Part shown: positions 1 to 64,000 of the stretch, piece by piece | Numbering within the stretch: position 1 is the stretch's first letter | How the letters are laid out: every line of letters begins with the position of its first letter | Source: Emticicia oligotrophica DSM 17448 | GTDB taxonomy: Bacteria > Bacteroidota > Bacteroidia > Cytophagales > Spirosomataceae | DNA length: 64,000 nucleotides | Assembly (NCBI RefSeq): GCF_000263195.1 | Contig: NC_018748.1 | Location: forward strand, 2,418,001 to 2,482,000 | Direction of reading: 5' to 3' | Notes under the pieces: model-generated | What the model saw: the letters and a program-made list of their open reading frames with translations, nothing else | Databases searched by the model: none | What the model was told of the DNA's origin: nothing | Program-made: the position numbers and the translations under genes

Positions 1-617
1 ACAAGTGTATCGTTTTTCTTAGTTGGGTTGACCATTTTTGTGGCATTGCCATCAATCAAAGTATTTTTGAAATTATCAACTGTAAAGCTATTCCAAGTTG
101 AAGAGCCAACTGGGCCATGAAATGTTGCAAGGCCTGTTTGTGCATAAATACCTACCAATAAGGCAGTTATGTCGCTGTATCCAATGAGTATTTTTGGGTT
201 GTTTTTTATTAAATCATAGTTAAGAAGTGGTAAAATTCGTGCACATCCCCAGCCGCCGTGCATGGCCATAATGGCATTTACTTGTTTATTGGCAAACATT
301 TCGTTGATGTCTTCGGCTCGGTCTTGGTCTTTTCCAGCTAGATTACCGTAGCGGTCGAATACGTGCTTTCCAATTAAAACTTTAAACCCCATCGCTTGCA
401 GACTTTCCACCGCTACTGTTACTTCTTCCTTTATAAAAGCTGAATAAGCAGGGCAAACCAAGCCAATGGTGTCTCCTTTTTTTAGAGCAGCTGGTTTGAT
501 TGTCGTCAGATTACTGTCTAGCGAATGGAATTTTAGGTTGGAAGTTCCAAATGCAGCTAAAAATGTAGTGCTTAGGAAATTTCTACGAGTATTTGGTTTA
601 GGGTTTGTCAATGACAT
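1..617 (-). CDS. LD-carboxypeptidase, S66 family (3' end outside window)
   Basis: N-terminal 205 codons of a serine peptidase of the S66 (LdcA) family, which cleaves the L,D bond of muropeptide tetrapeptides during peptidoglycan recycling. The start is the ATG at 617-615. The leader contains TRRNFLS, a good match to the twin-arginine (Tat) motif, followed by a weakly hydrophobic stretch, so export through Tat is likely; tatC lies at about 61 kb in this window. Visible family motifs are KKGDTIGLVCP near residue 46, HGGWG, and IGYSDIT, whose Ser is the expected nucleophile. The Glu and His of the triad lie in the C-terminal part, beyond base 1. The E. coli enzyme is cytoplasmic, so an exported version suggests scavenging in the periplasm (inference). 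Confidence 0.88.
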   Translation of the reverse strand, partial: MSLTNPKPNTRRNFLSTTFLAAFGTSNLKFHSLDSNLTTIKPAALKKGDTIGLVCPAYSAFIKEEVTVAVESLQAMGFKVLIGKHVFDRYGNLAGKDQDRAEDINEMFANKQVNAIMAMHGGWGCARILPLLNYDLIKNNPKILIGYSDITALLVGIYAQTGLATFHGPVGSSTWNSFTVDNFKNTLIDGNATKMVNPTKKNDTL

Positions 618-722
618 CTGGAGTGTTGTTTTGGTATTTTCTCAAAAACGAATTTACAAGACTTTTCGGTGATTTATCAAAAATTACTCAAGAAATTGAT
701 TGATTAGTTATTTTACAAAAAA

Positions 723-747
723 AGCCGCTCGACTGAAACGAGCGGCT
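723..747 (-). terminator. Rho-independent terminator of the AraC gene
   Basis: A 9-bp perfect stem (AGCCGCTCG pairs with CGAGCGGCT) with a 7-nt loop is followed on the minus strand by a run of U. It sits 39 bases after the stop of the AraC-type gene at 786. Confidence 0.85.
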
Positions 748-785
748 CTGATTATATGAAGTATTAATTGCGACAACGGAGGCTT

Positions 786-1709
786 TTAGCCAATCATGAG
801 AGATTCTCTTCTACGCATTTTTCCGGCAGGAATACCGAACATCATCTTGAAACGGCGACAGAAGTATGCTGTATCTTTATAACCAACCTCGTGGCCAATG
901 GCACGAATACTTTTCTTCGTTGTTCGAAGAAGGGTAACGGCTGCTTCCATGCGTTGGTATTCGATATAATCTTGTGGATTGATACCTGTAAGCATTTTGA
1001 AATATTGACCAACATAATCTTCTGATACGTTGGCAACGTTTGCTAATTGCTTATTAGACAAATCGCCAGGAAGTGAGTTTTTGATATACGTAAAAATGTC
1101 AATCAAACGAGGGTCTTTGAAATACGTACTGTTGGTGGCTAATTGCTCAACAAACATACGATTTCTTAAGATGTGACGTACGATTTCGATAACAATCTCT
1201 TCGGTTTTATTTTTAATTACACGGCCACGGCCAGCTTCATCAGAACAATCTTCTTTCAATATGTCATAAATTAAAGAGCCTAATTTGCTGTGTGCTTTGA
1301 TGAAAAACGGTGGAATGTCAAGCGAAGTAAAGAAGTTTACCGAGTCGAAAACTTTTGCTTCGAAAGCTACCAATCCAAAAGAATTAGGTACTTGGCCGAT
1401 TGTCGAAGGGTCAGTCATGGTTTCCCAGTAGCTTTCACGGCGAGTCATAAACTCTTCATACGAGATATTTTTTGGCTCACCACTTCCATAAGTAAGTGTA
1501 GCGGCCTTTCCTCCCGGAATGAAAAGCAAATCACCTGGCTCTACTTTTTCTTCATTGCCATCGAGTTTAACTTCACCATTATATAAAACCAAAATGGTGT
1601 TTTCAACGTCATAAACGTTTTTTATCTTAATTGTTTGTAAGATTCTAATGTGGCGTGCTTTGGCAAATTTTACGCCAAGAGATTCGATTATTTTATTGTA
1701 GTCTTCCAT
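786..1709 (-). CDS. AraC-family transcriptional regulator
   Basis: 307 residues. The N-terminal half looks like a small cupin-type sensor domain (VLYNGEVKLDG and EPGDLLFIPGG near residues 41-68). The last 100 residues are an AraC/XylS DNA-binding domain with two helix-turn-helix units: LSNKQLANVANVSEDYVGQYFK, then the signature KSIRAIGHEVGYKDTAYFCRRFK. The inducing ligand cannot be read from the sequence. The gene stands alone, with its own terminator and a probable promoter at 1847-1854. A 9-base word, TATAAGTGC, occurs twice upstream (1744-1752 and 1851-1859), possibly for self-regulation. Confidence 0.9.
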   Translation of the reverse strand: MEDYNKIIESLGVKFAKARHIRILQTIKIKNVYDVENTILVLYNGEVKLDGNEEKVEPGDLLFIPGGKAATLTYGSGEPKNISYEEFMTRRESYWETMTDPSTIGQVPNSFGLVAFEAKVFDSVNFFTSLDIPPFFIKAHSKLGSLIYDILKEDCSDEAGRGRVIKNKTEEIVIEIVRHILRNRMFVEQLATNSTYFKDPRLIDIFTYIKNSLPGDLSNKQLANVANVSEDYVGQYFKMLTGINPQDYIEYQRMEAAVTLLRTTKKSIRAIGHEVGYKDTAYFCRRFKMMFGIPAGKMRRRESLMIG

Positions 1710-1846
1710 AGGAGAAAGAATAATTTTCTGTTTTGCTTAGAATTATAAGTGCAATGTATTAACAAATATTGTACAAAACCAATAATTTCAATATTTTTTT
1801 TAAACATAGAAAAAAACTAAAATGTTCCTTTCGTCATACACTTATG

Positions 1847-1854
1847 CAAATATA
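1847..1854 (-). promoter_or_regulatory. Bacteroidota -7 promoter element for the AraC gene
   Basis: On the minus strand this reads TATATTTG, a perfect match to TAnnTTTG. It lies inside a 7-bp inverted repeat (CACTTAT at 1840-1846, ATAAGTG at 1852-1858), so a factor bound there could block the promoter. The implied leader is about 130 bases. Confidence 0.5.
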
Positions 1855-1944
1855 AGTGCTTTTTTCTAAAAAAAATCTAATTTCTAATAAACTTATTTTA
1901 ATAGTAATATATTGTCTTGTTTGGTAAAATTCCGCTATTTTACA

Positions 1945-1975
1945 CAAAAAAAGGCTCAAAAAGAGCCTTTTTTTT
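1945..1975 (-). terminator. Terminator downstream of gldG
   Basis: A-tract, GGCTC stem, 5-nt loop, GAGCC, T-tract. The A and T tracts on either side make it work in both directions. It is about 140 bases beyond the gldG stop. Confidence 0.75.
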
Positions 1976-2114
1976 TACAACGTTTTATGTGTTTTATTAT
2001 AATTTAACCTTAGTAAATTTGTACGTTTTCAAGAAAATAATTAAGTATTTTTGACTAAAAATTATTTTTAATAACTGTTTATTTTAAACTTATAATCAAT
2101 GAGTTATACTTGAA

Positions 2115-3785
2115 TTAAACGCTTCCGTAGTTTTTTCGGCGAAGCCACTGTAATACAAATCCAAACACTATAACTAAACCTACGGGCAACCCAATATTTA
2201 AAATTTGCCAAAAAGTTCGCTCATCACGTGTACGAAGTTTATCAAGCGGACGAAGTTTTACTTCCTTACCACGGGCTTTAATTACCCCATTTTCATCAAT
2301 CAAATAGTCAATGGCGTTTAGCACAAAATCTTTATTGCCAAAAGTATGTTGTGTTGCTTTGTCATAGCCTAAAGGCAATGGATTACCTGTTTTCTGACTC
2401 ACTTCATTGACAATTAGGTCGCCATCAGAGCAAACTATGATTTTCGTTGGCTCGCTTTCAGCCTTAAAACCTGTAGCTTTAGGGTCGATGATTTGATTTT
2501 TATAAAGCGATTGAAACTTCCCTTCCAATAAATAGGCAATCGTTTTTACGCCTCCTTTATATTCCGCTTGGTCGGTATCGGTGCGTGCGTCATTGAATGT
2601 AATAAATGCTGGGGCATTGAGTACTTTTGTGTATGGGCTAGTCATGAGCAAAGGAACTTTGGTCACACCATCAGCCCTTACAGTATCCATTGAAGCTACA
2701 TAACGACTATAAACTAAGTCTATGTTGTTGGTAATGAGGCTTTTTCCAAAATTATTTATAAGTGGAAAATAACGATAAGGAACAGGTTGAATATTTGGTC
2801 GATCGCCTAATTCTCCAACTACCAACGGAATAACCGCACAGCTTGCTCCATCTTTCACGATGTTATTATTGATACGAACACCGTATTTGAATAGCAAATC
2901 TGTAAGATTCAAATCAAGTGGTTGGGCATAATTTCCTTCTAAACCTACTGAATCTACCTTCAAGCCATCAACAAAAAATAAGGCACGGCCACCGCCCATA
3001 ATGAACTGGTCGATTTTGTATTTTGTGCTATCATCTACGGGCATATCAGGTTTAGGCAAAATAATTGCATCGAGCCCTTCGAAAGTAGAGGATTGCTTAG
3101 AGTTGATGATAAATAAATCGTAACGTTCTTGTAAAGAGGCAATTAAGTCGGAGAAATTAAGTGGTTTGAGCTTCGTAAACTCGGCCAAAAGGCCAATTTT
3201 TTTGCGGTCAGTTTGTGTTAATTTTCGTATTGCAGTAGCTAATTCATATTCTACATTTTCATAAGATTGATTGAGTTTTTCTTCGGCAGTTTTGCCTTGT
3301 GTACCTTTTAGTAGTAAAACTGGCAACTCAAACTTACCCGAAGATACGAGGGTGTAAGGAAAAATAATGGTTTCTACCTGACGTCCATTTTTAGTATCAA
3401 CAATACGTGTAGGAGTCATGCCCTTTTGAGCCAATTGCATGTAAAATTCTTCACGTTTTTTTGGGTCGGTTTCTGAGTTTGGGTTAATAAAAGTATAGTT
3501 AATCTTGGTACCGCCATAAACCTTAAACTCTTCGAGTGTTTCCGAGACCGCACGTTTCAATCGCTCAAATCCTCCGGGAAGTTCATCGCCATCTAAATAT
3601 ACTTTAACAAAAACATCGGCTGTGTCTTTTTCGGCCAAACCTTCCAGTAAGCTTTGCGTAGCATTAGAAAGAGAATAACGTTTTTCTTCGGTCAGGTCAA
3701 GGCGAAAGAAAAAAAATGATGCGGCAATGTTTAATAATACGATTCCGCCAATGATGAGTAAGGCTACAACTAATTTGTTTTTCAT
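2115..3785 (-). CDS. gldG: GldG: gliding-associated ABC transporter auxiliary protein
   Basis: 556 residues. One membrane anchor near residues 5-27, a large periplasmic part with the family-typical LDLTEEKRYSLSNATQSLL start, and a C-terminal membrane segment near 528-547 followed by a basic tail. It belongs to the GldG family (ABC-type uncharacterised transport domain), which together with GldF (permease) and GldA (ATPase) is linked to gliding motility in Bacteroidota. In Flavobacterium, gldF lies directly upstream of gldG. Here no gldF is adjacent: the upstream neighbour is a divergent cupin gene. The partner genes must be elsewhere or absent. Confidence 0.9.
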   Translation of the reverse strand: MKNKLVVALLIIGGIVLLNIAASFFFFRLDLTEEKRYSLSNATQSLLEGLAEKDTADVFVKVYLDGDELPGGFERLKRAVSETLEEFKVYGGTKINYTFINPNSETDPKKREEFYMQLAQKGMTPTRIVDTKNGRQVETIIFPYTLVSSGKFELPVLLLKGTQGKTAEEKLNQSYENVEYELATAIRKLTQTDRKKIGLLAEFTKLKPLNFSDLIASLQERYDLFIINSKQSSTFEGLDAIILPKPDMPVDDSTKYKIDQFIMGGGRALFFVDGLKVDSVGLEGNYAQPLDLNLTDLLFKYGVRINNNIVKDGASCAVIPLVVGELGDRPNIQPVPYRYFPLINNFGKSLITNNIDLVYSRYVASMDTVRADGVTKVPLLMTSPYTKVLNAPAFITFNDARTDTDQAEYKGGVKTIAYLLEGKFQSLYKNQIIDPKATGFKAESEPTKIIVCSDGDLIVNEVSQKTGNPLPLGYDKATQHTFGNKDFVLNAIDYLIDENGVIKARGKEVKLRPLDKLRTRDERTFWQILNIGLPVGLVIVFGFVLQWLRRKNYGSV

Positions 3786-3908
3786 TAATTATATTGCTTT
3801 TAGCGACTAACTAAAAATTAATAATTCTAGGGGCAAACTTCTACTGAAAATAGTCTAATGTTTTTGTTAAAAGCTAATTGCGAATAGTCAAAAGCAAGCA
3901 ACTTTCAG

Positions 3909-3916
3909 TAGTTTTG
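3909..3916 (+). promoter_or_regulatory. -7 element of the cupin gene
   Basis: TAGTTTTG matches TAnnTTTG exactly. It overlaps an upstream in-frame GTG (3916), so translation from that GTG is unlikely; this favours the ATG at 3958. Confidence 0.55.
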
Positions 3917-3957
3917 TGCAAAAATATAACATTCATTCCTTAATTGTTGCTTTTTAT

Positions 3958-4461
3958 ATGTTTCCTGCAAAATATTGGGTCGAAAAATTACAGATGCAAG
4001 CCCACCCCGAAGGTGGTTTTTTTGTGGAGACCTACCGTTCTTCCGAAGTAATTACCGCAAATTCTTTACCTAAACGTTTTTCGGGTGATAGAAATTACAG
4101 CACAGGTATTTATTTTTTGTTGGAAAGTCACCATTTTTCAGCTTTTCATAGAATTCAGTCTGATGAAATGTGGCATTTCTATGCGGGGGATGCCCTAAAT
4201 ATTTATTATATTGATAATGAGGGAATTATGCAAGTGATTCGCTTGGGTAATAATCCAGAAAAAGGCGAAGTTTTTCAAGCTGTAGTGCCTGCGGGCGTGT
4301 GGTTTGGAAGTAAACCAGCCGTAGAAAATTCTTATGCTTTGGTTGGTTGTACGGTAGCCCCGGGTTTTGATTTTGCCGACTTTGAAATGCCTAATCGAGC
4401 GGCTCTTTTGGCTGAGTTTCCGCAACATCAAGCTATTATTGAAATGCTTACGCACGAATAA
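3958..4461 (+). CDS. Cupin-fold protein of the DUF985 (Cupin_5) family
   Basis: 167 residues from the ATG at 3958. The family is recognised by YWVEKLQMQAHPEGGFFVETYRSSE at the N-terminus, GIYFLLESHHFSAFHRIQSDEMWHFYAG in the middle and GCTVAPGFDFADFE near the end. This is a single double-stranded beta-helix domain; the biochemical function of the family is not established. An in-frame GTG at 3916 would add 14 residues but overlaps the -7 promoter box. The next gene follows after 72 bases with its own promoter box. Confidence 0.88.
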   Translation: MFPAKYWVEKLQMQAHPEGGFFVETYRSSEVITANSLPKRFSGDRNYSTGIYFLLESHHFSAFHRIQSDEMWHFYAGDALNIYYIDNEGIMQVIRLGNNPEKGEVFQAVVPAGVWFGSKPAVENSYALVGCTVAPGFDFADFEMPNRAALLAEFPQHQAIIEMLTHE

Positions 4462-4498
4462 TTCTGAATGGAGAGAATAGAAAAATCGTAGAATTAAG

Positions 4499-4506
4499 TA
4501 CTTTTG
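4499..4506 (+). promoter_or_regulatory. -7 element of the DUF4293 gene
   Basis: TACTTTTG matches TAnnTTTG. It overlaps an in-frame TTG at 4504, again favouring the downstream ATG (4534) as start. Confidence 0.5.
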
Positions 4507-4533
4507 CATACAATTTTTAAATTTTTAATCAAA

Positions 4534-5004
4534 ATGTTACAACGCCCGCAATCATTGTTATTATTAATTGTTGCCATTTGTATGATTGTGTTTTTAGGAA
4601 CACAAACTTGGCACAAAACCGTAGGTACAGAAGAAATTTCGCTCAATGCTTATACGCTCTCTTATGTAAAAGCAGGCTCAATTGTGAAAAACACGCCTGT
4701 TTATTATTTAGCTGTTTTGGCTGTACTTTCGGCAGGACTTTCAATTTTTACGATTTTCCAATATAAAAATCGTGTACGTCAAATGTTATTGGTTTCGCTC
4801 AATTCATTGGTAGGAGCCGCTTTATTGGGTACAACTGTTTATCATATTCAGATGGATGCCAACAAACTTTTCTCACCAGAAAATCAAGGAGAGTTTGGTA
4901 TTAGCTTCTGGGGAGCATTTTTGGCCTTAGCACTCAATTGGGTAGCGAATCGACTTATCAGAAATGATGAGAAAAAGGTTAGAGATGCCGATAGAATGAG
5001 ATAA
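4534..5004 (+). CDS. DUF4293 family membrane protein
   Basis: 156 residues with four predicted membrane helices. The start MLQRPQSLLLLIVAICMI and the TWHKT segment after helix 1 are characteristic of DUF4293, a Bacteroidota-specific inner-membrane family of unknown role. In relatives DUF4293 genes tend to sit near core genes. Here it follows the cupin gene and ends before a strong terminator. Confidence 0.85.
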   Translation: MLQRPQSLLLLIVAICMIVFLGTQTWHKTVGTEEISLNAYTLSYVKAGSIVKNTPVYYLAVLAVLSAGLSIFTIFQYKNRVRQMLLVSLNSLVGAALLGTTVYHIQMDANKLFSPENQGEFGISFWGAFLALALNWVANRLIRNDEKKVRDADRMR

Positions 5005-5024
5005 TTTTTGAAATAGATAAAAGT

Positions 5025-5057
5025 AAAAGGAGGCTAGTTTGTTACTAACCTCCTTTT
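5025..5057 (+). terminator. Terminator after DUF4293 gene
   Basis: AAAAGGAGG pairs with CCTCCTTTT; the inner TAG/CTA pairs extend the stem. It separates the rightward DUF4293 gene from the leftward response regulator and has A/T tracts on both sides. Confidence 0.8.
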
Positions 5058-5160
5058 GCTTTACGAAGCATTGATTATTCGTTGTAGCAAATTATAGCTA
5101 TTATTTGCCACTGAGGGTCTTCATATCGGTAGAAAATAAATATATAATCTCGGACCCACG

Positions 5161-5844
5161 TTAACAAATCAATTTAAAACCTTCGCCGTGCATATTCATG
5201 ATTTGAAGCGAAGGGTCTTCACGAAGATGTTTTCTTAGTTTTGTAATATAAACATCCATACTGCGGGCATTGAAATAGCTATCATCACCCCAAATAAGTT
5301 TTAAGGCAAAACTTCTACTAACCGACTGATTTTTATTTTGACAAAGCAATTTCAACAATTCAGATTCTTTGGTGGTAAGTTTATTGTGGTTATTATTGAT
5401 ACTTAAGCTATTGGTCTGAGCATCAAACTCATAGGCTCCAATCTTGAAGTTCTGTGTTTGGTTTTCTGGTTCACTTTTATTAACCCTACGCAAAATAGCT
5501 TTCATTCGCATTAATAGCTCTTCCATGCTAAAAGGTTTCGTAATATAATCGTCGGCACCTGCTTTGAATCCTTGAATGGTATCTTCTTTCATAGATTTGG
5601 CCGTCAGAAAAATTATTGGAATTTCTTTATCCTTCATTCGTATTTCTTTAGCCAACGAAAACCCATCTTTTTTTGGCATCATTACATCAAGGATACACAT
5701 ATCGTATCCACCTTTTTCTAAGAAAAATTTTAGCCCTTCTTCGCCATTTTTGGCTAAATCAGTCGAAAAACCTTTTGCTTGAAGGTATTCTTGCAGGAGC
5801 ATTCCCAAATTAGGGTCATCTTCTGTTAAAAGGATTTTTGCCAT
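5161..5844 (-). CDS. OmpR-type response regulator
   Basis: 227 residues: receiver domain (acidic pair E8-D9-D10, phospho-acceptor D53 in ILDVMMP, K103 in ITKPF) and a winged-helix DNA-binding domain (about 130-227, with LTTKESELLKLL and SMDVYITKLRKHL). It lies 57 bases downstream of its kinase on the same strand. The pair resembles the Bacteroides RprX/RprY type. No target site could be read. Confidence 0.93.
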   Translation of the reverse strand: MAKILLTEDDPNLGMLLQEYLQAKGFSTDLAKNGEEGLKFFLEKGGYDMCILDVMMPKKDGFSLAKEIRMKDKEIPIIFLTAKSMKEDTIQGFKAGADDYITKPFSMEELLMRMKAILRRVNKSEPENQTQNFKIGAYEFDAQTNSLSINNNHNKLTTKESELLKLLCQNKNQSVSRSFALKLIWGDDSYFNARSMDVYITKLRKHLREDPSLQIMNMHGEGFKLIC

Positions 5845-5901
5845 AGTATTTTCAAATAAAATCTTTTAAAATTTAATGAATGTTTGATGAGGAATTGCAA
5901 A

Positions 5902-7815
5902 CTAAGCCTTTCCAACCGATGGATTAGGATTGAACAAAATTTCAAACTTACTTCCTTCACCTAATTTACTTTCAACAAAGATTTGCCCATTATGTAATTC
6001 TACCATTTTCTTTACATAACTAAGCCCCAAACCAAAACCTTTTACATCGTGTAAGTTACCAGTTGGTACGCGATAAAAACGCTCAAATATTCTGGCAACT
6101 TGGTCTTTGCTCATACCGATTCCTTTATCGGCAATGCTCACTTTCAATAAGTTACCCACATTTTCTGTGCGAATCGTGATTACTGGGTTTTCTGGCGAAT
6201 ATTTATTGGCATTATCAAGTAAATTATAAATGATATTGGTCAAATGAACTTCATCGGCGATAATTTCTGAGTTTTCGGCTTCGAGCTCAAGGTTTACAAT
6301 GCCATTTTTCTGTTCAATCTGCACGCTTAGATTAGTCAAAACTTGTTCGATGGTTTCGTGAACATCAACCTCGCCCATTCGAAGTTTTACTTCTCCTTTA
6401 TCAAGTAAGGCCATTTGTAATACTTTCTCTACTTGCGTGCCCAGCCTACGATTTTCATCTTGAATGATATTCAGATAACGGTTCATTTTTCCCGCATCTT
6501 TCTTTACATCACTATCTTTCATTACTTCAACCGCCAAAGAAATAGTAGAAATTGGCGTTTTGAACTCATGGGTCATATTATTTATGAAGTCGTTTTTAAT
6601 ATCTGCCAGTTTTTTCTGCTTCATCATTGTGCTAATTGAACTATAAAAGATACCTCCAACAGCCAAAAGTAAAAGTGCTGAACTCAAGAAAACCGACCAC
6701 ATATTTCGAAGTATAAAGCTCTGTGTATCAGGGAAATATACATACAGAAAATGATTATGAGTCTGGAGGTCATTTGGGAAAAGCAAAACTTTATACGCTT
6801 TTTTTATCAACTCAGGCGTGTAATTAACGGCAAATGATGAAAAAATCAGGTTTGAACCATTCTTCACGCCATGCTGATATGGAATCGTGATACCCCTGCT
6901 ACGTAATTCTTTCTTAAGTAGCGTATCAAGCGATTGGCGGTCGAGGCGTTCGTAAATGTTTCTTGTTCCGTGAATGACATCGGTCAAAACATTTTTTACT
7001 AATTCTGCCTTATTTTTTGTTCTATCGAAATTGGTTTGGAAGATTTTTTCTTCACTCTTTTTCTTCATTTCAATAGGACGGTCAACTTTATTGGCCATTT
7101 GTTTTGAAACATTCAAAGAATCGCCTGTTTGGCCACTATTAAAGTAATATTTGTAAGTAACCACACCGCGTTGATTTTCTACTTGAAATTGTAGGTTTTT
7201 GGGCTCTCGGTGTCGGCGATTTCTACTCATAAAAATGACCTGTCGGTTGATTTCACTAACCAAATCTTCTACACTTCGCTGACGCATCAATAATGAACGA
7301 GTGGGTTGAGTAAGTTCTTCCCAAGCCAAGTTTTGTTCTTCAAGCATCTCCTTAATTAAACCCATTTGTCGCTCAGGAATCTCAAATGTTGGTTCTGCCA
7401 AAAAAATATCCGAGGGAGCCATCGTAATCGTGTGGGTGTTCATGCCTTGTGGCATTAATATTACTTTGGGGTTTTCACGGCTTGGATTAAGATTTTCGAC
7501 ATTTACAACTATTTCTTCGGTCTGATTTTGAGTAGATGCATCTTGCACAACAGCTTTAGGTCTTCTTTTCTTAGCAGCTTTGTGTTGTGTAATGGCCAAA
7601 AGTTTTTGTTGTTCTTGAGCCTTCATTTGCTGATTGGCCAAGAATATAACCTCTTGTTTTTCGATTTTTTGCACTGTTGCCAACAAAGCATCGTTTACAT
7701 CACGGTCGAACTGCTCTTTCTTTACAGAAATGGCGTTTTCTATCCAATACCATTGAAAGGCGATGAGGCCTAACATGGCCAATAGCATTACTATGATGAT
7801 ATTTCGGAAATTCAT
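5902..7815 (-). CDS. Membrane sensor histidine kinase
   Basis: 637 residues from the ATG at 7815, which is preceded by CGAGGT; an upstream in-frame TTG (7845) would add 10 residues. TM1 near 6-26; a large periplasmic sensor of about 340 residues with no domain I recognise; TM2 near 371-392; HisKA with H416 in NNMTHEFKTPIS; ATPase domain with NLLDNANKYS, DKGIGMS and GFGLGLSYV. It signals to the OmpR-type regulator encoded just downstream. The periplasmic part is coiled-coil-prone and rich in Q/K/E near its start. The stimulus is unknown. Confidence 0.92.
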   Translation of the reverse strand: MNFRNIIIVMLLAMLGLIAFQWYWIENAISVKKEQFDRDVNDALLATVQKIEKQEVIFLANQQMKAQEQQKLLAITQHKAAKKRRPKAVVQDASTQNQTEEIVVNVENLNPSRENPKVILMPQGMNTHTITMAPSDIFLAEPTFEIPERQMGLIKEMLEEQNLAWEELTQPTRSLLMRQRSVEDLVSEINRQVIFMSRNRRHREPKNLQFQVENQRGVVTYKYYFNSGQTGDSLNVSKQMANKVDRPIEMKKKSEEKIFQTNFDRTKNKAELVKNVLTDVIHGTRNIYERLDRQSLDTLLKKELRSRGITIPYQHGVKNGSNLIFSSFAVNYTPELIKKAYKVLLFPNDLQTHNHFLYVYFPDTQSFILRNMWSVFLSSALLLLAVGGIFYSSISTMMKQKKLADIKNDFINNMTHEFKTPISTISLAVEVMKDSDVKKDAGKMNRYLNIIQDENRRLGTQVEKVLQMALLDKGEVKLRMGEVDVHETIEQVLTNLSVQIEQKNGIVNLELEAENSEIIADEVHLTNIIYNLLDNANKYSPENPVITIRTENVGNLLKVSIADKGIGMSKDQVARIFERFYRVPTGNLHDVKGFGLGLSYVKKMVELHNGQIFVESKLGEGSKFEILFNPNPSVGKA

Positions 7816-8011
7816 ACCTCGATTTTCGCAATTATTAAAATTCAATTGGCAGATTACAACTATTTAATTCACTGCAAACCGCTAATTTTTATTATTCCAC
7901 GAATTTAACGTCTTAAAAACTAAAATATGCTTTATTTAACACTTTTTAACACCAAACAATTTACTAAATTTACTATTTACTATGAGTCTTACAAGATAAA
8001 CCCAATATAAA

Positions 8012-8860
8012 ATGATAGCCATTTATACCATTGTTTGTTTAGTTTTAGCTTTGTTGCTTATCTATTTTTGGTTATACCAGAAAGTTTCGAAGCATATTCC
8101 AGAAAACTACCCGAATGCAGCCAATCTACAAAAAATTGACTCCAATAAAAAGACCTTAGTTTGTTTTGGTGATAGTAATACACACGGAAATGTGAGTTAC
8201 AACTGGGTAAATGATTTGCGTTCGGAACTCGATGATTATTGGGTGTTTAATGCAGGAGTTAACTCAGATTTGACTTACACATTGCTCCGAAGAATATCCG
8301 ATGTGATTGCCGCGAAGCCAGATTTAATTACGATTTTGATAGGGACAAATGATGTAAATGCCACAATGAACATAAAAATGGAAAAACGCTACCAACAATT
8401 AGGTAGAATTGGAAAAGATATTTCTCCAAACTTTGAAGATTTTAAGGCAAATTATCAACAAATTATTCAAATTCTAAAGCAAAAAACTTCGGCTAAAATT
8501 GCGGTGATGTCGCTGCCTGTAATGGGCGAAGACCTTGCACATGAGGCAAATTTACGAGCTGATAAATACAGCGAATTTATTAAACAATTAGCCAGTGATG
8601 AAAACTTATTGTATTTACCTCTACGCGAAAAACAAAAGGCTTTTTTAGAAAACAATCCTCAGCCATTAAAGCATACTTTTGAAGAAACCTATATCTTACT
8701 CAATTACTCGGTTATTTGGCATTACATTTTCGGAAAATCTTGGGATTACGTTACAGCCAAGCATGGTTTTCAATTAACTCCTGATAATCTCCATCAAAAT
8801 TCTATCGCCGGTGGTATGATTCGTGACTTAGTAAAAGAAGCGATTTTAAAAAATAAATAA
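8012..8860 (+). CDS. SGNH/GDSL-type hydrolase, membrane anchored
   Basis: 282 residues. An N-terminal hydrophobic helix (about 2-23) is followed by the SGNH blocks: CFGDSNTHG (nucleophile Ser), FNAGVNSDLT (Gly block), ILIGTNDVN (Asn block) and PDNLHQNSIAGG with the catalytic Asp/His. Such enzymes are esterases, lipases or acyl-transfer enzymes; the substrate cannot be assigned. It probably faces the periplasm, tethered by the uncleaved helix. The TetR gene follows in the same direction with its own promoter. Confidence 0.88.
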   Translation: MIAIYTIVCLVLALLLIYFWLYQKVSKHIPENYPNAANLQKIDSNKKTLVCFGDSNTHGNVSYNWVNDLRSELDDYWVFNAGVNSDLTYTLLRRISDVIAAKPDLITILIGTNDVNATMNIKMEKRYQQLGRIGKDISPNFEDFKANYQQIIQILKQKTSAKIAVMSLPVMGEDLAHEANLRADKYSEFIKQLASDENLLYLPLREKQKAFLENNPQPLKHTFEETYILLNYSVIWHYIFGKSWDYVTAKHGFQLTPDNLHQNSIAGGMIRDLVKEAILKNK

Positions 8861-8867
8861 TTTATTC

Positions 8868-8907
8868 TACCAATCGTTTGGTAAATAAAAAATCATTTTT
8901 ACATTTG
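8868..8907 (+). promoter_or_regulatory. TetR promoter with palindromic operator
   Basis: The 16-bp palindrome TACCAATCGTTTGGTA (8868-8883) contains the -33 TTTG (8877-8880). Nineteen bases later comes TACATTTG (8900-8907), a perfect -7 box. A repressor on the palindrome would cover the -33 element. The half-site CGTTTGGTA recurs at 9528-9536 before the alpha/beta hydrolase gene, which fits one regulator acting on both. Confidence 0.7.
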
Positions 8908-8936
8908 CTTTAAAATACAATTAGCAATTAAGTGAA

Positions 8937-9494
8937 ATGCCAATTCAAAAAATTACAAGAGAAGAAATATTGCTAAAATCGGCCGATGTTTTTCGGGTGA
9001 AAGGGTATCATAATACCTCTATGCAAGACCTTGCTGAAGCCTGTGGTTTATTGAAAGGAAGTCTTTATTATCATTTTCCGAGTAAGGAAATGCTCATGAA
9101 AGACTTGCTGGAGTCGATTCATCGCTTGTTAATGGAAAAAATTTTCCCGATTGCTCAAGATGAAGCCTTATCTCCCGAAGAAAGGATGGAAAAGCTCTTG
9201 AAAAAGATGGGAAAATTGCTTTTGGAAAAAGAAGGTGGCTGCCTAATTGGTAATACAACGCTCGAAACTGTGGGTGTTGTACCTGAATTTCAGCCCGTTC
9301 TCCGAACAATTATGGACGATTGGACCAAGGCTTTACAAACAATTTTTGTCAATAAAAAAAGTCCAGAACAATCATTTCGCTTAGCTCAACAAACCATCAT
9401 GGAATTTGAGGGAGCAACGATGTTTACGAAACTTTATGGTGACAAACAGTTCCTATACGATACGTTTGCCAGAACCATGATGAAATTGAATTGA
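8937..9494 (+). CDS. TetR/AcrR-family transcriptional repressor
   Basis: 185 residues. The helix-turn-helix lies near residues 8-55 (ITREEILLKSADVFRVKGYHNTSMQDLAEACGLLKGSLYYHFPSKEML), the classic TetR signature. The C-terminal ligand domain contains GGCLIGNTTLE, typical of AcrR/YxaF-like members. A palindrome over its own -33 box suggests autorepression, and a matching half-site upstream of the next gene suggests control of the alpha/beta hydrolase. Confidence 0.9.
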   Translation: MPIQKITREEILLKSADVFRVKGYHNTSMQDLAEACGLLKGSLYYHFPSKEMLMKDLLESIHRLLMEKIFPIAQDEALSPEERMEKLLKKMGKLLLEKEGGCLIGNTTLETVGVVPEFQPVLRTIMDDWTKALQTIFVNKKSPEQSFRLAQQTIMEFEGATMFTKLYGDKQFLYDTFARTMMKLN

Positions 9495-9517
9495 GAATTG
9501 AGAATTGAGAATTGAGA
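9490..9517. repeat. Four tandem copies of a 7-base unit
   Basis: ATTGAGA is repeated exactly four times, starting inside the last codons of the TetR gene. Each copy holds a TTG, spaced 7 bases apart. The copy at 9505-9507 lies 18 bases before the -7-like AACGTTTG at 9526-9533, so the array may supply the -33 element of the hydrolase promoter. Confidence 0.75.
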
Positions 9518-9523
9518 ATAAAA

Positions 9524-9536
9524 CAAACGTTTGGTA
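9524..9536 (+). promoter_or_regulatory. Probable TetR operator before the hydrolase gene
   Basis: CAAACGTTTG (palindrome) plus GTA. It matches the operator at 8868-8883 at 12 of 16 positions and shares the 9-base half-site CGTTTGGTA. It overlaps the -7-like AACGTTTG, a suitable place for repression. Confidence 0.55.
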
Positions 9537-9547
9537 TAATATAAATA

Positions 9548-10408
9548 ATGCAAAAGCTAAAAATCAGGTGTGAAGATGGCGTTGAGTTGGCGGCCATTCT
9601 ATTGGAGCCAGAAGAACCCAAAGCTGTGGTGCAGCTTTGGGTTGGTACTGGAGCAAAGAAAGAATTCTACATTCCGTTTGCTAAGTTTTTAGTTGAGCAT
9701 TCTTATGCAGTTTGCACATTTGATTACCGTGGTACTTGCGAATCTGCACCTGCATCACTAAAAGACTGTACCTATAACTATATTGAGTATGGAACACAAG
9801 ATATGCCCGCTGTTTTAGATTTTTTAGATAAAAAGTATCCGTCTTTGCCAAAATTATTGCTTGGACACAGTGTTGGAGGAATGAACTTTGGCTTGATGCA
9901 TAATTATCAAAAACTCAGTGGTGTGGTGGCTGTTGGTTCGGGTTCGGGCTATTGGAGAAATATGCCTTTAGGTTATCGCCTGCAAACGCTTTTCTTTTTC
10001 TATATATTCCGTCCGATTAGTGTGGCTTTGACAGGATATGTGGCGGCCAAACGTTTTGGAATAATGGAAGATTTACCAAGAAATATCGTGAAAGATTGGG
10101 CTGATTGGTGTAGTAAACCAGATTATTTTTGGGATGAAAAATTTTTCCAAAAGAGCGTTCCACAAGGGCATTACCATGAATTAAGTTTCCCAATTGCTCA
10201 TTTTTGGGCCTCTGACGACCCCATTGCCAATGAGCGAAACGTGCCACTTTTGTTGAAGCATTTCAAAACTGATAAAGGATTAACTTCCGAAAAACTTGTT
10301 CCTGCGGAATTGGGTGTAAAAAAAATCGACCATTTTGGTTTTTTCAAACGACAATTTAGGGATACAATTTGGCTGAAAATTTTAGAAAAATTAGAAAAAA
10401 TGCAGTAG
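9548..10408 (+). CDS. Alpha/beta hydrolase
   Basis: 286 residues, no signal peptide. The nucleophile elbow is GHSVGG near residues 106-111, the oxyanion region FDYRGTCESA near 60, and the C-terminal His is probably in KKIDHFGFF. The architecture resembles small cytoplasmic serine hydrolases (Hydrolase_4-like); the substrate is unknown. It starts 53 bases after the TetR stop and shares a candidate operator with it, so it is probably the repressor's target. Confidence 0.87.
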   Translation: MQKLKIRCEDGVELAAILLEPEEPKAVVQLWVGTGAKKEFYIPFAKFLVEHSYAVCTFDYRGTCESAPASLKDCTYNYIEYGTQDMPAVLDFLDKKYPSLPKLLLGHSVGGMNFGLMHNYQKLSGVVAVGSGSGYWRNMPLGYRLQTLFFFYIFRPISVALTGYVAAKRFGIMEDLPRNIVKDWADWCSKPDYFWDEKFFQKSVPQGHYHELSFPIAHFWASDDPIANERNVPLLLKHFKTDKGLTSEKLVPAELGVKKIDHFGFFKRQFRDTIWLKILEKLEKMQ

Positions 10409-10427
10409 CACAATTTTAAAAATTGTG
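10409..10427. repeat. Hairpin directly after hydrolase stop
   Basis: CACAATTT and AAATTGTG pair around a short A/T centre immediately after the TAG. It could help terminate transcription, but no T tract follows. Confidence 0.45.
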
Positions 10428-10510
10428 TCGATGACAAGTTTTATAGTGTGTTAACAGGTAATTTGGTCAGAGAGCATACGTTTATGAATGCTCTCATGAT
10501 TCCTACTGTG

Positions 10511-10532
10511 GAACGAAGCTCCGACTTCGTTC
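10511..10532. repeat. REP-like hairpin
   Basis: GAACGAAG pairs with CTTCGTTC around CTCCGA. It resembles the hairpins near 52.5 and 54.5-55.3 kb in stem composition and Pu-rich loop. Confidence 0.5.
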
Positions 10533-10565
10533 ATGATTTTTTGAAATTATTATTCTCTCATAACT

Positions 10566-10584
10566 GACAAGTTAAAAACTTGTC
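10566..10584. repeat. REP-like hairpin upstream of DinB gene
   Basis: GACAAGTT pairs with AACTTGTC around AAA and is followed by CTACA, as is the hairpin at 52458-52478. It ends 8 bases before the DinB start and may lie over its ribosome-binding region. Confidence 0.55.
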
Positions 10585-10592
10585 CTACAAAG

Positions 10593-11117
10593 ATGACAAA
10601 AGAAGAACTAAAAAAAGCATTAGAAGAATGCTATCAAACAATTGTTTCGGATGTAGAAAACATCGAAGAAAGCCGCTTTTTTGCACCAATCGGAGAAAAA
10701 TGGTCAATTGCCGAAAATATACTGCACCTAACTCAGTCGGTGAAAGGTTTGAATCAAGGTTTGGCTCTACCAAAGACTTTTCTTGAACAACAGTTTGGTA
10801 AAATAGACCGTCCAACATTATCGTATGAAGGCTTAGTAGAGCGATATTTGACTGCTTTGGGGACAGGTGTGACGGCCAGAGGAGGCTTTGTGCCACAAAT
10901 GCCTGAGAATCCTTCAAAAATGGTTTTAATAGAAAGTTTCAAAAAACATCACCAAACTTTATCAGACTTGCTTGACAATTATTCAGAAGCTGATTTAGAT
11001 GAATATTGTATCAAGCATCCATTGCTTAAAAATCTGACTATCAGAGAGTTTTATTATTTTATGCATTATCATATCTTGCACCATCGCAAGGCAATACTTC
11101 GTTATAGAGAATTATAA
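10593..11117 (+). CDS. DinB-like (DinB_2) domain protein
   Basis: 174 residues, a four-helix DinB/YfiT-type fold. Supporting motifs are WSIAENILHLTQS near residues 35-47 and FYYFMHYHILHHRKAILRY at the C-terminus; the His residues are the likely metal ligands. Family members include thiol-dependent S-transferases and uncharacterised metal proteins, so the reaction is not assigned. A REP-like hairpin lies just upstream. Confidence 0.85.
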   Translation: MTKEELKKALEECYQTIVSDVENIEESRFFAPIGEKWSIAENILHLTQSVKGLNQGLALPKTFLEQQFGKIDRPTLSYEGLVERYLTALGTGVTARGGFVPQMPENPSKMVLIESFKKHHQTLSDLLDNYSEADLDEYCIKHPLLKNLTIREFYYFMHYHILHHRKAILRYREL

Positions 11118-11258
11118 ATTTAGATAGGTTTTAGGAATGAAGCTTTAGTGCAGATATATTTTTTGGTTATATTGCGAAAAATTCGGGTGAGAATTGGGGA
11201 GTATTCTCCAATTTTTTTGTTATCCGTTTATTCACTTCCAACAATCAATTTGCATTTT

Positions 11259-12902
11259 ATGAAATTGCTAAAGCTCACTTATTTTTTCCTTCCTTTTCTT
11301 TCAGCTATCGGAGCCTGTGGCCAAAAATCTAAAGAAACATTTACTCGTGAAGATTCACTACGTGGGAGCATCACACCTGAGCGTGTGTGGTGGGATTTGA
11401 AATATTACGAACTTCGAGTAAAAGTAAATCCAGCCGAAAAAGCAATTGCTGGTAGCACAACTGTATTTTATGAAGTGCTAAAGCCCTACCAAACTATTCA
11501 AATTGACCTTCAACCACCTTTACAAATAGAGAAAGTTACACAAGATGGACAAGAACTTTCTTTCAAAAAAGACGGAGCAAATGCCTACATGATTTCGTTG
11601 AAAAAAGCCCAAGTAAAAGGCAAAAACGAGTCAATCGTGGTGACTTATTCTGGAAAACCAATTGTAGCGAAGCGTCCACCTTGGGATGGCGGCTTTCAAT
11701 GGGTGAAAGATAAAGCGGGCAACGATTTTGTGGCTACTTCGTGCCAAGGATTAGGGTCGAGTGCTTGGTGGCCTTGTAAAGACCACATGTATGACGAATG
11801 TGATAGTATGCTCGTCAGTATTACCGCACCAAAAGGTTTGATGGATGTGTCGAATGGAAGGCTTAGAAAAACTACCGAAAATGCCGATGGAACAAAAACT
11901 TTCGATTGGTTTGTGAAGAATCCTATCAATAATTATGGAGTAAATGTAAACATTGGTAATTATGTGCATTTTGGAGAAATCTATGATGGCGAAAAGGGGA
12001 AACTAACGATGGATTATTATGTTTTGCCCGAAAATCTTGACAAAGCTAAAGAGCAATTCAAGCAAGCAGGCATGATGATGAAGGCTTTTGAACATTGGTT
12101 TGGCCCATATCCTTTCTACGAAGATGGTTATAAATTAGTAGAAGTGCCGTACTTGGGAATGGAACACCAAAGTTCGGTGACTTATGGAAATAAATATCAA
12201 AATGGATATTTAGGTCGAGATTTGTCTGGTACGGGTTGGGGTTTGAAATGGGATTTTATCATTATCCACGAGTCGGGGCATGAGTGGTTTGCCAATAATA
12301 TTACTTATAAGGACGTAGCCGATATGTGGATTCACGAGAGTTTTACGAACTATTCAGAAAGTCTTTACACCGAGTATTATTTTGGCAAAAAAGCAGCATC
12401 AGAGTATGTAATTGGTACTCGTAAGGGAATCAGAAATGATATTCCGATTATTGGCTCGTATGATGTGAACAAAAGCGGCTCGGGTGATATGTATCCAAAG
12501 GGAGGAAATATGCTTCATACGATTCGCCAAATTACAAATAATGACGAAAAATGGCGTCAAATTTTGAGAGGTTTGAATAAGACTTTTTATCACCAAACCG
12601 TTACGACTCAGCAAATCGAAGATTATTTATCGAAAAACGTAGGCCGAGATTTAGATAAGATTTTTGACCAATATTTGCGTGATGTCAGAATTCCTGTTTT
12701 GGAATATTCTTTAGAGAATAATAAAATTAGTTATCGTTGGAATAATTGTGTAGAAGGTTTTGATATGCCTGTAAAAGTGACCATTGATGGCGGAAAAGAA
12801 GAGTTTATTTATCCAACAACTGCTTGGAAAATCATCAAAGGCAAGTCAGAATTGAAAGTTGATGAGAATTTTTATGTTACTACCAAATTAGTAACGAAGT
12901 AA
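11259..12902 (+). CDS. M1-family zinc metallopeptidase, lipoprotein
   Basis: 547 residues from the ATG at 11259, the start that gives a proper lipoprotein signal (MKLLKLTYFF, lipobox ending at C20 in IGACG). An ATG-less upstream extension to 11148 is rejected. Zinc site HESGH (H337, H341) with E360 exactly 18 residues further on (HExxH-18-E). The substrate-site motif, usually GxMEN, is here LGMEHQ, as in the short M1 peptidases. It lacks the large C-terminal helical domain of classical aminopeptidase N. It is predicted to trim peptides at the cell envelope. Confidence 0.92.
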   Translation: MKLLKLTYFFLPFLSAIGACGQKSKETFTREDSLRGSITPERVWWDLKYYELRVKVNPAEKAIAGSTTVFYEVLKPYQTIQIDLQPPLQIEKVTQDGQELSFKKDGANAYMISLKKAQVKGKNESIVVTYSGKPIVAKRPPWDGGFQWVKDKAGNDFVATSCQGLGSSAWWPCKDHMYDECDSMLVSITAPKGLMDVSNGRLRKTTENADGTKTFDWFVKNPINNYGVNVNIGNYVHFGEIYDGEKGKLTMDYYVLPENLDKAKEQFKQAGMMMKAFEHWFGPYPFYEDGYKLVEVPYLGMEHQSSVTYGNKYQNGYLGRDLSGTGWGLKWDFIIIHESGHEWFANNITYKDVADMWIHESFTNYSESLYTEYYFGKKAASEYVIGTRKGIRNDIPIIGSYDVNKSGSGDMYPKGGNMLHTIRQITNNDEKWRQILRGLNKTFYHQTVTTQQIEDYLSKNVGRDLDKIFDQYLRDVRIPVLEYSLENNKISYRWNNCVEGFDMPVKVTIDGGKEEFIYPTTAWKIIKGKSELKVDENFYVTTKLVTK

Positions 12903-12937
12903 TTAGAAATAATAAATATCATTAAGAAAATAACTCA

Positions 12938-13062
12938 TTGCCGTCTGCTTTAGCTGACGATATTGGTATGATTTCAAAATTTGACTTTAGTCGAGCCATT
13001 TAAGTTTGACTGAAGTCAAGTTTGTTTTTGCTGGATTCCATCAGTTAAAACTGACGGCAAGA
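12938..13062. repeat. BIME-like cluster of nested inverted repeats
   Basis: Between two convergent genes. The outer ends TTGCCGTC (12939 onwards) and GACGGCAA form an inverted pair. The inner arms TGACTTTAGTC and GACTGAAGTCA form a second. A third hairpin is TCAGTT/AACTGA at 13041-13054. The left part resembles the hairpin near 43006. Confidence 0.6.
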
Positions 13063-13125
13063 AAACAAATCTTTCGAGTAAATTATCCCATACTCTTGTT
13101 TAAAGATATAGGATAACTCATGTTT

Positions 13126-14883
13126 TTATTTGATTACAACAAATTTTCCAACAAACTTCTCCGAACCATCTTCTGATACTCCCAAAATCATGTAAATACC
13201 CGTAGAAGCACGTTCACCTTGTGGAGTTTGGAGATTCCAAATGGCCGTTCCGCCATTCGATTTAGTTTCGTGAATCAGCCGTCCTGCGGCATCGGTTATT
13301 TTGATATTGGTATTTTCTCTTAAACCTGTAATGGTTAGCTCTCCCGAAAACTCTGGCCGAACAGGATTCGGAAAGATTTTGATTTTACTAAAATTTTCAT
13401 TGGCATCTGAAGCATCACTTCGGTAAGAAAGGAGGCCTTCTTGGGTAAGCACAAATAGTTCGCCCGAAAGCGGGTCAAGGGCTAAATCAATGACATTTTT
13501 TGAAAAAAGCGGGCTATTTTCTTCTGTAAAATTTAAGATTTGTTCATCTGCTGAGGCAGAAAAAAGATTCAGACCATTTTGTGTGGCAATCCATTTTCTA
13601 TTTCCACCATCCACTACAATTTTGTTGACAACCTCTTGTAAAAGTAATCGGCGGGTTTTGTAAAAAGGCGTATAAGGTTTGGTTGATGTAGTAAAAATAT
13701 CTTTTGAAGTAATAATCACAGCTACTCCATTGGTAGTACCAATCCAAAGTAAATTATCTCGGTCTAAAGCTATAGAATTGACATAGATGCTTGGTAGCTC
13801 ATTGCTGGAAGTATAATATCGTAAGCGATTCGTGGCGGGGTCGGCCACACTTAATATTTGCCCATTTATTTGCCAACGATAACCATAAGTATCCGTAATT
13901 GTTTTATTGTTTTGCGGTAATTGATTGAGTGCTACATTTTGCCAGATGTTATCATTGAAAGTATTGCCCCAAATCCCACTCGCATGAATTTTCTGGTTCT
14001 GAGAATAAACGGAAAATATATCACCCTTCACACCATTTGGGCTAAAAGTTTTAAAACTTCCTTGCAGATTAGAAATTAAGCCATTTTGAGAATCTGCTAT
14101 CCAAGTTTTTCCTTCAGTATCGGTTTCTTGTTCAATAGGCGAAACAATGAGAGCGTCTTTAGGAAAGACAGGAGCCTTGAAAAGTTGATTATCGATGATG
14201 GTTTTCCAATTGCCATAAAATTGTAAATTAATGTTATTGGAAAATTTTGCTCCTAATATGCCATCAGTGGTGTTTAGAAAGATACTATCCCGAGCAAAAG
14301 TAAGTTGTTTAATGCCTACTTTTTTGCCTTCTTTACCAAGATTTTGGTAGGTTTCCTTAATTTCTTGCTTTTTTACATCAACTAATACTAAGCCAAAATC
14401 AGCAGCCAAATAGGCAAAATCATCTTTGAACTCAATTTGATTGATGCTTTTACTGCCTTGAATGGCATCGGTGTTTTTAATAAAATTTAAGTTTTTAATT
14501 CCATCTGGCTTACCTTCGGCATTGACACTCATAAAATCTAAATTACCAGTTTGGTAGGCAATGAGTAGCGTTTTTAGAGTAGAACTGTATCGAATTTGAG
14601 CGATACTTGTTTCACTCAGATTATCAAGTTTGGAGAGAGTTGTTGTTTGATTATTTGTTTTATCAAAAAAGAAAAATCCATTTTTCGAGAAGCAGTAAAT
14701 TTTGTTTTTTTCAACAATCTCTAAGCCACGGGCATTGAAATAATCGGCGTGTGTTCGCCAAGTATTGGTTGGAATTTGTGCATATACACCAGAAAATATC
14801 AAAACAAAAAATAGGCATTGTTTGAGCTTAAACAATGCCTTATTTCTATGTAATCTTGTTAGATTTTTAATTATTTTCTTCAT
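13126..14883 (-). CDS. PorZ-like beta-propeller protein with T9SS sorting domain
   Basis: 585 residues. Signal peptide (about 12-36, ending VYAQ); a propeller-type N-terminal region beginning NTWRTHADYFNARGLEI and KIYCFSKNGFFFFDK, which matches the PorZ N-terminal propeller family; repeated two-component-propeller-like strands (LLWIGTTNGVAVI, RKWIATQNGLNLF); and a type A sorting domain (about 495-585: KIFPNPV, GRLIHE, GIYMIL). In Porphyromonas gingivalis, PorZ is a surface part of the PorU/PorV/PorQ/PorZ sortase complex that handles anionic LPS. Its start overlaps the upstream glycosyltransferase gene by 17 bases. Confidence 0.8.
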   Translation of the reverse strand: MKKIIKNLTRLHRNKALFKLKQCLFFVLIFSGVYAQIPTNTWRTHADYFNARGLEIVEKNKIYCFSKNGFFFFDKTNNQTTTLSKLDNLSETSIAQIRYSSTLKTLLIAYQTGNLDFMSVNAEGKPDGIKNLNFIKNTDAIQGSKSINQIEFKDDFAYLAADFGLVLVDVKKQEIKETYQNLGKEGKKVGIKQLTFARDSIFLNTTDGILGAKFSNNINLQFYGNWKTIIDNQLFKAPVFPKDALIVSPIEQETDTEGKTWIADSQNGLISNLQGSFKTFSPNGVKGDIFSVYSQNQKIHASGIWGNTFNDNIWQNVALNQLPQNNKTITDTYGYRWQINGQILSVADPATNRLRYYTSSNELPSIYVNSIALDRDNLLWIGTTNGVAVIITSKDIFTTSTKPYTPFYKTRRLLLQEVVNKIVVDGGNRKWIATQNGLNLFSASADEQILNFTEENSPLFSKNVIDLALDPLSGELFVLTQEGLLSYRSDASDANENFSKIKIFPNPVRPEFSGELTITGLRENTNIKITDAAGRLIHETKSNGGTAIWNLQTPQGERASTGIYMILGVSEDGSEKFVGKFVVIK

Positions 14884-15820
14884 TCAGAACCGTTTCAATG
14901 ATATATCTTGGTCGGGCTTTTACCTCTTCGTAAATTTTGCCTACGTATTCACCAATCAGGCCAATGGCAATCATATTAGAGCCACTAAAGAAAGTCATTG
15001 GTAAGACGATAGAAGTCCAGCCCTGAACCGTGAACCCAAATAGTTTGCATACCAATACCCAAACCGTAATTCCCATCGCAATGAGGAAGTTTATAACACC
15101 AAACCAAAGTACCAATTTCATCGGAACTGTAGAAAAAGATGTAATACCATTCCAAGCGAAAATAAGCATTTTCTTAAGTGGATATTTCGATTCTCCCGCC
15201 TCGCGTTCTAAGCGTTTGTAATACACTTTATCGCTCTGGAAGCCAATCATTGGAATGATTCCGCGAATAAAAAGGTTGGTTTCTCCAAAGTTCGAAAATT
15301 CTGCTAGTACCTGATTATCAATCAGTCTAAAATCTGCATGATTGTAAACGGTAGGTACGCCCATTCTTTGCATTAATTTATAGAAAGTCTCGGCGGTAAA
15401 ACGTTTAAAAAACGAATCACTGCTTCTATCATTGCGAACTCCATAGACAATTTTTGAGCCTTCTTTATATTTTTCAAGCATGCTGTCTATCGCACGGAGG
15501 TCATCTTGAAGGTCGGCATCAATCGAAATATAGCAATCAAATTGGTTTTTATGGTGTAGTAAGCCTGCTACTAAGGCCGCTTGATGGCCAAAATTGCGAG
15601 AAAGTTTTAAACCAATCACGTTGGCATCTCTTTTACAGATACTATCAATGATTATCCATGTCGAATCTCGGCTTCCGTCATTCACAAAGCAAATTTTACT
15701 ATCAGCTGTGATGGCATTTCGCTCCTTCAATTCTGAGAAATAGGTCAATAAAGTACTGTAAGTTTTCTCAAGAATTTCTTGCTCATTGTAGCACGGAACA
15801 ACTAAAAGGAGTTTACACAT
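14867..15820 (-). CDS. GtrB/DPM-like family 2 glycosyltransferase
   Basis: 317 residues. GT-A domain with VVPCYNEQEI, FVNDGSRDST, LSRNFGHQAAL and the DXD-like SIDADLQDD, followed by two membrane helices near 228-255 and 265-290. This is the layout of polyprenyl-phosphate glycosyltransferases (GtrB, ArnC, DPM1), which load a sugar on undecaprenyl phosphate for transfer across the membrane. It follows the polytopic membrane protein (15938) and overlaps the PorZ-like gene, so the three probably form one transcript. Confidence 0.9.
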   Translation of the reverse strand: MCKLLLVVPCYNEQEILEKTYSTLLTYFSELKERNAITADSKICFVNDGSRDSTWIIIDSICKRDANVIGLKLSRNFGHQAALVAGLLHHKNQFDCYISIDADLQDDLRAIDSMLEKYKEGSKIVYGVRNDRSSDSFFKRFTAETFYKLMQRMGVPTVYNHADFRLIDNQVLAEFSNFGETNLFIRGIIPMIGFQSDKVYYKRLEREAGESKYPLKKMLIFAWNGITSFSTVPMKLVLWFGVINFLIAMGITVWVLVCKLFGFTVQGWTSIVLPMTFFSGSNMIAIGLIGEYVGKIYEEVKARPRYIIETVLNEENN

Positions 15821-15937
15821 CTAATTTTGACAGAATTTAAAAAGATTTCTAAAACAGATAGGCCTTAAAACCCATCATTTATTAGCTTTGAATGAGTTTT
15901 ACCTTCAAAACAGCACAAAGTTACACAAACATTGCTG

Positions 15938-17086
15938 TTACATCAAGAAAAAGCCTGTCCCATCAGTACGAGTAGCCATTGGGTGTAAGAAGCAAATAAT
16001 GGCTATCAATAAAAGTAATATCTTTAATTCTTTTTCAGTGAGGTGTTTTTGAGCAAATACTAAAGCAAGAAAAATAGCAATAATGCCATAAGAACCACTA
16101 CGAGTAGAGTCGAAAGTGGTAAGCGAACCTACCAGCATAGCCATTAAAGCCCCAAGTATTGCTAATAATCTTAACCAATCTTTAGCAATTGCCATAAAAA
16201 CAAAAGCTAATAGAATAAGTATCCACCAACCTTCAAAAACCCATAAGAATTTAAAGCCCCAAACTGGCCAGCTTCCACCAAACATTTCGGCAAATTCTCC
16301 AGGTTTAGTGGTGTGATGCATGCCCAAGGTATCAATTAAATAAAACTTTCTTACCACCCCGTAGGCTATCCATGAGGCAACAACCGCCAACATTTGTAAG
16401 TTTACTTGAATTTTAAATGCTTTATTTTCGTTCCATTGTGGCACGAACCACCACCATAAAAGAACTAAAGTAGAGCCAACACCCGCACGCTCATCTCCCC
16501 AAAAAGCCAAAGAAATAAAAATAAATATTAATAACGGATTACGGTAATAAATAGCTAAAAAAAGGCAAAAATAGCCAAAAAAATCGCCATAACTGGCGTT
16601 GTCAATAAAAAATGACGAGCCAATATACGTAGAAATAATCCCCACGACAGCGTAGAAAATACTTGATTTATCTTGAATGGTTCGTTCAAAAAAGTTTACA
16701 AGCATATACAAAAAGACAATGCCTAAAATTAGTTGAATGGCATATAATACCACACTTACATGCTGAATGTGAAAGACTTTCACAAAGGCAGGCATGGCGA
16801 GGCGGAAGGTACGGTTATTCATACCCGTAAATTCTGGGTAGGTCCAATTATAGGTAATGCTTGCTGCTCGGTCTTTGATGGTTTGATAGAGAAAGTACTC
16901 GCGTTTTTCTTTAACAACCGCCGTATAATAATCGCCGAAATGACGAAGTGGGGAATAATTATTGAAAAAAGAAAGTAACATGATGCCTACGGCTACAATT
17001 ACAATCTTCGATTTCCAATTTGAGCTTGCTAAAAAAGAAGCAGTTTTGGCTTCAAAACGCTGATATAGAGTTTCTAATAATGACAT
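15938..17086 (-). CDS. Polytopic membrane protein of unknown function
   Basis: 382 residues with about ten predicted membrane helices and short loops; one hydrophilic segment with GMHHTTKPGEFAEMFGG (about residue 255-275). No catalytic motif is recognisable. Size and topology recall glycan polymerases or GT-C-type enzymes, and the glycosyltransferase next downstream would fit a role in glycan handling; this is inference only. A GC-rich REP-like element lies 13 bases before the start. Confidence 0.75.
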   Translation of the reverse strand: MSLLETLYQRFEAKTASFLASSNWKSKIVIVAVGIMLLSFFNNYSPLRHFGDYYTAVVKEKREYFLYQTIKDRAASITYNWTYPEFTGMNNRTFRLAMPAFVKVFHIQHVSVVLYAIQLILGIVFLYMLVNFFERTIQDKSSIFYAVVGIISTYIGSSFFIDNASYGDFFGYFCLFLAIYYRNPLLIFIFISLAFWGDERAGVGSTLVLLWWWFVPQWNENKAFKIQVNLQMLAVVASWIAYGVVRKFYLIDTLGMHHTTKPGEFAEMFGGSWPVWGFKFLWVFEGWWILILLAFVFMAIAKDWLRLLAILGALMAMLVGSLTTFDSTRSGSYGIIAIFLALVFAQKHLTEKELKILLLLIAIICFLHPMATRTDGTGFFLM

Positions 17087-17099
17087 TTAGAGTAATTCC

Positions 17100-17117
17100 G
17101 ACGGGGTCGCCCGTGCG
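17100..17117. repeat. GC-rich REP-like element, copy 1
   Basis: This 18-mer is the reverse complement, with one difference, of bases 62525-62542. Its core ACGGG/CCCGT forms a stem. In this AT-rich sequence such a repeated GC-rich word is unlikely by chance. Part of the same word, CGCACGGGCG, occurs near 54433. Confidence 0.7.
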
Positions 17118-17321
17118 ATTCAGAGTTCTATGTGCGGATAGTATTCATCAACTCAATCGAAAAAACAGGTATATCCGCTCTAAATAAAATGCAAATATGC
17201 CTATTTATTCAATAAAATACCAAATAAAATCCTTTTGAGATTCATGTAGTATTGGCATTGAACAAAAATGAATCAGCTTCGTATCCTTATATTAGATACG
17301 AAGAAGGATATTCACGAAAAA

Positions 17322-17347
17322 AGCCCAAGATAATTAAATCTTAGGCT
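17322..17347 (-). terminator. Terminator that includes the stop codon
   Basis: On the minus strand a 10-bp stem with one mismatch (AGCCTAAGAT with ATCTTGGGCT) is followed by six U. The left arm holds the last codons of the small gene ending at 17334, so the stop codon lies in the loop. Confidence 0.75.
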
Positions 17348-17576
17348 CGTAATTTCTTGAATAGTCGAGGATTCGTTCCACTGCCGAGTTTGATGGCGTG
17401 AGTTCGATTTTGTCAAGACCTGTTTTCAGGTCGGCACAATCGAGGTAGAAGTCAAGCAAATCTTTATCAAAAAGAAGAGCTTCTTCTATGAAAGAGTTTT
17501 CTTGGTTTGATGTTTCATTATATAAATAACGAATAACATCATTCTGCGTGCTGGTAAAGGTTTGTGTCATAAGCAT
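17334..17576 (-). CDS. Small acidic protein encoded after the ECF sigma factor
   Basis: About 80 residues (start at 17576, or at 17570 two codons later). It overlaps the sigma gene by 38 bases in another frame, which suggests translational coupling. It is acidic, with no Cys pair and no membrane helix: NQENSFIEEALLFDKDLLDFYLDCADLK. A cytoplasmic regulator of the sigma factor is plausible from position, but no anti-sigma domain is recognisable. Confidence 0.7.
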   Translation of the reverse strand: MLMTQTFTSTQNDVIRYLYNETSNQENSFIEEALLFDKDLLDFYLDCADLKTGLDKIELTPSNSAVERILDYSRNYEPKI

Positions 17577-18144
17577 ACGCTGATTTTCCCATCATTTTTC
17601 TAAGATTGATGAGAGCATAACGCATTCTTCCTAACGCAGTATTGATACTCACGCCAGTAGCATCGGCAATTTCTTGGAACGACATGTCATCGTAATGACG
17701 CATCACCAAAACCTCACGCTGCTGGTCAGGTAATCTTTTGATTAAATCACGCAAGTGTTCGTGCGATTCACGTTTAATTTGCATTGATTCGATTGAATCT
17801 TCAGCAAATTCAAGAGTGTTAAACACATTACTTCCGTCTTCAAACACTACGGTCGGATAGCGTTTCTCTCTACGGAAATAGTCTATCGCAAGGTTATGAG
17901 CAATTCTGAGCACCCACGGCAAGAATTTTCCTTCTTCGTTATATTTCCCATCGCGTAATACCTCAACTGCTTTGATAAATGTATCTTGAAGCAAATCTTC
18001 GGCTACGTACTGGTCTTTTACAACAAGGTAAATCGTGGTATATACTTTTGATTTGTAACGTTGAACAAGCGTAGCAAATGCTTTTTCGTTGCCACGGATA
18101 TACGCTGATACAAGCTCACTGTCGTTAACTTGGATTTTTCCCAT
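17539..18144 (-). CDS. ECF-type RNA polymerase sigma factor
   Basis: 201 residues. Region 2 (about 25-95: AFATLVQRYKSKVYTTIYLVV, AEDLLQDTFIKA, WVLRIAHNLAIDYFRR) and region 4 (about 130-190: LPDQQREVLVMRHYDDMSFQEIADATGVSINTALGRMRYAL). It has no fused anti-sigma domain. The small overlapping gene at 17334 is the obvious candidate modulator; a divergent barrel-protein gene lies 347 bases away. Confidence 0.93.
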   Translation of the reverse strand: MGKIQVNDSELVSAYIRGNEKAFATLVQRYKSKVYTTIYLVVKDQYVAEDLLQDTFIKAVEVLRDGKYNEEGKFLPWVLRIAHNLAIDYFRREKRYPTVVFEDGSNVFNTLEFAEDSIESMQIKRESHEHLRDLIKRLPDQQREVLVMRHYDDMSFQEIADATGVSINTALGRMRYALINLRKMMGKSAYAYDTNLYQHAE

Positions 18145-18491
18145 TTCAGTATTTCAATTTAGTTAACGTAGAGCTTTATGCCATATTGTATATCTGTGTT
18201 TAAATTGTAGAATAAATTTTATTTTGTGTCGAAAGATAGATAAAAATAATTATTCGTGTCAAGTATTCGAAATAAAAAAAATCGTTAATAGATTGTTAAT
18301 ATTCCAAATGAAATTTCGCTTTCAATGTTTTTAACAGAATGTTAATTAGAAATAATACAATTTATTTTGTTTAATTTATAGATTGTAAATATTTGATATT
18401 CAGTATTTTAATATGGCTAAATAATACATTGCTTTTTTCGGTATCATTTTTGTATACTTATACTTAGAAAAATTAATAAATCACTAAAAAG
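18145..18491. other. Divergent A/T-rich intergenic region
   Basis: 347 bases between the leftward sigma gene and the rightward barrel gene. No clear TAnnTTTG box with a well-spaced TTG was found in either direction, so these genes may use another sigma factor. Confidence 0.4.
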
Positions 18492-19826
18492 ATGTTAGAC
18501 TTTACTCATAATTTTCATCTGGAAATTGATAAACCACTTCTTCCGACCACTGAGGACGCTCATTTTCCTTCTTCAGGAATAATTCAAATTTTTCCAAGAA
18601 AATGGCAGTTCAATACAAAACTAAACAAAGTAATAATTGTACTTTTTTTAGTTTTAGGTTTCTGTGCTCAACAATCATTTGCTCAAAGAGACCAGATTAC
18701 AACTCAGGCAGGTGAAAAGATACGTTGCCGAATTTTGGATGAAACACCTACACGTTTTGTGTACGCATACCTTTCACCCTCGGGTAAAGTCTTAAAAAAC
18801 GAAATTTTCAAAAATTTAGTAACAGATTTTAAATACAACTTTTACCCAAACGATATTGTAACAAAAGGAAACAAACTTCCTGAAGGACTTGGTGAGGCAA
18901 GAGAAGTAAATTCATCAACTACTAAACGTGTAGATACGCGTAAGTCAGAGTCTACAAAAACCAAAGGTAGCGATTTGAAGAAGGAGCCAAAAGGAGTAGA
19001 AAAGTCGACAGCAAAAAATAATTCGCCTAAACGTGATATAGATAAAAAAGAAGAAAAAATAAAGCCAACAAGCTCGAAGAATATTACGCCTAATCAAAGA
19101 AAATATGAGAGTGAGAAATTAAACAAAAAGGAAGAAAAAGAAGTTGCTCCACTGGCACCTAAAAAAAATAACAATGAGTTTAGCAACTATATGGCATGGA
19201 GAGTTGGAGGAAAGGGGGGCTTTGGAAATAGGTTGACCAAAATTCTGACTGATAATCCATACTCTTCGTATCAGGAAAAATTGTTGAGGGGTTTCACTTG
19301 GGGGGGGGATGTAGCGTATTTTCCAATTGATAATTTTGGTTTTGGAATGATGTTTAATAATTTTCAGTCTAGTAATAAGGCTGATGGAATTACATATATT
19401 AATGATATTTTTAATGTTTCTGAAACTGGAAATATTGCTAATAAACGCTCAATAAAATATGTTGGACCTGTATTTTATTTCAGAAAAAACATTGATTTCA
19501 AGACGATGGTTATCTTAGGCTTATCTCCAGGGGCATATTTTTATAAAGATAAAGGAAATTACGATGATGCCAATTATACTTTCAAGGGTATGGACTTTGG
19601 GGCGGCAGCTACTTTGGGTATTGATTTTTTACTTGGGAATGATATAACAGGACGTGATATTATACTGAGTGTAGAAGCAGGATATAATTATGGGAAAATG
19701 AGAGCCTTAGACTTTGGAATGGGTGGAGGTGCGATTAATTTGGCAAAGCCGATAGATTTGAGTAGAGTAGATTTTACAGTTGGTTTGAGGTTTACACGCT
19801 ATCCTGCGTTTTTTAGGGCAAAATAA
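18492..19826 (+). CDS. Outer-membrane beta-barrel-type protein with charged linker
   Basis: 444 residues. A hydrophobic segment near 45-62 ends in QSFAQ, a good signal-peptidase I site, but is preceded by about 38 unusual residues; no better start codon exists in frame. Then a short beta domain (QITTQAGEKIRCRILDETPTRFVYAYLSPSG), a Lys/Glu/Ser/Thr-rich linker (about 135-225) and a C-terminal barrel-like region with alternating aromatic strands. Bases 19300-19308 are nine consecutive G within codons for the barrel; slippage would shut the protein off. Function unknown. Confidence 0.75.
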   Translation: MLDFTHNFHLEIDKPLLPTTEDAHFPSSGIIQIFPRKWQFNTKLNKVIIVLFLVLGFCAQQSFAQRDQITTQAGEKIRCRILDETPTRFVYAYLSPSGKVLKNEIFKNLVTDFKYNFYPNDIVTKGNKLPEGLGEAREVNSSTTKRVDTRKSESTKTKGSDLKKEPKGVEKSTAKNNSPKRDIDKKEEKIKPTSSKNITPNQRKYESEKLNKKEEKEVAPLAPKKNNNEFSNYMAWRVGGKGGFGNRLTKILTDNPYSSYQEKLLRGFTWGGDVAYFPIDNFGFGMMFNNFQSSNKADGITYINDIFNVSETGNIANKRSIKYVGPVFYFRKNIDFKTMVILGLSPGAYFYKDKGNYDDANYTFKGMDFGAAATLGIDFLLGNDITGRDIILSVEAGYNYGKMRALDFGMGGGAINLAKPIDLSRVDFTVGLRFTRYPAFFRAK

Positions 19827-19838
19827 TATTCATCTTGA

Positions 19839-19870
19839 AGATTTGAGTTTGTATTAACAAACTCAAATCT
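19839..19870. terminator. Bidirectional terminator between convergent genes
   Basis: A perfect 14-bp stem (AGATTTGAGTTTGT with ACAAACTCAAATCT) with a 4-nt loop. The right arm covers the last codons and stop of the menF-type gene. Confidence 0.7.
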
Positions 19871-21092
19871 CAGTATTTAATATTTTACCCAAAGTTTGGG
19901 TTTTCATTTCAGTTTCTTGCCACTCTTTTTCAGGGTTTGAATCAATCGTAATGCCGCATCCAGCGTAAAGAGTAGCCAAATTATCTTCGACTTTCATCGT
20001 CCTTAAATTTACGAATATTTGAGATTCCGTTTCTCCATTTCCCTTTTGTATGTTTACTGGGCCGAGAAAACCACTGTAAAATTCTCTATCATAACCTTCG
20101 TTCGCTAAAATAAAGGCTGTGGCATCTGCTTTAGGCATTCCGCAAACGGCCGAAGTAGGGTGAAGTAAATCGAGCATTACAGTTGCTAATTGTGGGAAAT
20201 TAATAGCAATTGTATCAATCAGAATATCAGTGCGTAAGTGCATCAGATTGCCTGCAATAACAGTTTTAGGACCTTCCTCCTCAAATTCTCGTACCCTAAT
20301 TTTCTTCAAACAGTTAATAATATATCTTGTAACGAACGATTGCTCTTCGATTTCTTTTTGTCGCCATAAAGCTTCAGAAGTTTTAATCAGATTACCGTCT
20401 GCATCGTATGCCGATTGTGTACCAGCCAAAGCCATAGTACGAAAAATACCTTTTGAATCTTGACTTACCAAGGTTTCTGGCGAAGCTCCCATCCAAACTA
20501 CTCCCAAATGTGGCAATGAAACTGCTGAAACAAAAGCAGATGGATAAGCTTGGCAAAGTTTATCAAATGTACTTACGACATCGAAATTCGAAGGTAGTAC
20601 TATTTGTTTGGTGCGTGAAAGGACAACTTTCTTAAAAACATCTCGTTTTATTTCACTAATTGCTTGATTGACAAGTTGAATAAAATCTTCTGGTTGTGTT
20701 TGCTTAGAAATTTGTTTTTTTTGTTTGGGCGGATTAGCCTTGCTAAGGCCATTCGTAAGTGCCACGAAGTTTGGGTTCAGTGCCGATGGTGTAATAACCT
20801 CTTTTACAAATTCGTTGGTATTAGACTCATTAATATCGAAAATGTAGTGTAAATCAGCTTTTAAAAAAAGTGTTTGCTGCCCATCAGGATTTTCAAATGG
20901 GGAAAACGCAAATCCAGAACCAAGCTCTTCAAAGTCAATTTTAGATTTTTGTGGAATTCCGTCAAAGGAAATAAGAAAGTGCTTTTCAGTTTGTTTAGGT
21001 AAACGCCATAAGGCTGTTGGAAAAGCAAGACTTTGGGCAGAATTCCAAAGATTTTGGCGGAAAGTACTATTTTCAATAACTGTTGTTGTCAT
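19863..21092 (-). CDS. menF: Isochorismate synthase (MenF/EntC type)
   Basis: 409 residues from the ATG at 21092 (a TTG at 21134 is less likely). Chorismate-binding enzyme motifs are present in order: KKVVLSRTKQIV, WMGASPETLV, ALAGTQSA, AGNLMHLRTDI, HPTSAVCGMPK, REFYSGFLGP and YAGCGITIDSNPEKEWQETEMK. The reaction is chorismate to isochorismate, the first step to menaquinone; siderophore-type EntC has the same fold. No other men or ent gene is nearby, so menaquinone, the usual Bacteroidota quinone, is the likelier pathway. Confidence 0.88.
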   Translation of the reverse strand: MTTTVIENSTFRQNLWNSAQSLAFPTALWRLPKQTEKHFLISFDGIPQKSKIDFEELGSGFAFSPFENPDGQQTLFLKADLHYIFDINESNTNEFVKEVITPSALNPNFVALTNGLSKANPPKQKKQISKQTQPEDFIQLVNQAISEIKRDVFKKVVLSRTKQIVLPSNFDVVSTFDKLCQAYPSAFVSAVSLPHLGVVWMGASPETLVSQDSKGIFRTMALAGTQSAYDADGNLIKTSEALWRQKEIEEQSFVTRYIINCLKKIRVREFEEEGPKTVIAGNLMHLRTDILIDTIAINFPQLATVMLDLLHPTSAVCGMPKADATAFILANEGYDREFYSGFLGPVNIQKGNGETESQIFVNLRTMKVEDNLATLYAGCGITIDSNPEKEWQETEMKTQTLGKILNTEI

Positions 21093-21336
21093 GAAGGGTA
21101 AAAAATTGTCAAAGTGAATTTTCAGCAAAAACAAGGCTTTTTACCGAAAATTAGAGCCTTAAGCCACAATGAATACTGACTAATGACAAAAATAAATTTC
21201 GTCTTTAGATTATAAACAAATTTCAAAAGAAAATATTCCGAAAAATAGCAGAAGTTTTTATGAATACAGTTATTCGTATATTTTTTTGCAAAAAAGTATA
21301 ATTTTATAAGCTTTGCCCCTGATTTTATTTATAAAT

Positions 21337-21482
21337 ATGAAACAAATTTGTCACTCCTGTTTTTGATTTCTCTTTCTTCCTTTGCGATAGGTAATCAAGG
21401 AATACGGTTTGTTGATGCTATATTGAGTGAGGTATTGAACGAAGCAAAACAATTTTGCTTAGAATTTTCGAGCAAACCTTAA
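21337..21482 (+). pseudogene. Remnant of a thioredoxin-fold protein gene
   Basis: ATG at 21337 opens MKQIC and then stops. One frame over, the sequence continues LSLLFLISLSSFAIGNQG and then IRFVDAILSEVLNEAKQF and stops at TAA 21480-21482. This reads as a signal peptide followed by the start of a thioredoxin_7-like domain (EVLNEAK corresponds to QVLAEAK of the intact gene at 21596), with a frameshift after about five codons and loss of everything from the CxxC onward. Confidence 0.5.
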
Positions 21483-21595
21483 AATAGATTAGACAAATAC
21501 AATAGATGTTGATAAGTACTTTGTGGGGAAATTAGAAATTTATAAAAAAGGGCAAGGAATTTGTAAATACTATATCAAATAGATAAAGGTTATTG

Positions 21596-22036
21596 ATGAA
21601 AAAAATAATTTTATTGATGAGTGCCATGAGCCTCATCGTATTAGTATATGCCTGTAGTAGGGGTGATGTCAAGCAAATAAACTTCGTGAAAAACAATGAT
21701 AAAACGATGCAACAAGTGCTTGCAGAAGCAAAAAACAAGAAAAAGGTACTGTTTGTAGATGTTTTTGCAACTTGGTGTGGGCCTTGTAAATGGATGGATG
21801 AAAACACTTTTAAAGACCCACGGATAATGGAGAAATTTAATAAATCGTTTGTGAATTATAAAGTTGATGGCGATTCGTTTGAAGGAGTAAATGTAGGTAT
21901 TACTTATCGTATTGATTCATATCCAACTTATTTGTTTATTGGGCCAGACGGCAGAATTATTCATCGAATTGAAGGTGCTATGCCCGCAGAGAACTTAATT
22001 CAAGAAGTAGATTTTGTATTAAAAAGAGTTAAATAG
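21596..22036 (+). CDS. Thioredoxin-fold lipoprotein
   Basis: 146 residues from the ATG at 21596. Signal with lipobox LVYAC near residue 20, then a thioredoxin fold with WCGPCKWMDE (CxxC) near residue 60 and a cis-Pro region (DSYPTYLFIG). It is an exported thiol-disulfide protein of the thioredoxin_7 type; partner unknown. A broken paralogue lies just upstream, and another thioredoxin-fold gene lies across the ncRNA on the opposite strand. Confidence 0.85.
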   Translation: MKKIILLMSAMSLIVLVYACSRGDVKQINFVKNNDKTMQQVLAEAKNKKKVLFVDVFATWCGPCKWMDENTFKDPRIMEKFNKSFVNYKVDGDSFEGVNVGITYRIDSYPTYLFIGPDGRIIHRIEGAMPAENLIQEVDFVLKRVK

Positions 22037-22118
22037 TATTTGAGTAGTATTATAAAATACGTAAAAATCCCTATTAAAACAGGTATTTTTACTGTAGTAT
22101 GATGTGCTTAATATGTTT

Positions 22119-22126
22119 TACATTTG
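22119..22126 (+). promoter_or_regulatory. -7 element for the ncRNA candidate
   Basis: TACATTTG is a perfect TAnnTTTG match. No clear TTG at the -33 distance. It places the transcript start at about 22131-22134. Confidence 0.5.
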
Positions 22127-22130
22127 CATC

Positions 22131-22325
22131 GTGACTCTATTAAGCCATGGAAGAGAACTAAATCCCGCATTTAAATAGATGTTCTCACCCTGAACCAAAA
22201 TAACTTTTGCTGAGATGGTTCAGCTGTGAAAGTTGGTATATAAATTAGTTCTCGCTACTACATTCCAATTAAAGTAGAAAAAGCGATGTAATAAAAAAGC
22301 CCAATTCTCTTAAAGAATTGGGCTT
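22131..22325 (+). ncRNA. Structured RNA, 6S-like candidate
   Basis: No open frame. The predicted fold is one long rod: a closing stem in which GAGAACTAA (22153-22161) pairs with TTAGTTCTC (22245-22253), with further imperfect pairing outside it; an open internal bubble (about 22164-22181 opposite 22233-22244); and an apical stem in which CTGAACCA (22190-22197) pairs with TGGTTCAG (22216-22223), extended by TCTCAC/GTGAAA. Closing stem, central bubble and apical stem is the 6S RNA plan, which mimics an open promoter and binds RNA polymerase. A -7 box precedes it and a terminator hairpin follows. Identity as 6S is inference; a structured leader or another RNA is possible. Confidence 0.55.
22298..22324. 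terminator. Bidirectional terminator
   Basis: An 11-bp perfect stem (AGCCCAATTCT with AGAATTGGGCT) and 5-nt loop. On the minus strand it ends in six U and lies 24 bases after the thioredoxin gene stop at 22348; on the plus strand it can end the ncRNA. Confidence 0.85.
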
Positions 22326-22347
22326 GCTTTTAATTGGGTATGTGAAG

Positions 22348-22908
22348 TTATAGTTTGGGTAAAATATTCTTAAAGACTTCTTTATAAGTACCATTTTTAT
22401 ATTGGTCGAATGGCTCTTTCTTGTTGTAATCTCCACCTAGATAAGTCACAATTTCATGAAAGGTTTTCGCATTCAGATAGCCGGGAAGAGGCTGAATCAT
22501 ATTATACTGAGCATCAAGAAAAACGGTAGTAGGATAACTCATTTTTCCTTGTAATAAAGCTATTGCTGCTTGGTTAGCTCCACTCGATGCATCATAAGTA
22601 TATTTATTATTGCCAATAATGATATCTTGCTTTGACTCGGCGTCAAGTTTAACCATGTAGAAATTTTTATTGAGATAGTCAATTATTTCGGGATTAGTGT
22701 AAGTTTCTCTATCCATTACTTTGCACCATCCGCACCAGTCAGTATAAACATCAATAATGGTTTTACGAGGTTCTTTTTGAGTACGATTGTAAGCTTCTTG
22801 AATACTAAGCCATTCTATCCCTTTTTTAGAGGTTACTGTCGATTTATGTTGCCCAAATGATAGAACCGAAAAGAAGATAAAAACAATAAAAAGATATTTT
22901 TTTTTCAT
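22348..22908 (-). CDS. Exported thioredoxin-family protein
   Basis: 186 residues. Cleavable signal peptide (1-19, FGQ), then a thioredoxin-like domain with the active site DWCGWCKVMD near residues 57-66 and cis-Pro in MSYPTTVFLD. It resembles the DUF255/thioredoxin_7 group of periplasmic reductases. It stands alone, leftward, with a strong terminator. Confidence 0.87.
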   Translation of the reverse strand: MKKKYLFIVFIFFSVLSFGQHKSTVTSKKGIEWLSIQEAYNRTQKEPRKTIIDVYTDWCGWCKVMDRETYTNPEIIDYLNKNFYMVKLDAESKQDIIIGNNKYTYDASSGANQAAIALLQGKMSYPTTVFLDAQYNMIQPLPGYLNAKTFHEIVTYLGGDYNKKEPFDQYKNGTYKEVFKNILPKL

Positions 22909-23013
22909 TGTTATATTATTTTAATGGAAAAACGTTGGTGTTAAACATTTATTATTCTCTAAGTAAAAGAGTACAATAGAACTTAACTACAAAAACTATA
23001 CCGAACATAGATT

Positions 23014-24513
23014 TTACTTGTGTAAGTATAAAGGATATTTGACAGAAAATAAAACTCCTAGAGTAGATAAATTTACTTTCCCAAAACCTACACGTGCTAT
23101 CGGAATTTTTACGAGTGGCTCGGCCTGTATGGTTAATTTTTTGAATAACTGGTATTCATAACCTGCCGAAAAATTAAGCACACCGGCATAGTATGTGCCC
23201 GTTTTGCCTTCCCATTGATGCCATTTGATACTTGGGTCGTTCGGATTTTCGTAATTGTAGATATACTTTTCTTTAAGCATTACGTAGCTTGTTACACCTC
23301 CACTTACAAACCACCTTGATTGTGTCTTTTTAGTGATATCATACCTTAGGTTTACTGGAATATCAAGCATCTTACAGGTCGCATTGATATTAATCATTTT
23401 CGGAGGAGATGACCAATTATAAGGCCACTGGTAGTATTGAGGATAGGAATCATAATATTTCATTGAGCGGAGCACACCACCCTGAACACTCAAACGATGG
23501 TTAATACGATATTCCAATAAAATGGCTGTATTACTTCCTAACTTGGTAATTTCATCCGTTGAAACAATACTCAAGTCAGGCGAAAACCCAAGTCTAAAGT
23601 AAAGGCCTTTTTGGAAAGATTTAGCCGTACTTTGTGGTAAAGCTTTAGCAGGTTCTTCTTTACTATCAAAGATGATGGTAGGTATTAAAATCTTTGATGG
23701 AATAAATGTGCCTTTAGGAGCGATGTAATCAAAATTACTAAGATTTAAGCGGCTCGATTGTTCATTTGTAGTAATTTCTCTCGAAAGTTCTACTGGCAAA
23801 GCTTTACCCGTTTCTGCTTTGACATCTGACTCTACTGTTCCAATTCCTATAGAATTGTTTTTTGAAGGTACCTTATTTTTTGTTGAAGACAAATTTATGT
23901 CATGAACAGAATTGGAAAAACTAGCTGTTTGAATGTTTCTCTTTTCCTTTCCTTGACTCAATTTTGCCTTTTTCTCATTTGCAACTACCACTTTATTAAG
24001 TGCTTTTTCTATTTTTGAAGAAGCAGTCGAAGGGTTATCATTTTTTTCTGAGTAAATTTCCTTTGATTTTGCACTTGATGTTTGAGCTGCTTTTATTTCA
24101 GTATCTGATATTCTCTTTGTGCTTTCGTTGGTTAAATTTTCTTCTGTCTTTTGGATGCTTAAATTATCTGTATCTACTTTAACTGTTGTTACATTTAATT
24201 TTGTATTACTATTGCTTGACTCCTTTTTATTGGCTTCCGTTTTACTTTTTGATATTTCGGTTGATGTGTTTTGTGTAGGTTTGAAGAAAACATATCCACC
24301 GATAATAGTAATTAAGCCAATTAAAAGCAAGAGACTCCTTTTAATCCAAGAATTCTCTCCTTGGCTGCTTGGCGGTGATAATAAGGCCGCATCAAGCTTT
24401 TGGTTCATTTTGTTCCATGATTCAGGGTCAAAGTCAAAATCTATCTTTTCAGCCGATTCTCTGAAAAGATTATCTAACTCATCGTCTGACATCTCATGTT
24501 TATTAATATTCAT
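23014..24513 (-). CDS. Anti-sigma-like protein with C-terminal outer-membrane barrel
   Basis: 499 residues. Residues 1-56 are acidic and cytoplasmic-looking (MSDDELDNLFRESAEKIDFDFDPESWNKM, a pattern seen in Bacteroidota anti-sigma-like proteins). One membrane helix at about 57-78, then a 200-residue Ser/Thr/Lys/Asn linker, then about 200 residues of beta-barrel-type strands (GLYFRLGFSPDLSI to LGVLFSVKYPLYL). It begins 12 bases after the ECF sigma gene, so both are on one transcript. One chain would reach from the cytoplasm to the outer membrane. Regulation of the sigma factor by barrel state is inference. Confidence 0.75.
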   Translation of the reverse strand: MNINKHEMSDDELDNLFRESAEKIDFDFDPESWNKMNQKLDAALLSPPSSQGENSWIKRSLLLLIGLITIIGGYVFFKPTQNTSTEISKSKTEANKKESSNSNTKLNVTTVKVDTDNLSIQKTEENLTNESTKRISDTEIKAAQTSSAKSKEIYSEKNDNPSTASSKIEKALNKVVVANEKKAKLSQGKEKRNIQTASFSNSVHDINLSSTKNKVPSKNNSIGIGTVESDVKAETGKALPVELSREITTNEQSSRLNLSNFDYIAPKGTFIPSKILIPTIIFDSKEEPAKALPQSTAKSFQKGLYFRLGFSPDLSIVSTDEITKLGSNTAILLEYRINHRLSVQGGVLRSMKYYDSYPQYYQWPYNWSSPPKMININATCKMLDIPVNLRYDITKKTQSRWFVSGGVTSYVMLKEKYIYNYENPNDPSIKWHQWEGKTGTYYAGVLNFSAGYEYQLFKKLTIQAEPLVKIPIARVGFGKVNLSTLGVLFSVKYPLYLHK

Positions 24514-24525
24514 TTAAAAAAATGG

Positions 24526-25107
24526 TTAATTAGTTTTGAAGTTTGAGCTTGGTAAGGCTCTTTCTTCAATTAAAATCATTTTCCTTAAGGCTTCACGAGC
24601 TCTTGAAAGATTTGATTTTGAGGTACCCACTGAGATTCCGAGTTGATTACTAATTTCTTCATGCGAAAAACCGTCAATCACATATAAATTAAATACAACT
24701 CTGTATCCCGATGGTAGTCGTTTTACGAGTTCAATAATTTCTTCGTGATTGAGCTGGCTTAGAGGGCTGCTATCATTAGAAGAAACTTCATAAGCTTCTT
24801 CAAGGTTTTCGTGGAAATAGTGTTTCTGCTGGCTTCGATAAAAGTCTAAAGCAGTATTAACGATGATTCGTCTAAACCACGCTTTGAAAGGGAACTTTGA
24901 ATTGTATTGGTCGCCTTTGGTAAAAATTTTTAAGAAACCATCATTAACAATCTCTAAAGCTTCATCTCGGCTTTGAGTGTACCGCATGCATACGCCCATA
25001 GCAAACCCATAGAACTGCCGATAAAGCTTTTCTTGACTTTTTCGGTCACCTCTTACACTTTTATGGAGGAGTTCTTCAGGTGTTTCGTTTGGCTGATTAT
25101 TCGCCAT
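24526..25107 (-). CDS. ECF-type RNA polymerase sigma factor
   Basis: 193 residues with region 2 (LYRQFYGFAMGVCMRYTQSRDEALEIVNDGFLKIF, FKAWFRRIIVNTALDFYR) and region 4 (VKRLPSGYRVVFNLYVIDGFSHEEISNQLGISVGTSKSNLSRARE). First gene of a two-gene operon with the anti-sigma-like barrel protein. Unlike FecI-type systems, there is no FecR and no TonB-dependent receptor here. Confidence 0.93.
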   Translation of the reverse strand: MANNQPNETPEELLHKSVRGDRKSQEKLYRQFYGFAMGVCMRYTQSRDEALEIVNDGFLKIFTKGDQYNSKFPFKAWFRRIIVNTALDFYRSQQKHYFHENLEEAYEVSSNDSSPLSQLNHEEIIELVKRLPSGYRVVFNLYVIDGFSHEEISNQLGISVGTSKSNLSRAREALRKMILIEERALPSSNFKTN

Positions 25108-25212
25108 GGAGTTATTACGTACTTTAGGGCTAAATGGTTGCGTAATATGGTTTAATATCTATCAATATTAATCAAAAAACCTTAGCTATGCAATATTACA
25201 ATACTATTTAGG

Positions 25213-25243
25213 CTTGATTTACAGTTGAACTAAGCTATATTTG
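25213..25243 (+). promoter_or_regulatory. Promoter of the YetF-like gene
   Basis: CTTG at 25213-25216, 19 bases, then TATATTTG (25236-25243): both Bacteroidota promoter elements at consensus spacing. Confidence 0.7.
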
Positions 25244-25261
25244 ATTGAATAATATAATACA

Positions 25262-25768
25262 ATGACGCAATATTTTGATTTAATGCTGCGAGCGGCGGCA
25301 GTATATGTATTTATCGTGGTAGCTATTAGGCTGTTTGGTAAGAAAGAACTTTCTCAGCTTTCGGTAGTAGATTTGGTGTTTATCTTGTTGATTAGCAATT
25401 CAGTACAGAATGCTATGGTTGGGCCAGATACATCACTTATTGGGGGAATTATTGCTTCTGCGACTTTATTTTTAATTAATTTTTTTCTCAAAAAACTTAT
25501 TTTTTATTTCAAACCCATTGAAAAAATCATAGAAGGTGAGCCGATTATGCTTATTTATGAAGGAAAAATTCAGTGGGAAAATGTAAAAAATGCGGGTTTT
25601 ACTATGCAGGAGTTAGATACTGCCGTGCGTGAACACGGCGTTGATAGCATAAGTAAAGTTAATTTAGCCATGCTTGAAACTGATGGCAATATTAGTGTTT
25701 TATCTGAAAATTTTAAAGCAAAAACCCGCAAGAAAAGAGTTCATAAAACATTGGGTGATATACAGTAA
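25262..25768 (+). CDS. DUF421 / YetF-like membrane protein
   Basis: 168 residues. Three N-terminal membrane helices (about 8-26, 33-52, 58-78) and a cytoplasmic domain with GEPIMLIYEGKIQWENVKNAGFTMQELDTAVREHGV, the DUF421 hallmark. YetF-family proteins are widespread; in Bacillus they are linked to spore or envelope functions, but the biochemistry is unclear. Own promoter; convergent with the next gene with only 2 bases between stops. Confidence 0.88.
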   Translation: MTQYFDLMLRAAAVYVFIVVAIRLFGKKELSQLSVVDLVFILLISNSVQNAMVGPDTSLIGGIIASATLFLINFFLKKLIFYFKPIEKIIEGEPIMLIYEGKIQWENVKNAGFTMQELDTAVREHGVDSISKVNLAMLETDGNISVLSENFKAKTRKKRVHKTLGDIQ

Positions 25769-25770
25769 AC

Positions 25771-26295
25771 TCATATAAATAATTTTTGAGCTTCTTCTTT
25801 TAGTATTCTGAGGGCATCAGCAGTAGGCTGTTGACTATTGGTTAGTATAATTTCAAAAATTTTCTTGGATAGATTAATTGCTGGAGCATCGGGAGAAACT
25901 TCCGATGCGGCGGTATTAATGAGAGCAATGGTATCGTTCATGGCAAGTCTAATTTTTTCCCAAGTATCGTGTGAAATATATAATTGTTGAGCGATATTAT
26001 GGTTAAACTCATCACGAATTTCTTTAAGCAAAAGTCTCTGATAATCAATAGATTGGATTTCTATACTACCTATTCTAAGTAGAAGATTATTTGGCGAAAT
26101 TCGTTCTAAAAAGAGAATCATGCGTTCGAAGGCTTGTAAGCGAATAGGCATGATTATCTCAATATTTTTTTGCTTAATATCCAATTCTTTGATTTCAAAT
26201 TGTTTTTGAAGAAACGTTTGAATCGTTAGGTACATGCCATATAAAACAGCAGCGGCAGGAATTAATATTTTTAGTAATTCGATGATTGATTGCAT
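25771..26295 (-). CDS. Membrane-anchored protein of unknown function
   Basis: 174 residues. One N-terminal membrane helix (about 8-28), a short coiled-coil-like segment (QKQFEIKELDIKQKNIEI), then an alpha-helical domain (MPIRLQAFERMILFLERISPNNLLLRIG). Homologous-looking proteins are common in Bacteroidota as conserved hypotheticals. I cannot assign a role. Confidence 0.75.
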   Translation of the reverse strand: MQSIIELLKILIPAAAVLYGMYLTIQTFLQKQFEIKELDIKQKNIEIIMPIRLQAFERMILFLERISPNNLLLRIGSIEIQSIDYQRLLLKEIRDEFNHNIAQQLYISHDTWEKIRLAMNDTIALINTAASEVSPDAPAINLSKKIFEIILTNSQQPTADALRILKEEAQKLFI

Positions 26296-26404
26296 TGTTT
26301 TTACTTAGTTCTTCTACAAAAGTAAAATAACGAAGCGGGGAGGCAAAATCTTATGCGAAACTTTTATAAAGAAAGGTTTTTAGTTTAAAGCCAACTCTTC
26401 GCTT

Positions 26405-26412
26405 TATATTTG
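26405..26412 (+). promoter_or_regulatory. -7 element of the HesB-like gene
   Basis: TATATTTG, 16 bases before the start codon; the -33 position holds only a weak TTTA. Confidence 0.5.
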
Positions 26413-26428
26413 TACAAATATTTTATTT

Positions 26429-26707
26429 ATGGTAAATTTTTCGGAAATAGCGAGAGAAGAAATCTTAAAAACACTGAGTTCTCCACAAATACCCGAAGGC
26501 TACGCATTGCGTGTAGGTTTAAAAGGAGGAGCATGTTCCGCCACGTATCTTTTAGGGCTTGACAAGGCCACTGAAAATGATGAATTATACACCGTAGATG
26601 GGGTTAAAGTACTGATAGATAAACGCCATTTAATGTATTTGATTGGTCTGAGAATAGATTATGCCGAAACGGAATCGGGTATGGGTTTTACTATTGAGAA
26701 AGTATAA
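26429..26707 (+). CDS. HesB/IscA-like protein lacking the C-terminal Cys pair
   Basis: 92 residues with the HesB/IscA fold (LRVGLKGGACSATYLLGLD, then VLIDKRHLMYLIGLRIDYAETESGMGFTI). Classical A-type iron-sulfur carriers bind metal with one Cys near residue 35 and a C-terminal CGC. Here only C36 remains, and the C-terminal motif is ESGMGF. It probably does not carry a cluster in the usual way and may be a structural or regulatory relative. Short gap (68 bases) to the kinase gene. Confidence 0.85.
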   Translation: MVNFSEIAREEILKTLSSPQIPEGYALRVGLKGGACSATYLLGLDKATENDELYTVDGVKVLIDKRHLMYLIGLRIDYAETESGMGFTIEKV

Positions 26708-26775
26708 GCGAAGGATTTTTGCTTTTGGCATGATTTTCGTTTCGAGAGATTAGTATTAATATACATTGTCAGGTT

Positions 26776-29700
26776 TTGGAGTTTCTTAAAAAGCATATTT
26801 TCTTAATTCTTTCTGTAATTTTGTTTGGAGGAGCGGCATTAAACTTTCTTTTCTTTGAGAAAGATGCCCCTGGTGCTTCTGAGCAACATTATATCTCTTC
26901 CATTAAAAGTAGAGTAAAATCGAAGATATTGGTCTCAAAAAATGAGCTAGTCAATATTGCTACAAATTACCAAAAGTCTCCAAGTAATGGTTTTTTTACC
27001 CTCGAATCGGGTTCGGTATATCCTTATTTTATTTTTCGTAATGGTCAGCTCGTTTATTGGTCAGACCACCGCTACGTACCCAACTATCAACAGCTAAGAA
27101 AAGGTCAGCAAACCTTACTTTTAAATGCTGAAAACGGAAAGTATATCAGTAATTCTGTTGCCTTTAGATTGAATGGTGCTCAAATCGAGATTTTTTCTTT
27201 AATCAATCTTTATCGAAAATTTCGTAATGAAAATGATTATTTAACCAATGGGTATAATCATGATATTTTCCTAACAGAACCGAAAGAAATAACACCTATT
27301 CCAAGCAGTAATAGCTTATATAATATTGTTGATGAAACTGGTAAATATTTGTTTACCATAATACCTCCGCAAGTTGAAAAACTCAATGCTCCGAATATTC
27401 CAACCAATACGCTAATTCTCATAGGAATAAGTATTTTCTTGTTTGGGATTTACATAATTATCTGGATTACCCGCCTAAGAGCCAAGCATCAATTTGGTAG
27501 AACTTTTGTTTTATTGGCTTTTTACTTGTTTTTTGTACGTTTGGTAATGTTGGCTAATAGTATTCCTTTTATTTTCTATGAGTCGAGTTTGTTTAATCCT
27601 AAGTTTTTGGCTATTAATGAGTTAGCTCCTTCTTTGGGCGATATGCTGCTTAATACTTGGGTAGTGTTTATATTGGTAGTTTACTTGGTGCAGAGTTTTT
27701 ATCGTTCTTCTCTCTACTATAAACTCTTTAAGGCACCCAAAATTTTGCAAGAAGTAGTTTCTATACTGCTGGTTGTGTTATCAATCTTACTTACATTTGT
27801 TTGCTACCGAAACCTTTGCAATATCTATGAGCGTTCGCAATTTAGTTTAGACCTTGCCTTGAGCATATCTTTTTCATCGCTCAAAATAGCCACCTTGTTT
27901 TTTTATCTTCTATTATCGGTTATTTTCTTTCTAACCATTCATCTATTTAGTAGTCTTTTTTTACGCTTTAATAAAAACACAATACAAGGAATAATTAAAT
28001 GGTTTATTGGACTTGTGCTTGGACTTCTATTGGTGACGATAATCGATGATTTTAGATGGATTTATGTGCTAATAGGTGTTTATTTTTTATTAGTTTATCT
28101 GTATCGCTATCCAAGGTTTTTATATAGTTTCAAGTATAAAACAACCATTTACTTCTTTACAGGGGCTTTTGTTTTTGCTTTAATTGCCATGTACGTAATA
28201 AGGGCTGAAGAGCAGAAAAAAGATTATTTTGATAAACAAAACTTTGGACAAAAATATCTAGCTGAAAATGATTTATTAGGAGAAGGTTTGCTTACAAGAG
28301 TGATTCAGACTGTGGCACAAGATACGGCTATTAGAAAAGCCCTTTCAAGACAAATTTTGGCTCGTGAGCAAACACAGCAACTAGTAAAAAGTAAACATCT
28401 TGATTTATATTTCGACCGCTACGATACTGAAGTTTTGGCTTTTGATAAAAATGGTAATTCATTGGATATTACTGAAGGAGCTAAAAACTTATCTTATTAT
28501 CAAGAAACCTACCAAAAAGCTTCCTATCATACGGGTAATCCTGCTGTGTTTTTTATCAATGATGTGGGCAATAATTTTATTAAGCAATATTTAGTTTTTA
28601 TTCCAATCCCAGAGTCTGGTTCGGTGGTGCTTGACCTAAAACTTCGTGATGAGTTTGCTAAAAGTGTTTATCCCGAGTTATTGTTGGATAAAAAATTCAC
28701 TCAAACCCCCGATACAAAAAATTATAGCTATGCTATTTTCGATAGGGGGAATCATCTGATTTTTAGTTCGGGCAGTTATAACTATATTCGGAAACTTCCT
28801 GTAAGTATTCTTGCCGACTCAGTGCTTTACGAAAAAGGGATTGAGCTAAATGGCTACAATCATGTGGGGAAAATTGGACAGAATGGTAGAAAAATTGTCA
28901 TTTCGGCAAGGTATCAGGCTTGGGAAAACCTTTTTGCAAATTTCTCATTCTTGTTTCTACTTTCAGTACTTTTTATCATTATAGTCATGATAAGCTATGC
29001 TGTTCGTTATGGTTGGAAAAACTTGAATGTAAACTTTGCTACTAAAATCCAACTATATATCAATGCAGCCTTTTTGCTTCCACTATTACTCGTAATTATG
29101 ATTACACTGAGTGTGATTGATAATACTTTTATTAGTAATCAAGAAAAAGCCTACCTCGATAACACTAAGAATATTACTTCAACAGTACAACTTCAGCTTG
29201 AAGGTTTCTTAGAAAATCGCATGAGTAGGGCATTTTTAGAACAAGAAATAAATGATTTAGCCCGAGATACAAAGTTGGATATTAACTTCTATAATCTAAA
29301 TGGAAGATTAGATTTAACGACTCGACCTTTAGTGTATGAGTATGGACTTCTATCGAATTTTATTAATCCAGATGCTTACAGAAGAATTATCGAAGAAAAA
29401 GAGAATGAAGTTCTTTTAACAGAATCTTTGGGAAGTTTGAATTATAAAACGGTATATATGAGTATCAAAGGGCATGATAGTAAGCCAATTGGTGTAATAG
29501 GTATTCCATTTTTCGATGCTAAACCAACCCTCGACCGTCAAGTGACCGATGTGGTAGCGTCAATTCTCAGCGTTTTTGCGTGGTTGTTTTTAATTTTATT
29601 GATTTTGTCTTATTTCGCCTCTAATATTCTTACGAATCCATTGCGTTTGGTTGCTCAAAAACTCAAACGAACTTCACTTGATAAACTCAATGACCGATTA

Positions 29701-30483
29701 GAATGGAATTCTGATGACGAAATTGGTATCTTGATGCGTGAATACAATAAGATGTTGAAAAAGTTGGAAGAAAGTAAAGTAGCTCTTTCAATGAGTGAAA
29801 AACAAACAGCTTGGCGTGAAATGGCCAAACAAGTTGCTCACGAAATTAAGAATCCGCTTACACCAATGAAATTATCAATCCAGCAATTACAACGTACGAT
29901 GGTGGTTGATAATCCGAAAACCAAAGAACGAATCGCTCGTGCCTTAAACTCGCTTACGGAGCAAATTGATAATATTAGCGAAATTGCCAACTCGTTTTCT
30001 GAATTTGCTAAAATGCCTGTGCCAAGAAACGAAGTTTTCGACCTCGTTCCGTTGATTCAAAAATCGGCCGATTTATACGCCGAAGACGAACGCATTTCTC
30101 TCAATGCCTATATTAAAGAAAAAGAAGCTTGGGTATTAGGCGACCGCCAGTTTATGAGTCGTGTAATTACAAATTTGATTATCAATGGTATTCAGTCGGT
30201 TCCGAAAGAACGTAGAGCTATCATTAATCTTCGTCTTTACAGAAACGAAGATGATAATATTGCCATTATGGAGATTCAAGATAATGGTTCTGGGATTCCG
30301 GAAAATATCCGTCAGAGGGTATTTATTCCTAACTTTACCACAAAAGTTGGCGGCTCTGGTTTGGGGCTCGCTATGGCTCGTAGGGGTGTAGAACACGCTG
30401 GTGGAAATATTTGGTTCGAGACCGAAACAGATAAAGGAACAACATTCTTTATTGACTTACCACTAGCTAATAAGCCTTCATAA
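26776..30483 (+). CDS. Large NtrY-like sensor histidine kinase
   Basis: 1235 residues. TTG start: no in-frame ATG occurs before the first domain, and the first helix (5-26) is needed. Layout: TM1; extracytoplasmic region (about 30-205); a block of about eight helices (206-480); a second extracytoplasmic domain (about 480-720); two helices (about 720-775); a further sensor region; a helix near 930-950 followed by HAMP; HisKA with H1022 in KQVAHEIKNPLTPMKL; ATPase with NLIINGIQSV, DNGSGIP and GSGLGLAM. The H-box is of the NtrB/NtrY type. No response regulator is adjacent. Confidence 0.88.
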   Translation: MEFLKKHIFLILSVILFGGAALNFLFFEKDAPGASEQHYISSIKSRVKSKILVSKNELVNIATNYQKSPSNGFFTLESGSVYPYFIFRNGQLVYWSDHRYVPNYQQLRKGQQTLLLNAENGKYISNSVAFRLNGAQIEIFSLINLYRKFRNENDYLTNGYNHDIFLTEPKEITPIPSSNSLYNIVDETGKYLFTIIPPQVEKLNAPNIPTNTLILIGISIFLFGIYIIIWITRLRAKHQFGRTFVLLAFYLFFVRLVMLANSIPFIFYESSLFNPKFLAINELAPSLGDMLLNTWVVFILVVYLVQSFYRSSLYYKLFKAPKILQEVVSILLVVLSILLTFVCYRNLCNIYERSQFSLDLALSISFSSLKIATLFFYLLLSVIFFLTIHLFSSLFLRFNKNTIQGIIKWFIGLVLGLLLVTIIDDFRWIYVLIGVYFLLVYLYRYPRFLYSFKYKTTIYFFTGAFVFALIAMYVIRAEEQKKDYFDKQNFGQKYLAENDLLGEGLLTRVIQTVAQDTAIRKALSRQILAREQTQQLVKSKHLDLYFDRYDTEVLAFDKNGNSLDITEGAKNLSYYQETYQKASYHTGNPAVFFINDVGNNFIKQYLVFIPIPESGSVVLDLKLRDEFAKSVYPELLLDKKFTQTPDTKNYSYAIFDRGNHLIFSSGSYNYIRKLPVSILADSVLYEKGIELNGYNHVGKIGQNGRKIVISARYQAWENLFANFSFLFLLSVLFIIIVMISYAVRYGWKNLNVNFATKIQLYINAAFLLPLLLVIMITLSVIDNTFISNQEKAYLDNTKNITSTVQLQLEGFLENRMSRAFLEQEINDLARDTKLDINFYNLNGRLDLTTRPLVYEYGLLSNFINPDAYRRIIEEKENEVLLTESLGSLNYKTVYMSIKGHDSKPIGVIGIPFFDAKPTLDRQVTDVVASILSVFAWLFLILLILSYFASNILTNPLRLVAQKLKRTSLDKLNDRLEWNSDDEIGILMREYNKMLKKLEESKVALSMSEKQTAWREMAKQVAHEIKNPLTPMKLSIQQLQRTMVVDNPKTKERIARALNSLTEQIDNISEIANSFSEFAKMPVPRNEVFDLVPLIQKSADLYAEDERISLNAYIKEKEAWVLGDRQFMSRVITNLIINGIQSVPKERRAIINLRLYRNEDDNIAIMEIQDNGSGIPENIRQRVFIPNFTTKVGGSGLGLAMARRGVEHAGGNIWFETETDKGTTFFIDLPLANKPS

Positions 30484-30518
30484 AAAACTTCACCCAATGA
30501 GGTATTAAGTTTTCCTAA

Positions 30519-30564
30519 ATAAAGACTTTATTTGTAAAATATTCTCGGAAAATATAGTCTTTAT
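30519..30564. repeat. Inverted repeat over the pnuC start codon
   Basis: ATAAAGACT (30519-30527) and AGTCTTTAT (30556-30564) form a 9-bp inverted repeat; the second arm contains the first two bases of the ATG. It could be an operator or an RNA hairpin that hides the start. Confidence 0.5.
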
Positions 30565-31216
30565 GAATTTCTTCGATATTAATCATATCTTTTTTGAATT
30601 ATGGGGAGTAAAAATGAGCTTCCTTGAATTTTATGCAACACTAACTGGACTTATTGCCGTTGTGTTATCTACGCAAGAAAATGTATGGAGCTGGATTATT
30701 GGTTTGATAAATGTAGCATTGGCTTTTGTGATGTTCTACCAGATTCAATTATATCCTGATATGTTTCTGCAAGTTTTCTTCTTTATTACTAACCTTATTG
30801 GTTTTTGGCAGTGGAAATTCCCTAAAGAAGAACACGTTAACCTTAAAAATGAGCTGAAAATTACACGTCTTTCAATGCAGCAGTTCTTTATCTATTCATT
30901 GGTTGGATTAGTTTGTACATTTTTATTGGGCACTTTTGCGAAGAACCTCAGTGATTGGTTGCCTCAATTATTTAGTAAGCCAAGTGCCTTTCCATACATG
31001 GATTCTTTCACAACAATTATGAGCATTTTTGCCACATTTTTACTAATCAGAAAAAAGGTAGAAACTTGGTGGATGTGGTTGGCTATTGATATTATTAGTA
31101 CTTATATGTATTTTGTGAAGGAAGTAAAACTCTATGCTTTACTCTACGCAGCATTTTGTGTCATTGCACTGATAGGGGCAATAAATTGGACAAAAGAATA
31201 CAGAAAAACGATTTGA
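30563..31216 (+). CDS. pnuC: PnuC-family vitamin transporter
   Basis: 217 residues, about seven membrane helices. PnuC features are VLSTQENVWSWIIGLINVALAFVMFYQIQLYPDMFLQ, FWQWKFP, and WWMWLAIDIISTYMYFVKEVKLYALLY. Members move nicotinamide riboside or, in other subgroups, thiamine or riboflavin by facilitated diffusion coupled to phosphorylation. No kinase gene is adjacent and no TPP or FMN riboswitch was seen upstream, so nicotinamide riboside is only the default assignment. An internal ATG at codon 18 is an alternative start. Confidence 0.87.
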   Translation: MNFFDINHIFFELWGVKMSFLEFYATLTGLIAVVLSTQENVWSWIIGLINVALAFVMFYQIQLYPDMFLQVFFFITNLIGFWQWKFPKEEHVNLKNELKITRLSMQQFFIYSLVGLVCTFLLGTFAKNLSDWLPQLFSKPSAFPYMDSFTTIMSIFATFLLIRKKVETWWMWLAIDIISTYMYFVKEVKLYALLYAAFCVIALIGAINWTKEYRKTI

Positions 31217-31302
31217 GTAGTAGAGTACAGGAATGTTGTGGTATCTTTTACCCCTAAAATTGCTGACTAAAAATTATCAATCTATTTAATCTTTCATTAG
31301 AA

Positions 31303-32580
31303 ATGCTTAGCAACGATATTATTCAAGCCCATAACGAGAAACTTCAAGCTGAACATCAGTTTAAATTAAGCTATTTAACGCAACTACTCGACCGCAAAGG
31401 TATTGATATTCAAACCATTATTGATAAGGTAAAAGATTTTCAAGTGGCTATTCCAAGCTGGGCCTTAGGTACTGGTGGAACGCGTTTTGGTAGATTCCCG
31501 AATGGTGGTGAACCACGTAATTTAGAGGAAAAAATTGAAGATGTGGGCTTGATTAATCAATTAAATCGCTCTTCAAATTCGATTTCTTTACACATTCCGT
31601 GGGATATTCCATCTGATGCAGCTGCGATTAAACAATTATTGAAAGCCAACGATTTAACTATTGACTCGGTTAATTCAAACACTTTCCAAGACCAAAAAGA
31701 CCAAGCATATTCCTATAAATTTGGTTCGCTTTCTCATACGAAAAGCGAGGTTCGTAATTTGGCAATTGAGCATAATATTCAATGTGTAGAATACGGAAAA
31801 ATGCTTGATTCTAAAGTGCTTACAGTTTGGTTAGCCGATGGTTCGAACTTCCCCGGACAATCTCACTTGAGAAATGCGTATCAGCGTACAAATGATTCAT
31901 TAGCAAGTATTTACAAAGCAATGCCAGAAGATTGGACAATGCTTATTGAATATAAACCTTACGAACCTCATTTCTATTCGATGGTCATTCCTGATTGGGG
32001 GACATCATATTCACTTTGTCAAAGTGTAGGGAAAAATGCTCAAGTTTTAGTAGATTTGGGTCACCATTTGCCAAACACAAACATCGAACAAATCGTTGGA
32101 CGTTTAATGCACTTTGGTCGCTTAGGTGGTTTCCATTTTAATGGTTCAATGTACGGTGATGATGACCTCACAACGGGTAGCATCAAGCCCTACCAATTCT
32201 TTTTGATTTTCAATGAATTAGTTGATGGTATGCAAGATGCTAGCGTGAAAAATCCTCCATTAGCTTGGATGATTGATGCGAGCCATAATACAAAAGACCC
32301 AATTGAAGATTTGTTGCAGTCTGTGAATGCAATTCTAACAACTTACGCCAAAGCACTTTTAGTTGATAGAATCGCTTTAGCAGATGCCCAAGAGAATAAT
32401 GATGTCTTGCGAGCAGAAGAACTATTGAGAGATTGTTTCGTGACTGATGTAAGAGCATTGGTAGCAGAGGCGAGTCATCAAGCAGGTGGAGCACTCGACC
32501 CAATTGCAACTTTCAGAGGAGCTAAAGTGAGAAGCGGATTAGTTGATAAAAGAGGATTTAGCGTGGCTACGGGGCTATAA
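31303..32580 (+). CDS. rhaI: L-rhamnose isomerase, RhaI (Pseudomonas stutzeri) type
   Basis: 425 residues, TIM-barrel sugar isomerase. Family signs: VAIPSWALGTGGTRFGRFPNGGEPRN near the N-terminus, LHIPWDIP, and the metal-site segments MLIEYKPYEPHFYS (Glu), VLVDLGHH (Asp) and GGFHFNGSMYGDDDL (His, Asp). It converts L-rhamnose to L-rhamnulose. Downstream are lutA, lutB and lutC. Rhamnose breakdown yields lactaldehyde, which is oxidised to L-lactate, the substrate of LutABC, so the cluster may link the two. No aldolase or lactaldehyde dehydrogenase gene is in view. Confidence 0.88.
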   Translation: MLSNDIIQAHNEKLQAEHQFKLSYLTQLLDRKGIDIQTIIDKVKDFQVAIPSWALGTGGTRFGRFPNGGEPRNLEEKIEDVGLINQLNRSSNSISLHIPWDIPSDAAAIKQLLKANDLTIDSVNSNTFQDQKDQAYSYKFGSLSHTKSEVRNLAIEHNIQCVEYGKMLDSKVLTVWLADGSNFPGQSHLRNAYQRTNDSLASIYKAMPEDWTMLIEYKPYEPHFYSMVIPDWGTSYSLCQSVGKNAQVLVDLGHHLPNTNIEQIVGRLMHFGRLGGFHFNGSMYGDDDLTTGSIKPYQFFLIFNELVDGMQDASVKNPPLAWMIDASHNTKDPIEDLLQSVNAILTTYAKALLVDRIALADAQENNDVLRAEELLRDCFVTDVRALVAEASHQAGGALDPIATFRGAKVRSGLVDKRGFSVATGL

Positions 32581-32596
32581 AAAAACTTAGAAGCTA

Positions 32597-32620
32597 TTGT
32601 GCGGAGTTAATATATCGCAC
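32597..32620. repeat. Hairpin between rhaI and lutA
   Basis: GTGCG and CGCAC pair around an A/T-rich loop, followed by GTAG. It may be a REP-like element; with no T tract it is unlikely to be a terminator. Confidence 0.4.
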
Positions 32621-32705
32621 GGTAGTATTATAATAAATAATAGAAAAGCGTTCAGGAGAACACACAATGCCCGTGCAAAGTCACAGCAAACTGTACTTTA
32701 AAAAT

Positions 32706-33446
32706 ATGAAAGTAGCCTTATTTATACCTTGTTATATCGACCAATTTTATCCGAATGTGGGTGTTGCGACCTTGCAATTATTGGAGAAATTAGGCGTTGA
32801 AGTGGTTTTCCCGATGCAACAAACTTGTTGCGGACAACCAATGGCTAATAGTGGTTGTGAACAAGATGCGAAAGGCGTATATAACCATTTTGTTGATACT
32901 TTCGCCGATTTCGACTACGTCGTTACACCTTCGGGTAGCTGTACGTATCATATTAAAAAGCATTATGATATCATAGAGCAAACACCCGCAGTACAAAAGG
33001 TTAGAAAATCAGTGTATGAATTAGTCGATTTCATTGAAAATGTACTAAAAATAGAAGAAATACCCGTTGAGTTTCCGCACAAAGTAGGTTTGCATTTGAG
33101 TTGCCATGGCCAACGTGGACTTCGGCAGGCTAATGCTTCCGAAATTACGGGCGTGCGTGATGGTCAAATTTCAAAATTACTACGAAAACTCAAAGGAATC
33201 GAACTTACTGAGCTTGAACGTAATGATGAATGTTGTGGCTTCGGTGGCACTTTCTGTGTAGCTGAAGAAGCCGTTTCGGCTCGTATGGGTAATGACCGCA
33301 TAGCTGACCACCTACGTAATGGTACGAAAGTTCTCACTGGCGGAGACGTATCATGCTTAATGCACCTTCAAGGAATCGTAAAACGCCAACAAGCACCTAT
33401 AAAAGTAATGCACATTGCCGAAATTCTGAACGGAAATCAGCCATGA
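32706..33446 (+). CDS. lutA: LutA: lactate utilisation Fe-S oxidoreductase subunit
   Basis: 246 residues from the ATG at 32706 (MKVALFIPCYIDQFYP, the usual family start; an ATG at 32667 would add 13 residues). Two CCG domains: QTCCGQPMANSGC and DECCGFGGTFCV, which bind clusters in heterodisulfide-reductase-like proteins. With LutB and LutC it forms the enzyme that oxidises L-lactate to pyruvate. Its stop overlaps the lutB start as ATGA. Confidence 0.93.
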   Translation: MKVALFIPCYIDQFYPNVGVATLQLLEKLGVEVVFPMQQTCCGQPMANSGCEQDAKGVYNHFVDTFADFDYVVTPSGSCTYHIKKHYDIIEQTPAVQKVRKSVYELVDFIENVLKIEEIPVEFPHKVGLHLSCHGQRGLRQANASEITGVRDGQISKLLRKLKGIELTELERNDECCGFGGTFCVAEEAVSARMGNDRIADHLRNGTKVLTGGDVSCLMHLQGIVKRQQAPIKVMHIAEILNGNQP

Positions 33447-34828
33447 ACCACCCAAAATTAGCAGAACAGTTCAACTACGACTTTGAACGTACAACTTGGC
33501 ATGACGAAACCCTTTGGTTTGTACGTCAGAAACGCGATAAAGCCATTTATCCAATTCCCGAATTTCAAGAACTTCGTTCGTTGGCTTCTTCTATAAAAGA
33601 CCATACGTTAAGTAATTTGGATAATTATTTAATAGAATTTGAGCAAAATGCCAATAAAAATGGCGTGCAAGTGCATTGGGCTGCCGATGCCGCTGAGCAT
33701 AATCAGATTGTATTAGATATCATCAAGAAGTCAGCAAAAGTTGAGGGAAGAAATATTCGTATGGTTAAAAGCAAATCAATGCTTACCGAAGAATGTCATT
33801 TGAACCCTTTTCTACAAAAAAATAATATTGATGTAGTGGATACCGACTTAGGAGAACGCATCGTACAATTTCGCGATGAACCTCCAAGTCATATTGTTAT
33901 GCCAGCCATTCACTTAAAAAAAGAAGATGTGGGTGATACTTTTCACGAATATTTAGGTACAAAAAAAGGCGAAAAAGACCCGCAAGTACTTACTGAAGCT
34001 GCTCGTCAGCACCTCCGTGAAAAATTTGTGGCGGCTGATATTGCACTTACAGGTGTAAACTTTGCTATTGCCGAAACTGGTAGTTTTGTTGTGTGCACCA
34101 ATGAAGGCAATGCCGACTTAGGCGTTAATTTAGCTCCCGTACACATTGCTTGTATGGGCATAGAAAAACTCATTCCCAAATTAGAGCATCTTTCAGTTTT
34201 TACTCGACTTTTAGCTCGTAGTGCTACTGGTCAGCCAGTTACTACTTATACCTCGCATTTTACGAAAGCGGCTGAAGGCAAAGAACTTCACATTGTGATT
34301 GTTGATAATGGACGTACCCAACAATTAGGACGTGCTGATTTTAGAAATTCTTTGAAATGTATTCGTTGTGGAGCATGTATGAATACTTGCCCTGTGTATC
34401 GCCGAAGTGGTGGGCATAGCTATGATTTTACAGTACCCGGACCAATTGGGTCGATACTTTCTCCTAATATTGATTTACATAAATATAGTAGTTTGCCGTT
34501 TGCAAGTACACTTTGTGGTTCTTGTTCAGATGTTTGTCCAGTAAAAATTGATATTCACGTTCAATTATATAAATGGCGACAAATTGTAGGTAAAGAAAAT
34601 GAACTTTCAAGCACTAAAAAGTGGGGTATGAAAGGCCTTGCAAGAATGTTAGAAATGCCCAAAGTTTATGATTTAGGAGGAAAACTTGCACGTGGAGCAT
34701 TGCGTGTATTACCGCATAGTCTTACTCATAACAAGGCTATAAATCCTTGGGCAAAAGCACGCGAACTGCCTGATGCTCCAAAACAAAGTTTTAAAGAGTG
34801 GTATGAAGAAAACCGTAAAAATTCATGA
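33443..34828 (+). CDS. lutB: LutB: lactate utilisation Fe-S protein
   Basis: 461 residues from the ATG at 33443, which overlaps the lutA stop by 4 bases; a longer frame back to 33353 runs inside lutA and is rejected. LUD-type N-terminal domain (NFAIAETGSFVVCTNEGN) and a ferredoxin domain with two clusters: CIRCGACMNTCPVY and CGSCSDVCPV. C-terminal helical region of unknown role. Coupled to lutC by another ATGA overlap. Confidence 0.93.
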   Translation: MNHPKLAEQFNYDFERTTWHDETLWFVRQKRDKAIYPIPEFQELRSLASSIKDHTLSNLDNYLIEFEQNANKNGVQVHWAADAAEHNQIVLDIIKKSAKVEGRNIRMVKSKSMLTEECHLNPFLQKNNIDVVDTDLGERIVQFRDEPPSHIVMPAIHLKKEDVGDTFHEYLGTKKGEKDPQVLTEAARQHLREKFVAADIALTGVNFAIAETGSFVVCTNEGNADLGVNLAPVHIACMGIEKLIPKLEHLSVFTRLLARSATGQPVTTYTSHFTKAAEGKELHIVIVDNGRTQQLGRADFRNSLKCIRCGACMNTCPVYRRSGGHSYDFTVPGPIGSILSPNIDLHKYSSLPFASTLCGSCSDVCPVKIDIHVQLYKWRQIVGKENELSSTKKWGMKGLARMLEMPKVYDLGGKLARGALRVLPHSLTHNKAINPWAKARELPDAPKQSFKEWYEENRKNS

Positions 34829-35388
34829 GTAGCAGAGATAGAATTTTAGGCAGTATCGCCACCAATAAGCCTCAGTTGGTTGAACTGCCAGAAGTCCCCG
34901 TATTTGAAGGAGATGGAAGTATCGAACGCTTCAAAACCGTTTTAGAGGGAATTGGGGGAAAAGTAGTTGAGGTAGCTGGAAAAGAGGCTATACAAGGCGT
35001 TATAGATGAATATTATAGCGATTTAAAAAATGTGGCATCAATACTTGTGAGTGCGAATATTGCGGTTGATGAAAACACGCCTAAAAACACATTAGAGCAA
35101 GTTGATTTAGCGGTTATACAAGGTGAAGTAGGTGTGGCCGAAAATGGTACTATTTGGGTTCCTTCAACCAACATGCTCAATCGAGCATTGCCATTTATTA
35201 CTCAACATTTGGTTTTAGTGCTTGATAAGAAAAATATAGTTGCCAATATGCATGGAGCTTATAAGCAAATTGGCGGTGTTGGTAGCTATGGTGTATTTAT
35301 TGCTGGGCCTTCAAAAACCGCTGATATTGAGCAGTCATTAGTCATTGGAGCACACGGTGCAAGAAGTATGATGGCTGTGATTTATTGA
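34825..35388 (+). CDS. lutC: LutC: LUD-domain protein
   Basis: 187 residues, a single LUD domain (VDLAVIQGEVGVAENGTIWVPSTN, HMGAYKQIGG-like segment and SYGVFIAGPSKTADIEQSLVIGAHGARSM). Third subunit of the LutABC lactate-oxidising complex. Start overlaps the lutB stop by 4 bases. No lactate permease or LutR regulator is adjacent. Confidence 0.9.
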   Translation: MSSRDRILGSIATNKPQLVELPEVPVFEGDGSIERFKTVLEGIGGKVVEVAGKEAIQGVIDEYYSDLKNVASILVSANIAVDENTPKNTLEQVDLAVIQGEVGVAENGTIWVPSTNMLNRALPFITQHLVLVLDKKNIVANMHGAYKQIGGVGSYGVFIAGPSKTADIEQSLVIGAHGARSMMAVIY

Positions 35389-35466
35389 AATGATACCGAT
35401 TAAAAAGATTAACATCATTAATATCAATAATTAGTAATTTTAATGCAACATTCTTGAAAATTCATA

Positions 35467-35474
35467 TAGATTTG
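35467..35474 (+). promoter_or_regulatory. -7 element of the seven-helix protein gene
   Basis: TAGATTTG, 25 bases before the start. A tiny ATG-GCT-TTA-TGA frame (35488-35499) ends directly before the real ATG and could couple translation. Confidence 0.45.
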
Positions 35475-35499
35475 TGTATCAATCAATATGGCTTTATGA

Positions 35500-36213
35500 A
35501 TGAGTAAAAGGTTTACGGCCTTATTTTTTTCACTGCTGGTGATAGTTAACCTATACTTTACTGTAAAGGTTGAGCCGCATGAACTAAAAACACAAGTAGA
35601 TAAATTATTGGCTTTGTTTCTCTTTCAGTTCGATTACTTCTTATTGTTTGTCTATATTTTTTCTAAATTACTTCGAAATTTTCACAAATCTCTCTTAGTT
35701 CTTGCTGCTTGCTATGCTTGTCTTTTCATTCTTGGAATGGCCTCATTCTATATTACTGATGAAAAACAGTTTGATATTGTTTACTCATATTCGCAGCCAA
35801 TACTTAGGCTACTTTTAATAATAGTTTTCTATTGGATGGGATTGAGGTTCTATTTTTTAAGAGATAAAGTAAGTCTTACTTTTTATGCGATTGCCATGGT
35901 TGAAGGCTTTTATTTACTTTTTCTATTAAATAGGTATCCACGAGCGTTAATGTATTCTTTCAATATCTATTGGCTGGTAGTTTTATTGTTTTTTGTTATT
36001 GGAATTCAAGTAAGAATAAATTTTAAAAATAGAAGGTTATTATTTCTAATAGGTATATTATTTACTTTCACTGCTGATTTATACTACATATTACCTCCCG
36101 AAGAACGTGTTTTTGAGTTTACTTACATCATCATTCGATTAATTAACACCATTGGTGAATTTTTAATTGTCAACCACGTTTTGCGTTACTATAATTCTAT
36201 TTTCAAAAAGTGA
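35500..36213 (+). CDS. Seven-helix membrane protein of unknown function
   Basis: 237 residues, about seven hydrophobic helices with few charged loops (MSKRFTALFFSLLVIVNLYFTVK at the N-terminus, ADLYYILPPEERVFEFTYIIIRLINTIGEFL near the end). Topology and the ADLYY segment faintly recall YhhN/TMEM86 lysoplasmalogenases, but this is not secure. Convergent with the LytTR regulator, 5 bases apart. Confidence 0.65.
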   Translation: MSKRFTALFFSLLVIVNLYFTVKVEPHELKTQVDKLLALFLFQFDYFLLFVYIFSKLLRNFHKSLLVLAACYACLFILGMASFYITDEKQFDIVYSYSQPILRLLLIIVFYWMGLRFYFLRDKVSLTFYAIAMVEGFYLLFLLNRYPRALMYSFNIYWLVVLLFFVIGIQVRINFKNRRLLFLIGILFTFTADLYYILPPEERVFEFTYIIIRLINTIGEFLIVNHVLRYYNSIFKK

Positions 36214-36218
36214 TTTTG

Positions 36219-36911
36219 CTATTTTACCATCCAGATTCGCTTCAAGATTTCCATTAATTCTTCTCGATAATTAGCAGCAATAGGCACAGGGTCATTTCCA
36301 ACCCAAACCTGATGACGCTCAATCTTTTTTACGTGGTTAAGGTTAATAATATAAGATTTATGGACACGGAAGAAATCAGATTTCGGTAACATCTCAATGG
36401 CTTCAGTCATTGTCATTCGAGTAACTGTTTTCTTATCAGATTCTTTAAAAGTGAGATAATTTCCCTCAGATTCAACAAAATGTAAATCATCAATGCTTAC
36501 ACGAACTAAATCGTATCCATCTTTTACAAATAAATAGGGTACTTTGGGCGTTTCATCGTTGGTATTTTCATAAGCTTTTTGACAAGCTTTCATGAATCGA
36601 CTAAAATCAATGGGTTTCAATAGATAATCAAGAGCATTGAGGTTAAAAGCATCAACAGCATACTGCGAATAAGCAGTGGTGAAAATAACTGAAGTATCTT
36701 GTGGAAGTAACTGCGAAAAATCAAGGCCTGTTACATCAGGCATATTAATATCCAAAAATACTAAGTCGATTGGACTTTCTTTTAAATAAGTCAAAGCTTC
36801 AGTTGCACTAACAAAAGTCTCTTTCAAATCAAGGAAAGTAACTTTCTTGGCGTGGGCTTTAATTACTTCCAGAGCCATTGGCTCATCATCTATGGCAATT
36901 GCTTTGAGCAT
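36219..36911 (-). CDS. LytTR-family response regulator
   Basis: 230 residues. Receiver domain with D54 in FLDINMPDVTG and K in LLKPIDF; LytTR DNA-binding domain at about 125-228 (VRVSIDDLHFVESEGNYLTF, FFRVHKSYIINLNHVKKI). LytTR proteins bind direct repeats about 9-10 bp long spaced two turns apart. Such repeats occur upstream of two nearby leftward genes (39219-39249 and 40651-40681). Cotranscribed with the kinase upstream, 15 bases apart. Confidence 0.93.
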   Translation of the reverse strand: MLKAIAIDDEPMALEVIKAHAKKVTFLDLKETFVSATEALTYLKESPIDLVFLDINMPDVTGLDFSQLLPQDTSVIFTTAYSQYAVDAFNLNALDYLLKPIDFSRFMKACQKAYENTNDETPKVPYLFVKDGYDLVRVSIDDLHFVESEGNYLTFKESDKKTVTRMTMTEAIEMLPKSDFFRVHKSYIINLNHVKKIERHQVWVGNDPVPIAANYREELMEILKRIWMVK

Positions 36912-36926
36912 TTTATGAATATGATG

Positions 36927-38075
36927 TTATATTAAATTTACGTCTAAGACTACTTCAAATACATTATTATCATTCGAAATCTTTAAATGATGACGTTGAG
37001 GATAATTAAGTATCAAACGGCGGCGAGTATTTTCTAAACCTGTTGAAGTGCCAATTTCTAATTTATCTACTTGTTTGATAATACTATTTCTGCAAGAAAA
37101 ATGGAGTTGCTGATTTTCAATTTTAAACGAAATATCAATAAAACTTTCTTGGTTAATACTGATTCCAAATTTAAAGGCATTTTCTATGTATGGAATCACC
37201 AGTAAAGGTGCAATTTGGGTGGGTTGTTCGTCGAAATCAATATCAATTTTAATCTTGATATTCTCTCTTTTCGGAATACGCATTTTGTTTAATTCTATAA
37301 AATCATACAAAAATTGCACTTCTTTATCTGCTGTAATTCGCTCGTTTTTTGTGCCTTCAACTACATGTCTCATAATACTCGAAAGCTGCTGAATTCCTTC
37401 GGCGGTTTTGGGACTTTCTTCAACAATGGCGGTGCCATAAAGATTATTGAGTACATTAAACAAAAAGTGTGGGTTTATTTGTGCTTTCAATGCCGAAAGC
37501 TCGACTTTTGTTTTTTGAATGGCCAATTCTCGAATCCTTTTGTGCGATTCTGATACATACTGTATAACTGAATATATCACCGAAAAGCCAATCCATACAT
37601 TGGTAATAAATGAATGTAAGCCAAGTGGTTCGGATTTTACTCCAAAAGAGCTAAGCAAAACAATGAAAATAAAAAAGTAAAAGAAAATAAGTACCACAAA
37701 ATAGAAGAACTTCCCTTTCCTTCCTTCGTCAACAAACAGATTTTTGAATAAGAATTGATAGTTGAATTCGGCGATTAGTATTGAACTCCCAATAAGACTA
37801 AAAAGAAAACTTTGTGAACGTATCAAGGTGGCACCTAGATAGCCTAATTGGTACCATGAAGAATAATTCTTATTATAATTTTTGTTTTGTTTAAACTTTA
37901 GAAAAGTATCTATAAGCTCAGAAAAAGGCTGTTTATAAGTAAAATACCATAGGGTATGAGCAATCGAAAGAGCCGTTAGGATACTCAAGATAATAAGCCA
38001 ATGCCTTTTAAAGAAAGGAATTAAAACTTCTTTCCAGTAGGCTTTATCTAATAAGTTTCCAAACAAAAAATTCAT
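36927..38075 (-). CDS. LytS/YehU-type sensor histidine kinase
   Basis: 382 residues. Four membrane helices (about 25-45, 77-103, 122-143, 155-173), then the His_kinase domain with H203 in ALKAQINPHFLFNVLNNLYG and an ATPase domain (LLVIPYIENAFKFG, GTSTGLENTRRRL). No extra sensor domain; the helices probably sense an envelope or small-molecule signal. First gene of the pair with the LytTR regulator. Confidence 0.92.
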   Translation of the reverse strand: MNFLFGNLLDKAYWKEVLIPFFKRHWLIILSILTALSIAHTLWYFTYKQPFSELIDTFLKFKQNKNYNKNYSSWYQLGYLGATLIRSQSFLFSLIGSSILIAEFNYQFLFKNLFVDEGRKGKFFYFVVLIFFYFFIFIVLLSSFGVKSEPLGLHSFITNVWIGFSVIYSVIQYVSESHKRIRELAIQKTKVELSALKAQINPHFLFNVLNNLYGTAIVEESPKTAEGIQQLSSIMRHVVEGTKNERITADKEVQFLYDFIELNKMRIPKRENIKIKIDIDFDEQPTQIAPLLVIPYIENAFKFGISINQESFIDISFKIENQQLHFSCRNSIIKQVDKLEIGTSTGLENTRRRLILNYPQRHHLKISNDNNVFEVVLDVNLI

Positions 38076-38134
38076 TATGTATTTAATTAGTTCGATGCTT
38101 AAATTTAGTGTTTTCTCCCAATTCTTGCACTTAT

Positions 38135-38500
38135 TTATTTTTTAATTCTACGAAATTTAAAGTAAATCCACCAAGTTATGATGGCAGTAAATGTAAAAAT
38201 AGAGGCCATGAAAGAATCATTCTTTTGGCTGGTGTAGTCAAACCATTTAATGCCCGCTAATAGTAGCCAAATGCCTCCAGAACACAAAAGTGCAGTAGAA
38301 TTTCTTTCGATATTTTCTTTATCTACACCAAAGTTACCAATGGTAATAATAGAACTGATGATTAAAGAAACACAGAAAATATCGATACCGCTAAAACCAA
38401 TGACTGGGTTGACATAATTGATAATGAATATAAAAGAGGTAGTTGCAGCAAGTGTAATAACAAAAAAAATGATTTTATCTTCTTTAGTAGTTGTTTCCAT
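38135..38500 (-). CDS. Small four-helix membrane protein
   Basis: 121 residues, four predicted helices (11-29, 36-54, 68-85, 95-113) and a basic tail KFRRIKK. No known domain. It follows the 38521 gene after 20 bases and probably shares its LytTR-type promoter. Confidence 0.7.
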   Translation of the reverse strand: METTTKEDKIIFFVITLAATTSFIFIINYVNPVIGFSGIDIFCVSLIISSIITIGNFGVDKENIERNSTALLCSGGIWLLLAGIKWFDYTSQKNDSFMASIFTFTAIITWWIYFKFRRIKK

Positions 38501-38520
38501 TTCCTGAAATGAATTAATTA

Positions 38521-39024
38521 TTATACTAATATTACAAGGGTATCCGACGAAGCATTATCTTCTGCTATCGGTTTGAAAATATACCAGCAAATGGCTAATA
38601 GATAGTGCTTTATGGGGTTTTGAATAAGAGCTTCACCAAATGATAATACTGTTTCTGTCATACTTTTTTTACTTACTTTTAAGCCGCATGAAAGGATACA
38701 ATCATCCTCATTTTTAGTAAAAAAGATGATTTCTGCCAATGGATTATTTCTGATTCTAAATTTTATTTTCTGTCCTTTCACTTCCAATGTGCTTAACGAA
38801 CTATACCATTTGTCAGTAGAAGTTCGGGCGATGATAACTTCGTTTTCTTTGATGATAGTATTGGTTGTCCAAATGTTTTCTTGTTCAATCGTAAAAGACT
38901 CAGAAATACTTTGACAAGTAGCTTTTGTTCCTTTCATCGCATAATCAAAGTGCATTTTAAGTAGCACCTCGTCATTGTGCTTCAATTCGTAATTTGTTTC
39001 GGATTTATCCTTCAACCATTTCAT
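38521..39024 (-). CDS. Protein of unknown function under a LytTR-type promoter
   Basis: 167 residues. Mostly beta-rich and soluble (MKWLKDKSETNYELKHNDEVLLKMHFDYAMKG), with a hydrophobic stretch near the C-terminus (KHYLLAICWYIFKPI). It looks like a lipid-scramblase/Tubby-like beta sandwich in pattern, but no motif proves it. First gene of a two-gene unit; the promoter at 39184-39191 is preceded by paired repeats. Confidence 0.7.
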   Translation of the reverse strand: MKWLKDKSETNYELKHNDEVLLKMHFDYAMKGTKATCQSISESFTIEQENIWTTNTIIKENEVIIARTSTDKWYSSLSTLEVKGQKIKFRIRNNPLAEIIFFTKNEDDCILSCGLKVSKKSMTETVLSFGEALIQNPIKHYLLAICWYIFKPIAEDNASSDTLVILV

Positions 39025-39183
39025 AAGTGTTTTATTAGTTTAAATGAATTATTGGTTTGTGTTTGCTGGAAAGAAACAACATTGAAAGAAACCACTACTG
39101 ACACTATGAAGAAGTAAAGTTTTGTTTTCATAAATGTAGGCGAAAAACGCTGTTTCTGATACTTTGTTTCTGTTTGACCGATT

Positions 39184-39249
39184 CAAAAGTATAAGAATGT
39201 AAAATGCTATGAAAACAGATGTGATGAACTGTAAAAAGTATGTGATGAA
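39184..39249 (-). promoter_or_regulatory. Promoter with LytTR-like direct repeats, site 1
   Basis: The minus strand reads TACTTTTG (39191-39184) as -7 box. Upstream, ATGTGATGAA (plus strand) occurs twice, at 39219-39228 and 39240-39249, identical and 21 bp apart. The near repeat starts 28 bases from the -7 box edge, an activator position at about -42 to -72. No good -33 TTG is present, as expected for an activated promoter. Confidence 0.65.
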
Positions 39250-39271
39250 ATCTTTGAATGGTGTGAATACT

Positions 39272-40102
39272 CTACAAGAATTCGATATTCCTTTCGCTAT
39301 CGTTTTTTTGCCAAATAATCTCTAAAGTATGTTTTTTGATTAAGTATAAACCACCTAAGATGGATATAATAGCGATTAAAAGTCCCATGTAATAGACCGA
39401 TTCATTGCCAATTAGATATAAACGAATATAGTTTTTGGTTGGCACGTCATGATTTATCTTATACTTAAAAATATCTTCTAATACCGAAAAACTCAGGGTC
39501 ATGAGTAGTGGTAGCTGAAAAGCGGCTGTTCGGTAATAAATATAAAACATGATGAGGGTTTGAATAAATAAGCCAATAACAGCTTGTGGCACAACCATTA
39601 CGATACTGACGGCTGCTACGGTGAAAATAACCTGTTTGAAAAGGTAGTTGGTAAGCAAACCATGCCCAATAACACCAATTTGCAAAGTTGTGAACATTAA
39701 AGCCGAAATGGCACCTAAGATAAAACTTGGCCCTAAATTCTGTATGTTTTTACTTTCTACTTCATTAAAAGGTAAAAAATCAACCACAATTGGGTGTATA
39801 TAAGCCCACGCAAAGGCAATAACCAAAGAAATTACATAAACGATAGGTGAAACTCTTTGAAAAGCAGGTAATTGTTTTTTGTTTATGAAAAAACCAATCA
39901 GTGACGAAATTAGAAGAATCAAAATAAGGAGACCAAATACCCAGTCGTTGATAACTTGTTCGATATTTTTATTTTGAAGAGCTGCTAATGCTCCGAATAT
40001 TCCCGCTCCAAGAAAAAAAACGATAATACACGTCACCATCATCATCCAGGCTTTGGCAATTGTCATGCCTGTCTTTTTTTGTAAAAATTGCCAATCTTCC
40101 AT
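39272..40102 (-). CDS. Polytopic membrane protein of unknown function
   Basis: 276 residues from the ATG at 40102; the frame extends to a TTG at 40183, but that overlaps the promoter and is rejected. About eight helices with a hydrophilic stretch FLPFNEVESKNIQNLGPSF. No family recognised. Own promoter (40153-40183) without LytTR-like repeats. Confidence 0.75.
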   Translation of the reverse strand: MEDWQFLQKKTGMTIAKAWMMMVTCIIVFFLGAGIFGALAALQNKNIEQVINDWVFGLLILILLISSLIGFFINKKQLPAFQRVSPIVYVISLVIAFAWAYIHPIVVDFLPFNEVESKNIQNLGPSFILGAISALMFTTLQIGVIGHGLLTNYLFKQVIFTVAAVSIVMVVPQAVIGLFIQTLIMFYIYYRTAAFQLPLLMTLSFSVLEDIFKYKINHDVPTKNYIRLYLIGNESVYYMGLLIAIISILGGLYLIKKHTLEIIWQKNDSERNIEFL

Positions 40103-40152
40103 AAATAATAACGATAAGTTATAGGTAATAGGTTTTTTTGTGTGATTTATGC

Positions 40153-40183
40153 CAAAGTTAAAATAAGTAGCTATAGAAAACAA
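40153..40183 (-). promoter_or_regulatory. Promoter of the 39272-40102 gene
   Basis: Minus strand TTG (40183-40181), 20 bases, TAACTTTG (40160-40153). Both elements near consensus. Confidence 0.65.
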
Positions 40184-40185
40184 AA

Positions 40186-40211
40186 AGCCCCTTACTAAAA
40201 TGTAAGGGACT
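40186..40211 (-). terminator. Terminator after the 96-residue membrane protein gene
   Basis: A stem of GTAAGGG/CCCTTAC with outer pairs, then U-rich sequence on the minus strand, 19 bases after the stop at 40230. It insulates the next promoter. Confidence 0.75.
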
Positions 40212-40229
40212 GTGTAGGTTTAGTAGAAT

Positions 40230-40520
40230 TTATAAAAGTTTATTAAGAAATGCTATTAGATGAATGCTACCCAAAAAACTCCACAAAATAACGACCATTT
40301 TGTGCAGCGATTCTTTGTAATTATGTGGTTTGGTTAGCTTAGTTTGTATCAAACTAAAATGAAAGGTGAGGGTAAGCATCCATTCGAATATGCTTTTTGT
40401 TAGGTAATAAAATGCTCCTTCATATTGCATTATAAATTGTAAGTAAAGGTGGCTTCCGAAGAAGAATAGCATTAAAATACCCGCAATATTTTGATATATT
40501 TTAAGTGTTTTGAGTTTCAT
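40230..40520 (-). CDS. Small three-helix membrane protein
   Basis: 96 residues, about three helices (12-31, 38-57, 75-93). No known domain. Single-gene transcript with its own terminator and a promoter carrying LytTR-like repeats, so it is a likely target of the LytS/LytTR pair nearby. Confidence 0.7.
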   Translation of the reverse strand: MKLKTLKIYQNIAGILMLFFFGSHLYLQFIMQYEGAFYYLTKSIFEWMLTLTFHFSLIQTKLTKPHNYKESLHKMVVILWSFLGSIHLIAFLNKLL

Positions 40521-40893
40521 TATTCAAATGTGAGTATAAATCACTCAGGTATTTTATTCTCAATGGTTTAGTTGAACTTTTATTAAAAGTAATAGCTTTT
40601 TGCGTTTTCACGATTTAAAAATATGCCTACCTAAGAAATTCACAAAGTAGATGTGATGAACTTTGGAAGCTATGTGACCAATGAATGAAAGTTTGGGATT
40701 TGCTTTGGCATAATAATTGGCATTTATTTGTGTAAGAAAACAAAAATTACTTTAAAAACTGACTTTTGTTTAAAAGTATTTTCAGCGTTTTACGTTAAAA
40801 AAAATAGTACTTTTATAAAACTAATTAGTAATAATTTAAAACCGTTGACTGTCGTGTAAAACGCTGCTCACGCTCAACTGTTGACTATAAAAT
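40521..40893. other. Divergent intergenic region
   Basis: 373 bases. It contains LytTR-like site 2 and, next to the BatA-like gene, a hairpin-prone segment (GTTGACTG at 40843 onward and the related CAACTGTTGAC near 40878). No gene is supported. Confidence 0.5.
40616..40681 (-). promoter_or_regulatory. Promoter with LytTR-like direct repeats, site 2
   Basis: ATGTGATGAA (40651-40660) and ATGTGACCAA (40672-40681) are 21 bp apart, as at site 1. The minus-strand -7-like box TATTTTTA (40623-40616) lies at the same 28-base distance as at site 1. The flanking bases AG before and CT after the near repeat are shared too. Confidence 0.6.
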
Positions 40894-42987
40894 ATGCAAT
40901 TTCTTTTTCCGTCTTTTTTGTGGGGTTTGTTGGCTCTTTCGGTGCCAGTGATTATTCATCTATTTAACTTTCGCCGTACTAAGCGTGTTTTCTTTACGAA
41001 CGTGGCTTTTCTCAAAGCTGTTGAAACTCAAACCAGTTCTTTCAGAAGGGTAAAACAATATCTGATTTTAGCTTCGCGTATACTCTTTCTTTTATTTTTG
41101 GTTTTAGCTTTTGCTCAGCCATTTTTGCCAGCTAAAAACGGAGCTGCTAATAGGAGTTCGGGTTTAGGAGTAAATAGCCTGTACCTCGATAATTCGTTGA
41201 GTATGCAAAATACCACCGAAAACAAAAGGTATTTAGACTTGGCAGTTACGAAAATAGATGAATTACTTACTTTGTTTCGTCAATCGCCTAATATTCAGTT
41301 AATTACTAATGATTTTTCTGGTGAAGACCAAGCTGTTACCAATACTACCAAAGTAAAAGACCGCCTTACTTCGGTTGATTTTTCATCGAATCCACGTACG
41401 CTTGAAAGTGTGTATAAACGCCAGTATAATTTAGCTCAAAAACATAATTCGAGTGCCAATAATCAGTTTTTTTGGTTCTCTGATTTTCAAAAAAGTACTG
41501 CAGGCGATTTACGTAAACTCAAAACAGATACACTCAACAAGCTATTTTTAGTGCCTGTACAAGGCAAGAAAAACCAAAACGTTTTTACGGATTCGGTTTG
41601 GTTGGCTTCGCCATTTATTCGAGAAATGCAGAATAATGTACTTTATGTAAAAGTTTATAATTCGGGAAGTGAAGAAGTAGAAAAACTACCTGTAAAACTC
41701 TTTATTGATAATGCACAAGCCTCTACAGCTTCGGTTAATATTGCACCTAATGGTTCTGCTACTGCAACTTTCAATTTTACTGTAAAAGATAAAGGGTTTC
41801 ATAGAGGTAAGGTTTCGTTTGATGACCAACCTATTACTTTCGATAATGATTATTATTTTGTGCTAAATGCTTCACCCAAAATTCAGATTTTACACCTTTA
41901 TCAAGAACGAAGTTCGGCTGATTATATAGGGAAAGTGTTTGATAACGATAGCCTTTTTGCTTATCGAGCTTATAATGCTACTAATGTTGATGTAGGGCAA
42001 TTTAAAAGTGCAAATTTAATTGTAATGGAAGGTGTGGAGCAGCTTTCTGAAATATTTAAAGCTAGTCTTGATGAATTTGTTAGAAATGGAGGGAATTTAC
42101 TCGTTTTTCCATCTGAACGTCCAGATTTAGTTTCTTATAGTCAATTTTTAGGAGCATTCGGGATTCAAAGTTTTATGCTCAATAATCAACCTGTATTGCC
42201 TCAAAGTCAACAAGCTTTAGCTGAACCGAATCGTCAAAATCCTTTTTTTGCTGATGTTTTTGAGCGTACAACACTGCAAGGTGTAGTAAATACGCCCGTA
42301 ATGCAAGCCGCATGGACTTGGAGTGGGGTTGGTGAAAAGATTCTAACATTTAAGAATATGCAGAATTTTATAACTTCCACTCGGGCATCACAGGGACGTA
42401 TATACGTATGTGCATCGCCTTTAGAGAAAAGCTACGGAAATTTTGCAGAACATGCTTTTTTTGTGCCTACAATGTTTAAGATTGCTTCAATGAGTAGTAA
42501 ACAAGAGCGTACCGCTTATAATTTCAGTGAAGGAAGCATTAATTTAGAATTACCAAACGCTAAGAAAAATGCAACTTATAAATTAAAAAATGTTTCTTCA
42601 CCGAATAATAAAATAGAAATCATTCCGATTCAGCGAATTGTGGGTACGACCCTTACGCTTGAACTTCCAAAATCTTCAGAACTATCAGATAATCAGGTGC
42701 TTGAATCTGGATATTATGAGTTGCAATTAGATGGAAAAACTGAAAAGCTCTTGGCTCTAAATCACGATAATGAAGAATCGAGAATGGATTTTTATTCGCC
42801 AGAAGAATTAAGAAATTTCTTTGCTGGACAAAAAAACGTGACCATTTTTGATAATTTACTCGATGGGGATTTCGTGAAAACTTTCCAAGAAAATAATGTA
42901 GGCACGCCACTTTGGAAATATTGCGTAATGCTTGCTTTGGCATTCTTATTCATCGAAATTTTATTGATTCGATTTATGAAGGGGTGA
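40894..42987 (+). CDS. BatA N-terminal domain membrane protein
   Basis: 697 residues. Starts MQFLFPSFLWGLLALSVPVIIHLFNFRRTKRVFFTN, the double-membrane N-terminal domain of aerotolerance (BatA) proteins (helices about 5-22 and 56-76). Then a von Willebrand A-like region (SLYLDNSLSM, ANLIVMEGVEQLS), a periplasmic beta region and a final helix (about 674-693). BatA-like proteins act in stress tolerance and metallopeptidase-chaperone systems in Bacteroidota. No batB or MoxR gene is adjacent. Confidence 0.85.
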   Translation: MQFLFPSFLWGLLALSVPVIIHLFNFRRTKRVFFTNVAFLKAVETQTSSFRRVKQYLILASRILFLLFLVLAFAQPFLPAKNGAANRSSGLGVNSLYLDNSLSMQNTTENKRYLDLAVTKIDELLTLFRQSPNIQLITNDFSGEDQAVTNTTKVKDRLTSVDFSSNPRTLESVYKRQYNLAQKHNSSANNQFFWFSDFQKSTAGDLRKLKTDTLNKLFLVPVQGKKNQNVFTDSVWLASPFIREMQNNVLYVKVYNSGSEEVEKLPVKLFIDNAQASTASVNIAPNGSATATFNFTVKDKGFHRGKVSFDDQPITFDNDYYFVLNASPKIQILHLYQERSSADYIGKVFDNDSLFAYRAYNATNVDVGQFKSANLIVMEGVEQLSEIFKASLDEFVRNGGNLLVFPSERPDLVSYSQFLGAFGIQSFMLNNQPVLPQSQQALAEPNRQNPFFADVFERTTLQGVVNTPVMQAAWTWSGVGEKILTFKNMQNFITSTRASQGRIYVCASPLEKSYGNFAEHAFFVPTMFKIASMSSKQERTAYNFSEGSINLELPNAKKNATYKLKNVSSPNNKIEIIPIQRIVGTTLTLELPKSSELSDNQVLESGYYELQLDGKTEKLLALNHDNEESRMDFYSPEELRNFFAGQKNVTIFDNLLDGDFVKTFQENNVGTPLWKYCVMLALAFLFIEILLIRFMKG

Positions 42988-43005
42988 GTTGAGTAAGCTA
43001 ATTTC

Positions 43006-43029
43006 ATTACCGTTGCTTTTAACCAACGG
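43006..43029. repeat. REP-like hairpin
   Basis: CCGTTG and CAACGG pair, extended by TT/AA with one mismatch. The surrounding sequence resembles the left part of the 12938-13062 cluster. Confidence 0.5.
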
Positions 43030-43095
43030 ATGAGGAGTAAAATTTGTTTCTTAGCCTAATTCTCGGTATTTTCGCTAACCAACAAAACTACACCT

Positions 43096-43956
43096 ATGAA
43101 GAAAATACTTGCCTTACTATTCATTTCAAATATTCTTTTGGCTCAAAACGGAACCGAAATTTTTTTGATGGATATTGCTGAATCAAACGGAACCATCACA
43201 CTTTCAAATCCTAAGAATATTACTAATCGTAGAGGCTACGATAATCAACCTTTTTTTCATCCCACACTACCACTGCTCTATTATACGGCCATGCAAGATG
43301 GGCAGACCGATATTTGGTCGTATAATCTCAAAACTGGCGTTGGTTTACAGGTAACCAATACCATTGACTCAGAGTATTCTCCGACCGTTACACCCGACCA
43401 AAAGTATTTATCGTGCATTGTTCAGCGGAAATTAAATGGTGACCAAGACTTAGTAAAATACAATATTAAAAATTCTGCCGAAACGCAGATGATTTTTGAG
43501 TCGCAAAAGACGGGTAAAATCGGGTACCAAGCATGGTTAAATTCGAATGAACTCGTTACGTTTGTGTTAGGAACTCCACAAACGCTTCATTATCACAGTC
43601 TTATCACAAAAAAAGATACAATTGTTGCTCCCAATATTGGTCGTTCACTGCATCTGATTCCAAAACAAAAAGCCTTTAGCTTTGTACAGGAAATAGATAA
43701 GAAATGGCTAATTCGGGCGTTTAATCCTCAAAAAAATACTATTTCTGATATTACAGAAAGTCACCCAGAGTCTGAGCATTACAATTGCTGGCTGTCGAGT
43801 AATAGTATCTTAGAAAGTAGAAATACTGATATTTTTAGTTATAATATCACAACTAAAGTGTGGAAAGCTGTTACTCTACCTGATATGCTTCCCAAGCGTA
43901 AAATCAGCCGAATGGCTGTAAAAGGGAATAAAATTGCTGTTGTGATGGAGGAATAG
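43096..43956 (+). CDS. Exported TolB-like beta-propeller protein
   Basis: 286 residues. Signal peptide (1-16, LLAQ), then PD40-type blades: NQPFFHPTLPLLYYTAMQDGQTDIWSYNLKTG and SEYSPTVTPDQKYLSCIVQRKLNGDQDLVKYN. Binding partner unknown. It is followed after 26 bases by the FAD oxidoreductase gene, probably in one transcript. Confidence 0.8.
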   Translation: MKKILALLFISNILLAQNGTEIFLMDIAESNGTITLSNPKNITNRRGYDNQPFFHPTLPLLYYTAMQDGQTDIWSYNLKTGVGLQVTNTIDSEYSPTVTPDQKYLSCIVQRKLNGDQDLVKYNIKNSAETQMIFESQKTGKIGYQAWLNSNELVTFVLGTPQTLHYHSLITKKDTIVAPNIGRSLHLIPKQKAFSFVQEIDKKWLIRAFNPQKNTISDITESHPESEHYNCWLSSNSILESRNTDIFSYNITTKVWKAVTLPDMLPKRKISRMAVKGNKIAVVMEE

Positions 43957-43982
43957 AATTAGCCTACTTACACACGTTCACC

Positions 43983-45821
43983 ATGAAAACAAGACTACTT
44001 CTTATTTTTTGTTACTTTGTTATTCTTCAAATTAATGCCCAAATAATTCAAAATACGGGTGTTTTGATAATTGGAGGAAGCACATCAGGCACAATGGCGG
44101 GCATCCAATCGGCAAGAATGGGCGTAAAAACCATCATTGTGGAAGAAACGCCGTGGTTGGGTGGCATGCTAACTTCGGCGGGTGTTTCGGCCATTGATGG
44201 AAACCATCACATGCCTTCTGGTTTATGGGGCGAGTTTCGTGAACAAATCAGAAATTACTATGGTGGTGCTGATAAAATTTCTACGGGTTGGGTAAGTAAT
44301 ACGCTCTTTGAGCCATCGGTTGGACAGCAGGTTTTACGTAAAATGTGTGCTGCTGAAAAGAATCTTTCATTGATTTTCAATACTAAACTAATTGATATTA
44401 AGGAGGTTAATGGTGGATGGCAAGTAAAACTTTCCAATGGGAAAATTATCCAAACGAAAGTTATAATTGATGCTACCGAACTGGGTGATGTAGCTGCAAA
44501 AGTTGGAATCAAATATGATTTAGGCATGGATGCCCAAGCAACTTACCATGAACGAATAGCTCCCGAAAAGGCAAATAATGTAATTCAAGACCTTACTTAC
44601 ACAGCAATTTTGAAAGATTATGGAATTAATGTCGATAAAACTTTACCCAAACCCGCTAATTATTCGGCTTCAGAGTTTAATTGTGCTTGTAAAGAGTTTT
44701 GTAATAATCCAGCCGCAAAAAGGCAAAATCCATGTGCCAGTTTGATGACTTATGCTAAACTGCCCAATGGTAAAGTATTAATCAATTGGCCAATTAGTGG
44801 TAATGATTATTACGCAAATATGGTCGAAATGTCGGAAAATGAAAGGCAAGAAGCCATTAAAGCGGCTAAGGAAGTTACGCTCCGTTTTGTCTATTTTCTT
44901 CAAACAGAATTGGGTTTTAAAAATTTTGGTTTAGCCGATGATGAATATCCCACGACAGATAAATTACCTTTTATTCCTTATCACCGAGAAAGTCGACGGA
45001 TTGATGGCTTGGTCAGAATGAATCTTAATCATATTGAAAACCCTTTCTCCCAAACACAACCTCTTTATCGAACTGGCATTGCAGTAGGTGATTATGCCAT
45101 TGACCATCATCACGAGAAAAATCCAGCAGCACCCGACTTACATTTTGTGCCAGTTCCATCATTTAATATTCCTTTGGGAAGCTTGATTCCGAAACAAAAA
45201 GCTAATTTTATTGTGGCTGAAAAATCAATTTCGGTGAGTAATTTGGTAAATGGAGCCTCTCGTTTACAGCCAGTTGTGATGCAAATTGGTCAAGCTGCAG
45301 GGGCTTTGGCTGCATATAGTGTGATGAATAAAGTTTCGCCCGAAAAGGTTTCAGTAAGGGCAATTCAGAAAATATTATTGCAATCAAAAGTGTATTTAAT
45401 GCCGTATTTCGATGTACCCCTCACGCACCCAAATTGGGAAGCGATTCAGCAAGTAGGAGCAACGGGCATTTTAAAGGGTGTAGGGCAATCTGTCAATTGG
45501 TCGAATAGAACTTGGTTTTATCCAGATTCTACTATTTCAATCAATGAATTTTTAAAAGGCTTAAAGGATTTTGAACCAAAATTCGAATATCATGGTATTT
45601 CAGAACAAAAAAGTATAAGTATGTCTTTTGCAGAATTTGAAGCGATTTTGAGTGATTTTAAACATTTCCTTATACAAAATAAAAATACCTTAGCTCGGGT
45701 AATTATTGAGCAAAATCTTAGTTTAGATAAGAAAAATAAGCCTATTTCTCGTAGCGAAATAGCAGTCAGATTAGCTGGATTAATAGAGAAAGAAGTTGAT
45801 TTTGAAGGGGGATTTAGATAA
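43983..45821 (+). CDS. Exported FAD-dependent oxidoreductase (FAD_oxidored family)
   Basis: 612 residues. Signal peptide (1-19), Rossmann motif VLIIGGSTSGTMAGIQSARMG near residues 27-46, then WLGGMLTSAGVSAIDGNHHMPSGLWGEF, typical of the FAD-dependent family PF12831. A Cys-rich stretch (CACKEFCNNPAAKRQNPC near residue 237) may bind metal. A second region FNIPLGSLIPKQKANFIVAEK closes the FAD fold; C-terminal 130 residues lack a known domain. Common in Bacteroidota near polysaccharide use genes; substrate unknown. Confidence 0.83.
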   Translation: MKTRLLLIFCYFVILQINAQIIQNTGVLIIGGSTSGTMAGIQSARMGVKTIIVEETPWLGGMLTSAGVSAIDGNHHMPSGLWGEFREQIRNYYGGADKISTGWVSNTLFEPSVGQQVLRKMCAAEKNLSLIFNTKLIDIKEVNGGWQVKLSNGKIIQTKVIIDATELGDVAAKVGIKYDLGMDAQATYHERIAPEKANNVIQDLTYTAILKDYGINVDKTLPKPANYSASEFNCACKEFCNNPAAKRQNPCASLMTYAKLPNGKVLINWPISGNDYYANMVEMSENERQEAIKAAKEVTLRFVYFLQTELGFKNFGLADDEYPTTDKLPFIPYHRESRRIDGLVRMNLNHIENPFSQTQPLYRTGIAVGDYAIDHHHEKNPAAPDLHFVPVPSFNIPLGSLIPKQKANFIVAEKSISVSNLVNGASRLQPVVMQIGQAAGALAAYSVMNKVSPEKVSVRAIQKILLQSKVYLMPYFDVPLTHPNWEAIQQVGATGILKGVGQSVNWSNRTWFYPDSTISINEFLKGLKDFEPKFEYHGISEQKSISMSFAEFEAILSDFKHFLIQNKNTLARVIIEQNLSLDKKNKPISRSEIAVRLAGLIEKEVDFEGGFR

Positions 45822-45836
45822 TTTAGAATCTGTACT

Positions 45837-45869
45837 AACGTGTGCAGGGTTTTAAACCCTGCACACGTT
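45837..45869. repeat. Perfect 33-base palindrome between convergent genes
   Basis: Two 16-base arms, perfectly complementary, around a single T. The left arm begins AACGTGTGCAGGG. It could end transcription from both sides, or be a REP-like unit. Confidence 0.7.
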
Positions 45870-45889
45870 CAAAGTTAAACCAAAAGGTT

Positions 45890-47710
45890 TTACTTCACCG
45901 CAACCTCAAAAGGAAGCTGCAAATTACTTACCGTTTGCTCTAAATTGATTAATTCTTCTTTCATTTCTTCAATATAACGCTCGGTTTCATTTTTAAATGA
46001 TGATACCAGTGATTTATAATAGTCGATTCCTGAAAGTAAATTTGTATGAAAAGCCTTAAGCGAACGTATTTGAGCTGCCGAAAGGCTTTCAACTTGTTTA
46101 TTGATTTGGTTTTTGTAATAATCTACATATAAAACCAATTCATTGACAAACATATTTGGGCGTTTCAAAGAGTTTAAGATATTTGTTCGGCCATAGATGT
46201 GGTCAACCATTTGTTTCAGTGAAAAAACACCAGAGAAATAGGCCAAATTTGGGCCAGGGCAAATCGTTACGGCGGTAAGTTTATGGGCAGGACTAATATC
46301 GTGTTTTAATAATGCCGATACCCCCAAACCTTCACACAAACAATCTCTTTGTTCAAGAAACTTAATCTTCTCAGATTTATCAGCTTCGCTTATATCACTT
46401 GCCTTTATTTGTTTGATTTTAGCGTGTAAATATTCCCTAGAAGATTCACAAATAGGCTCTTTTGTAAACTCGGTATTGGTTGAAAGAAACTTTTTGTAGC
46501 AAGGACTTCCCGCACGATTTTTCTCAATACGTTTTAAACGTTGCTCTTCACCCGAAGTATGTTTGAAATTATTGAAAGGCACTCCAAGTGGCGAAGCGTT
46601 ACTCAAGAAATAATCATTTTTTTGAGCATTTGCCATTTTTTGGAGCGTTTCATCATCAACATTGGTAGCTTCAGGTACTAATAAAAATGGACTCGCCCAT
46701 CCTGTTCCATCAACATCATAGTACTCGAGTAAAAAATTATCTTCATTAGCAGTACCGATTCCCCCCTGAACGGTTATTTTCATCTTAGGTATTTCTTCAA
46801 ATGCATTGAGACCTTTTGAGAGTAGGGCTTGATTACATACCTCTAAGATTTCGTTTTGTAAAGAGGTACGATTCTGCTTGAATTCTTCCATAATTGGGCC
46901 TAATAAAAGGCCATCAGTAGCAAATGCGTGACCACCACAGTTCAGACCAGATTCGATTCTGAATTCCGAAACCCAAAGACCTTTTTTTGCTAAAATCTTC
47001 CCTTGAGTAAGGGCCGAACGATAATCGCTTACTTTCAAGATTATTTTCTTTTTCAAGAAACCGTTTTCATCTGGGAAAAAGTCGTTAAAGGTATCAATAT
47101 AGCCGTATAATCGAGGGTTATAACCAGCCGAAAAAACAATACTTGATGTCAGATTGCTTTGTGCATAACCACGAAAAGAAGAAAGTGCATCCGAATATTC
47201 TTTGGGTAACATTTCACCGTTTTCGTCGTAATGGGTTCTGTCAACTTTCGACATTACATTTACATCAATTGAACCCGCCACAATGGCATTACGAAGTTCG
47301 TCTTGTACTTGTTTTTTTACGGAGCTATCCTCCAATTGGAGCATGCCGATATAGGTCTGCTTGATTGGGGAAGAGTCTGGGAGGAGTTCGAAATACTTGG
47401 TAATTTCGGTGCCTTCTATAAATGGTTCTAAACGTAATTTTTCTACTTGCTTATTTATCAATCTGTCCAAAAGATTTAGGTATTCTGTAATTCTTTTGGC
47501 TCTGTAATCTTCCACTTTTTCGGTAATTGGCTCATAAACTTCATCGTTTTCTCGGCAGTGAAATTCTCTCATTTTTTCAATGAGTTCGTGTTCGATGATA
47601 GAAATTACCGAAGAAATGCCAAATCTAGCTACTTTTAATGGCGTATCAATCGTGAAACCCAAGCCCATTACGGGAATATGGAAGGTATGTGCAGGAAGTG
47701 TTTGTATCAT
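45890..47710 (-). CDS. Large conserved protein of unknown function
   Basis: 606 residues, no signal peptide. The N-terminal half contains FHIPVMGLGFTIDTPLKVARFGISSVIS, and the middle has ITVQGGIGTANEDNFLLEYY, GTGWASPFLLVPEATNVD and DYFLSNASPLGVPFNNF. The GGIG and SPFLLVPEA segments suggest an FMN/TIM-barrel enzyme related to nitronate monooxygenase or dihydroorotate dehydrogenase; this is a weak inference. The C-terminal 150 residues are helical, coiled-coil-like. Two Cys-containing segments (RDCLCEGLGV, ICPGPNLAY) could be functional. Single leftward gene. Confidence 0.7.
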   Translation of the reverse strand: MIQTLPAHTFHIPVMGLGFTIDTPLKVARFGISSVISIIEHELIEKMREFHCRENDEVYEPITEKVEDYRAKRITEYLNLLDRLINKQVEKLRLEPFIEGTEITKYFELLPDSSPIKQTYIGMLQLEDSSVKKQVQDELRNAIVAGSIDVNVMSKVDRTHYDENGEMLPKEYSDALSSFRGYAQSNLTSSIVFSAGYNPRLYGYIDTFNDFFPDENGFLKKKIILKVSDYRSALTQGKILAKKGLWVSEFRIESGLNCGGHAFATDGLLLGPIMEEFKQNRTSLQNEILEVCNQALLSKGLNAFEEIPKMKITVQGGIGTANEDNFLLEYYDVDGTGWASPFLLVPEATNVDDETLQKMANAQKNDYFLSNASPLGVPFNNFKHTSGEEQRLKRIEKNRAGSPCYKKFLSTNTEFTKEPICESSREYLHAKIKQIKASDISEADKSEKIKFLEQRDCLCEGLGVSALLKHDISPAHKLTAVTICPGPNLAYFSGVFSLKQMVDHIYGRTNILNSLKRPNMFVNELVLYVDYYKNQINKQVESLSAAQIRSLKAFHTNLLSGIDYYKSLVSSFKNETERYIEEMKEELINLEQTVSNLQLPFEVAVK

Positions 47711-48003
47711 TGCTTTTCAGAAAGTTTAACAAAGCAACGTAAAATCTGCTAATTGAAACATGACATTTGTCATGGATTATTTTTAATGGTTTAAGAGTAG
47801 TTTCGTGAAATGAGAATTTATGAGGAAATATAAAAAGGTAAATTCTGCAGGAATCACACATTTATGGAAGGAGTTTGATTACATATTTAATATACGATAG
47901 AAGACCGTATAATAAAATTTTATGCCGTTCAGTAAAATCTGATTAATAGGAGAAAACTTATTGCATAGATTTGGAAATATAAACAGTATAAACAATAAAG
48001 ACC
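47711..48003. other. Divergent intergenic region
   Basis: About 293 bases. A short hairpin CATGACATTTGTCATG lies at about 47759-47774. A -7 box is at 47966-47973. Nothing else is supported. Confidence 0.45.
47966..47973 (+). promoter_or_regulatory. -7 element of the repeat-bearing secreted protein gene
   Basis: TAGATTTG, 30 bases before the start; no clear -33 TTG. Confidence 0.5.
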
Positions 48004-49503
48004 ATGAAAAAATATTTCTTTATTTTCCTTATAATCTTTTCTTTTTTAGCAAAAGCACAATATCCGAATGATATTATTCATTCTGGAGCAACAGGAATTC
48101 GATCAAAATCTACCAGCACTTTCTCTCTTGTAGATATAGATGCTGCTAATGGAGATGCCGCTCTGCGTTTCGCCAAGGCAGGAGTTAATCAATGGAACAC
48201 AAGGAATAGACCCGCTGATGATTATTATGAAATTTTTGAATTAGGCGGAGGTGGTAGTCGTTTTGTTATTCAAGACGGAACCGGGAATGTTGGTATTGGA
48301 GAAACAACATCACCTTCCTACCGATTGGATGTTTTACATGGTGGTGCAACTGGTATTCGTAATAGATCTTCATCTTCATTTTCAATAATTGATATTGATG
48401 GTGCTAATGGAGATGCAGCTTTACGTTTTGCCAAAGCTGGTGTTAATCAATGGAATATTCGTAATAATCCTGGTAATGATGATTTACAGTTCTTTGAATT
48501 AGGAGGTGGTGGTGGAGAGCGAATGGCTGTACAAAATTCAACTGGAAATTTATTAGTCGGTGGGATAGTAGAAGGAGGTAAAGTTTCAATAGGAAACTTT
48601 AATGCTACTAATAATACAACTACCTCTGTTTCTGGATTTACTGAAATTCATGGTTTAGATGTAAGAAGTTCAGCAACTGAAACCACAGGAAAAATAGGTG
48701 GATATTTTAGTGCAGATGGAAGTTCTAATTACAACCATTCAATCTTTACCGAAGCAGGAACAGCAGGTTCCACAAATTCGGGAATTAATGGTAGGGTAAA
48801 TACTGCTCCTGCCGTTGGTTCATTATCAATGGGTATTCGTGGCAATGATGTAGTAGGAGCGTCTAATACCTATGCGGGTTATTTTATTGGTAAAGTTCAT
48901 GTGAATGGTACGCTCACAACCACTGGTCCTAAACCTTTTACGATAGACCACCCTCTTGATCCAGAAAACAAAATTCTTCGACATTTTGCCATCGAAAGTC
49001 CAGATGTATTGAATATGTATAGTGGGAATATAACAACTGATGCCAATGGTAAGGCAATCGTAAAACTACCAGATTATTTTGAGTCAATAAACAAGGAGTT
49101 TCGCTATCAACTAACTGTAATTGGCACTTTTGCCCAGGCCATCGTTAGTGAAGAGATAAAGGAAAATGAATTTGTAATAGAAACAAGCAAGCCAAACGTA
49201 AAAGTAAGTTGGGAAGTAAAAGCAACGCGAAATGATGGCTATATGAAATTTGTTAATACGATGGTTTCTGAGGAGGAAAAACCTTCTTATGCTAAAGGTA
49301 AATACTTTATGCCAGAGGCCTACCAAAAACCAGTTTCAATGGGAGTTAATTATAATGAAAACGAAAAAGCTGATTTAAGCAAAGTTCGTAAAACTGAAAA
49401 GAAAAGCGTGTTAGAAGGTCCAAGTTCGATTGATGATATATCTACGCAAAAAGTGTTACTTAATAAAAGAGTGGTTGATGTGAAGCAATCAATAGATAAT
49501 TAA
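48004..49503 (+). CDS. Secreted protein with internal duplication
   Basis: 499 residues. Signal peptide (1-18, AKAQ). Two repeats of about 75 residues with a period of 86 (from H26 and from H112), sharing GATGIR and NGDAALRFAKAGVNQW. Then a fibre-like Gly/Thr/Asn-rich middle and a C-terminal domain (KPFTIDHPLDPENKILRHFAIESPD, VKLPDYFESINKEFRYQLTVIGTFAQAIV) seen in many secreted bacterial fibre-like proteins. Probable surface structure; function unknown. The duplication is old, as DNA copies differ at many synonymous sites. Confidence 0.78.
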   Translation: MKKYFFIFLIIFSFLAKAQYPNDIIHSGATGIRSKSTSTFSLVDIDAANGDAALRFAKAGVNQWNTRNRPADDYYEIFELGGGGSRFVIQDGTGNVGIGETTSPSYRLDVLHGGATGIRNRSSSSFSIIDIDGANGDAALRFAKAGVNQWNIRNNPGNDDLQFFELGGGGGERMAVQNSTGNLLVGGIVEGGKVSIGNFNATNNTTTSVSGFTEIHGLDVRSSATETTGKIGGYFSADGSSNYNHSIFTEAGTAGSTNSGINGRVNTAPAVGSLSMGIRGNDVVGASNTYAGYFIGKVHVNGTLTTTGPKPFTIDHPLDPENKILRHFAIESPDVLNMYSGNITTDANGKAIVKLPDYFESINKEFRYQLTVIGTFAQAIVSEEIKENEFVIETSKPNVKVSWEVKATRNDGYMKFVNTMVSEEEKPSYAKGKYFMPEAYQKPVSMGVNYNENEKADLSKVRKTEKKSVLEGPSSIDDISTQKVLLNKRVVDVKQSIDN

Positions 49504-49512
49504 TTTAATTAT

Positions 49513-49549
49513 GTACGAGTGTATTTATGTTTAATAAATACACTCGTAC
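49513..49549. terminator. Terminator between convergent genes
   Basis: A perfect 15-bp stem (GTACGAGTGTATTTA with TAAATACACTCGTAC) and 7-nt loop, 9 bases after the repeat-protein stop and 10 bases after the korB stop. Confidence 0.75.
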
Positions 49550-49559
49550 TGCTTATATT

Positions 49560-50606
49560 TTACCTCAAACTCTGATTCAAGGCTTCCAAGGCATCAACTC
49601 CTGGGCAAAGAGTGTCTTCTTTGAGTGTATTTAATGGAGTTTTAGTTGTCTGAAGCACATCGTGCAAAGCATTGGTATTTGGCTCAATGTAAATCAAACC
49701 TGTCAGGATTTCACCTTTTTCTTTAGATTTCTGAATCGCATTCATTGCCGAAAGTTTATCTTCTGGATTCCAGCCTTGATGCAATTTTTGTAAATGTAAG
49801 GCCGAGCCATCATGCAAAACAACGTCTTTGGCATCATCATAACTTGCGGTGATTTCTTCCATCACAGGTACAAAATCTACGGTTGAAGTGGCCTCGATGT
49901 GTTCACGTACGTAATCGTAAGATTTTGTTGAGCCTACGTTGTTGTTGAAAGTTACGCAAGGAGAAATGACATCAATCAATGCAAAGCCTGGATGAGCAAT
50001 GGCAGCTTTGATTAATGGAATTAATTGCGTTTTATCGCCAGAGAAACTACGAGCTACAAATGTTGCCCCTAATTCAAGGCCTAAGCCTACTAAATCAATG
50101 GCATTGAACATGTTAGTTGAACCAGCTTTACTTTTAGAACCATTATCTGCTGTGGCAGAATCTTGTCCTTTTGTAAGGCCATAGCAACCATTATTCATGA
50201 CAATGTAAACCATGTTTAGATTTCGACGAATGGCGTGAACGAATTGCCCCATACCAATGGAAGCAGAATCACCATCGCCCGAAACTCCGAAGTAAACTAA
50301 GTCACGGTTGGCCAAGTAAGCACCAGTAGCTACTGAAGGCATACGTCCGTGTACAGAGTTGAAACCGTGCGAATTTCCTAAGAAATAAGCAGGGGTTTTT
50401 GATGAACAACCAATTCCTGAAAGCTTAGCTATTCGGTGTGGTTCTACCGCCAACTCGAAGCAAGCTTGTACAATGGCTCCGCCGATTGAATCGTGTCCGC
50501 AACCAGCACAAAGGGTTGATAATGCTCCTTCGTAATCTTTTTTAGTGAAATTTATTTTATTCTTTGGCAAATCGGGATGCCTAAAGGTCGGACGAACGTA
50601 TGTCAT
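49560..50606 (-). CDS. korB: KorB: 2-oxoacid:ferredoxin oxidoreductase beta subunit
   Basis: 348 residues. Thiamine-diphosphate domain with LCAGCGHDSIGGAI, GRMPSVATGAYLANRDL and the binding motif VSGDGDSASIGMGQFVHAIRRNLNMVYIVMNNGCYGLTKGQ. Pairs with KorA to convert 2-oxoglutarate (or another 2-oxoacid) and CoA to acyl-CoA, CO2 and reduced ferredoxin. Four bases downstream of korA. Confidence 0.92.
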   Translation of the reverse strand: MTYVRPTFRHPDLPKNKINFTKKDYEGALSTLCAGCGHDSIGGAIVQACFELAVEPHRIAKLSGIGCSSKTPAYFLGNSHGFNSVHGRMPSVATGAYLANRDLVYFGVSGDGDSASIGMGQFVHAIRRNLNMVYIVMNNGCYGLTKGQDSATADNGSKSKAGSTNMFNAIDLVGLGLELGATFVARSFSGDKTQLIPLIKAAIAHPGFALIDVISPCVTFNNNVGSTKSYDYVREHIEATSTVDFVPVMEEITASYDDAKDVVLHDGSALHLQKLHQGWNPEDKLSAMNAIQKSKEKGEILTGLIYIEPNTNALHDVLQTTKTPLNTLKEDTLCPGVDALEALNQSLR

Positions 50607-50610
50607 TGGT

Positions 50611-52410
50611 TCAGTTTGTTACAAGATTTTTACTAATTTCTTTCACAATTTTATCTGCCGTGATAGGCATTCCATCATAATTTAAGATACGAATCAATTT
50701 TTTAGGATTTACCTCTAATTCATTGATAAGCAACGAACGCATTTGGGCATCACGGTTTTGTTCGATAACAAAAATAACCTCATGGTCTTCGATGAATTGC
50801 TCTACGTCTTTATTGAATGGAAAAGCTTTCAACTGCATCGCATCAAGCACCACATCTTGTTCACGCAATAAGTCGATGGCTTCTTCTGAAGAATAAGTGG
50901 AAGTTCCGAAGAAAATCACACCCAACGGACTCATATTCTTTTCTTGATAAAAATGTGGTTTTGGCACAAGGTCTTTGGCTGTATCCCATTTTTTCTCCAA
51001 ACGCTGCATATTTCTTACGTAAGCAGTACTATCTTCGGTATAAACTGCATATTCGTCACGAGAAGTACCACGAGTGAAGTACGAACCTTTGGTTGGGTGC
51101 GTTCCTGGGTAAGTTCTGTACGGAATACCGTCGCCATCAGTATCTAAATATCGTCCGAAACGACCAATTTCTTCCAAATCGGCGGCTGTATATACTTTAC
51201 CACGGTCATATTTACGCTCAGGATTCCACACGAAAGGCTCGCTCATGTGGTCGTTCATTCCTAAATCCAAGTCAGTAAGAACGATAATTGGCGTTTGTAA
51301 TCTTTCTGCTAAATCAAAAGCATCGGCCGTTAATTCAAAGCACTCTTTCGGGTTGCTTGGAAAAAGCAAAACGTGTTTCGTATCGCCATGTGAGGCATAC
51401 GCTGAAATTGTAATATCCGATTGTTGTGTACGAGTTGGCATACCCGTTGATGGGCCAGTTCGTTGTACATCAATCAATACAGCTGGAATTTCAGCAAAAT
51501 AGCCTAAACCTAAAAACTCATTCATTAACGAAACCCCAGGGCCAGAAGTTGCCGTAAAAGACCTCGCACCGTTCCAGTTTGCCCCGATAACCATACCGAT
51601 GGCAGCCAGTTCATCTTCTGCCTGTACTATTGCGTAGTTTTTCTCACCAGTTTCTTTATCAGTACGGAATTTCTTGGCATATTTTTCAAACTTCTCAACT
51701 ACTGAAGTCGATGGCGTGATTGGATACCAAGCTGCTACGGTTGCTCCGGCATAAACCGCACCGAGTCCGCACGCTCCATTTCCATCAAACATGATTCGAT
51801 TTCCTACTAAATCACGTCTTTCTACTCTAATATCAAGTGGGTAACTGAAATTTTCTTTTACATAATTAACCCCCAATTGTAAGGCTTGAACGTTGGCAGG
51901 AATGAGTTTTTCTTTGCCTTTGAATTGCTCGGCTAAAAGCTGCTCTAAAACACCAAATTCAATATCGAGCAAAGCTGATAATGCTCCTACATAAATGATA
52001 TTTTTGAATAGTTGGCGTTGACGTGGGTCGGTGTATTGTTCCATACAAATACCCATCAACGGAATGCCCAAATAGGTGATGTCTTCACGAATATATTCTT
52101 TATGTAATGGTTTGGTACTATCGTACATAAAGTACCCACCCGAACTTACGCTTTGTACATCTTTGAGCATACTTTGTGGATTGACCGAAACCATCAAATC
52201 AATTCCTTCACGGCGGCCTAAATAGCCTTTTTCGCTTATTCTTACTTCATACCAAGTAGGTAAGCCTTGAATATTCGATGGGAAAATGTTTTTTGGCGTA
52301 ACAGGAATTCCCATTCTAAATATAGCTTTGGCAAACATTCCATTGGCACTGGCTGAACCAGTTCCGTTGACATTGGCAAAGCGTACTACAAAATCGTTGA
52401 CTTTTGACAT
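50611..52410 (-). CDS. korA: KorA: 2-oxoacid:ferredoxin oxidoreductase alpha subunit
   Basis: 599 residues: gamma-type domain (about 1-190, ANVNGTGSASANGMFAKAIFRMG) fused to the alpha pyrimidine-binding domain (about 210-420, AAWYPITPSTSVVEKF, ATSGPGVSLMNEFLGLGYFAEIPAVLIDVQR) and a C-terminal transketolase-like domain. The gamma-alpha fusion is the usual Kor form in aerobic Bacteroidota. The flavoprotein gene upstream is a likely electron partner. Confidence 0.93.
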   Translation of the reverse strand: MSKVNDFVVRFANVNGTGSASANGMFAKAIFRMGIPVTPKNIFPSNIQGLPTWYEVRISEKGYLGRREGIDLMVSVNPQSMLKDVQSVSSGGYFMYDSTKPLHKEYIREDITYLGIPLMGICMEQYTDPRQRQLFKNIIYVGALSALLDIEFGVLEQLLAEQFKGKEKLIPANVQALQLGVNYVKENFSYPLDIRVERRDLVGNRIMFDGNGACGLGAVYAGATVAAWYPITPSTSVVEKFEKYAKKFRTDKETGEKNYAIVQAEDELAAIGMVIGANWNGARSFTATSGPGVSLMNEFLGLGYFAEIPAVLIDVQRTGPSTGMPTRTQQSDITISAYASHGDTKHVLLFPSNPKECFELTADAFDLAERLQTPIIVLTDLDLGMNDHMSEPFVWNPERKYDRGKVYTAADLEEIGRFGRYLDTDGDGIPYRTYPGTHPTKGSYFTRGTSRDEYAVYTEDSTAYVRNMQRLEKKWDTAKDLVPKPHFYQEKNMSPLGVIFFGTSTYSSEEAIDLLREQDVVLDAMQLKAFPFNKDVEQFIEDHEVIFVIEQNRDAQMRSLLINELEVNPKKLIRILNYDGMPITADKIVKEISKNLVTN

Positions 52411-52457
52411 ATTAAAATTCTCAAAAAAGAGGAAATTTCGTTTAATTTATTGAAAAG

Positions 52458-52478
52458 GAACAAGTCGGAGACTTGTTC
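52458..52478. repeat. REP-like hairpin upstream of korA
   Basis: GAACAAGTC pairs with GACTTGTTC around GGA and is followed by TACA. Loop and flank match the hairpins at 55189-55207 (GGA loop) and 10566-10584 (CTACA). Confidence 0.6.
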
Positions 52479-52482
52479 TACA

Positions 52483-54276
52483 TCAATGACTTCCACACCC
52501 ATGATGTGCTTTGGTGGTATTATAGAAAAACTTCTGCATATCCCAAGCTGAAGTTGGGCAACGCTCAGCACATAAGCCACAGTGCAAACATACATCTTCA
52601 TCTTTTACCATTACTCGGCCTGTTGCAGCCAAAGTATTAGATACGAGAAGGGATTGGTCTAAGTGCAAAGATGGTGCTTTAAGACGTGTGCGAAGGTCTT
52701 CTTCGGTGCCATTGACCGTAAATGTAATACAGTCGGTTGGACAAATATCCATACAGGCATCGCACTCGATACAGCGGTTTTCGGTGAAAACAGTTTGTAC
52801 ATCGCAGTTTAAGCAACGTTGTGCTTCTTTGAAACCAACATTTTTATCGAAACCAAGCTCTACCTCTTTTTTACGGTCTACAAGGGTTACGGCCTTTTCG
52901 GCTTGTGGTACTACATAACGGTCGTCGTTGGCCACGATGCTATCATAACTCCATTCATGGATTCCCATTTTCTGAGAAACCAAGTTTGTCATAGGGTCAG
53001 GACGCACATCAAGTGGTTTTCCTTGACAATATAAGTCGATTGAAACTGCGGCTGAGTGGCCTTGTGCTACAGCCGTGATTACGTTTTTAGGGCCAAGGGC
53101 AGCATCACCACCAAAGAAAACCTTTGGATTTGTAGACTGGAAAGTGGTGCTATCAACTTTTGGCATATCCCATTTATCGAATTCGATGCCTAAATCACGC
53201 TCAATCCAAGGGAAATAATTTTCTTGACCGATTGCTACTAAAACATCATCAGCTTCGATAAAAACATGAGGTTCGCCAGTTGGAACGAGTGAGCGTTTGC
53301 CCTTTTCATCATATACGGCATGTACTTTCTCAAAAGTCATACCTTTTAATTGCCCATTTTCAACAACAAATGAAACTGGTACGTGATTATCTAAAATTGG
53401 AATATCTTCGTGTTGGGCATCTTCTTTTTCCCAAGGAGAAGCTTTCATTTCTGAATATGGACTACGAACAACAACCTTAACATCTTCTCCACCCAAACGG
53501 CGAGAAGTACGGCAGCAGTCCATAGCAGTATTTCCACCGCCTAAAACAATTACTTTTTTACCGATTGATTTTGTATGTTCAAAAGCTACACTTGCCAACC
53601 ATTCGATACCAACGTGAATATTCGCTCCACCTTCAGCACGACCTGGAAGATTTGTTAAATCACGTCCACGAGGAGCACCAGTTCCTATGAAAACTGCATC
53701 ATATCCATCATCTAATACACTTTTTAAGCTCGAAACGTAAGTTTTGAAATGTTGATGAATACCTAAATTCAAGATGTTGTTTACTTCTTCATCTAAAACA
53801 GATTCGGGTAAACGGAAAGAAGGAATCTGACTACGCATCATACCACCACCTTTGATTTGTTCATCAAAAACGTGAATTTCATAGCCTAAAGGTGCTAAAT
53901 CACGAGCAACGGTTAAAGATGCAGGCCCTGCTCCAATTAGAGCGATACGTTTACCATTGCCTTTAGAAGGAATTTTAGGAAGTAAATGCGATATATCGCC
54001 TTTATTATCGGCAGCTACACGCTTCAAGCGACAAATGGCTACAGGTTCTTCATCAACTCTACCACGGCGACATGCTGGTTCGCAAGGGCGGTCGCAGGTA
54101 CGACCTAAAACACCCGGGAAAACATTAGATTCCCAATTGACCATGTAGGCTTCGGTGTATTTTTCAGCAGCAATAAGCCTGATGTATTCAGGCACGGGTG
54201 TATGTGCAGGGCAAGCATACTGGCAATCTACGACCTTATGGTAATATTCTGGGTCGTGTACATTTGTTGGTTCCAA
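52483..54276 (-). CDS. GltD-like flavoprotein fused to a 2[4Fe-4S] ferredoxin
   Basis: 597 residues. N-terminal Cys-rich Fer4_20 domain (CQYACPAHTPVPEYIRLI, GRTCDRPCEPACRRGRV), FAD site (ALIGAGPASLTVARDLAPLGY) and NAD(P) site (VIVLGGGNTAMDCCRT), as in the glutamate synthase small subunit and NfnB. C-terminal ferredoxin with CIECDACMDICPTDC and CLHCGLCAERCP. No gltB is near, so it more probably shuttles electrons between ferredoxin and NAD(P)H for KorAB. Upstream of korA in the same direction, separated by a REP-like hairpin. Confidence 0.88.
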   Translation of the reverse strand: MEPTNVHDPEYYHKVVDCQYACPAHTPVPEYIRLIAAEKYTEAYMVNWESNVFPGVLGRTCDRPCEPACRRGRVDEEPVAICRLKRVAADNKGDISHLLPKIPSKGNGKRIALIGAGPASLTVARDLAPLGYEIHVFDEQIKGGGMMRSQIPSFRLPESVLDEEVNNILNLGIHQHFKTYVSSLKSVLDDGYDAVFIGTGAPRGRDLTNLPGRAEGGANIHVGIEWLASVAFEHTKSIGKKVIVLGGGNTAMDCCRTSRRLGGEDVKVVVRSPYSEMKASPWEKEDAQHEDIPILDNHVPVSFVVENGQLKGMTFEKVHAVYDEKGKRSLVPTGEPHVFIEADDVLVAIGQENYFPWIERDLGIEFDKWDMPKVDSTTFQSTNPKVFFGGDAALGPKNVITAVAQGHSAAVSIDLYCQGKPLDVRPDPMTNLVSQKMGIHEWSYDSIVANDDRYVVPQAEKAVTLVDRKKEVELGFDKNVGFKEAQRCLNCDVQTVFTENRCIECDACMDICPTDCITFTVNGTEEDLRTRLKAPSLHLDQSLLVSNTLAATGRVMVKDEDVCLHCGLCAERCPTSAWDMQKFFYNTTKAHHGCGSH

Positions 54277-54414
54277 TGATTGAATAGGTTTAAATTGAAA
54301 TCAGTAGGTAAAACTACTTAAATTTAAAAAGTATTGCCAAATATTATTTTGTTAAATATTTAAAGTGGCAATTATTATATAGTTTTTTGTTAATTTAATA
54401 CAAGTTTGTTAGCT

Positions 54415-54437
54415 GTGCGAAGTTTGTAACTTCGCAC
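54415..54437. repeat. REP hairpin, downstream of RAYT
   Basis: GTGCGAAGTT pairs with AACTTCGCAC around TGT. Followed by CGCACGGGCG, part of the GC-rich word at 17100 and 62525. Confidence 0.7.
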
Positions 54438-54480
54438 GGGCGTGTATTCATCTCTGATGAATAAATATTGTTTATGAGTT

Positions 54481-54526
54481 GCCATCAGGAGATGGCGGTA
54501 CACACCTACGAAGTTTCAAACTTCGC
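54481..54526. repeat. REP doublet, left side of RAYT
   Basis: Two hairpins: GCCATC-AGGA-GATGGC (54481-54496) and CGAAGTTT-C-AAACTTCG (54509-54525), then CAGAG. Same order and orientation as the doublets right of the gene. Confidence 0.75.
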
Positions 54527-54538
54527 AGAGCAAATAAA

Positions 54539-55159
54539 TCACATAAGACTCCCAAAGTTTGACTCTTTAATTGCATTAAAAAACTTAGGTTCAACTAAAT
54601 CGATGTCAATAAGCCCTTTTTTACCTACATAATTTCTTGCACTTGAATATAAATAGTCAGATGCTTTTTCGACAATGCCTGCTCTAACTGGATTTAAGTG
54701 AATGTATTCTAACTTTGTCCACATGAAGTTTTCAGTAAATATTTCTTCGGAGTGGCTGCCGTATTTCCAAAACTGATGAGTATCATTTCTGCTATGACTC
54801 CGAGCTGCAAATTCAAATCGTTTTAGCATTCAATCTTTTCTGCTTTCGGGTTTAGTTTTAATTAAGTTTATGCAGTTTTTTGCTGTAAACTTTTTGAAAT
54901 CTCTTACTAAATCTGATAAACGCTCATTTTTCGACCCCATTACCACATGAATATGATTACTCATAATTACATAAGCATTCAGAATCATTCCTTTTTCCTT
55001 TCGGCAATAATCAAAGCTTTCTAAAATCAAATCCCGATAGTTTTTTCGAGAAAAAACGTCAACCCAATCTACAACAGTAAAGGTCATAAAATGAGGTAAT
55101 CTTTGGTCTCTTATATTGTAACCTTCTTCTTTCATTTTCTTATCACAGCAAATTGTCAT
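54539..55159 (-). pseudogene. RAYT (REP-associated tyrosine transposase) with in-frame TGA
   Basis: A Y1 transposase of the IS200-like TnpA_REP family, 206 codons, interrupted by one in-frame TGA at 54832-54830. Before it: LPHFMTFTVVDWVDVFSR and the HUH motif MSNHIHVVMG. After it: FEFAARSHSRNDTHQFWKYGSHSEEI and LEYIHLNPVRAGIVEKASDYLYSSARNY with the nucleophilic Tyr. In relatives the stop position is usually Trp (RRDWML-like), so TGG to TGA is the simplest explanation. The start codon lies inside a REP hairpin. It is not flanked by IS ends. Confidence 0.85.
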
Positions 55160-55320
55160 CAGGAGATGACATAACGCCCCCGCGAAGTTGGAAACTTCGC
55201 AGAGCCAAGCAAATCTCTTATATTATAACCTTCTTCTTTCATTTTCTTATCACAGCAAATTGTCATCAGAAGATGACATAACGCCTCCGCGAAGTTGGAA
55301 ACTTCGCAGAGCCAAGCATA
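55107..55320. repeat. Tandem 107-base duplication with REP doublets
   Basis: Bases 55107-55213 and 55214-55320 differ at about four positions. Each unit holds the first 18 codons of the RAYT gene plus a doublet: GTCATC-hairpin (55155-55170; 55262-55277) and GCGAAGTT-GGA-AACTTCGC (55182-55200; 55289-55307). The second unit is a non-functional copy of the gene start. Confidence 0.85.
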
Positions 55321-55323
55321 ATC

Positions 55324-56724
55324 TTACATCTGCTTCAACTCACTTACCAATTTTGATAAAACTCCTTTGGCATCACCAAAAAGCATGCTTGTTTTTGGTT
55401 GATAGAAAAGAAGGTTATCAATACCTGCATAACCAGCATTCATACTTCGCTTATTCACAATTACGTTAGTAGCATTTTCTACATCTAAAATTGGCATTCC
55501 AAAGATAGGCGAGGATGGGTCAGTTTTAGCCGCTGGATTTACCACATCATTTGCTCCAACAACCAAAACTACATCAGTTGTGGCAAATTGTGGGTTGATA
55601 TCCTCCATCTCTACGAGTTTATCATAAGAAACATTACTTTCTGCTAAAAGAACGTTCATATGGCCGGGCATACGACCCGCCACAGGGTGAATGGCATAGA
55701 CTACTTCAACGCCTCTTTCTTCCAATAATTGTTCTAATTCGTGAATCACGTGTTGAGCTTGTGCAACTGCCAAGCCATAGCCAGGGACAATAACCACTTT
55801 CTTGGCGTAATTCATAAGAATAGCTGTGTCCGAAATCGAAATATCTTTGATTGAGCCTTTTACGTCAGTGCCACCACTAGCAGCAGCTCCGCCACCGAAT
55901 GCTCCGAAGATGACATTACTTAATGGGCGATTCATGGCTTTACACATGGCCAATGTAAGGATTGTTCCTGCCGAACCTACTAAAATACCACCCGTAAGCA
56001 TGACTTGATTTTGATATAAAAATCCACCAAAAGCAGCAGCTAATCCAGTAAATGAATTAAGTAAAGAAATAACTACTGGCATATCTGCACCTCCAATCGG
56101 AATCACAAATAAAACGCCATAAATCAAGGCACAAATAAATAATAAAACTACCAAGAAAAGATGCTCAGGTTGTGCGTAAACGATGTATGCTCCAAATAGA
56201 ATTAAGGCAATCATTATTGCCGTATTCAGAATGTTGTATGAAGAGATTCTGATTGGTTTTTTCATGGTTTCATTGAGTTTCAGGAAAGCGATAATACTTC
56301 CGCTAAATGAAACAGAACCAATAATAAGACCCGCAATAATTGTGGCCAAAGCACCTGTTTTGCCCAGATTATGCTCATATTCCATTAAGCCAATGAGAGC
56401 AGCACAGGCTCCACCCATACCATTGAATAATGATACAAGTTCGGGCATTTTGGTCATCTGTACTCGTCGTGCAGTTATCCAACCAGCAATTGTACCAACA
56501 CCAATAGCCGCTAAAATTAAGATGATTTTTACTGGCTCTCGACTTGTATAGCCATCGGGGTGATTATATAAGAAAATTGTTCCAATAATGGCCAATGTCA
56601 TTCCAAAAGCAGCATAGAGGTTTCCCTTACGAGCTGTGTCAGGATGACTAAGCATTTTAAGACCGATGACAAAAGTCACTGAGGCAATTAGATAAATGAT
56701 TTCGAGGATATATTTTATTTCCAT
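55324..56724 (-). CDS. pntB: NAD(P) transhydrogenase subunit beta (PntB)
   Basis: 466 residues from the ATG at 56724 (MEIKYILEIIYLIAS); a longer frame to 56778 runs through a hairpin-rich spacer and is rejected. Eight or nine helices (about 1-265) with proton-channel segments, then the NADP-binding domain III (VVIVPGYGLAVAQAQHVIHEL, HPVAGRMPGHMNVLLAE, GANDVVNPAA). With PntA parts it couples NADH-to-NADPH hydride transfer to the proton gradient. The gene ends 5 bases after the REP duplication. Confidence 0.92.
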   Translation of the reverse strand: MEIKYILEIIYLIASVTFVIGLKMLSHPDTARKGNLYAAFGMTLAIIGTIFLYNHPDGYTSREPVKIILILAAIGVGTIAGWITARRVQMTKMPELVSLFNGMGGACAALIGLMEYEHNLGKTGALATIIAGLIIGSVSFSGSIIAFLKLNETMKKPIRISSYNILNTAIMIALILFGAYIVYAQPEHLFLVVLLFICALIYGVLFVIPIGGADMPVVISLLNSFTGLAAAFGGFLYQNQVMLTGGILVGSAGTILTLAMCKAMNRPLSNVIFGAFGGGAAASGGTDVKGSIKDISISDTAILMNYAKKVVIVPGYGLAVAQAQHVIHELEQLLEERGVEVVYAIHPVAGRMPGHMNVLLAESNVSYDKLVEMEDINPQFATTDVVLVVGANDVVNPAAKTDPSSPIFGMPILDVENATNVIVNKRSMNAGYAGIDNLLFYQPKTSMLFGDAKGVLSKLVSELKQM

Positions 56725-57259
56725 GAGTTTCGAGAAGACAACTTGCCTTATTAGTTTTCGCTCCCTGAGCGTAGCCACAATGGAATTGCCGAAGGGAAGG
56801 AAGGGTTATTTTTTCTTTTTAAACATTTCTAACATTCTATCGGTAACAGCAAATCCTCCGACAACATTGAGTGTGCCGAGCACAACCGCCACAAACCCTA
56901 AGGCTAAAGAAAGTAGATTATCGGCTGGAGTATTGAGCATTACGATGATAGCTCCCACGATTACAACACCATGTATCGCATTGGCACCACTCATCAGAGG
57001 CGTATGAAGTACAGCTGGTACTTTTCCGATTACCTCTACACCAACAAAGACAGATAAGATAATGATGTATATCATCTGCATATTTTCGCCGAGGAAAGTA
57101 AGAATTTCGTTCATTTGATTATTTGATTTTTCTTCGATGTCTTCGACTACGCTCAGACACCGAAGAAAAGAGAAAATTTAGTATTTTATATCTATTTTTT
57201 TGTTCAAATTTCGGTGGTTGAGCGTATCGGACAGGCAATGCTACCGAAACTACCGAAAT
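56725..57259. repeat. Hairpin-bearing spacers flanking pntAB
   Basis: 56758-56771 (CGCTC-CCT-GAGCG) and, between pntAB and pntAA, 57132-57166 (CTTCGATGTCT with AGACACCGAAG) and the TTTCGGT/ACCGAAA arms near 57209-57253. The words GAGCGTA and its complement TACGCTC recur. Confidence 0.5.
56806..57114 (-). CDS. pntAB: NAD(P) transhydrogenase subunit alpha 2 (PntAB)
   Basis: 102 residues with three or four helices (VFVGVEVIGKVPAVLHTPLMSGANAIHGVVIVGAI). It is the separate membrane part of the alpha subunit, as in Rhodospirillum rubrum, where alpha is split in two. Lies between pntAA and pntB on the same strand. Confidence 0.9.
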   Translation of the reverse strand: MNEILTFLGENMQMIYIIILSVFVGVEVIGKVPAVLHTPLMSGANAIHGVVIVGAIIVMLNTPADNLLSLALGFVAVVLGTLNVVGGFAVTDRMLEMFKKKK

Positions 57260-58363
57260 TTATTTCAATATACTTCCATTATGTACAATCAATGAACCTT
57301 TCGTGATTTCTTCATCCAATTCCCATTTAAAGCCATCCTTTGTGGCAAGATGAGTTAAGAAAGTAGCAATATTTTTGGCGTAGAGTTCGCTGGCATTTAA
57401 TGGAAGTAAAGAGGGAATATTAGGTTCTCCAACTATCGTTACGCCATGTTTTTCGACAGTTTTTCCAAATTCGCTGCAAGCACAATTTCCTCCTTGTTCA
57501 ACGGCCATATCGACAACGACAGAACCAAATTTCATGTTTTTTACGACATCTTCAGGAATTAACATAGGTGCTTTCTTCCCAGGAATAAGAGCAGTAGTTA
57601 TCACCAAATCTGCCTCGCAGATATGTTTGGCTATTACTTCTTGTTGTTTTTTTAAGAAATCTTCCGAAACGCCTTTTACATAACCCCCTTCAATTTTGAT
57701 AGAATCATCACCTTTGACTTCAATGAATTTTCCGCCTAAAGATTCAACCTGTTCTTTTGTTTCGGGGCGAATATCGCTAACCTCGACAACAGCACCGAGG
57801 CGTTTGGCTGTGGCAATCGCTTGTAAACCCGCTACACCCGCACCCATGATTACTATTTTGGCAGGCTTGATTGTACCGGCAGCTGTCATGAGTAAAGGAA
57901 AGATTTTACCTAAGTGATAAGCACCAATAATGACCGATTTGTAACCTGCTAAGTTTGCCTGTGAACTCAGAGCATCCATTTTCTGGGCTCTTGAAATGCG
58001 AGGAATAGCATCGACTGAAAATGCAGAAATGCTCTGTTTGGCCGCTGCCTCAACCATTTCTTGATTGGTAGCCGCATACATAAATGAAATAGCCACAGCA
58101 CCTTTTTTCAGGTGACTAATTTCTTCAACTGTCAATGGATTGACTTTCAGTACAACATCGGCAGAAGATAGTAAAGCCGATTTATTGGTTTCAATTGAAG
58201 CTCCTACGGAGGTGAAAGAAGTATCTTCAAAATAAGAACTTTTTCCCGCGTCTTTTTCGATTATACATTCAAATCCTGCTTGGATTAATTGTTTACATAC
58301 ATCGGGTGTGAGAGCAACTCGGCGTTCGAATGGCTTCGTCTCCTTAATTACGGCTAATTTCAC
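57260..58363 (-). CDS. pntAA: NAD(P) transhydrogenase subunit alpha 1 (PntAA)
   Basis: 367 residues if the GTG at 58363 is used (VKLAVIKETKPFERRVALTPDV matches the normal family start); a TTG at 58414 would add 17 atypical residues. NAD-binding domain I with the Rossmann motif IVIMGAGVAGLQAIATAKRLGAVVEVSDIRPE, and VVDMAVEQGGNCACSE. Soluble NAD(H) subunit. First gene of the pnt set; the spacers on both sides of pntAB carry hairpins. Confidence 0.9.
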   Translation of the reverse strand: MKLAVIKETKPFERRVALTPDVCKQLIQAGFECIIEKDAGKSSYFEDTSFTSVGASIETNKSALLSSADVVLKVNPLTVEEISHLKKGAVAISFMYAATNQEMVEAAAKQSISAFSVDAIPRISRAQKMDALSSQANLAGYKSVIIGAYHLGKIFPLLMTAAGTIKPAKIVIMGAGVAGLQAIATAKRLGAVVEVSDIRPETKEQVESLGGKFIEVKGDDSIKIEGGYVKGVSEDFLKKQQEVIAKHICEADLVITTALIPGKKAPMLIPEDVVKNMKFGSVVVDMAVEQGGNCACSEFGKTVEKHGVTIVGEPNIPSLLPLNASELYAKNIATFLTHLATKDGFKWELDEEITKGSLIVHNGSILK

Positions 58364-58450
58364 AGTGCTTTTGGTCAAATGAGGTTTTCTAAAAGCAATG
58401 TAAAAATATTTCAATTATTTATCAAAATATTTATAAAATATTTTTTTGAG

Positions 58451-59659
58451 TTATGGCTGATAATCAATAGGTAAGAATTCACCCATTTTTTCGTAACCCC
58501 ATCGGCCTTCAAATAATACAGCTAATGGGTCGGCCAAATAGCCACTTGGGTCGATAGGTATATGAGGTTCTAAAAGTGTGATGATTGAATTTTGGGGAAT
58601 ATCTTTTTTCCCATATTCGGCAAATTGTGGTTCTTCACATTCTCCATCATAGAATACATATATTTGTCGCTCAAAGTTTAAGTACGGAATATGGTCTTTT
58701 ACTTCTATAATACAATTTTCATCTAAAGGTAAGCGATGAAGGTATTTTACGTAAGGTGATTGCCTCGGGGTATATAATTTATGCATCCAAGGGTTGGCAC
58801 TCATGATAATTTCGGTCGAATCAATCTCTTTCTTTTGCTTCGAGGCACGTTGAATAACATTTCCTAAACTATCTTTTATTTCAGGAATAACCGGAACCAT
58901 AAAAAAGCGTTTTTCTTCTTTATACATGGTATAAACGCTGTAGCCCATGCGTTCCCATTCATGGTTGATAGTTGATTTAAAGAAATGTTGGGGCGAGCCA
59001 TAATAGGCTTTTTGCCTATTTACTAGCCACTTATGCTGTTTTTTTTCATTTTTGGTTACTATTTCTTCAAACAAAGGGTAGCCATAATAACTCACATATC
59101 CTTGCGAAAAATTATACTTAAATTCAACGAGGTCATATTTGATAATATAGCCCAAAGCATCGTTTTCGATAATTAAAGGCTCGTCGGCTCTAATGGTTAG
59201 TTCAGATTCATCTTCGTTCAAAGAAAACCAAAGGGCTTTTGGGTTTTTCAAAAAACACGACTTCGAAAATTCAGTCCGACCCATAAAGTTATCTAAGAAT
59301 AGTTGACCGTATTTTTCGAAACCTAACCTTAGTCTTTTAATCGTAACACCTTGTAGAGCAACAGCATCGGGGCTTAGGAATATCAGAAGAGGTTTACGGA
59401 GAGTATCAGCTTTAATACGAATGGAAAGTTTTTCGTACCCTACATAGCTTACCACGAGGTCGAGCACACCCGCAGGCACATTCATGAGTTTAAAGTTACC
59501 TTTGTCGTCGGTTTGTTGGCTTTTAGTAGAATTGCTGATAAACACATTGGCAAAAATCAAAGGTTTTCTATCATCTGCTCCTAAAACTTTACCTTCGATA
59601 TTTCTCTGAGAAAAAACGAATAACGGGAAAAAAAGAGCGATTAACAATCCAAAACGCAT
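58451..59659 (-). CDS. Exported protein with carboxypeptidase-regulatory-like domain
   Basis: 402 residues. Signal peptide (1-17, VFSQ), then a CarboxypepD_reg-like beta domain (about 19-105: IEGKVLGADDRKPLIFANVFISNSTKSQQTDDKGNFKLMNVPAG, VVSYVGYEKLSI) as in many Bacteroidota outer-membrane proteins. The rest is a beta-rich region with no known domain; it does not contain a TonB plug or full barrel. Likely envelope protein of unknown role. Confidence 0.8.
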   Translation of the reverse strand: MRFGLLIALFFPLFVFSQRNIEGKVLGADDRKPLIFANVFISNSTKSQQTDDKGNFKLMNVPAGVLDLVVSYVGYEKLSIRIKADTLRKPLLIFLSPDAVALQGVTIKRLRLGFEKYGQLFLDNFMGRTEFSKSCFLKNPKALWFSLNEDESELTIRADEPLIIENDALGYIIKYDLVEFKYNFSQGYVSYYGYPLFEEIVTKNEKKQHKWLVNRQKAYYGSPQHFFKSTINHEWERMGYSVYTMYKEEKRFFMVPVIPEIKDSLGNVIQRASKQKKEIDSTEIIMSANPWMHKLYTPRQSPYVKYLHRLPLDENCIIEVKDHIPYLNFERQIYVFYDGECEEPQFAEYGKKDIPQNSIITLLEPHIPIDPSGYLADPLAVLFEGRWGYEKMGEFLPIDYQP

Positions 59660-59824
59660 AATACCAACAATAAAATCTAGAATAGAAAACTAATAATTTT
59701 ACAAATTAATCAATAATTAGTGATATTCTGGACTGGCAAAATAAAAAAAATATAGTTTTTTTTATTTCAAACGTCTTTCGAATGTCTCGAACTTTTGCCA
59801 AATTTGATTATCGAAACTTAATAT

Positions 59825-60253
59825 ATGGAAGAACAAAAGAAAATAACGAAAAAATACTCAAACGACGATATTACGGTTATTTGGCAGCCACATATTTGTA
59901 TTCATTCGGCTATATGCTTCAAAGGTTTAGCGGGCGTATTTGACCCTCGAAGAAAACCTTGGATAGTACTTGAAAATGGTGATAGTGAGCAAATTATGCA
60001 GCAAATAGATAAGTGTCCGTCTGGTGCTTTATCGTATGTTAAAAAAGAAGAGGAAGCTCAAGAAGTAGATATAGAAACCATCATCGAGCCCCTTCAAAAT
60101 GGGCCATTGTTGGTATATGGAAATATTTCGATTAAAGATGCTGAAGGAAATATGACCCAAAAATATAAAACAACAGCATTGTGTCGATGCGGGGCGTCGA
60201 AAAATAAACCTTATTGTGATGGCTCACATGTTAAGGTGGGGTTTGTAGGATAA
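59825..60253 (+). CDS. Mono-cluster ferredoxin-like plus CDGSH iron-sulfur protein
   Basis: 142 residues. N-terminal Fer4_19-type domain (WQPHICIHSAICFKGLAGVFDPRRKPWI, KCPSGALSY; Cys 25, 31 and 64) and a C-terminal CDGSH domain (CRCGASKNKPYCDGSH; C120, C122, C131, H135), which binds a 2Fe-2S cluster in a mitoNEET-like manner. Role probably in iron-sulfur or redox sensing. Single gene. Confidence 0.9.
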   Translation: MEEQKKITKKYSNDDITVIWQPHICIHSAICFKGLAGVFDPRRKPWIVLENGDSEQIMQQIDKCPSGALSYVKKEEEAQEVDIETIIEPLQNGPLLVYGNISIKDAEGNMTQKYKTTALCRCGASKNKPYCDGSHVKVGFVG

Positions 60254-60338
60254 AACAGTTTGACAGGTTTGTAACCTTTCAAACGTAAAATGCACAAAAT
60301 TAAGATTTATACAAGAATAATTAGCAGAGCAATAAAAA

Positions 60339-60365
60339 AGCGTAGAATTTGAAATATTCTACGCT
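60339..60365. terminator. Bidirectional terminator between CDGSH gene and tatC
   Basis: A-tract, AGCGTAGAAT stem, 7-nt loop, ATTCTACGCT, T-tract. It lies 11 bases after the tatC stop and about 85 after the CDGSH gene. Confidence 0.85.
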
Positions 60366-60375
60366 TTTTTATTGA

Positions 60376-61242
60376 TTATGCTGAAGCTTTCTCTTCTTCT
60401 AATTTTCGTTTCTCTTCTCTTGCCGAAATAATAATACTGATTTCGTAAAGAATATAGAGCGGGAAGGCCACCAAAATCTGACTCGTTACATCAGGTGATG
60501 GAGTGATAATTGCTGCAACAATTAAGATAACTACTACCGCGTGTCGGCGATATGTACGCATAAATTCTGGGCCAATGACACCCATTTTGGTCAATACAAA
60601 AATGGCAATTGGTAGCTGAAATGCAATACCACAAGCCAATGTAAGGGTTGCCAAAATAGAAATATATGAGCCAATGTCAAATTGGTTTTTGATACTTGGG
60701 TCAATTTGGAAATTTACCAAGAAGTTGATTGCCAATGGAGAAACAATATAATAACCAAAAGATACGCCTGTAAAAAACAAAAACGTAACGTAAAATACCG
60801 CACCACGAGCCGACTTAGCCTCTGAAGGTTTTAAACCAGGCTTAACAAATCGCCAAATTTCCCAGAAAACGTATGGAAACGCAAATACTAAACCAATAAT
60901 GGCTGCCGAAGTAAGGGCCATTACAAACTGACCAGAAACTTCACGACTCATTAACTCAAAATTCAATTTTTCTACACATAAGCCTGGAGCTCCTACCATA
61001 TCGCCTAATTTGCACATCATGCGGTAGGTCCAAAAATCAGGTTTTGCTGGAGCTAAAATAACTTTGTTGTAGATATCGCCAATAAAAATAAAAGCGAAAA
61101 CCATAAAGAAAACAATCGAAACAGCTGCACGAATGAGGTGCCAGCGAAGTTCTTCAAGATGGTCGAGAAACCCCATTTCTTTGCCTTCCGATTCCTTTCC
61201 GTCGTCGTCGTAATCAAAATAAGGTGTTTGGTCTAAAGGCAT
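60376..61242 (-). CDS. tatC: Sec-independent protein translocase TatC
   Basis: 288 residues, six helices. TatC signatures: GFLDHLEELRWHLIRA (docking site for the twin-arginine motif), FVKPGLKPSEAKSARGAVFY and TPSPDVTSQ. It has an acidic N-terminal tail of about 20 residues and a long first periplasmic loop (KPDFWTYRMMCKLGDMVGAPGLCVEKLNFE), both common in Bacteroidota. Forms the Tat receptor with TatA, which is not in this window. A hairpin follows the OmpH-like gene upstream, so tatC probably has its own promoter. Confidence 0.94.
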   Translation of the reverse strand: MPLDQTPYFDYDDDGKESEGKEMGFLDHLEELRWHLIRAAVSIVFFMVFAFIFIGDIYNKVILAPAKPDFWTYRMMCKLGDMVGAPGLCVEKLNFELMSREVSGQFVMALTSAAIIGLVFAFPYVFWEIWRFVKPGLKPSEAKSARGAVFYVTFLFFTGVSFGYYIVSPLAINFLVNFQIDPSIKNQFDIGSYISILATLTLACGIAFQLPIAIFVLTKMGVIGPEFMRTYRRHAVVVILIVAAIITPSPDVTSQILVAFPLYILYEISIIISAREEKRKLEEEKASA

Positions 61243-61280
61243 TTTCGTAATAATCTTTAGTGTAGAATATAATCATAATA

Positions 61281-61323
61281 AATGGTTCTGAGTAAATATC
61301 ATTCGAATTTAGTCAGAACCATT
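61281..61323. repeat. Long hairpin between OmpH-like gene and tatC
   Basis: AATGGTTCTGA and TCAGAACCATT form an 11-bp stem with a 21-nt loop. T-run is weak, so a terminator is uncertain. Confidence 0.45.
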
Positions 61324-61332
61324 TTCAGTTAC

Positions 61333-61941
61333 TTATTTTTTAGGAGCAGAGGTAGTATCAGCTTTTACTTTACCTGATTTTTTATCTTCAGCGTATTTTT
61401 TGTTTAAGCCTTCCAATACTGATTTTGTAATGTCTAAGTCTTCTTTAGCGTATAATACACCACCACCTTTCGAGTATCCAATTACCATATCATACTTATC
61501 GCCAGCGTTGAAATCTTTCAAAAATGCTTGAATATTATTCAAGATATCTTCAGTTTTCTTTGCTTCTTCTTTTGCTAAATCTTGAGCTGCTTTATCGCGG
61601 TAGGCCATAATTGATTGCTCTTCTTGCTGAAGTTGAGCCTGAGCAGTTTGTCCTTGCTCTTGTGTAAGTCCACCTTGTTGAGCTTTTTGTTGGAAGAACG
61701 CTACTTTATTCTGGAAATTACGTGCTTTATTAGCAATATCAGCTTCTAAGCGATAACGCTTGTTTTCAGAAGCTTTCACTACGTCTTTGTAATAATCGTA
61801 TTGATTTAAAAGTGTGTCGGTATTTACATAAACAATGCGGCCTGCCACTTGTTTGCCACCCGATGTAGCAGTAGAAGAAGATTTGTCACAACCCCAGATA
61901 ATCGCTGAAAGTAAAAGAACTACGATAGAAAAATTTTTCAT
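61333..61941 (-). CDS. OmpH/Skp-like lipoprotein
   Basis: 202 residues. Signal with lipobox ending at C18 (IIWGCDKS), then a Skp-like coiled coil (YVNTDTLLNQYDYYKDVVKASENKRYRLEADIANKARNFQNKV, with an Ala/Gln-rich heptad region 80-130) and the short beta end (KYDMVIGYSKGGGVLYAKEDLDIT). Periplasmic chaperone for outer-membrane proteins. Lipid-linked Skp relatives with Ser/Thr-rich N-terminal linker are frequent in Bacteroidota. Confidence 0.87.
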   Translation of the reverse strand: MKNFSIVVLLLSAIIWGCDKSSSTATSGGKQVAGRIVYVNTDTLLNQYDYYKDVVKASENKRYRLEADIANKARNFQNKVAFFQQKAQQGGLTQEQGQTAQAQLQQEEQSIMAYRDKAAQDLAKEEAKKTEDILNNIQAFLKDFNAGDKYDMVIGYSKGGGVLYAKEDLDITKSVLEGLNKKYAEDKKSGKVKADTTSAPKK

Positions 61942-62060
61942 GAGTAAATTTTAATTAAATGAGCTAAGGAGTGAACGACACAAAAATCTTCGACCCAAAA
62001 AGCTATAATGTTACTGTTTTTTAAATGGTTTTAGAAAAAATATAGTTCGCAAATATAGAA

Positions 62061-62085
62061 AAATCCCCCTGATTCGAAGGGATTT
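62061..62085 (-). terminator. Terminator after the 118-residue membrane protein gene
   Basis: AAATCCC pairs with GGGATTT; on the minus strand it is followed by U-rich sequence, 9 bases after the stop. Confidence 0.65.
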
Positions 62086-62093
62086 TATTGGTT

Positions 62094-62450
62094 TTATTTA
62101 AGTAATTGTCTGAAATGATACCCTGCGAGGGCAGATAAACCCGCTACCTGTGAGCCAATAATTGCCGTAATTATAAAAAACGTAGGTGTTTCGGGAAGGT
62201 TTTTCAAGAATTTGATACTTTCCGAAAATAGACCAGCAATTTTTTGTAGCATGATTCCCTCATTGTTTGAATTCAAGAAAAAGGCATAACCAACCCAAAG
62301 CGTGGCCATAGCTCCAGCGGCAGCGATGTAAGCTCCAAAGGCAGTTTTTGATTTCCAAGCTCCAATCGCAAATGAGATAGGAGCAATCACCCACCACGGT
62401 AGAAAATATTGTGCAATTGCACTGACGATTAATATGATAATATAGTTCAT
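62094..62450 (-). CDS. Small four-helix membrane protein
   Basis: 118 residues with helices near 3-22, 28-47, 53-70 and 90-111. No domain recognised. Leftward single gene between the acylase gene and the OmpH-like gene. Confidence 0.72.
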   Translation of the reverse strand: MNYIIILIVSAIAQYFLPWWVIAPISFAIGAWKSKTAFGAYIAAAGAMATLWVGYAFFLNSNNEGIMLQKIAGLFSESIKFLKNLPETPTFFIITAIIGSQVAGLSALAGYHFRQLLK

Positions 62451-62524
62451 GTTTTAGCGTTCTGAGTTCTGAGTTTAGAGTTCTGAATTCAGAATAGCGA
62501 GAAAACTCACTCAGAACTCAGAAC

Positions 62525-62542
62525 CGCACGGGCGGCCCCGTC
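62525..62542. repeat. GC-rich REP-like element, copy 2
   Basis: Reverse complement of 17100-17117 with one difference. Flanked by repeats of GAACTCAGAA/TTCTGAGTTC type (62460-62524), which may form further hairpins. Confidence 0.7.
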
Positions 62543-62553
62543 TAAATTCAGAA

Positions 62554-64000
62554 CTATTTTTTAATTATTTTAACTGTCCCTGTAATTCTGCTACTCTTTT
62601 CGTCTTTCGATTTCATGAAAAGTAGTTCATTCAATTCGCCTTTAGCCCATTTATCAATCATGTTATCGTAGAATGGACTCGCAGGATTCCCAGATTGTCC
62701 ACCAGGGTATAGACCATAGGCTTTTGGCCAGCCTTTATCAAGCTGTACAACCATTCTCCATGATGGACCATTGAGTTCGGTAGTTGCATTTACAATGCCT
62801 GCACCACCACCATTCGGAATGTCCTGTCGACCAAAGCCTGCTAATCGGCCTAAATGATTAATGTCTGTGCTTTTTACTTTGGTCCATGCCCAGTTTTCAG
62901 CGTTCATTGAGCCATATTTTGCAGTTAATGAATCAATACTTGCTTTAAAACTTAGTTTTACAATATCCTTGAGAGTTTCTTGCTTATTAGGAGTTGAAAT
63001 ATTATCAAACCATTTAGCAGTTGGCTCTTTCTCTACCATATCCCACATTCTGTTTTTTGAAGGGTATATCATTGGTGCTTTCAAATCTTTAGTCGGAAAC
63101 TCATCTTCAAAGACCCAGTAACGAAGTTCCTTTATCCAACGCTCAAAAATAGTTGGTCCAACCTCGTTGGCATCGTTTCTCAAATTCCACTTGGCTAAAG
63201 TCTGATAAGCAGGATTCTTTGTTTCTGCCGAATCTTCATTTAAAATTTTCATCAAAACTGGCAAAACCCTTCTAGCTTCGACATTAAAATTATCATTTTG
63301 CAACATTCGAAGGCTATCAACTGTTGCTTTTTGCATTTTTTCCAGACGCTCGTTGATTCGAATGGCACGTTCGCTAGGAGAAAATCTCCATCCTAAATAA
63401 TAAGGGTAAGTAGGGTCGGCTGAGAATTGGTTAGCCGAACTCACAAAACCTCTTGGTGGGTTTTTCACAGTAGGATTTTGCTCAACAGGAATCCAACCTT
63501 GCCAATCGTGAGCAGGATTCGAGCCATCTAAGATAAACTTACCTTGTTCTTTCCATTTTATAGGTAATTTTCCGTTTGGTGTAATCGAAATATCATTGCC
63601 ATTACTAGCAAAGATAAAGTTTTGGGCAGGAGCAATATAATAAGTAAGTGCCTTGCGGTAATCATCATAGTTTTTTGCTCGATTGAGGTAATAAAAAGCC
63701 ATCAAATCAGTACCTTCTTTTTCGTGAGCAACCCAACGCATGGCGTGCCCAACAGGGACATTTTGATTAAAATTCTTATCAGAAGCTACATGATAAACTA
63801 TCGGGCCATGATGTGTGCTGAAAACGGTATCTTTAATAGACTCAGCACGACCTTTCACCACAAATTCTTCAACACGTATAGTAGTTGCTTTCCAAGCACC
63901 ATTGTACCAATATTCTTTCTTGGTATTGTCTTTGAAACGAATCTGATAAAAATCCATTACATCTGAACCTACGTTTGTTACGCCCCAAGCCACATCTTTA
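62554..64000 (-). CDS. Penicillin acylase-family hydrolase (5' end outside window)
   Basis: C-terminal 481 codons; the frame is open at base 64000 (KDVAWGVTNVGSDVMDFYQIRF), so the start and the catalytic N-terminal Ser of the beta chain lie beyond the window. Family signs: THHGPIVYHV, NYDDYRKALTYYIAPAQNFIFAS, FVSSANQFSADPTYPYYLGW, and the C-terminal GGAGIVNATTELNGPSWRMVVQL and PGGQSGNPASPFYDNM. It is an N-terminal nucleophile hydrolase cleaving amides; known members degrade beta-lactams or acyl-homoserine lactones. Substrate unknown. Confidence 0.9.
   Translation of the reverse strand, partial: KDVAWGVTNVGSDVMDFYQIRFKDNTKKEYWYNGAWKATTIRVEEFVVKGRAESIKDTVFSTHHGPIVYHVASDKNFNQNVPVGHAMRWVAHEKEGTDLMAFYYLNRAKNYDDYRKALTYYIAPAQNFIFASNGNDISITPNGKLPIKWKEQGKFILDGSNPAHDWQGWIPVEQNPTVKNPPRGFVSSANQFSADPTYPYYLGWRFSPSERAIRINERLEKMQKATVDSLRMLQNDNFNVEARRVLPVLMKILNEDSAETKNPAYQTLAKWNLRNDANEVGPTIFERWIKELRYWVFEDEFPTKDLKAPMIYPSKNRMWDMVEKEPTAKWFDNISTPNKQETLKDIVKLSFKASIDSLTAKYGSMNAENWAWTKVKSTDINHLGRLAGFGRQDIPNGGGAGIVNATTELNGPSWRMVVQLDKGWPKAYGLYPGGQSGNPASPFYDNMIDKWAKGELNELLFMKSKDEKSSRITGTVKIIKK

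Follow-up and report, generated by a model that had tools for sequence, protein, structure and literature searches.

Next to a LytS-type histidine kinase and its LytTR response regulator, the chromosome of Emticicia oligotrophica DSM 17448 carries two operator-promoter sites, each with three repeats in a 21-bp register upstream of a −7 box, and this element accompanies the same regulator clade across genera. We consider it likely that the locus is a self-amplifying LytS/LytTR module with two operators, in which a pseudoprotease serves as a modulator of the kinase. Coordinates refer to the window, the 64,000-nucleotide stretch that was analyzed. All genes of the locus lie on the minus strand, and its features are given below in the order in which they are read.

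40612..40702, minus: site 2 operator-promoter, three 21-bp-phased repeats (40693-40702, 40672-40681, 40651-40660) and a −7 box, TATTTTTA (40623-40616); genome-wide E 3.4e-13, matrix score 35.7 bits
40230..40520, minus: small membrane protein of 96 aa, encoded behind site 2
40186..40211, minus: terminator-like hairpin 3' of the 96-aa gene, fold z −3.36
40153..40184, minus: promoter-like sequence TTTG-N20-TAACTTTG, preceding the 276-aa gene
39272..40102, minus: polytopic membrane protein of 276 aa that has lost the catalytic motifs of its probable CPBP/Rce1-like fold
39180..39270, minus: site 1 operator-promoter, three 21-bp-phased repeats (39261-39270, 39240-39249, 39219-39228) and a −7 box, TACTTTTG (39191-39184); genome-wide E 8.1e-16, matrix score 57.6 bits
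39021..39131, minus: 36-aa signal-peptide-like ORF (MKTKLYFF...), the first one behind site 1, its stop overlapping the next ATG (ATGA)
38521..39024, minus: 167-aa protein, by prediction rich in beta structure, with a helix at the C-terminus
38135..38500, minus: 121-aa small membrane protein, about three hydrophobic segments in L031-L033
36927..38075, minus: LytS-type sensor histidine kinase, PF06580 E 3.6e-21, membrane-spanning N-terminus
36219..36911, minus: LytTR response regulator, PF00072 E 1.7e-19 and PF04397 E 1e-18

Architecture of the two operator-promoter sites

The initial annotation had described 10-bp direct repeats 21 bp apart at two promoters, each starting 28 bases from a −7 box, and the coordinates bear out both the repeats and the boxes. 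At site 1, ATGTGATGAA occurs at 39219-39228 and again, at a spacing of 21 bp, at 39240-39249; at site 2, the copy at 40651-40660 is matched imperfectly by ATGTGACCAA at 40672-40681. The distance from the first repeat to the −7 box is 28 bases at both sites (the −7 consensus was taken from PMC7366714). A third, weaker repeat stands in the same 21-bp register at each site (GTATTCACAC on the minus strand at 39261-39270, and CAAATCCCAA at 40693-40702). Just past the proximal repeat comes a −33 region that is T-rich and has no clear TTTG. LytTR operators, as described in PMC6193735, match the arrangement found here in 21-bp phasing and placement upstream of −33. The LytTR-binding layout proposed at the outset therefore stands as to direct repeats, phasing, placement upstream of −33 and conservation with the genes, but it comprises three repeats rather than two. 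Together, these features support both sites as candidate LytTR-type operators.

The genome scan proposed in the initial annotation, for ATGTGATGAA-N11-ATGTGA without mismatch, returned site 1 and site 2 only in the 5.22-Mb genome. In the window, the loose pattern with up to 3 mismatches gave 3 matches against 1.12 expected, and 8 of 100 shuffles reached 3, which is not significant alone. The significance of the repeats rests on cross-genus conservation.

Conservation of the operator in relatives

Regulator relatives were taken from the best 80 loci (L031-L110), of which 24 (L031-L054) were scanned first. The regulator is 86-89% identical to those of the six loci L031-L036; L031, L034, L035 and L036 are Emticicia, and L032 and L033 are Cytophagaceae MAGs. 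Upstream of cassette genes in the 24 loci, the repeat pair recurs and the third copy is mostly present. A −7 box of the form TnnnTTTGA lies 37 nt past the start of the proximal repeat in 21 of 41 lines and at 36 nt in 4; the rest comprise 11 lines without a box of this form and 5 register-shifted doubles or misses. Twenty-four operator sites align gap-free across 91 columns; they were chosen by hand, without the sites at 36 nt, the weaker ones and near-duplicates such as L040:4518, and in four of them (window site 2, L031:4493, L032:4501 and L036:4484) a departing −7 box was placed by eye. In the 24 loci, the coding strand carried 42 pairs of the core TC[AC]CA at spacing 21 and the opposite strand none; in the other 56, the counts were 19 and 2, respectively. 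The stricter core TCACA gave 19 versus 0 and 10 versus 0, and the loosest, T[CT][AC]CA, gave 46 versus 4 in the 24 loci and no preference for spacing 21 in the 56, where spacings 21 and 26 each yielded 25. The repeats are thus conserved alongside the LytS/LytTR genes, the opposite of the pattern (genes kept, repeats absent) that would speak against the initial proposal.

Model R1, a sequence-only description of the operator that drew on many close loci, scored only the two window sites strongly in this genome (E 8.1e-16 and 3.4e-13; the match after these had E 0.005), with 150 of 6067 first-look candidates scored. Across 81 sources it returned 91 matches at E ≤10, and every one at E ≤0.01 was on the coding strand. 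It reached at least 40 bits in 20 of the 21 close loci with sufficient upstream DNA (the exception is L054; the contigs of L035, L041 and L047 end too soon) and E ≤0.01 in 20 of 55 more distant loci (L066, on too short a contig, was left out; those retained have at least 1.85 kb upstream, the length in L091). Since R1 was trained on many close loci, the clean tests are an independent matrix, a strand comparison in distant loci and a LytTR-blind scan. The matrix, made without the window and L031-L036, ranked the window sites first and second (57.6 and 35.7 bits; next, 4.8); its 14 training sites include L037, from an Emticicia sp. whose regulator is 74% identical. Of the 55 distant loci, which had no part in training, 51 scored higher on the coding strand than on the other (p = 4e-10). 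Finally, the LytTR-blind scan found the element at E ≤0.001 in 33 of 101 family genomes (a set that overlaps the sources of L031-L054 for several genomes) and 15 of 36 genera, and cassette-type genes lay within 1.5 kb of it in 20 of 29 fetched loci and were absent in 9. At the level of sequence, these comparisons establish the predicted operator, its rigid geometry, its link to the regulator clade and the gene order.

Genes behind the two sites

The initial annotation had counted three proteins as targets, but the row behind site 1 also includes the 36-aa ORF, the kinase and the regulator, and the gene order and spacing suggest co-transcription from site 1 through the kinase to the regulator. 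The kinase retains an intact NPHFLFN box, a visible NAFKFG and a hydrophobic N-terminus. A regulator with receiver and LytTR domains, a PF06580 membrane kinase and direct repeats of about 21 bp upstream of promoters are all present, as in LytS/LytTR systems, and the regulator presumably binds both sites. No family was found for the 167-aa or the 121-aa protein. Comparison by eye with L031 4019-4297 suggests that the 36-aa ORF is perhaps a remnant of the small lipoprotein found at the same place in relatives; it has no lipobox Cys.

The larger membrane protein (39272-40102), counted among the targets at the outset, is set apart from site 2 by a hairpin and by a promoter-like sequence of its own, as in L031-L033. 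The hairpin with its run of T's and the promoter-like sequence were seen by eye at the same place in these three loci. In the window, the terminator scan gave 4 terminator-like sites against 2.6 expected. The promoter pattern is not rare there either (7 found versus 5.4 expected), so its support comes from its conserved place in L031-L033. With the hairpin and second promoter-like sequence in between, the main target of site 2 is probably the 96-aa gene. Among the matches listed for 30 of the 80 loci, intact copies of this gene were seen in four (window, L031, L033 and L034), each behind such an operator. In L032, the gene is by eye a remnant and the operator is shortened (model positions 2-66), and the two seem to have decayed together.

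Across 34 surveyed sites, the first gene encodes a small lipobox protein in 12, an 82-150 aa MRYLTL... family member in 9, the 96-aa family in 4, a CPBP-like protein in 2, a kinase in 1 and others in 6 (including L051, although a lipoprotein ORF is visible there). In places (L189, L191), a CPBP-like gene and then the kinase come after a lipobox first gene. In many distant loci, a long kinase gene lies no more than about 0.2 kb from the operator, which in several distant families stands just upstream of the kinase; in others, the operator precedes other genes. Out-of-cluster sites precede small secreted proteins, at about 50 nt (L182, L183) or 0.5 kb (L184-L186); of two such proteins scanned, one had a secretion tail above the Pfam cut-off and both had DUF3244 below it. 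These targets point to the envelope and suggest an envelope-related signal.

A candidate pseudoprotease

The 276-aa protein has the characteristics of the CPBP membrane fold, and we regard a CPBP/Rce1-like fold as probable, with moderate support. No PF02517 match was listed at E ≤10 for ten members, in a search where HMMER's filtering discards most weak matches; this family is matched elsewhere in the cassettes (L042, E 2.1e-9; L049 5816-6655, E 2.1e-22). None of the 10 aligned proteins of Emticicia/Lacihabitans type has the EExxxR or FxxxH motif (8 of them were compared with two intact CPBPs), and 3 of 8 members of the other CPBP type retain both. The protein is thus probably a catalytically dead pseudoprotease like SpdC. 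In L042 and L044, the operator is immediately followed by the CPBP-like gene, which in the window and L031-L033 has its own promoter-like sequence behind a hairpin.

Proposed mechanism and alternatives

In the proposed mechanism, the membrane kinase (36927-38075) would phosphorylate the LytTR regulator (36219-36911), molecules of which would occupy the head-to-tail repeats two helical turns apart, and the occupied repeats, just upstream of −33, would activate two sigma-ABfr-type promoters. The products driven by site 1 would then be the leader ORF, which is of a small secreted or lipoprotein type, the 167-aa protein and the 121-aa protein, together with the kinase and regulator themselves, so that the system would activate its own expression (positive autoregulation). 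Site 2 would drive the 96-aa membrane protein. The 276-aa, probably dead CPBP-fold protein, expressed from its own promoter, would most likely act on the membrane part of the kinase, by analogy to SpdC and Abx1. We infer binding, activation over repression and the contact between kinase and pseudoprotease: recognition of the operator by this regulator appears very probable and activation of the promoters nearly as much so, and the contact, proposed by analogy, is tentative, at somewhat less than an even chance.

A chance origin of the repeats, or one in AT-rich sequence of no regulatory significance, might be allowed by the loose pattern in the window but is exceedingly improbable given the gap-free alignment, the genome-wide E values, the strand bias, the LytTR-blind scan and the cross-genus matrix. 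The operator could be real and yet be read mainly by another regulator, such as the nearest LytTR paralogue, C5:3146827, or a CRP-like protein, leaving the local pair as a neighbor or one input. The genome has 34 LytTR matches, and ATGTGA, with its TGTGA core, resembles a CRP half-site. Among 30 fetched loci compared, the nearest paralogue is 47% identical to the regulator, and upstream of its kinase (L199) lies a related repeat, one good copy with a degenerate second (E 1.67); since 37 R1 matches are listed in this genome, one near a LytTR gene would be unsurprising by chance, and this repeat is suggestive only. However, the repeats are direct, phased by 21 bp and on one strand, the element tracks this regulator clade across genera and stands just upstream of the kinase in several distant families, and strong sites in this genome occur at this locus only, so control by another regulator is improbable.

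Instead of activating, the bound regulator could repress both promoters until a signal releases them; in one streptococcal system, a small LytTR protein is reported to repress LytTR-activated genes through the same motif. Nevertheless, the proximal repeat sits just upstream of a T-rich −33 without clear TTTG, as would be expected for activated promoters, a like geometry activates in LRS according to PMC6193735, and the nearly fixed face and spacing suggest polymerase contact, making repression unlikely. In an Agr/Sil-like loop, a signal precursor (the lipoprotein or the leader ORF) would be matured or sensed by the CPBP protein and detected by the kinase. Such a loop would fit the small lipobox first genes at 12 of 34 sites, in places followed by CPBP-like and kinase genes, and a parallel in Streptococcus anginosus, where a CAAX protease (SilX) is linked to quorum sensing of the LytTR type. 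This loop is unlikely, since the catalytic residues are missing in 10 of 10 Emticicia/Lacihabitans-type members, with both motifs persisting in 3 of 8 of the other type, and the leader ORF in the window has no lipobox Cys. More speculatively, and with rather low probability, lipoprotein, CPBP protein and LytS/LytTR may form one unnamed Bacteroidota circuit tied together by a single triple-repeat operator, in which an ancestral CPBP protease processed or sensed the lipoprotein, repeatedly lost catalysis and came to gate the kinase.

For the preferred reading, a self-amplifying LytS/LytTR module, an operator of nearly fixed promoter geometry would make targets predictable genome by genome and provide a ready reporter. 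The series of intact, eroded and dead CPBP proteins beside one regulator would offer a test of the change from protease to kinase regulator.

Comparison with known systems

No report of a LytTR operator in Bacteroidota was found among open-literature titles and abstract openings, which is weak evidence as subscription journals are mostly uncovered, and five Bacteroidota names sought in the main text of PMC6193735 were absent from it. The label of an undescribed signalling system is fair for the proteins, but the control logic is of a known LytTR kind. With LytS/LytTR systems of the AgrA/BlpR/PlnC/BtsR type, the locus shares a regulator with receiver and LytTR domains, a PF06580-type kinase (as LytS/BtsS) and direct repeats of about 21 bp by the promoter; it differs in having three repeats rather than two, a TTCATC[AC]CA core, a sigma-ABfr-type promoter at a nearly fixed 37-nt geometry and other target genes. 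The LRS (HdrRM/BrsRM) likewise have direct repeats upstream of their own operon and small membrane proteins within it, but in them a membrane inhibitor is the partner of the LytTR regulator; we rejected membership because here the partner is a histidine kinase and the regulator includes a receiver domain. The Sil/gallocin (BlpHR) quorum-sensing regulons likewise have a LytTR regulator, a shared promoter motif and CAAX/Abi-domain proteins, whereas the present locus is without a recognized bacteriocin or pheromone gene and its CPBP-like protein is without catalytic motifs. Finally, SpdC-WalKR and Abx1-CovS, in which CPBP/Abi-domain proteins regulate histidine kinases, share the CPBP fold (probable here) and a functional link with a two-component system; SpdC has also lost its catalytic motifs, as has the 276-aa protein, and its gene is controlled by the two-component system that it modulates. 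In contrast to both, the protein described here is from Bacteroidota and is encoded inside the kinase's own cluster, and its contact with the kinase is predicted by analogy.

Further features of the window

window 40147-40136, minus strand: lone TCACAC half-site AATCACACAAAA, directly past the -7-like box in the separate promoter of the 276-aa gene
window 35500-36213, plus strand: 237-aa polytopic membrane protein, tail to tail with the regulator gene

The TCACAC half-site was present at this place past the -7-like box in all four sequences (the window and the related loci L031, L032 and L033), and it could serve as an extra regulator contact. The 237-aa membrane protein, for which Pfam and NCBIfam gave no match, is retained in L031 at 61% identity.

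Variation among related cassettes

In L033 (6348-6979), the kinase and regulator genes are separated by two inserted small ORFs of 72 and 138 aa that, by eye, look like a toxin-antitoxin pair. The CPBP-like gene of Jiulongibacter is broken into two overlapping frames (L046:4571-5343), and Fibrisoma limi (L053:6367-7672) keeps the lipoprotein and regulator with no kinase between them.

Operator copies elsewhere

Secreted protein families of 129-142 aa, mostly in tandem, lie close to out-of-cluster operator copies:
L182:5507-7021
L183:4684-5659
L184:4257-5202
L185:4186-4578
L186:5819-6859

Behind a weak operator copy, L195 (5812-10724) contains a PF00144 beta-lactamase family gene and an apparent ABC transporter, along with a long gene similar to the Pontibacter-type kinase.
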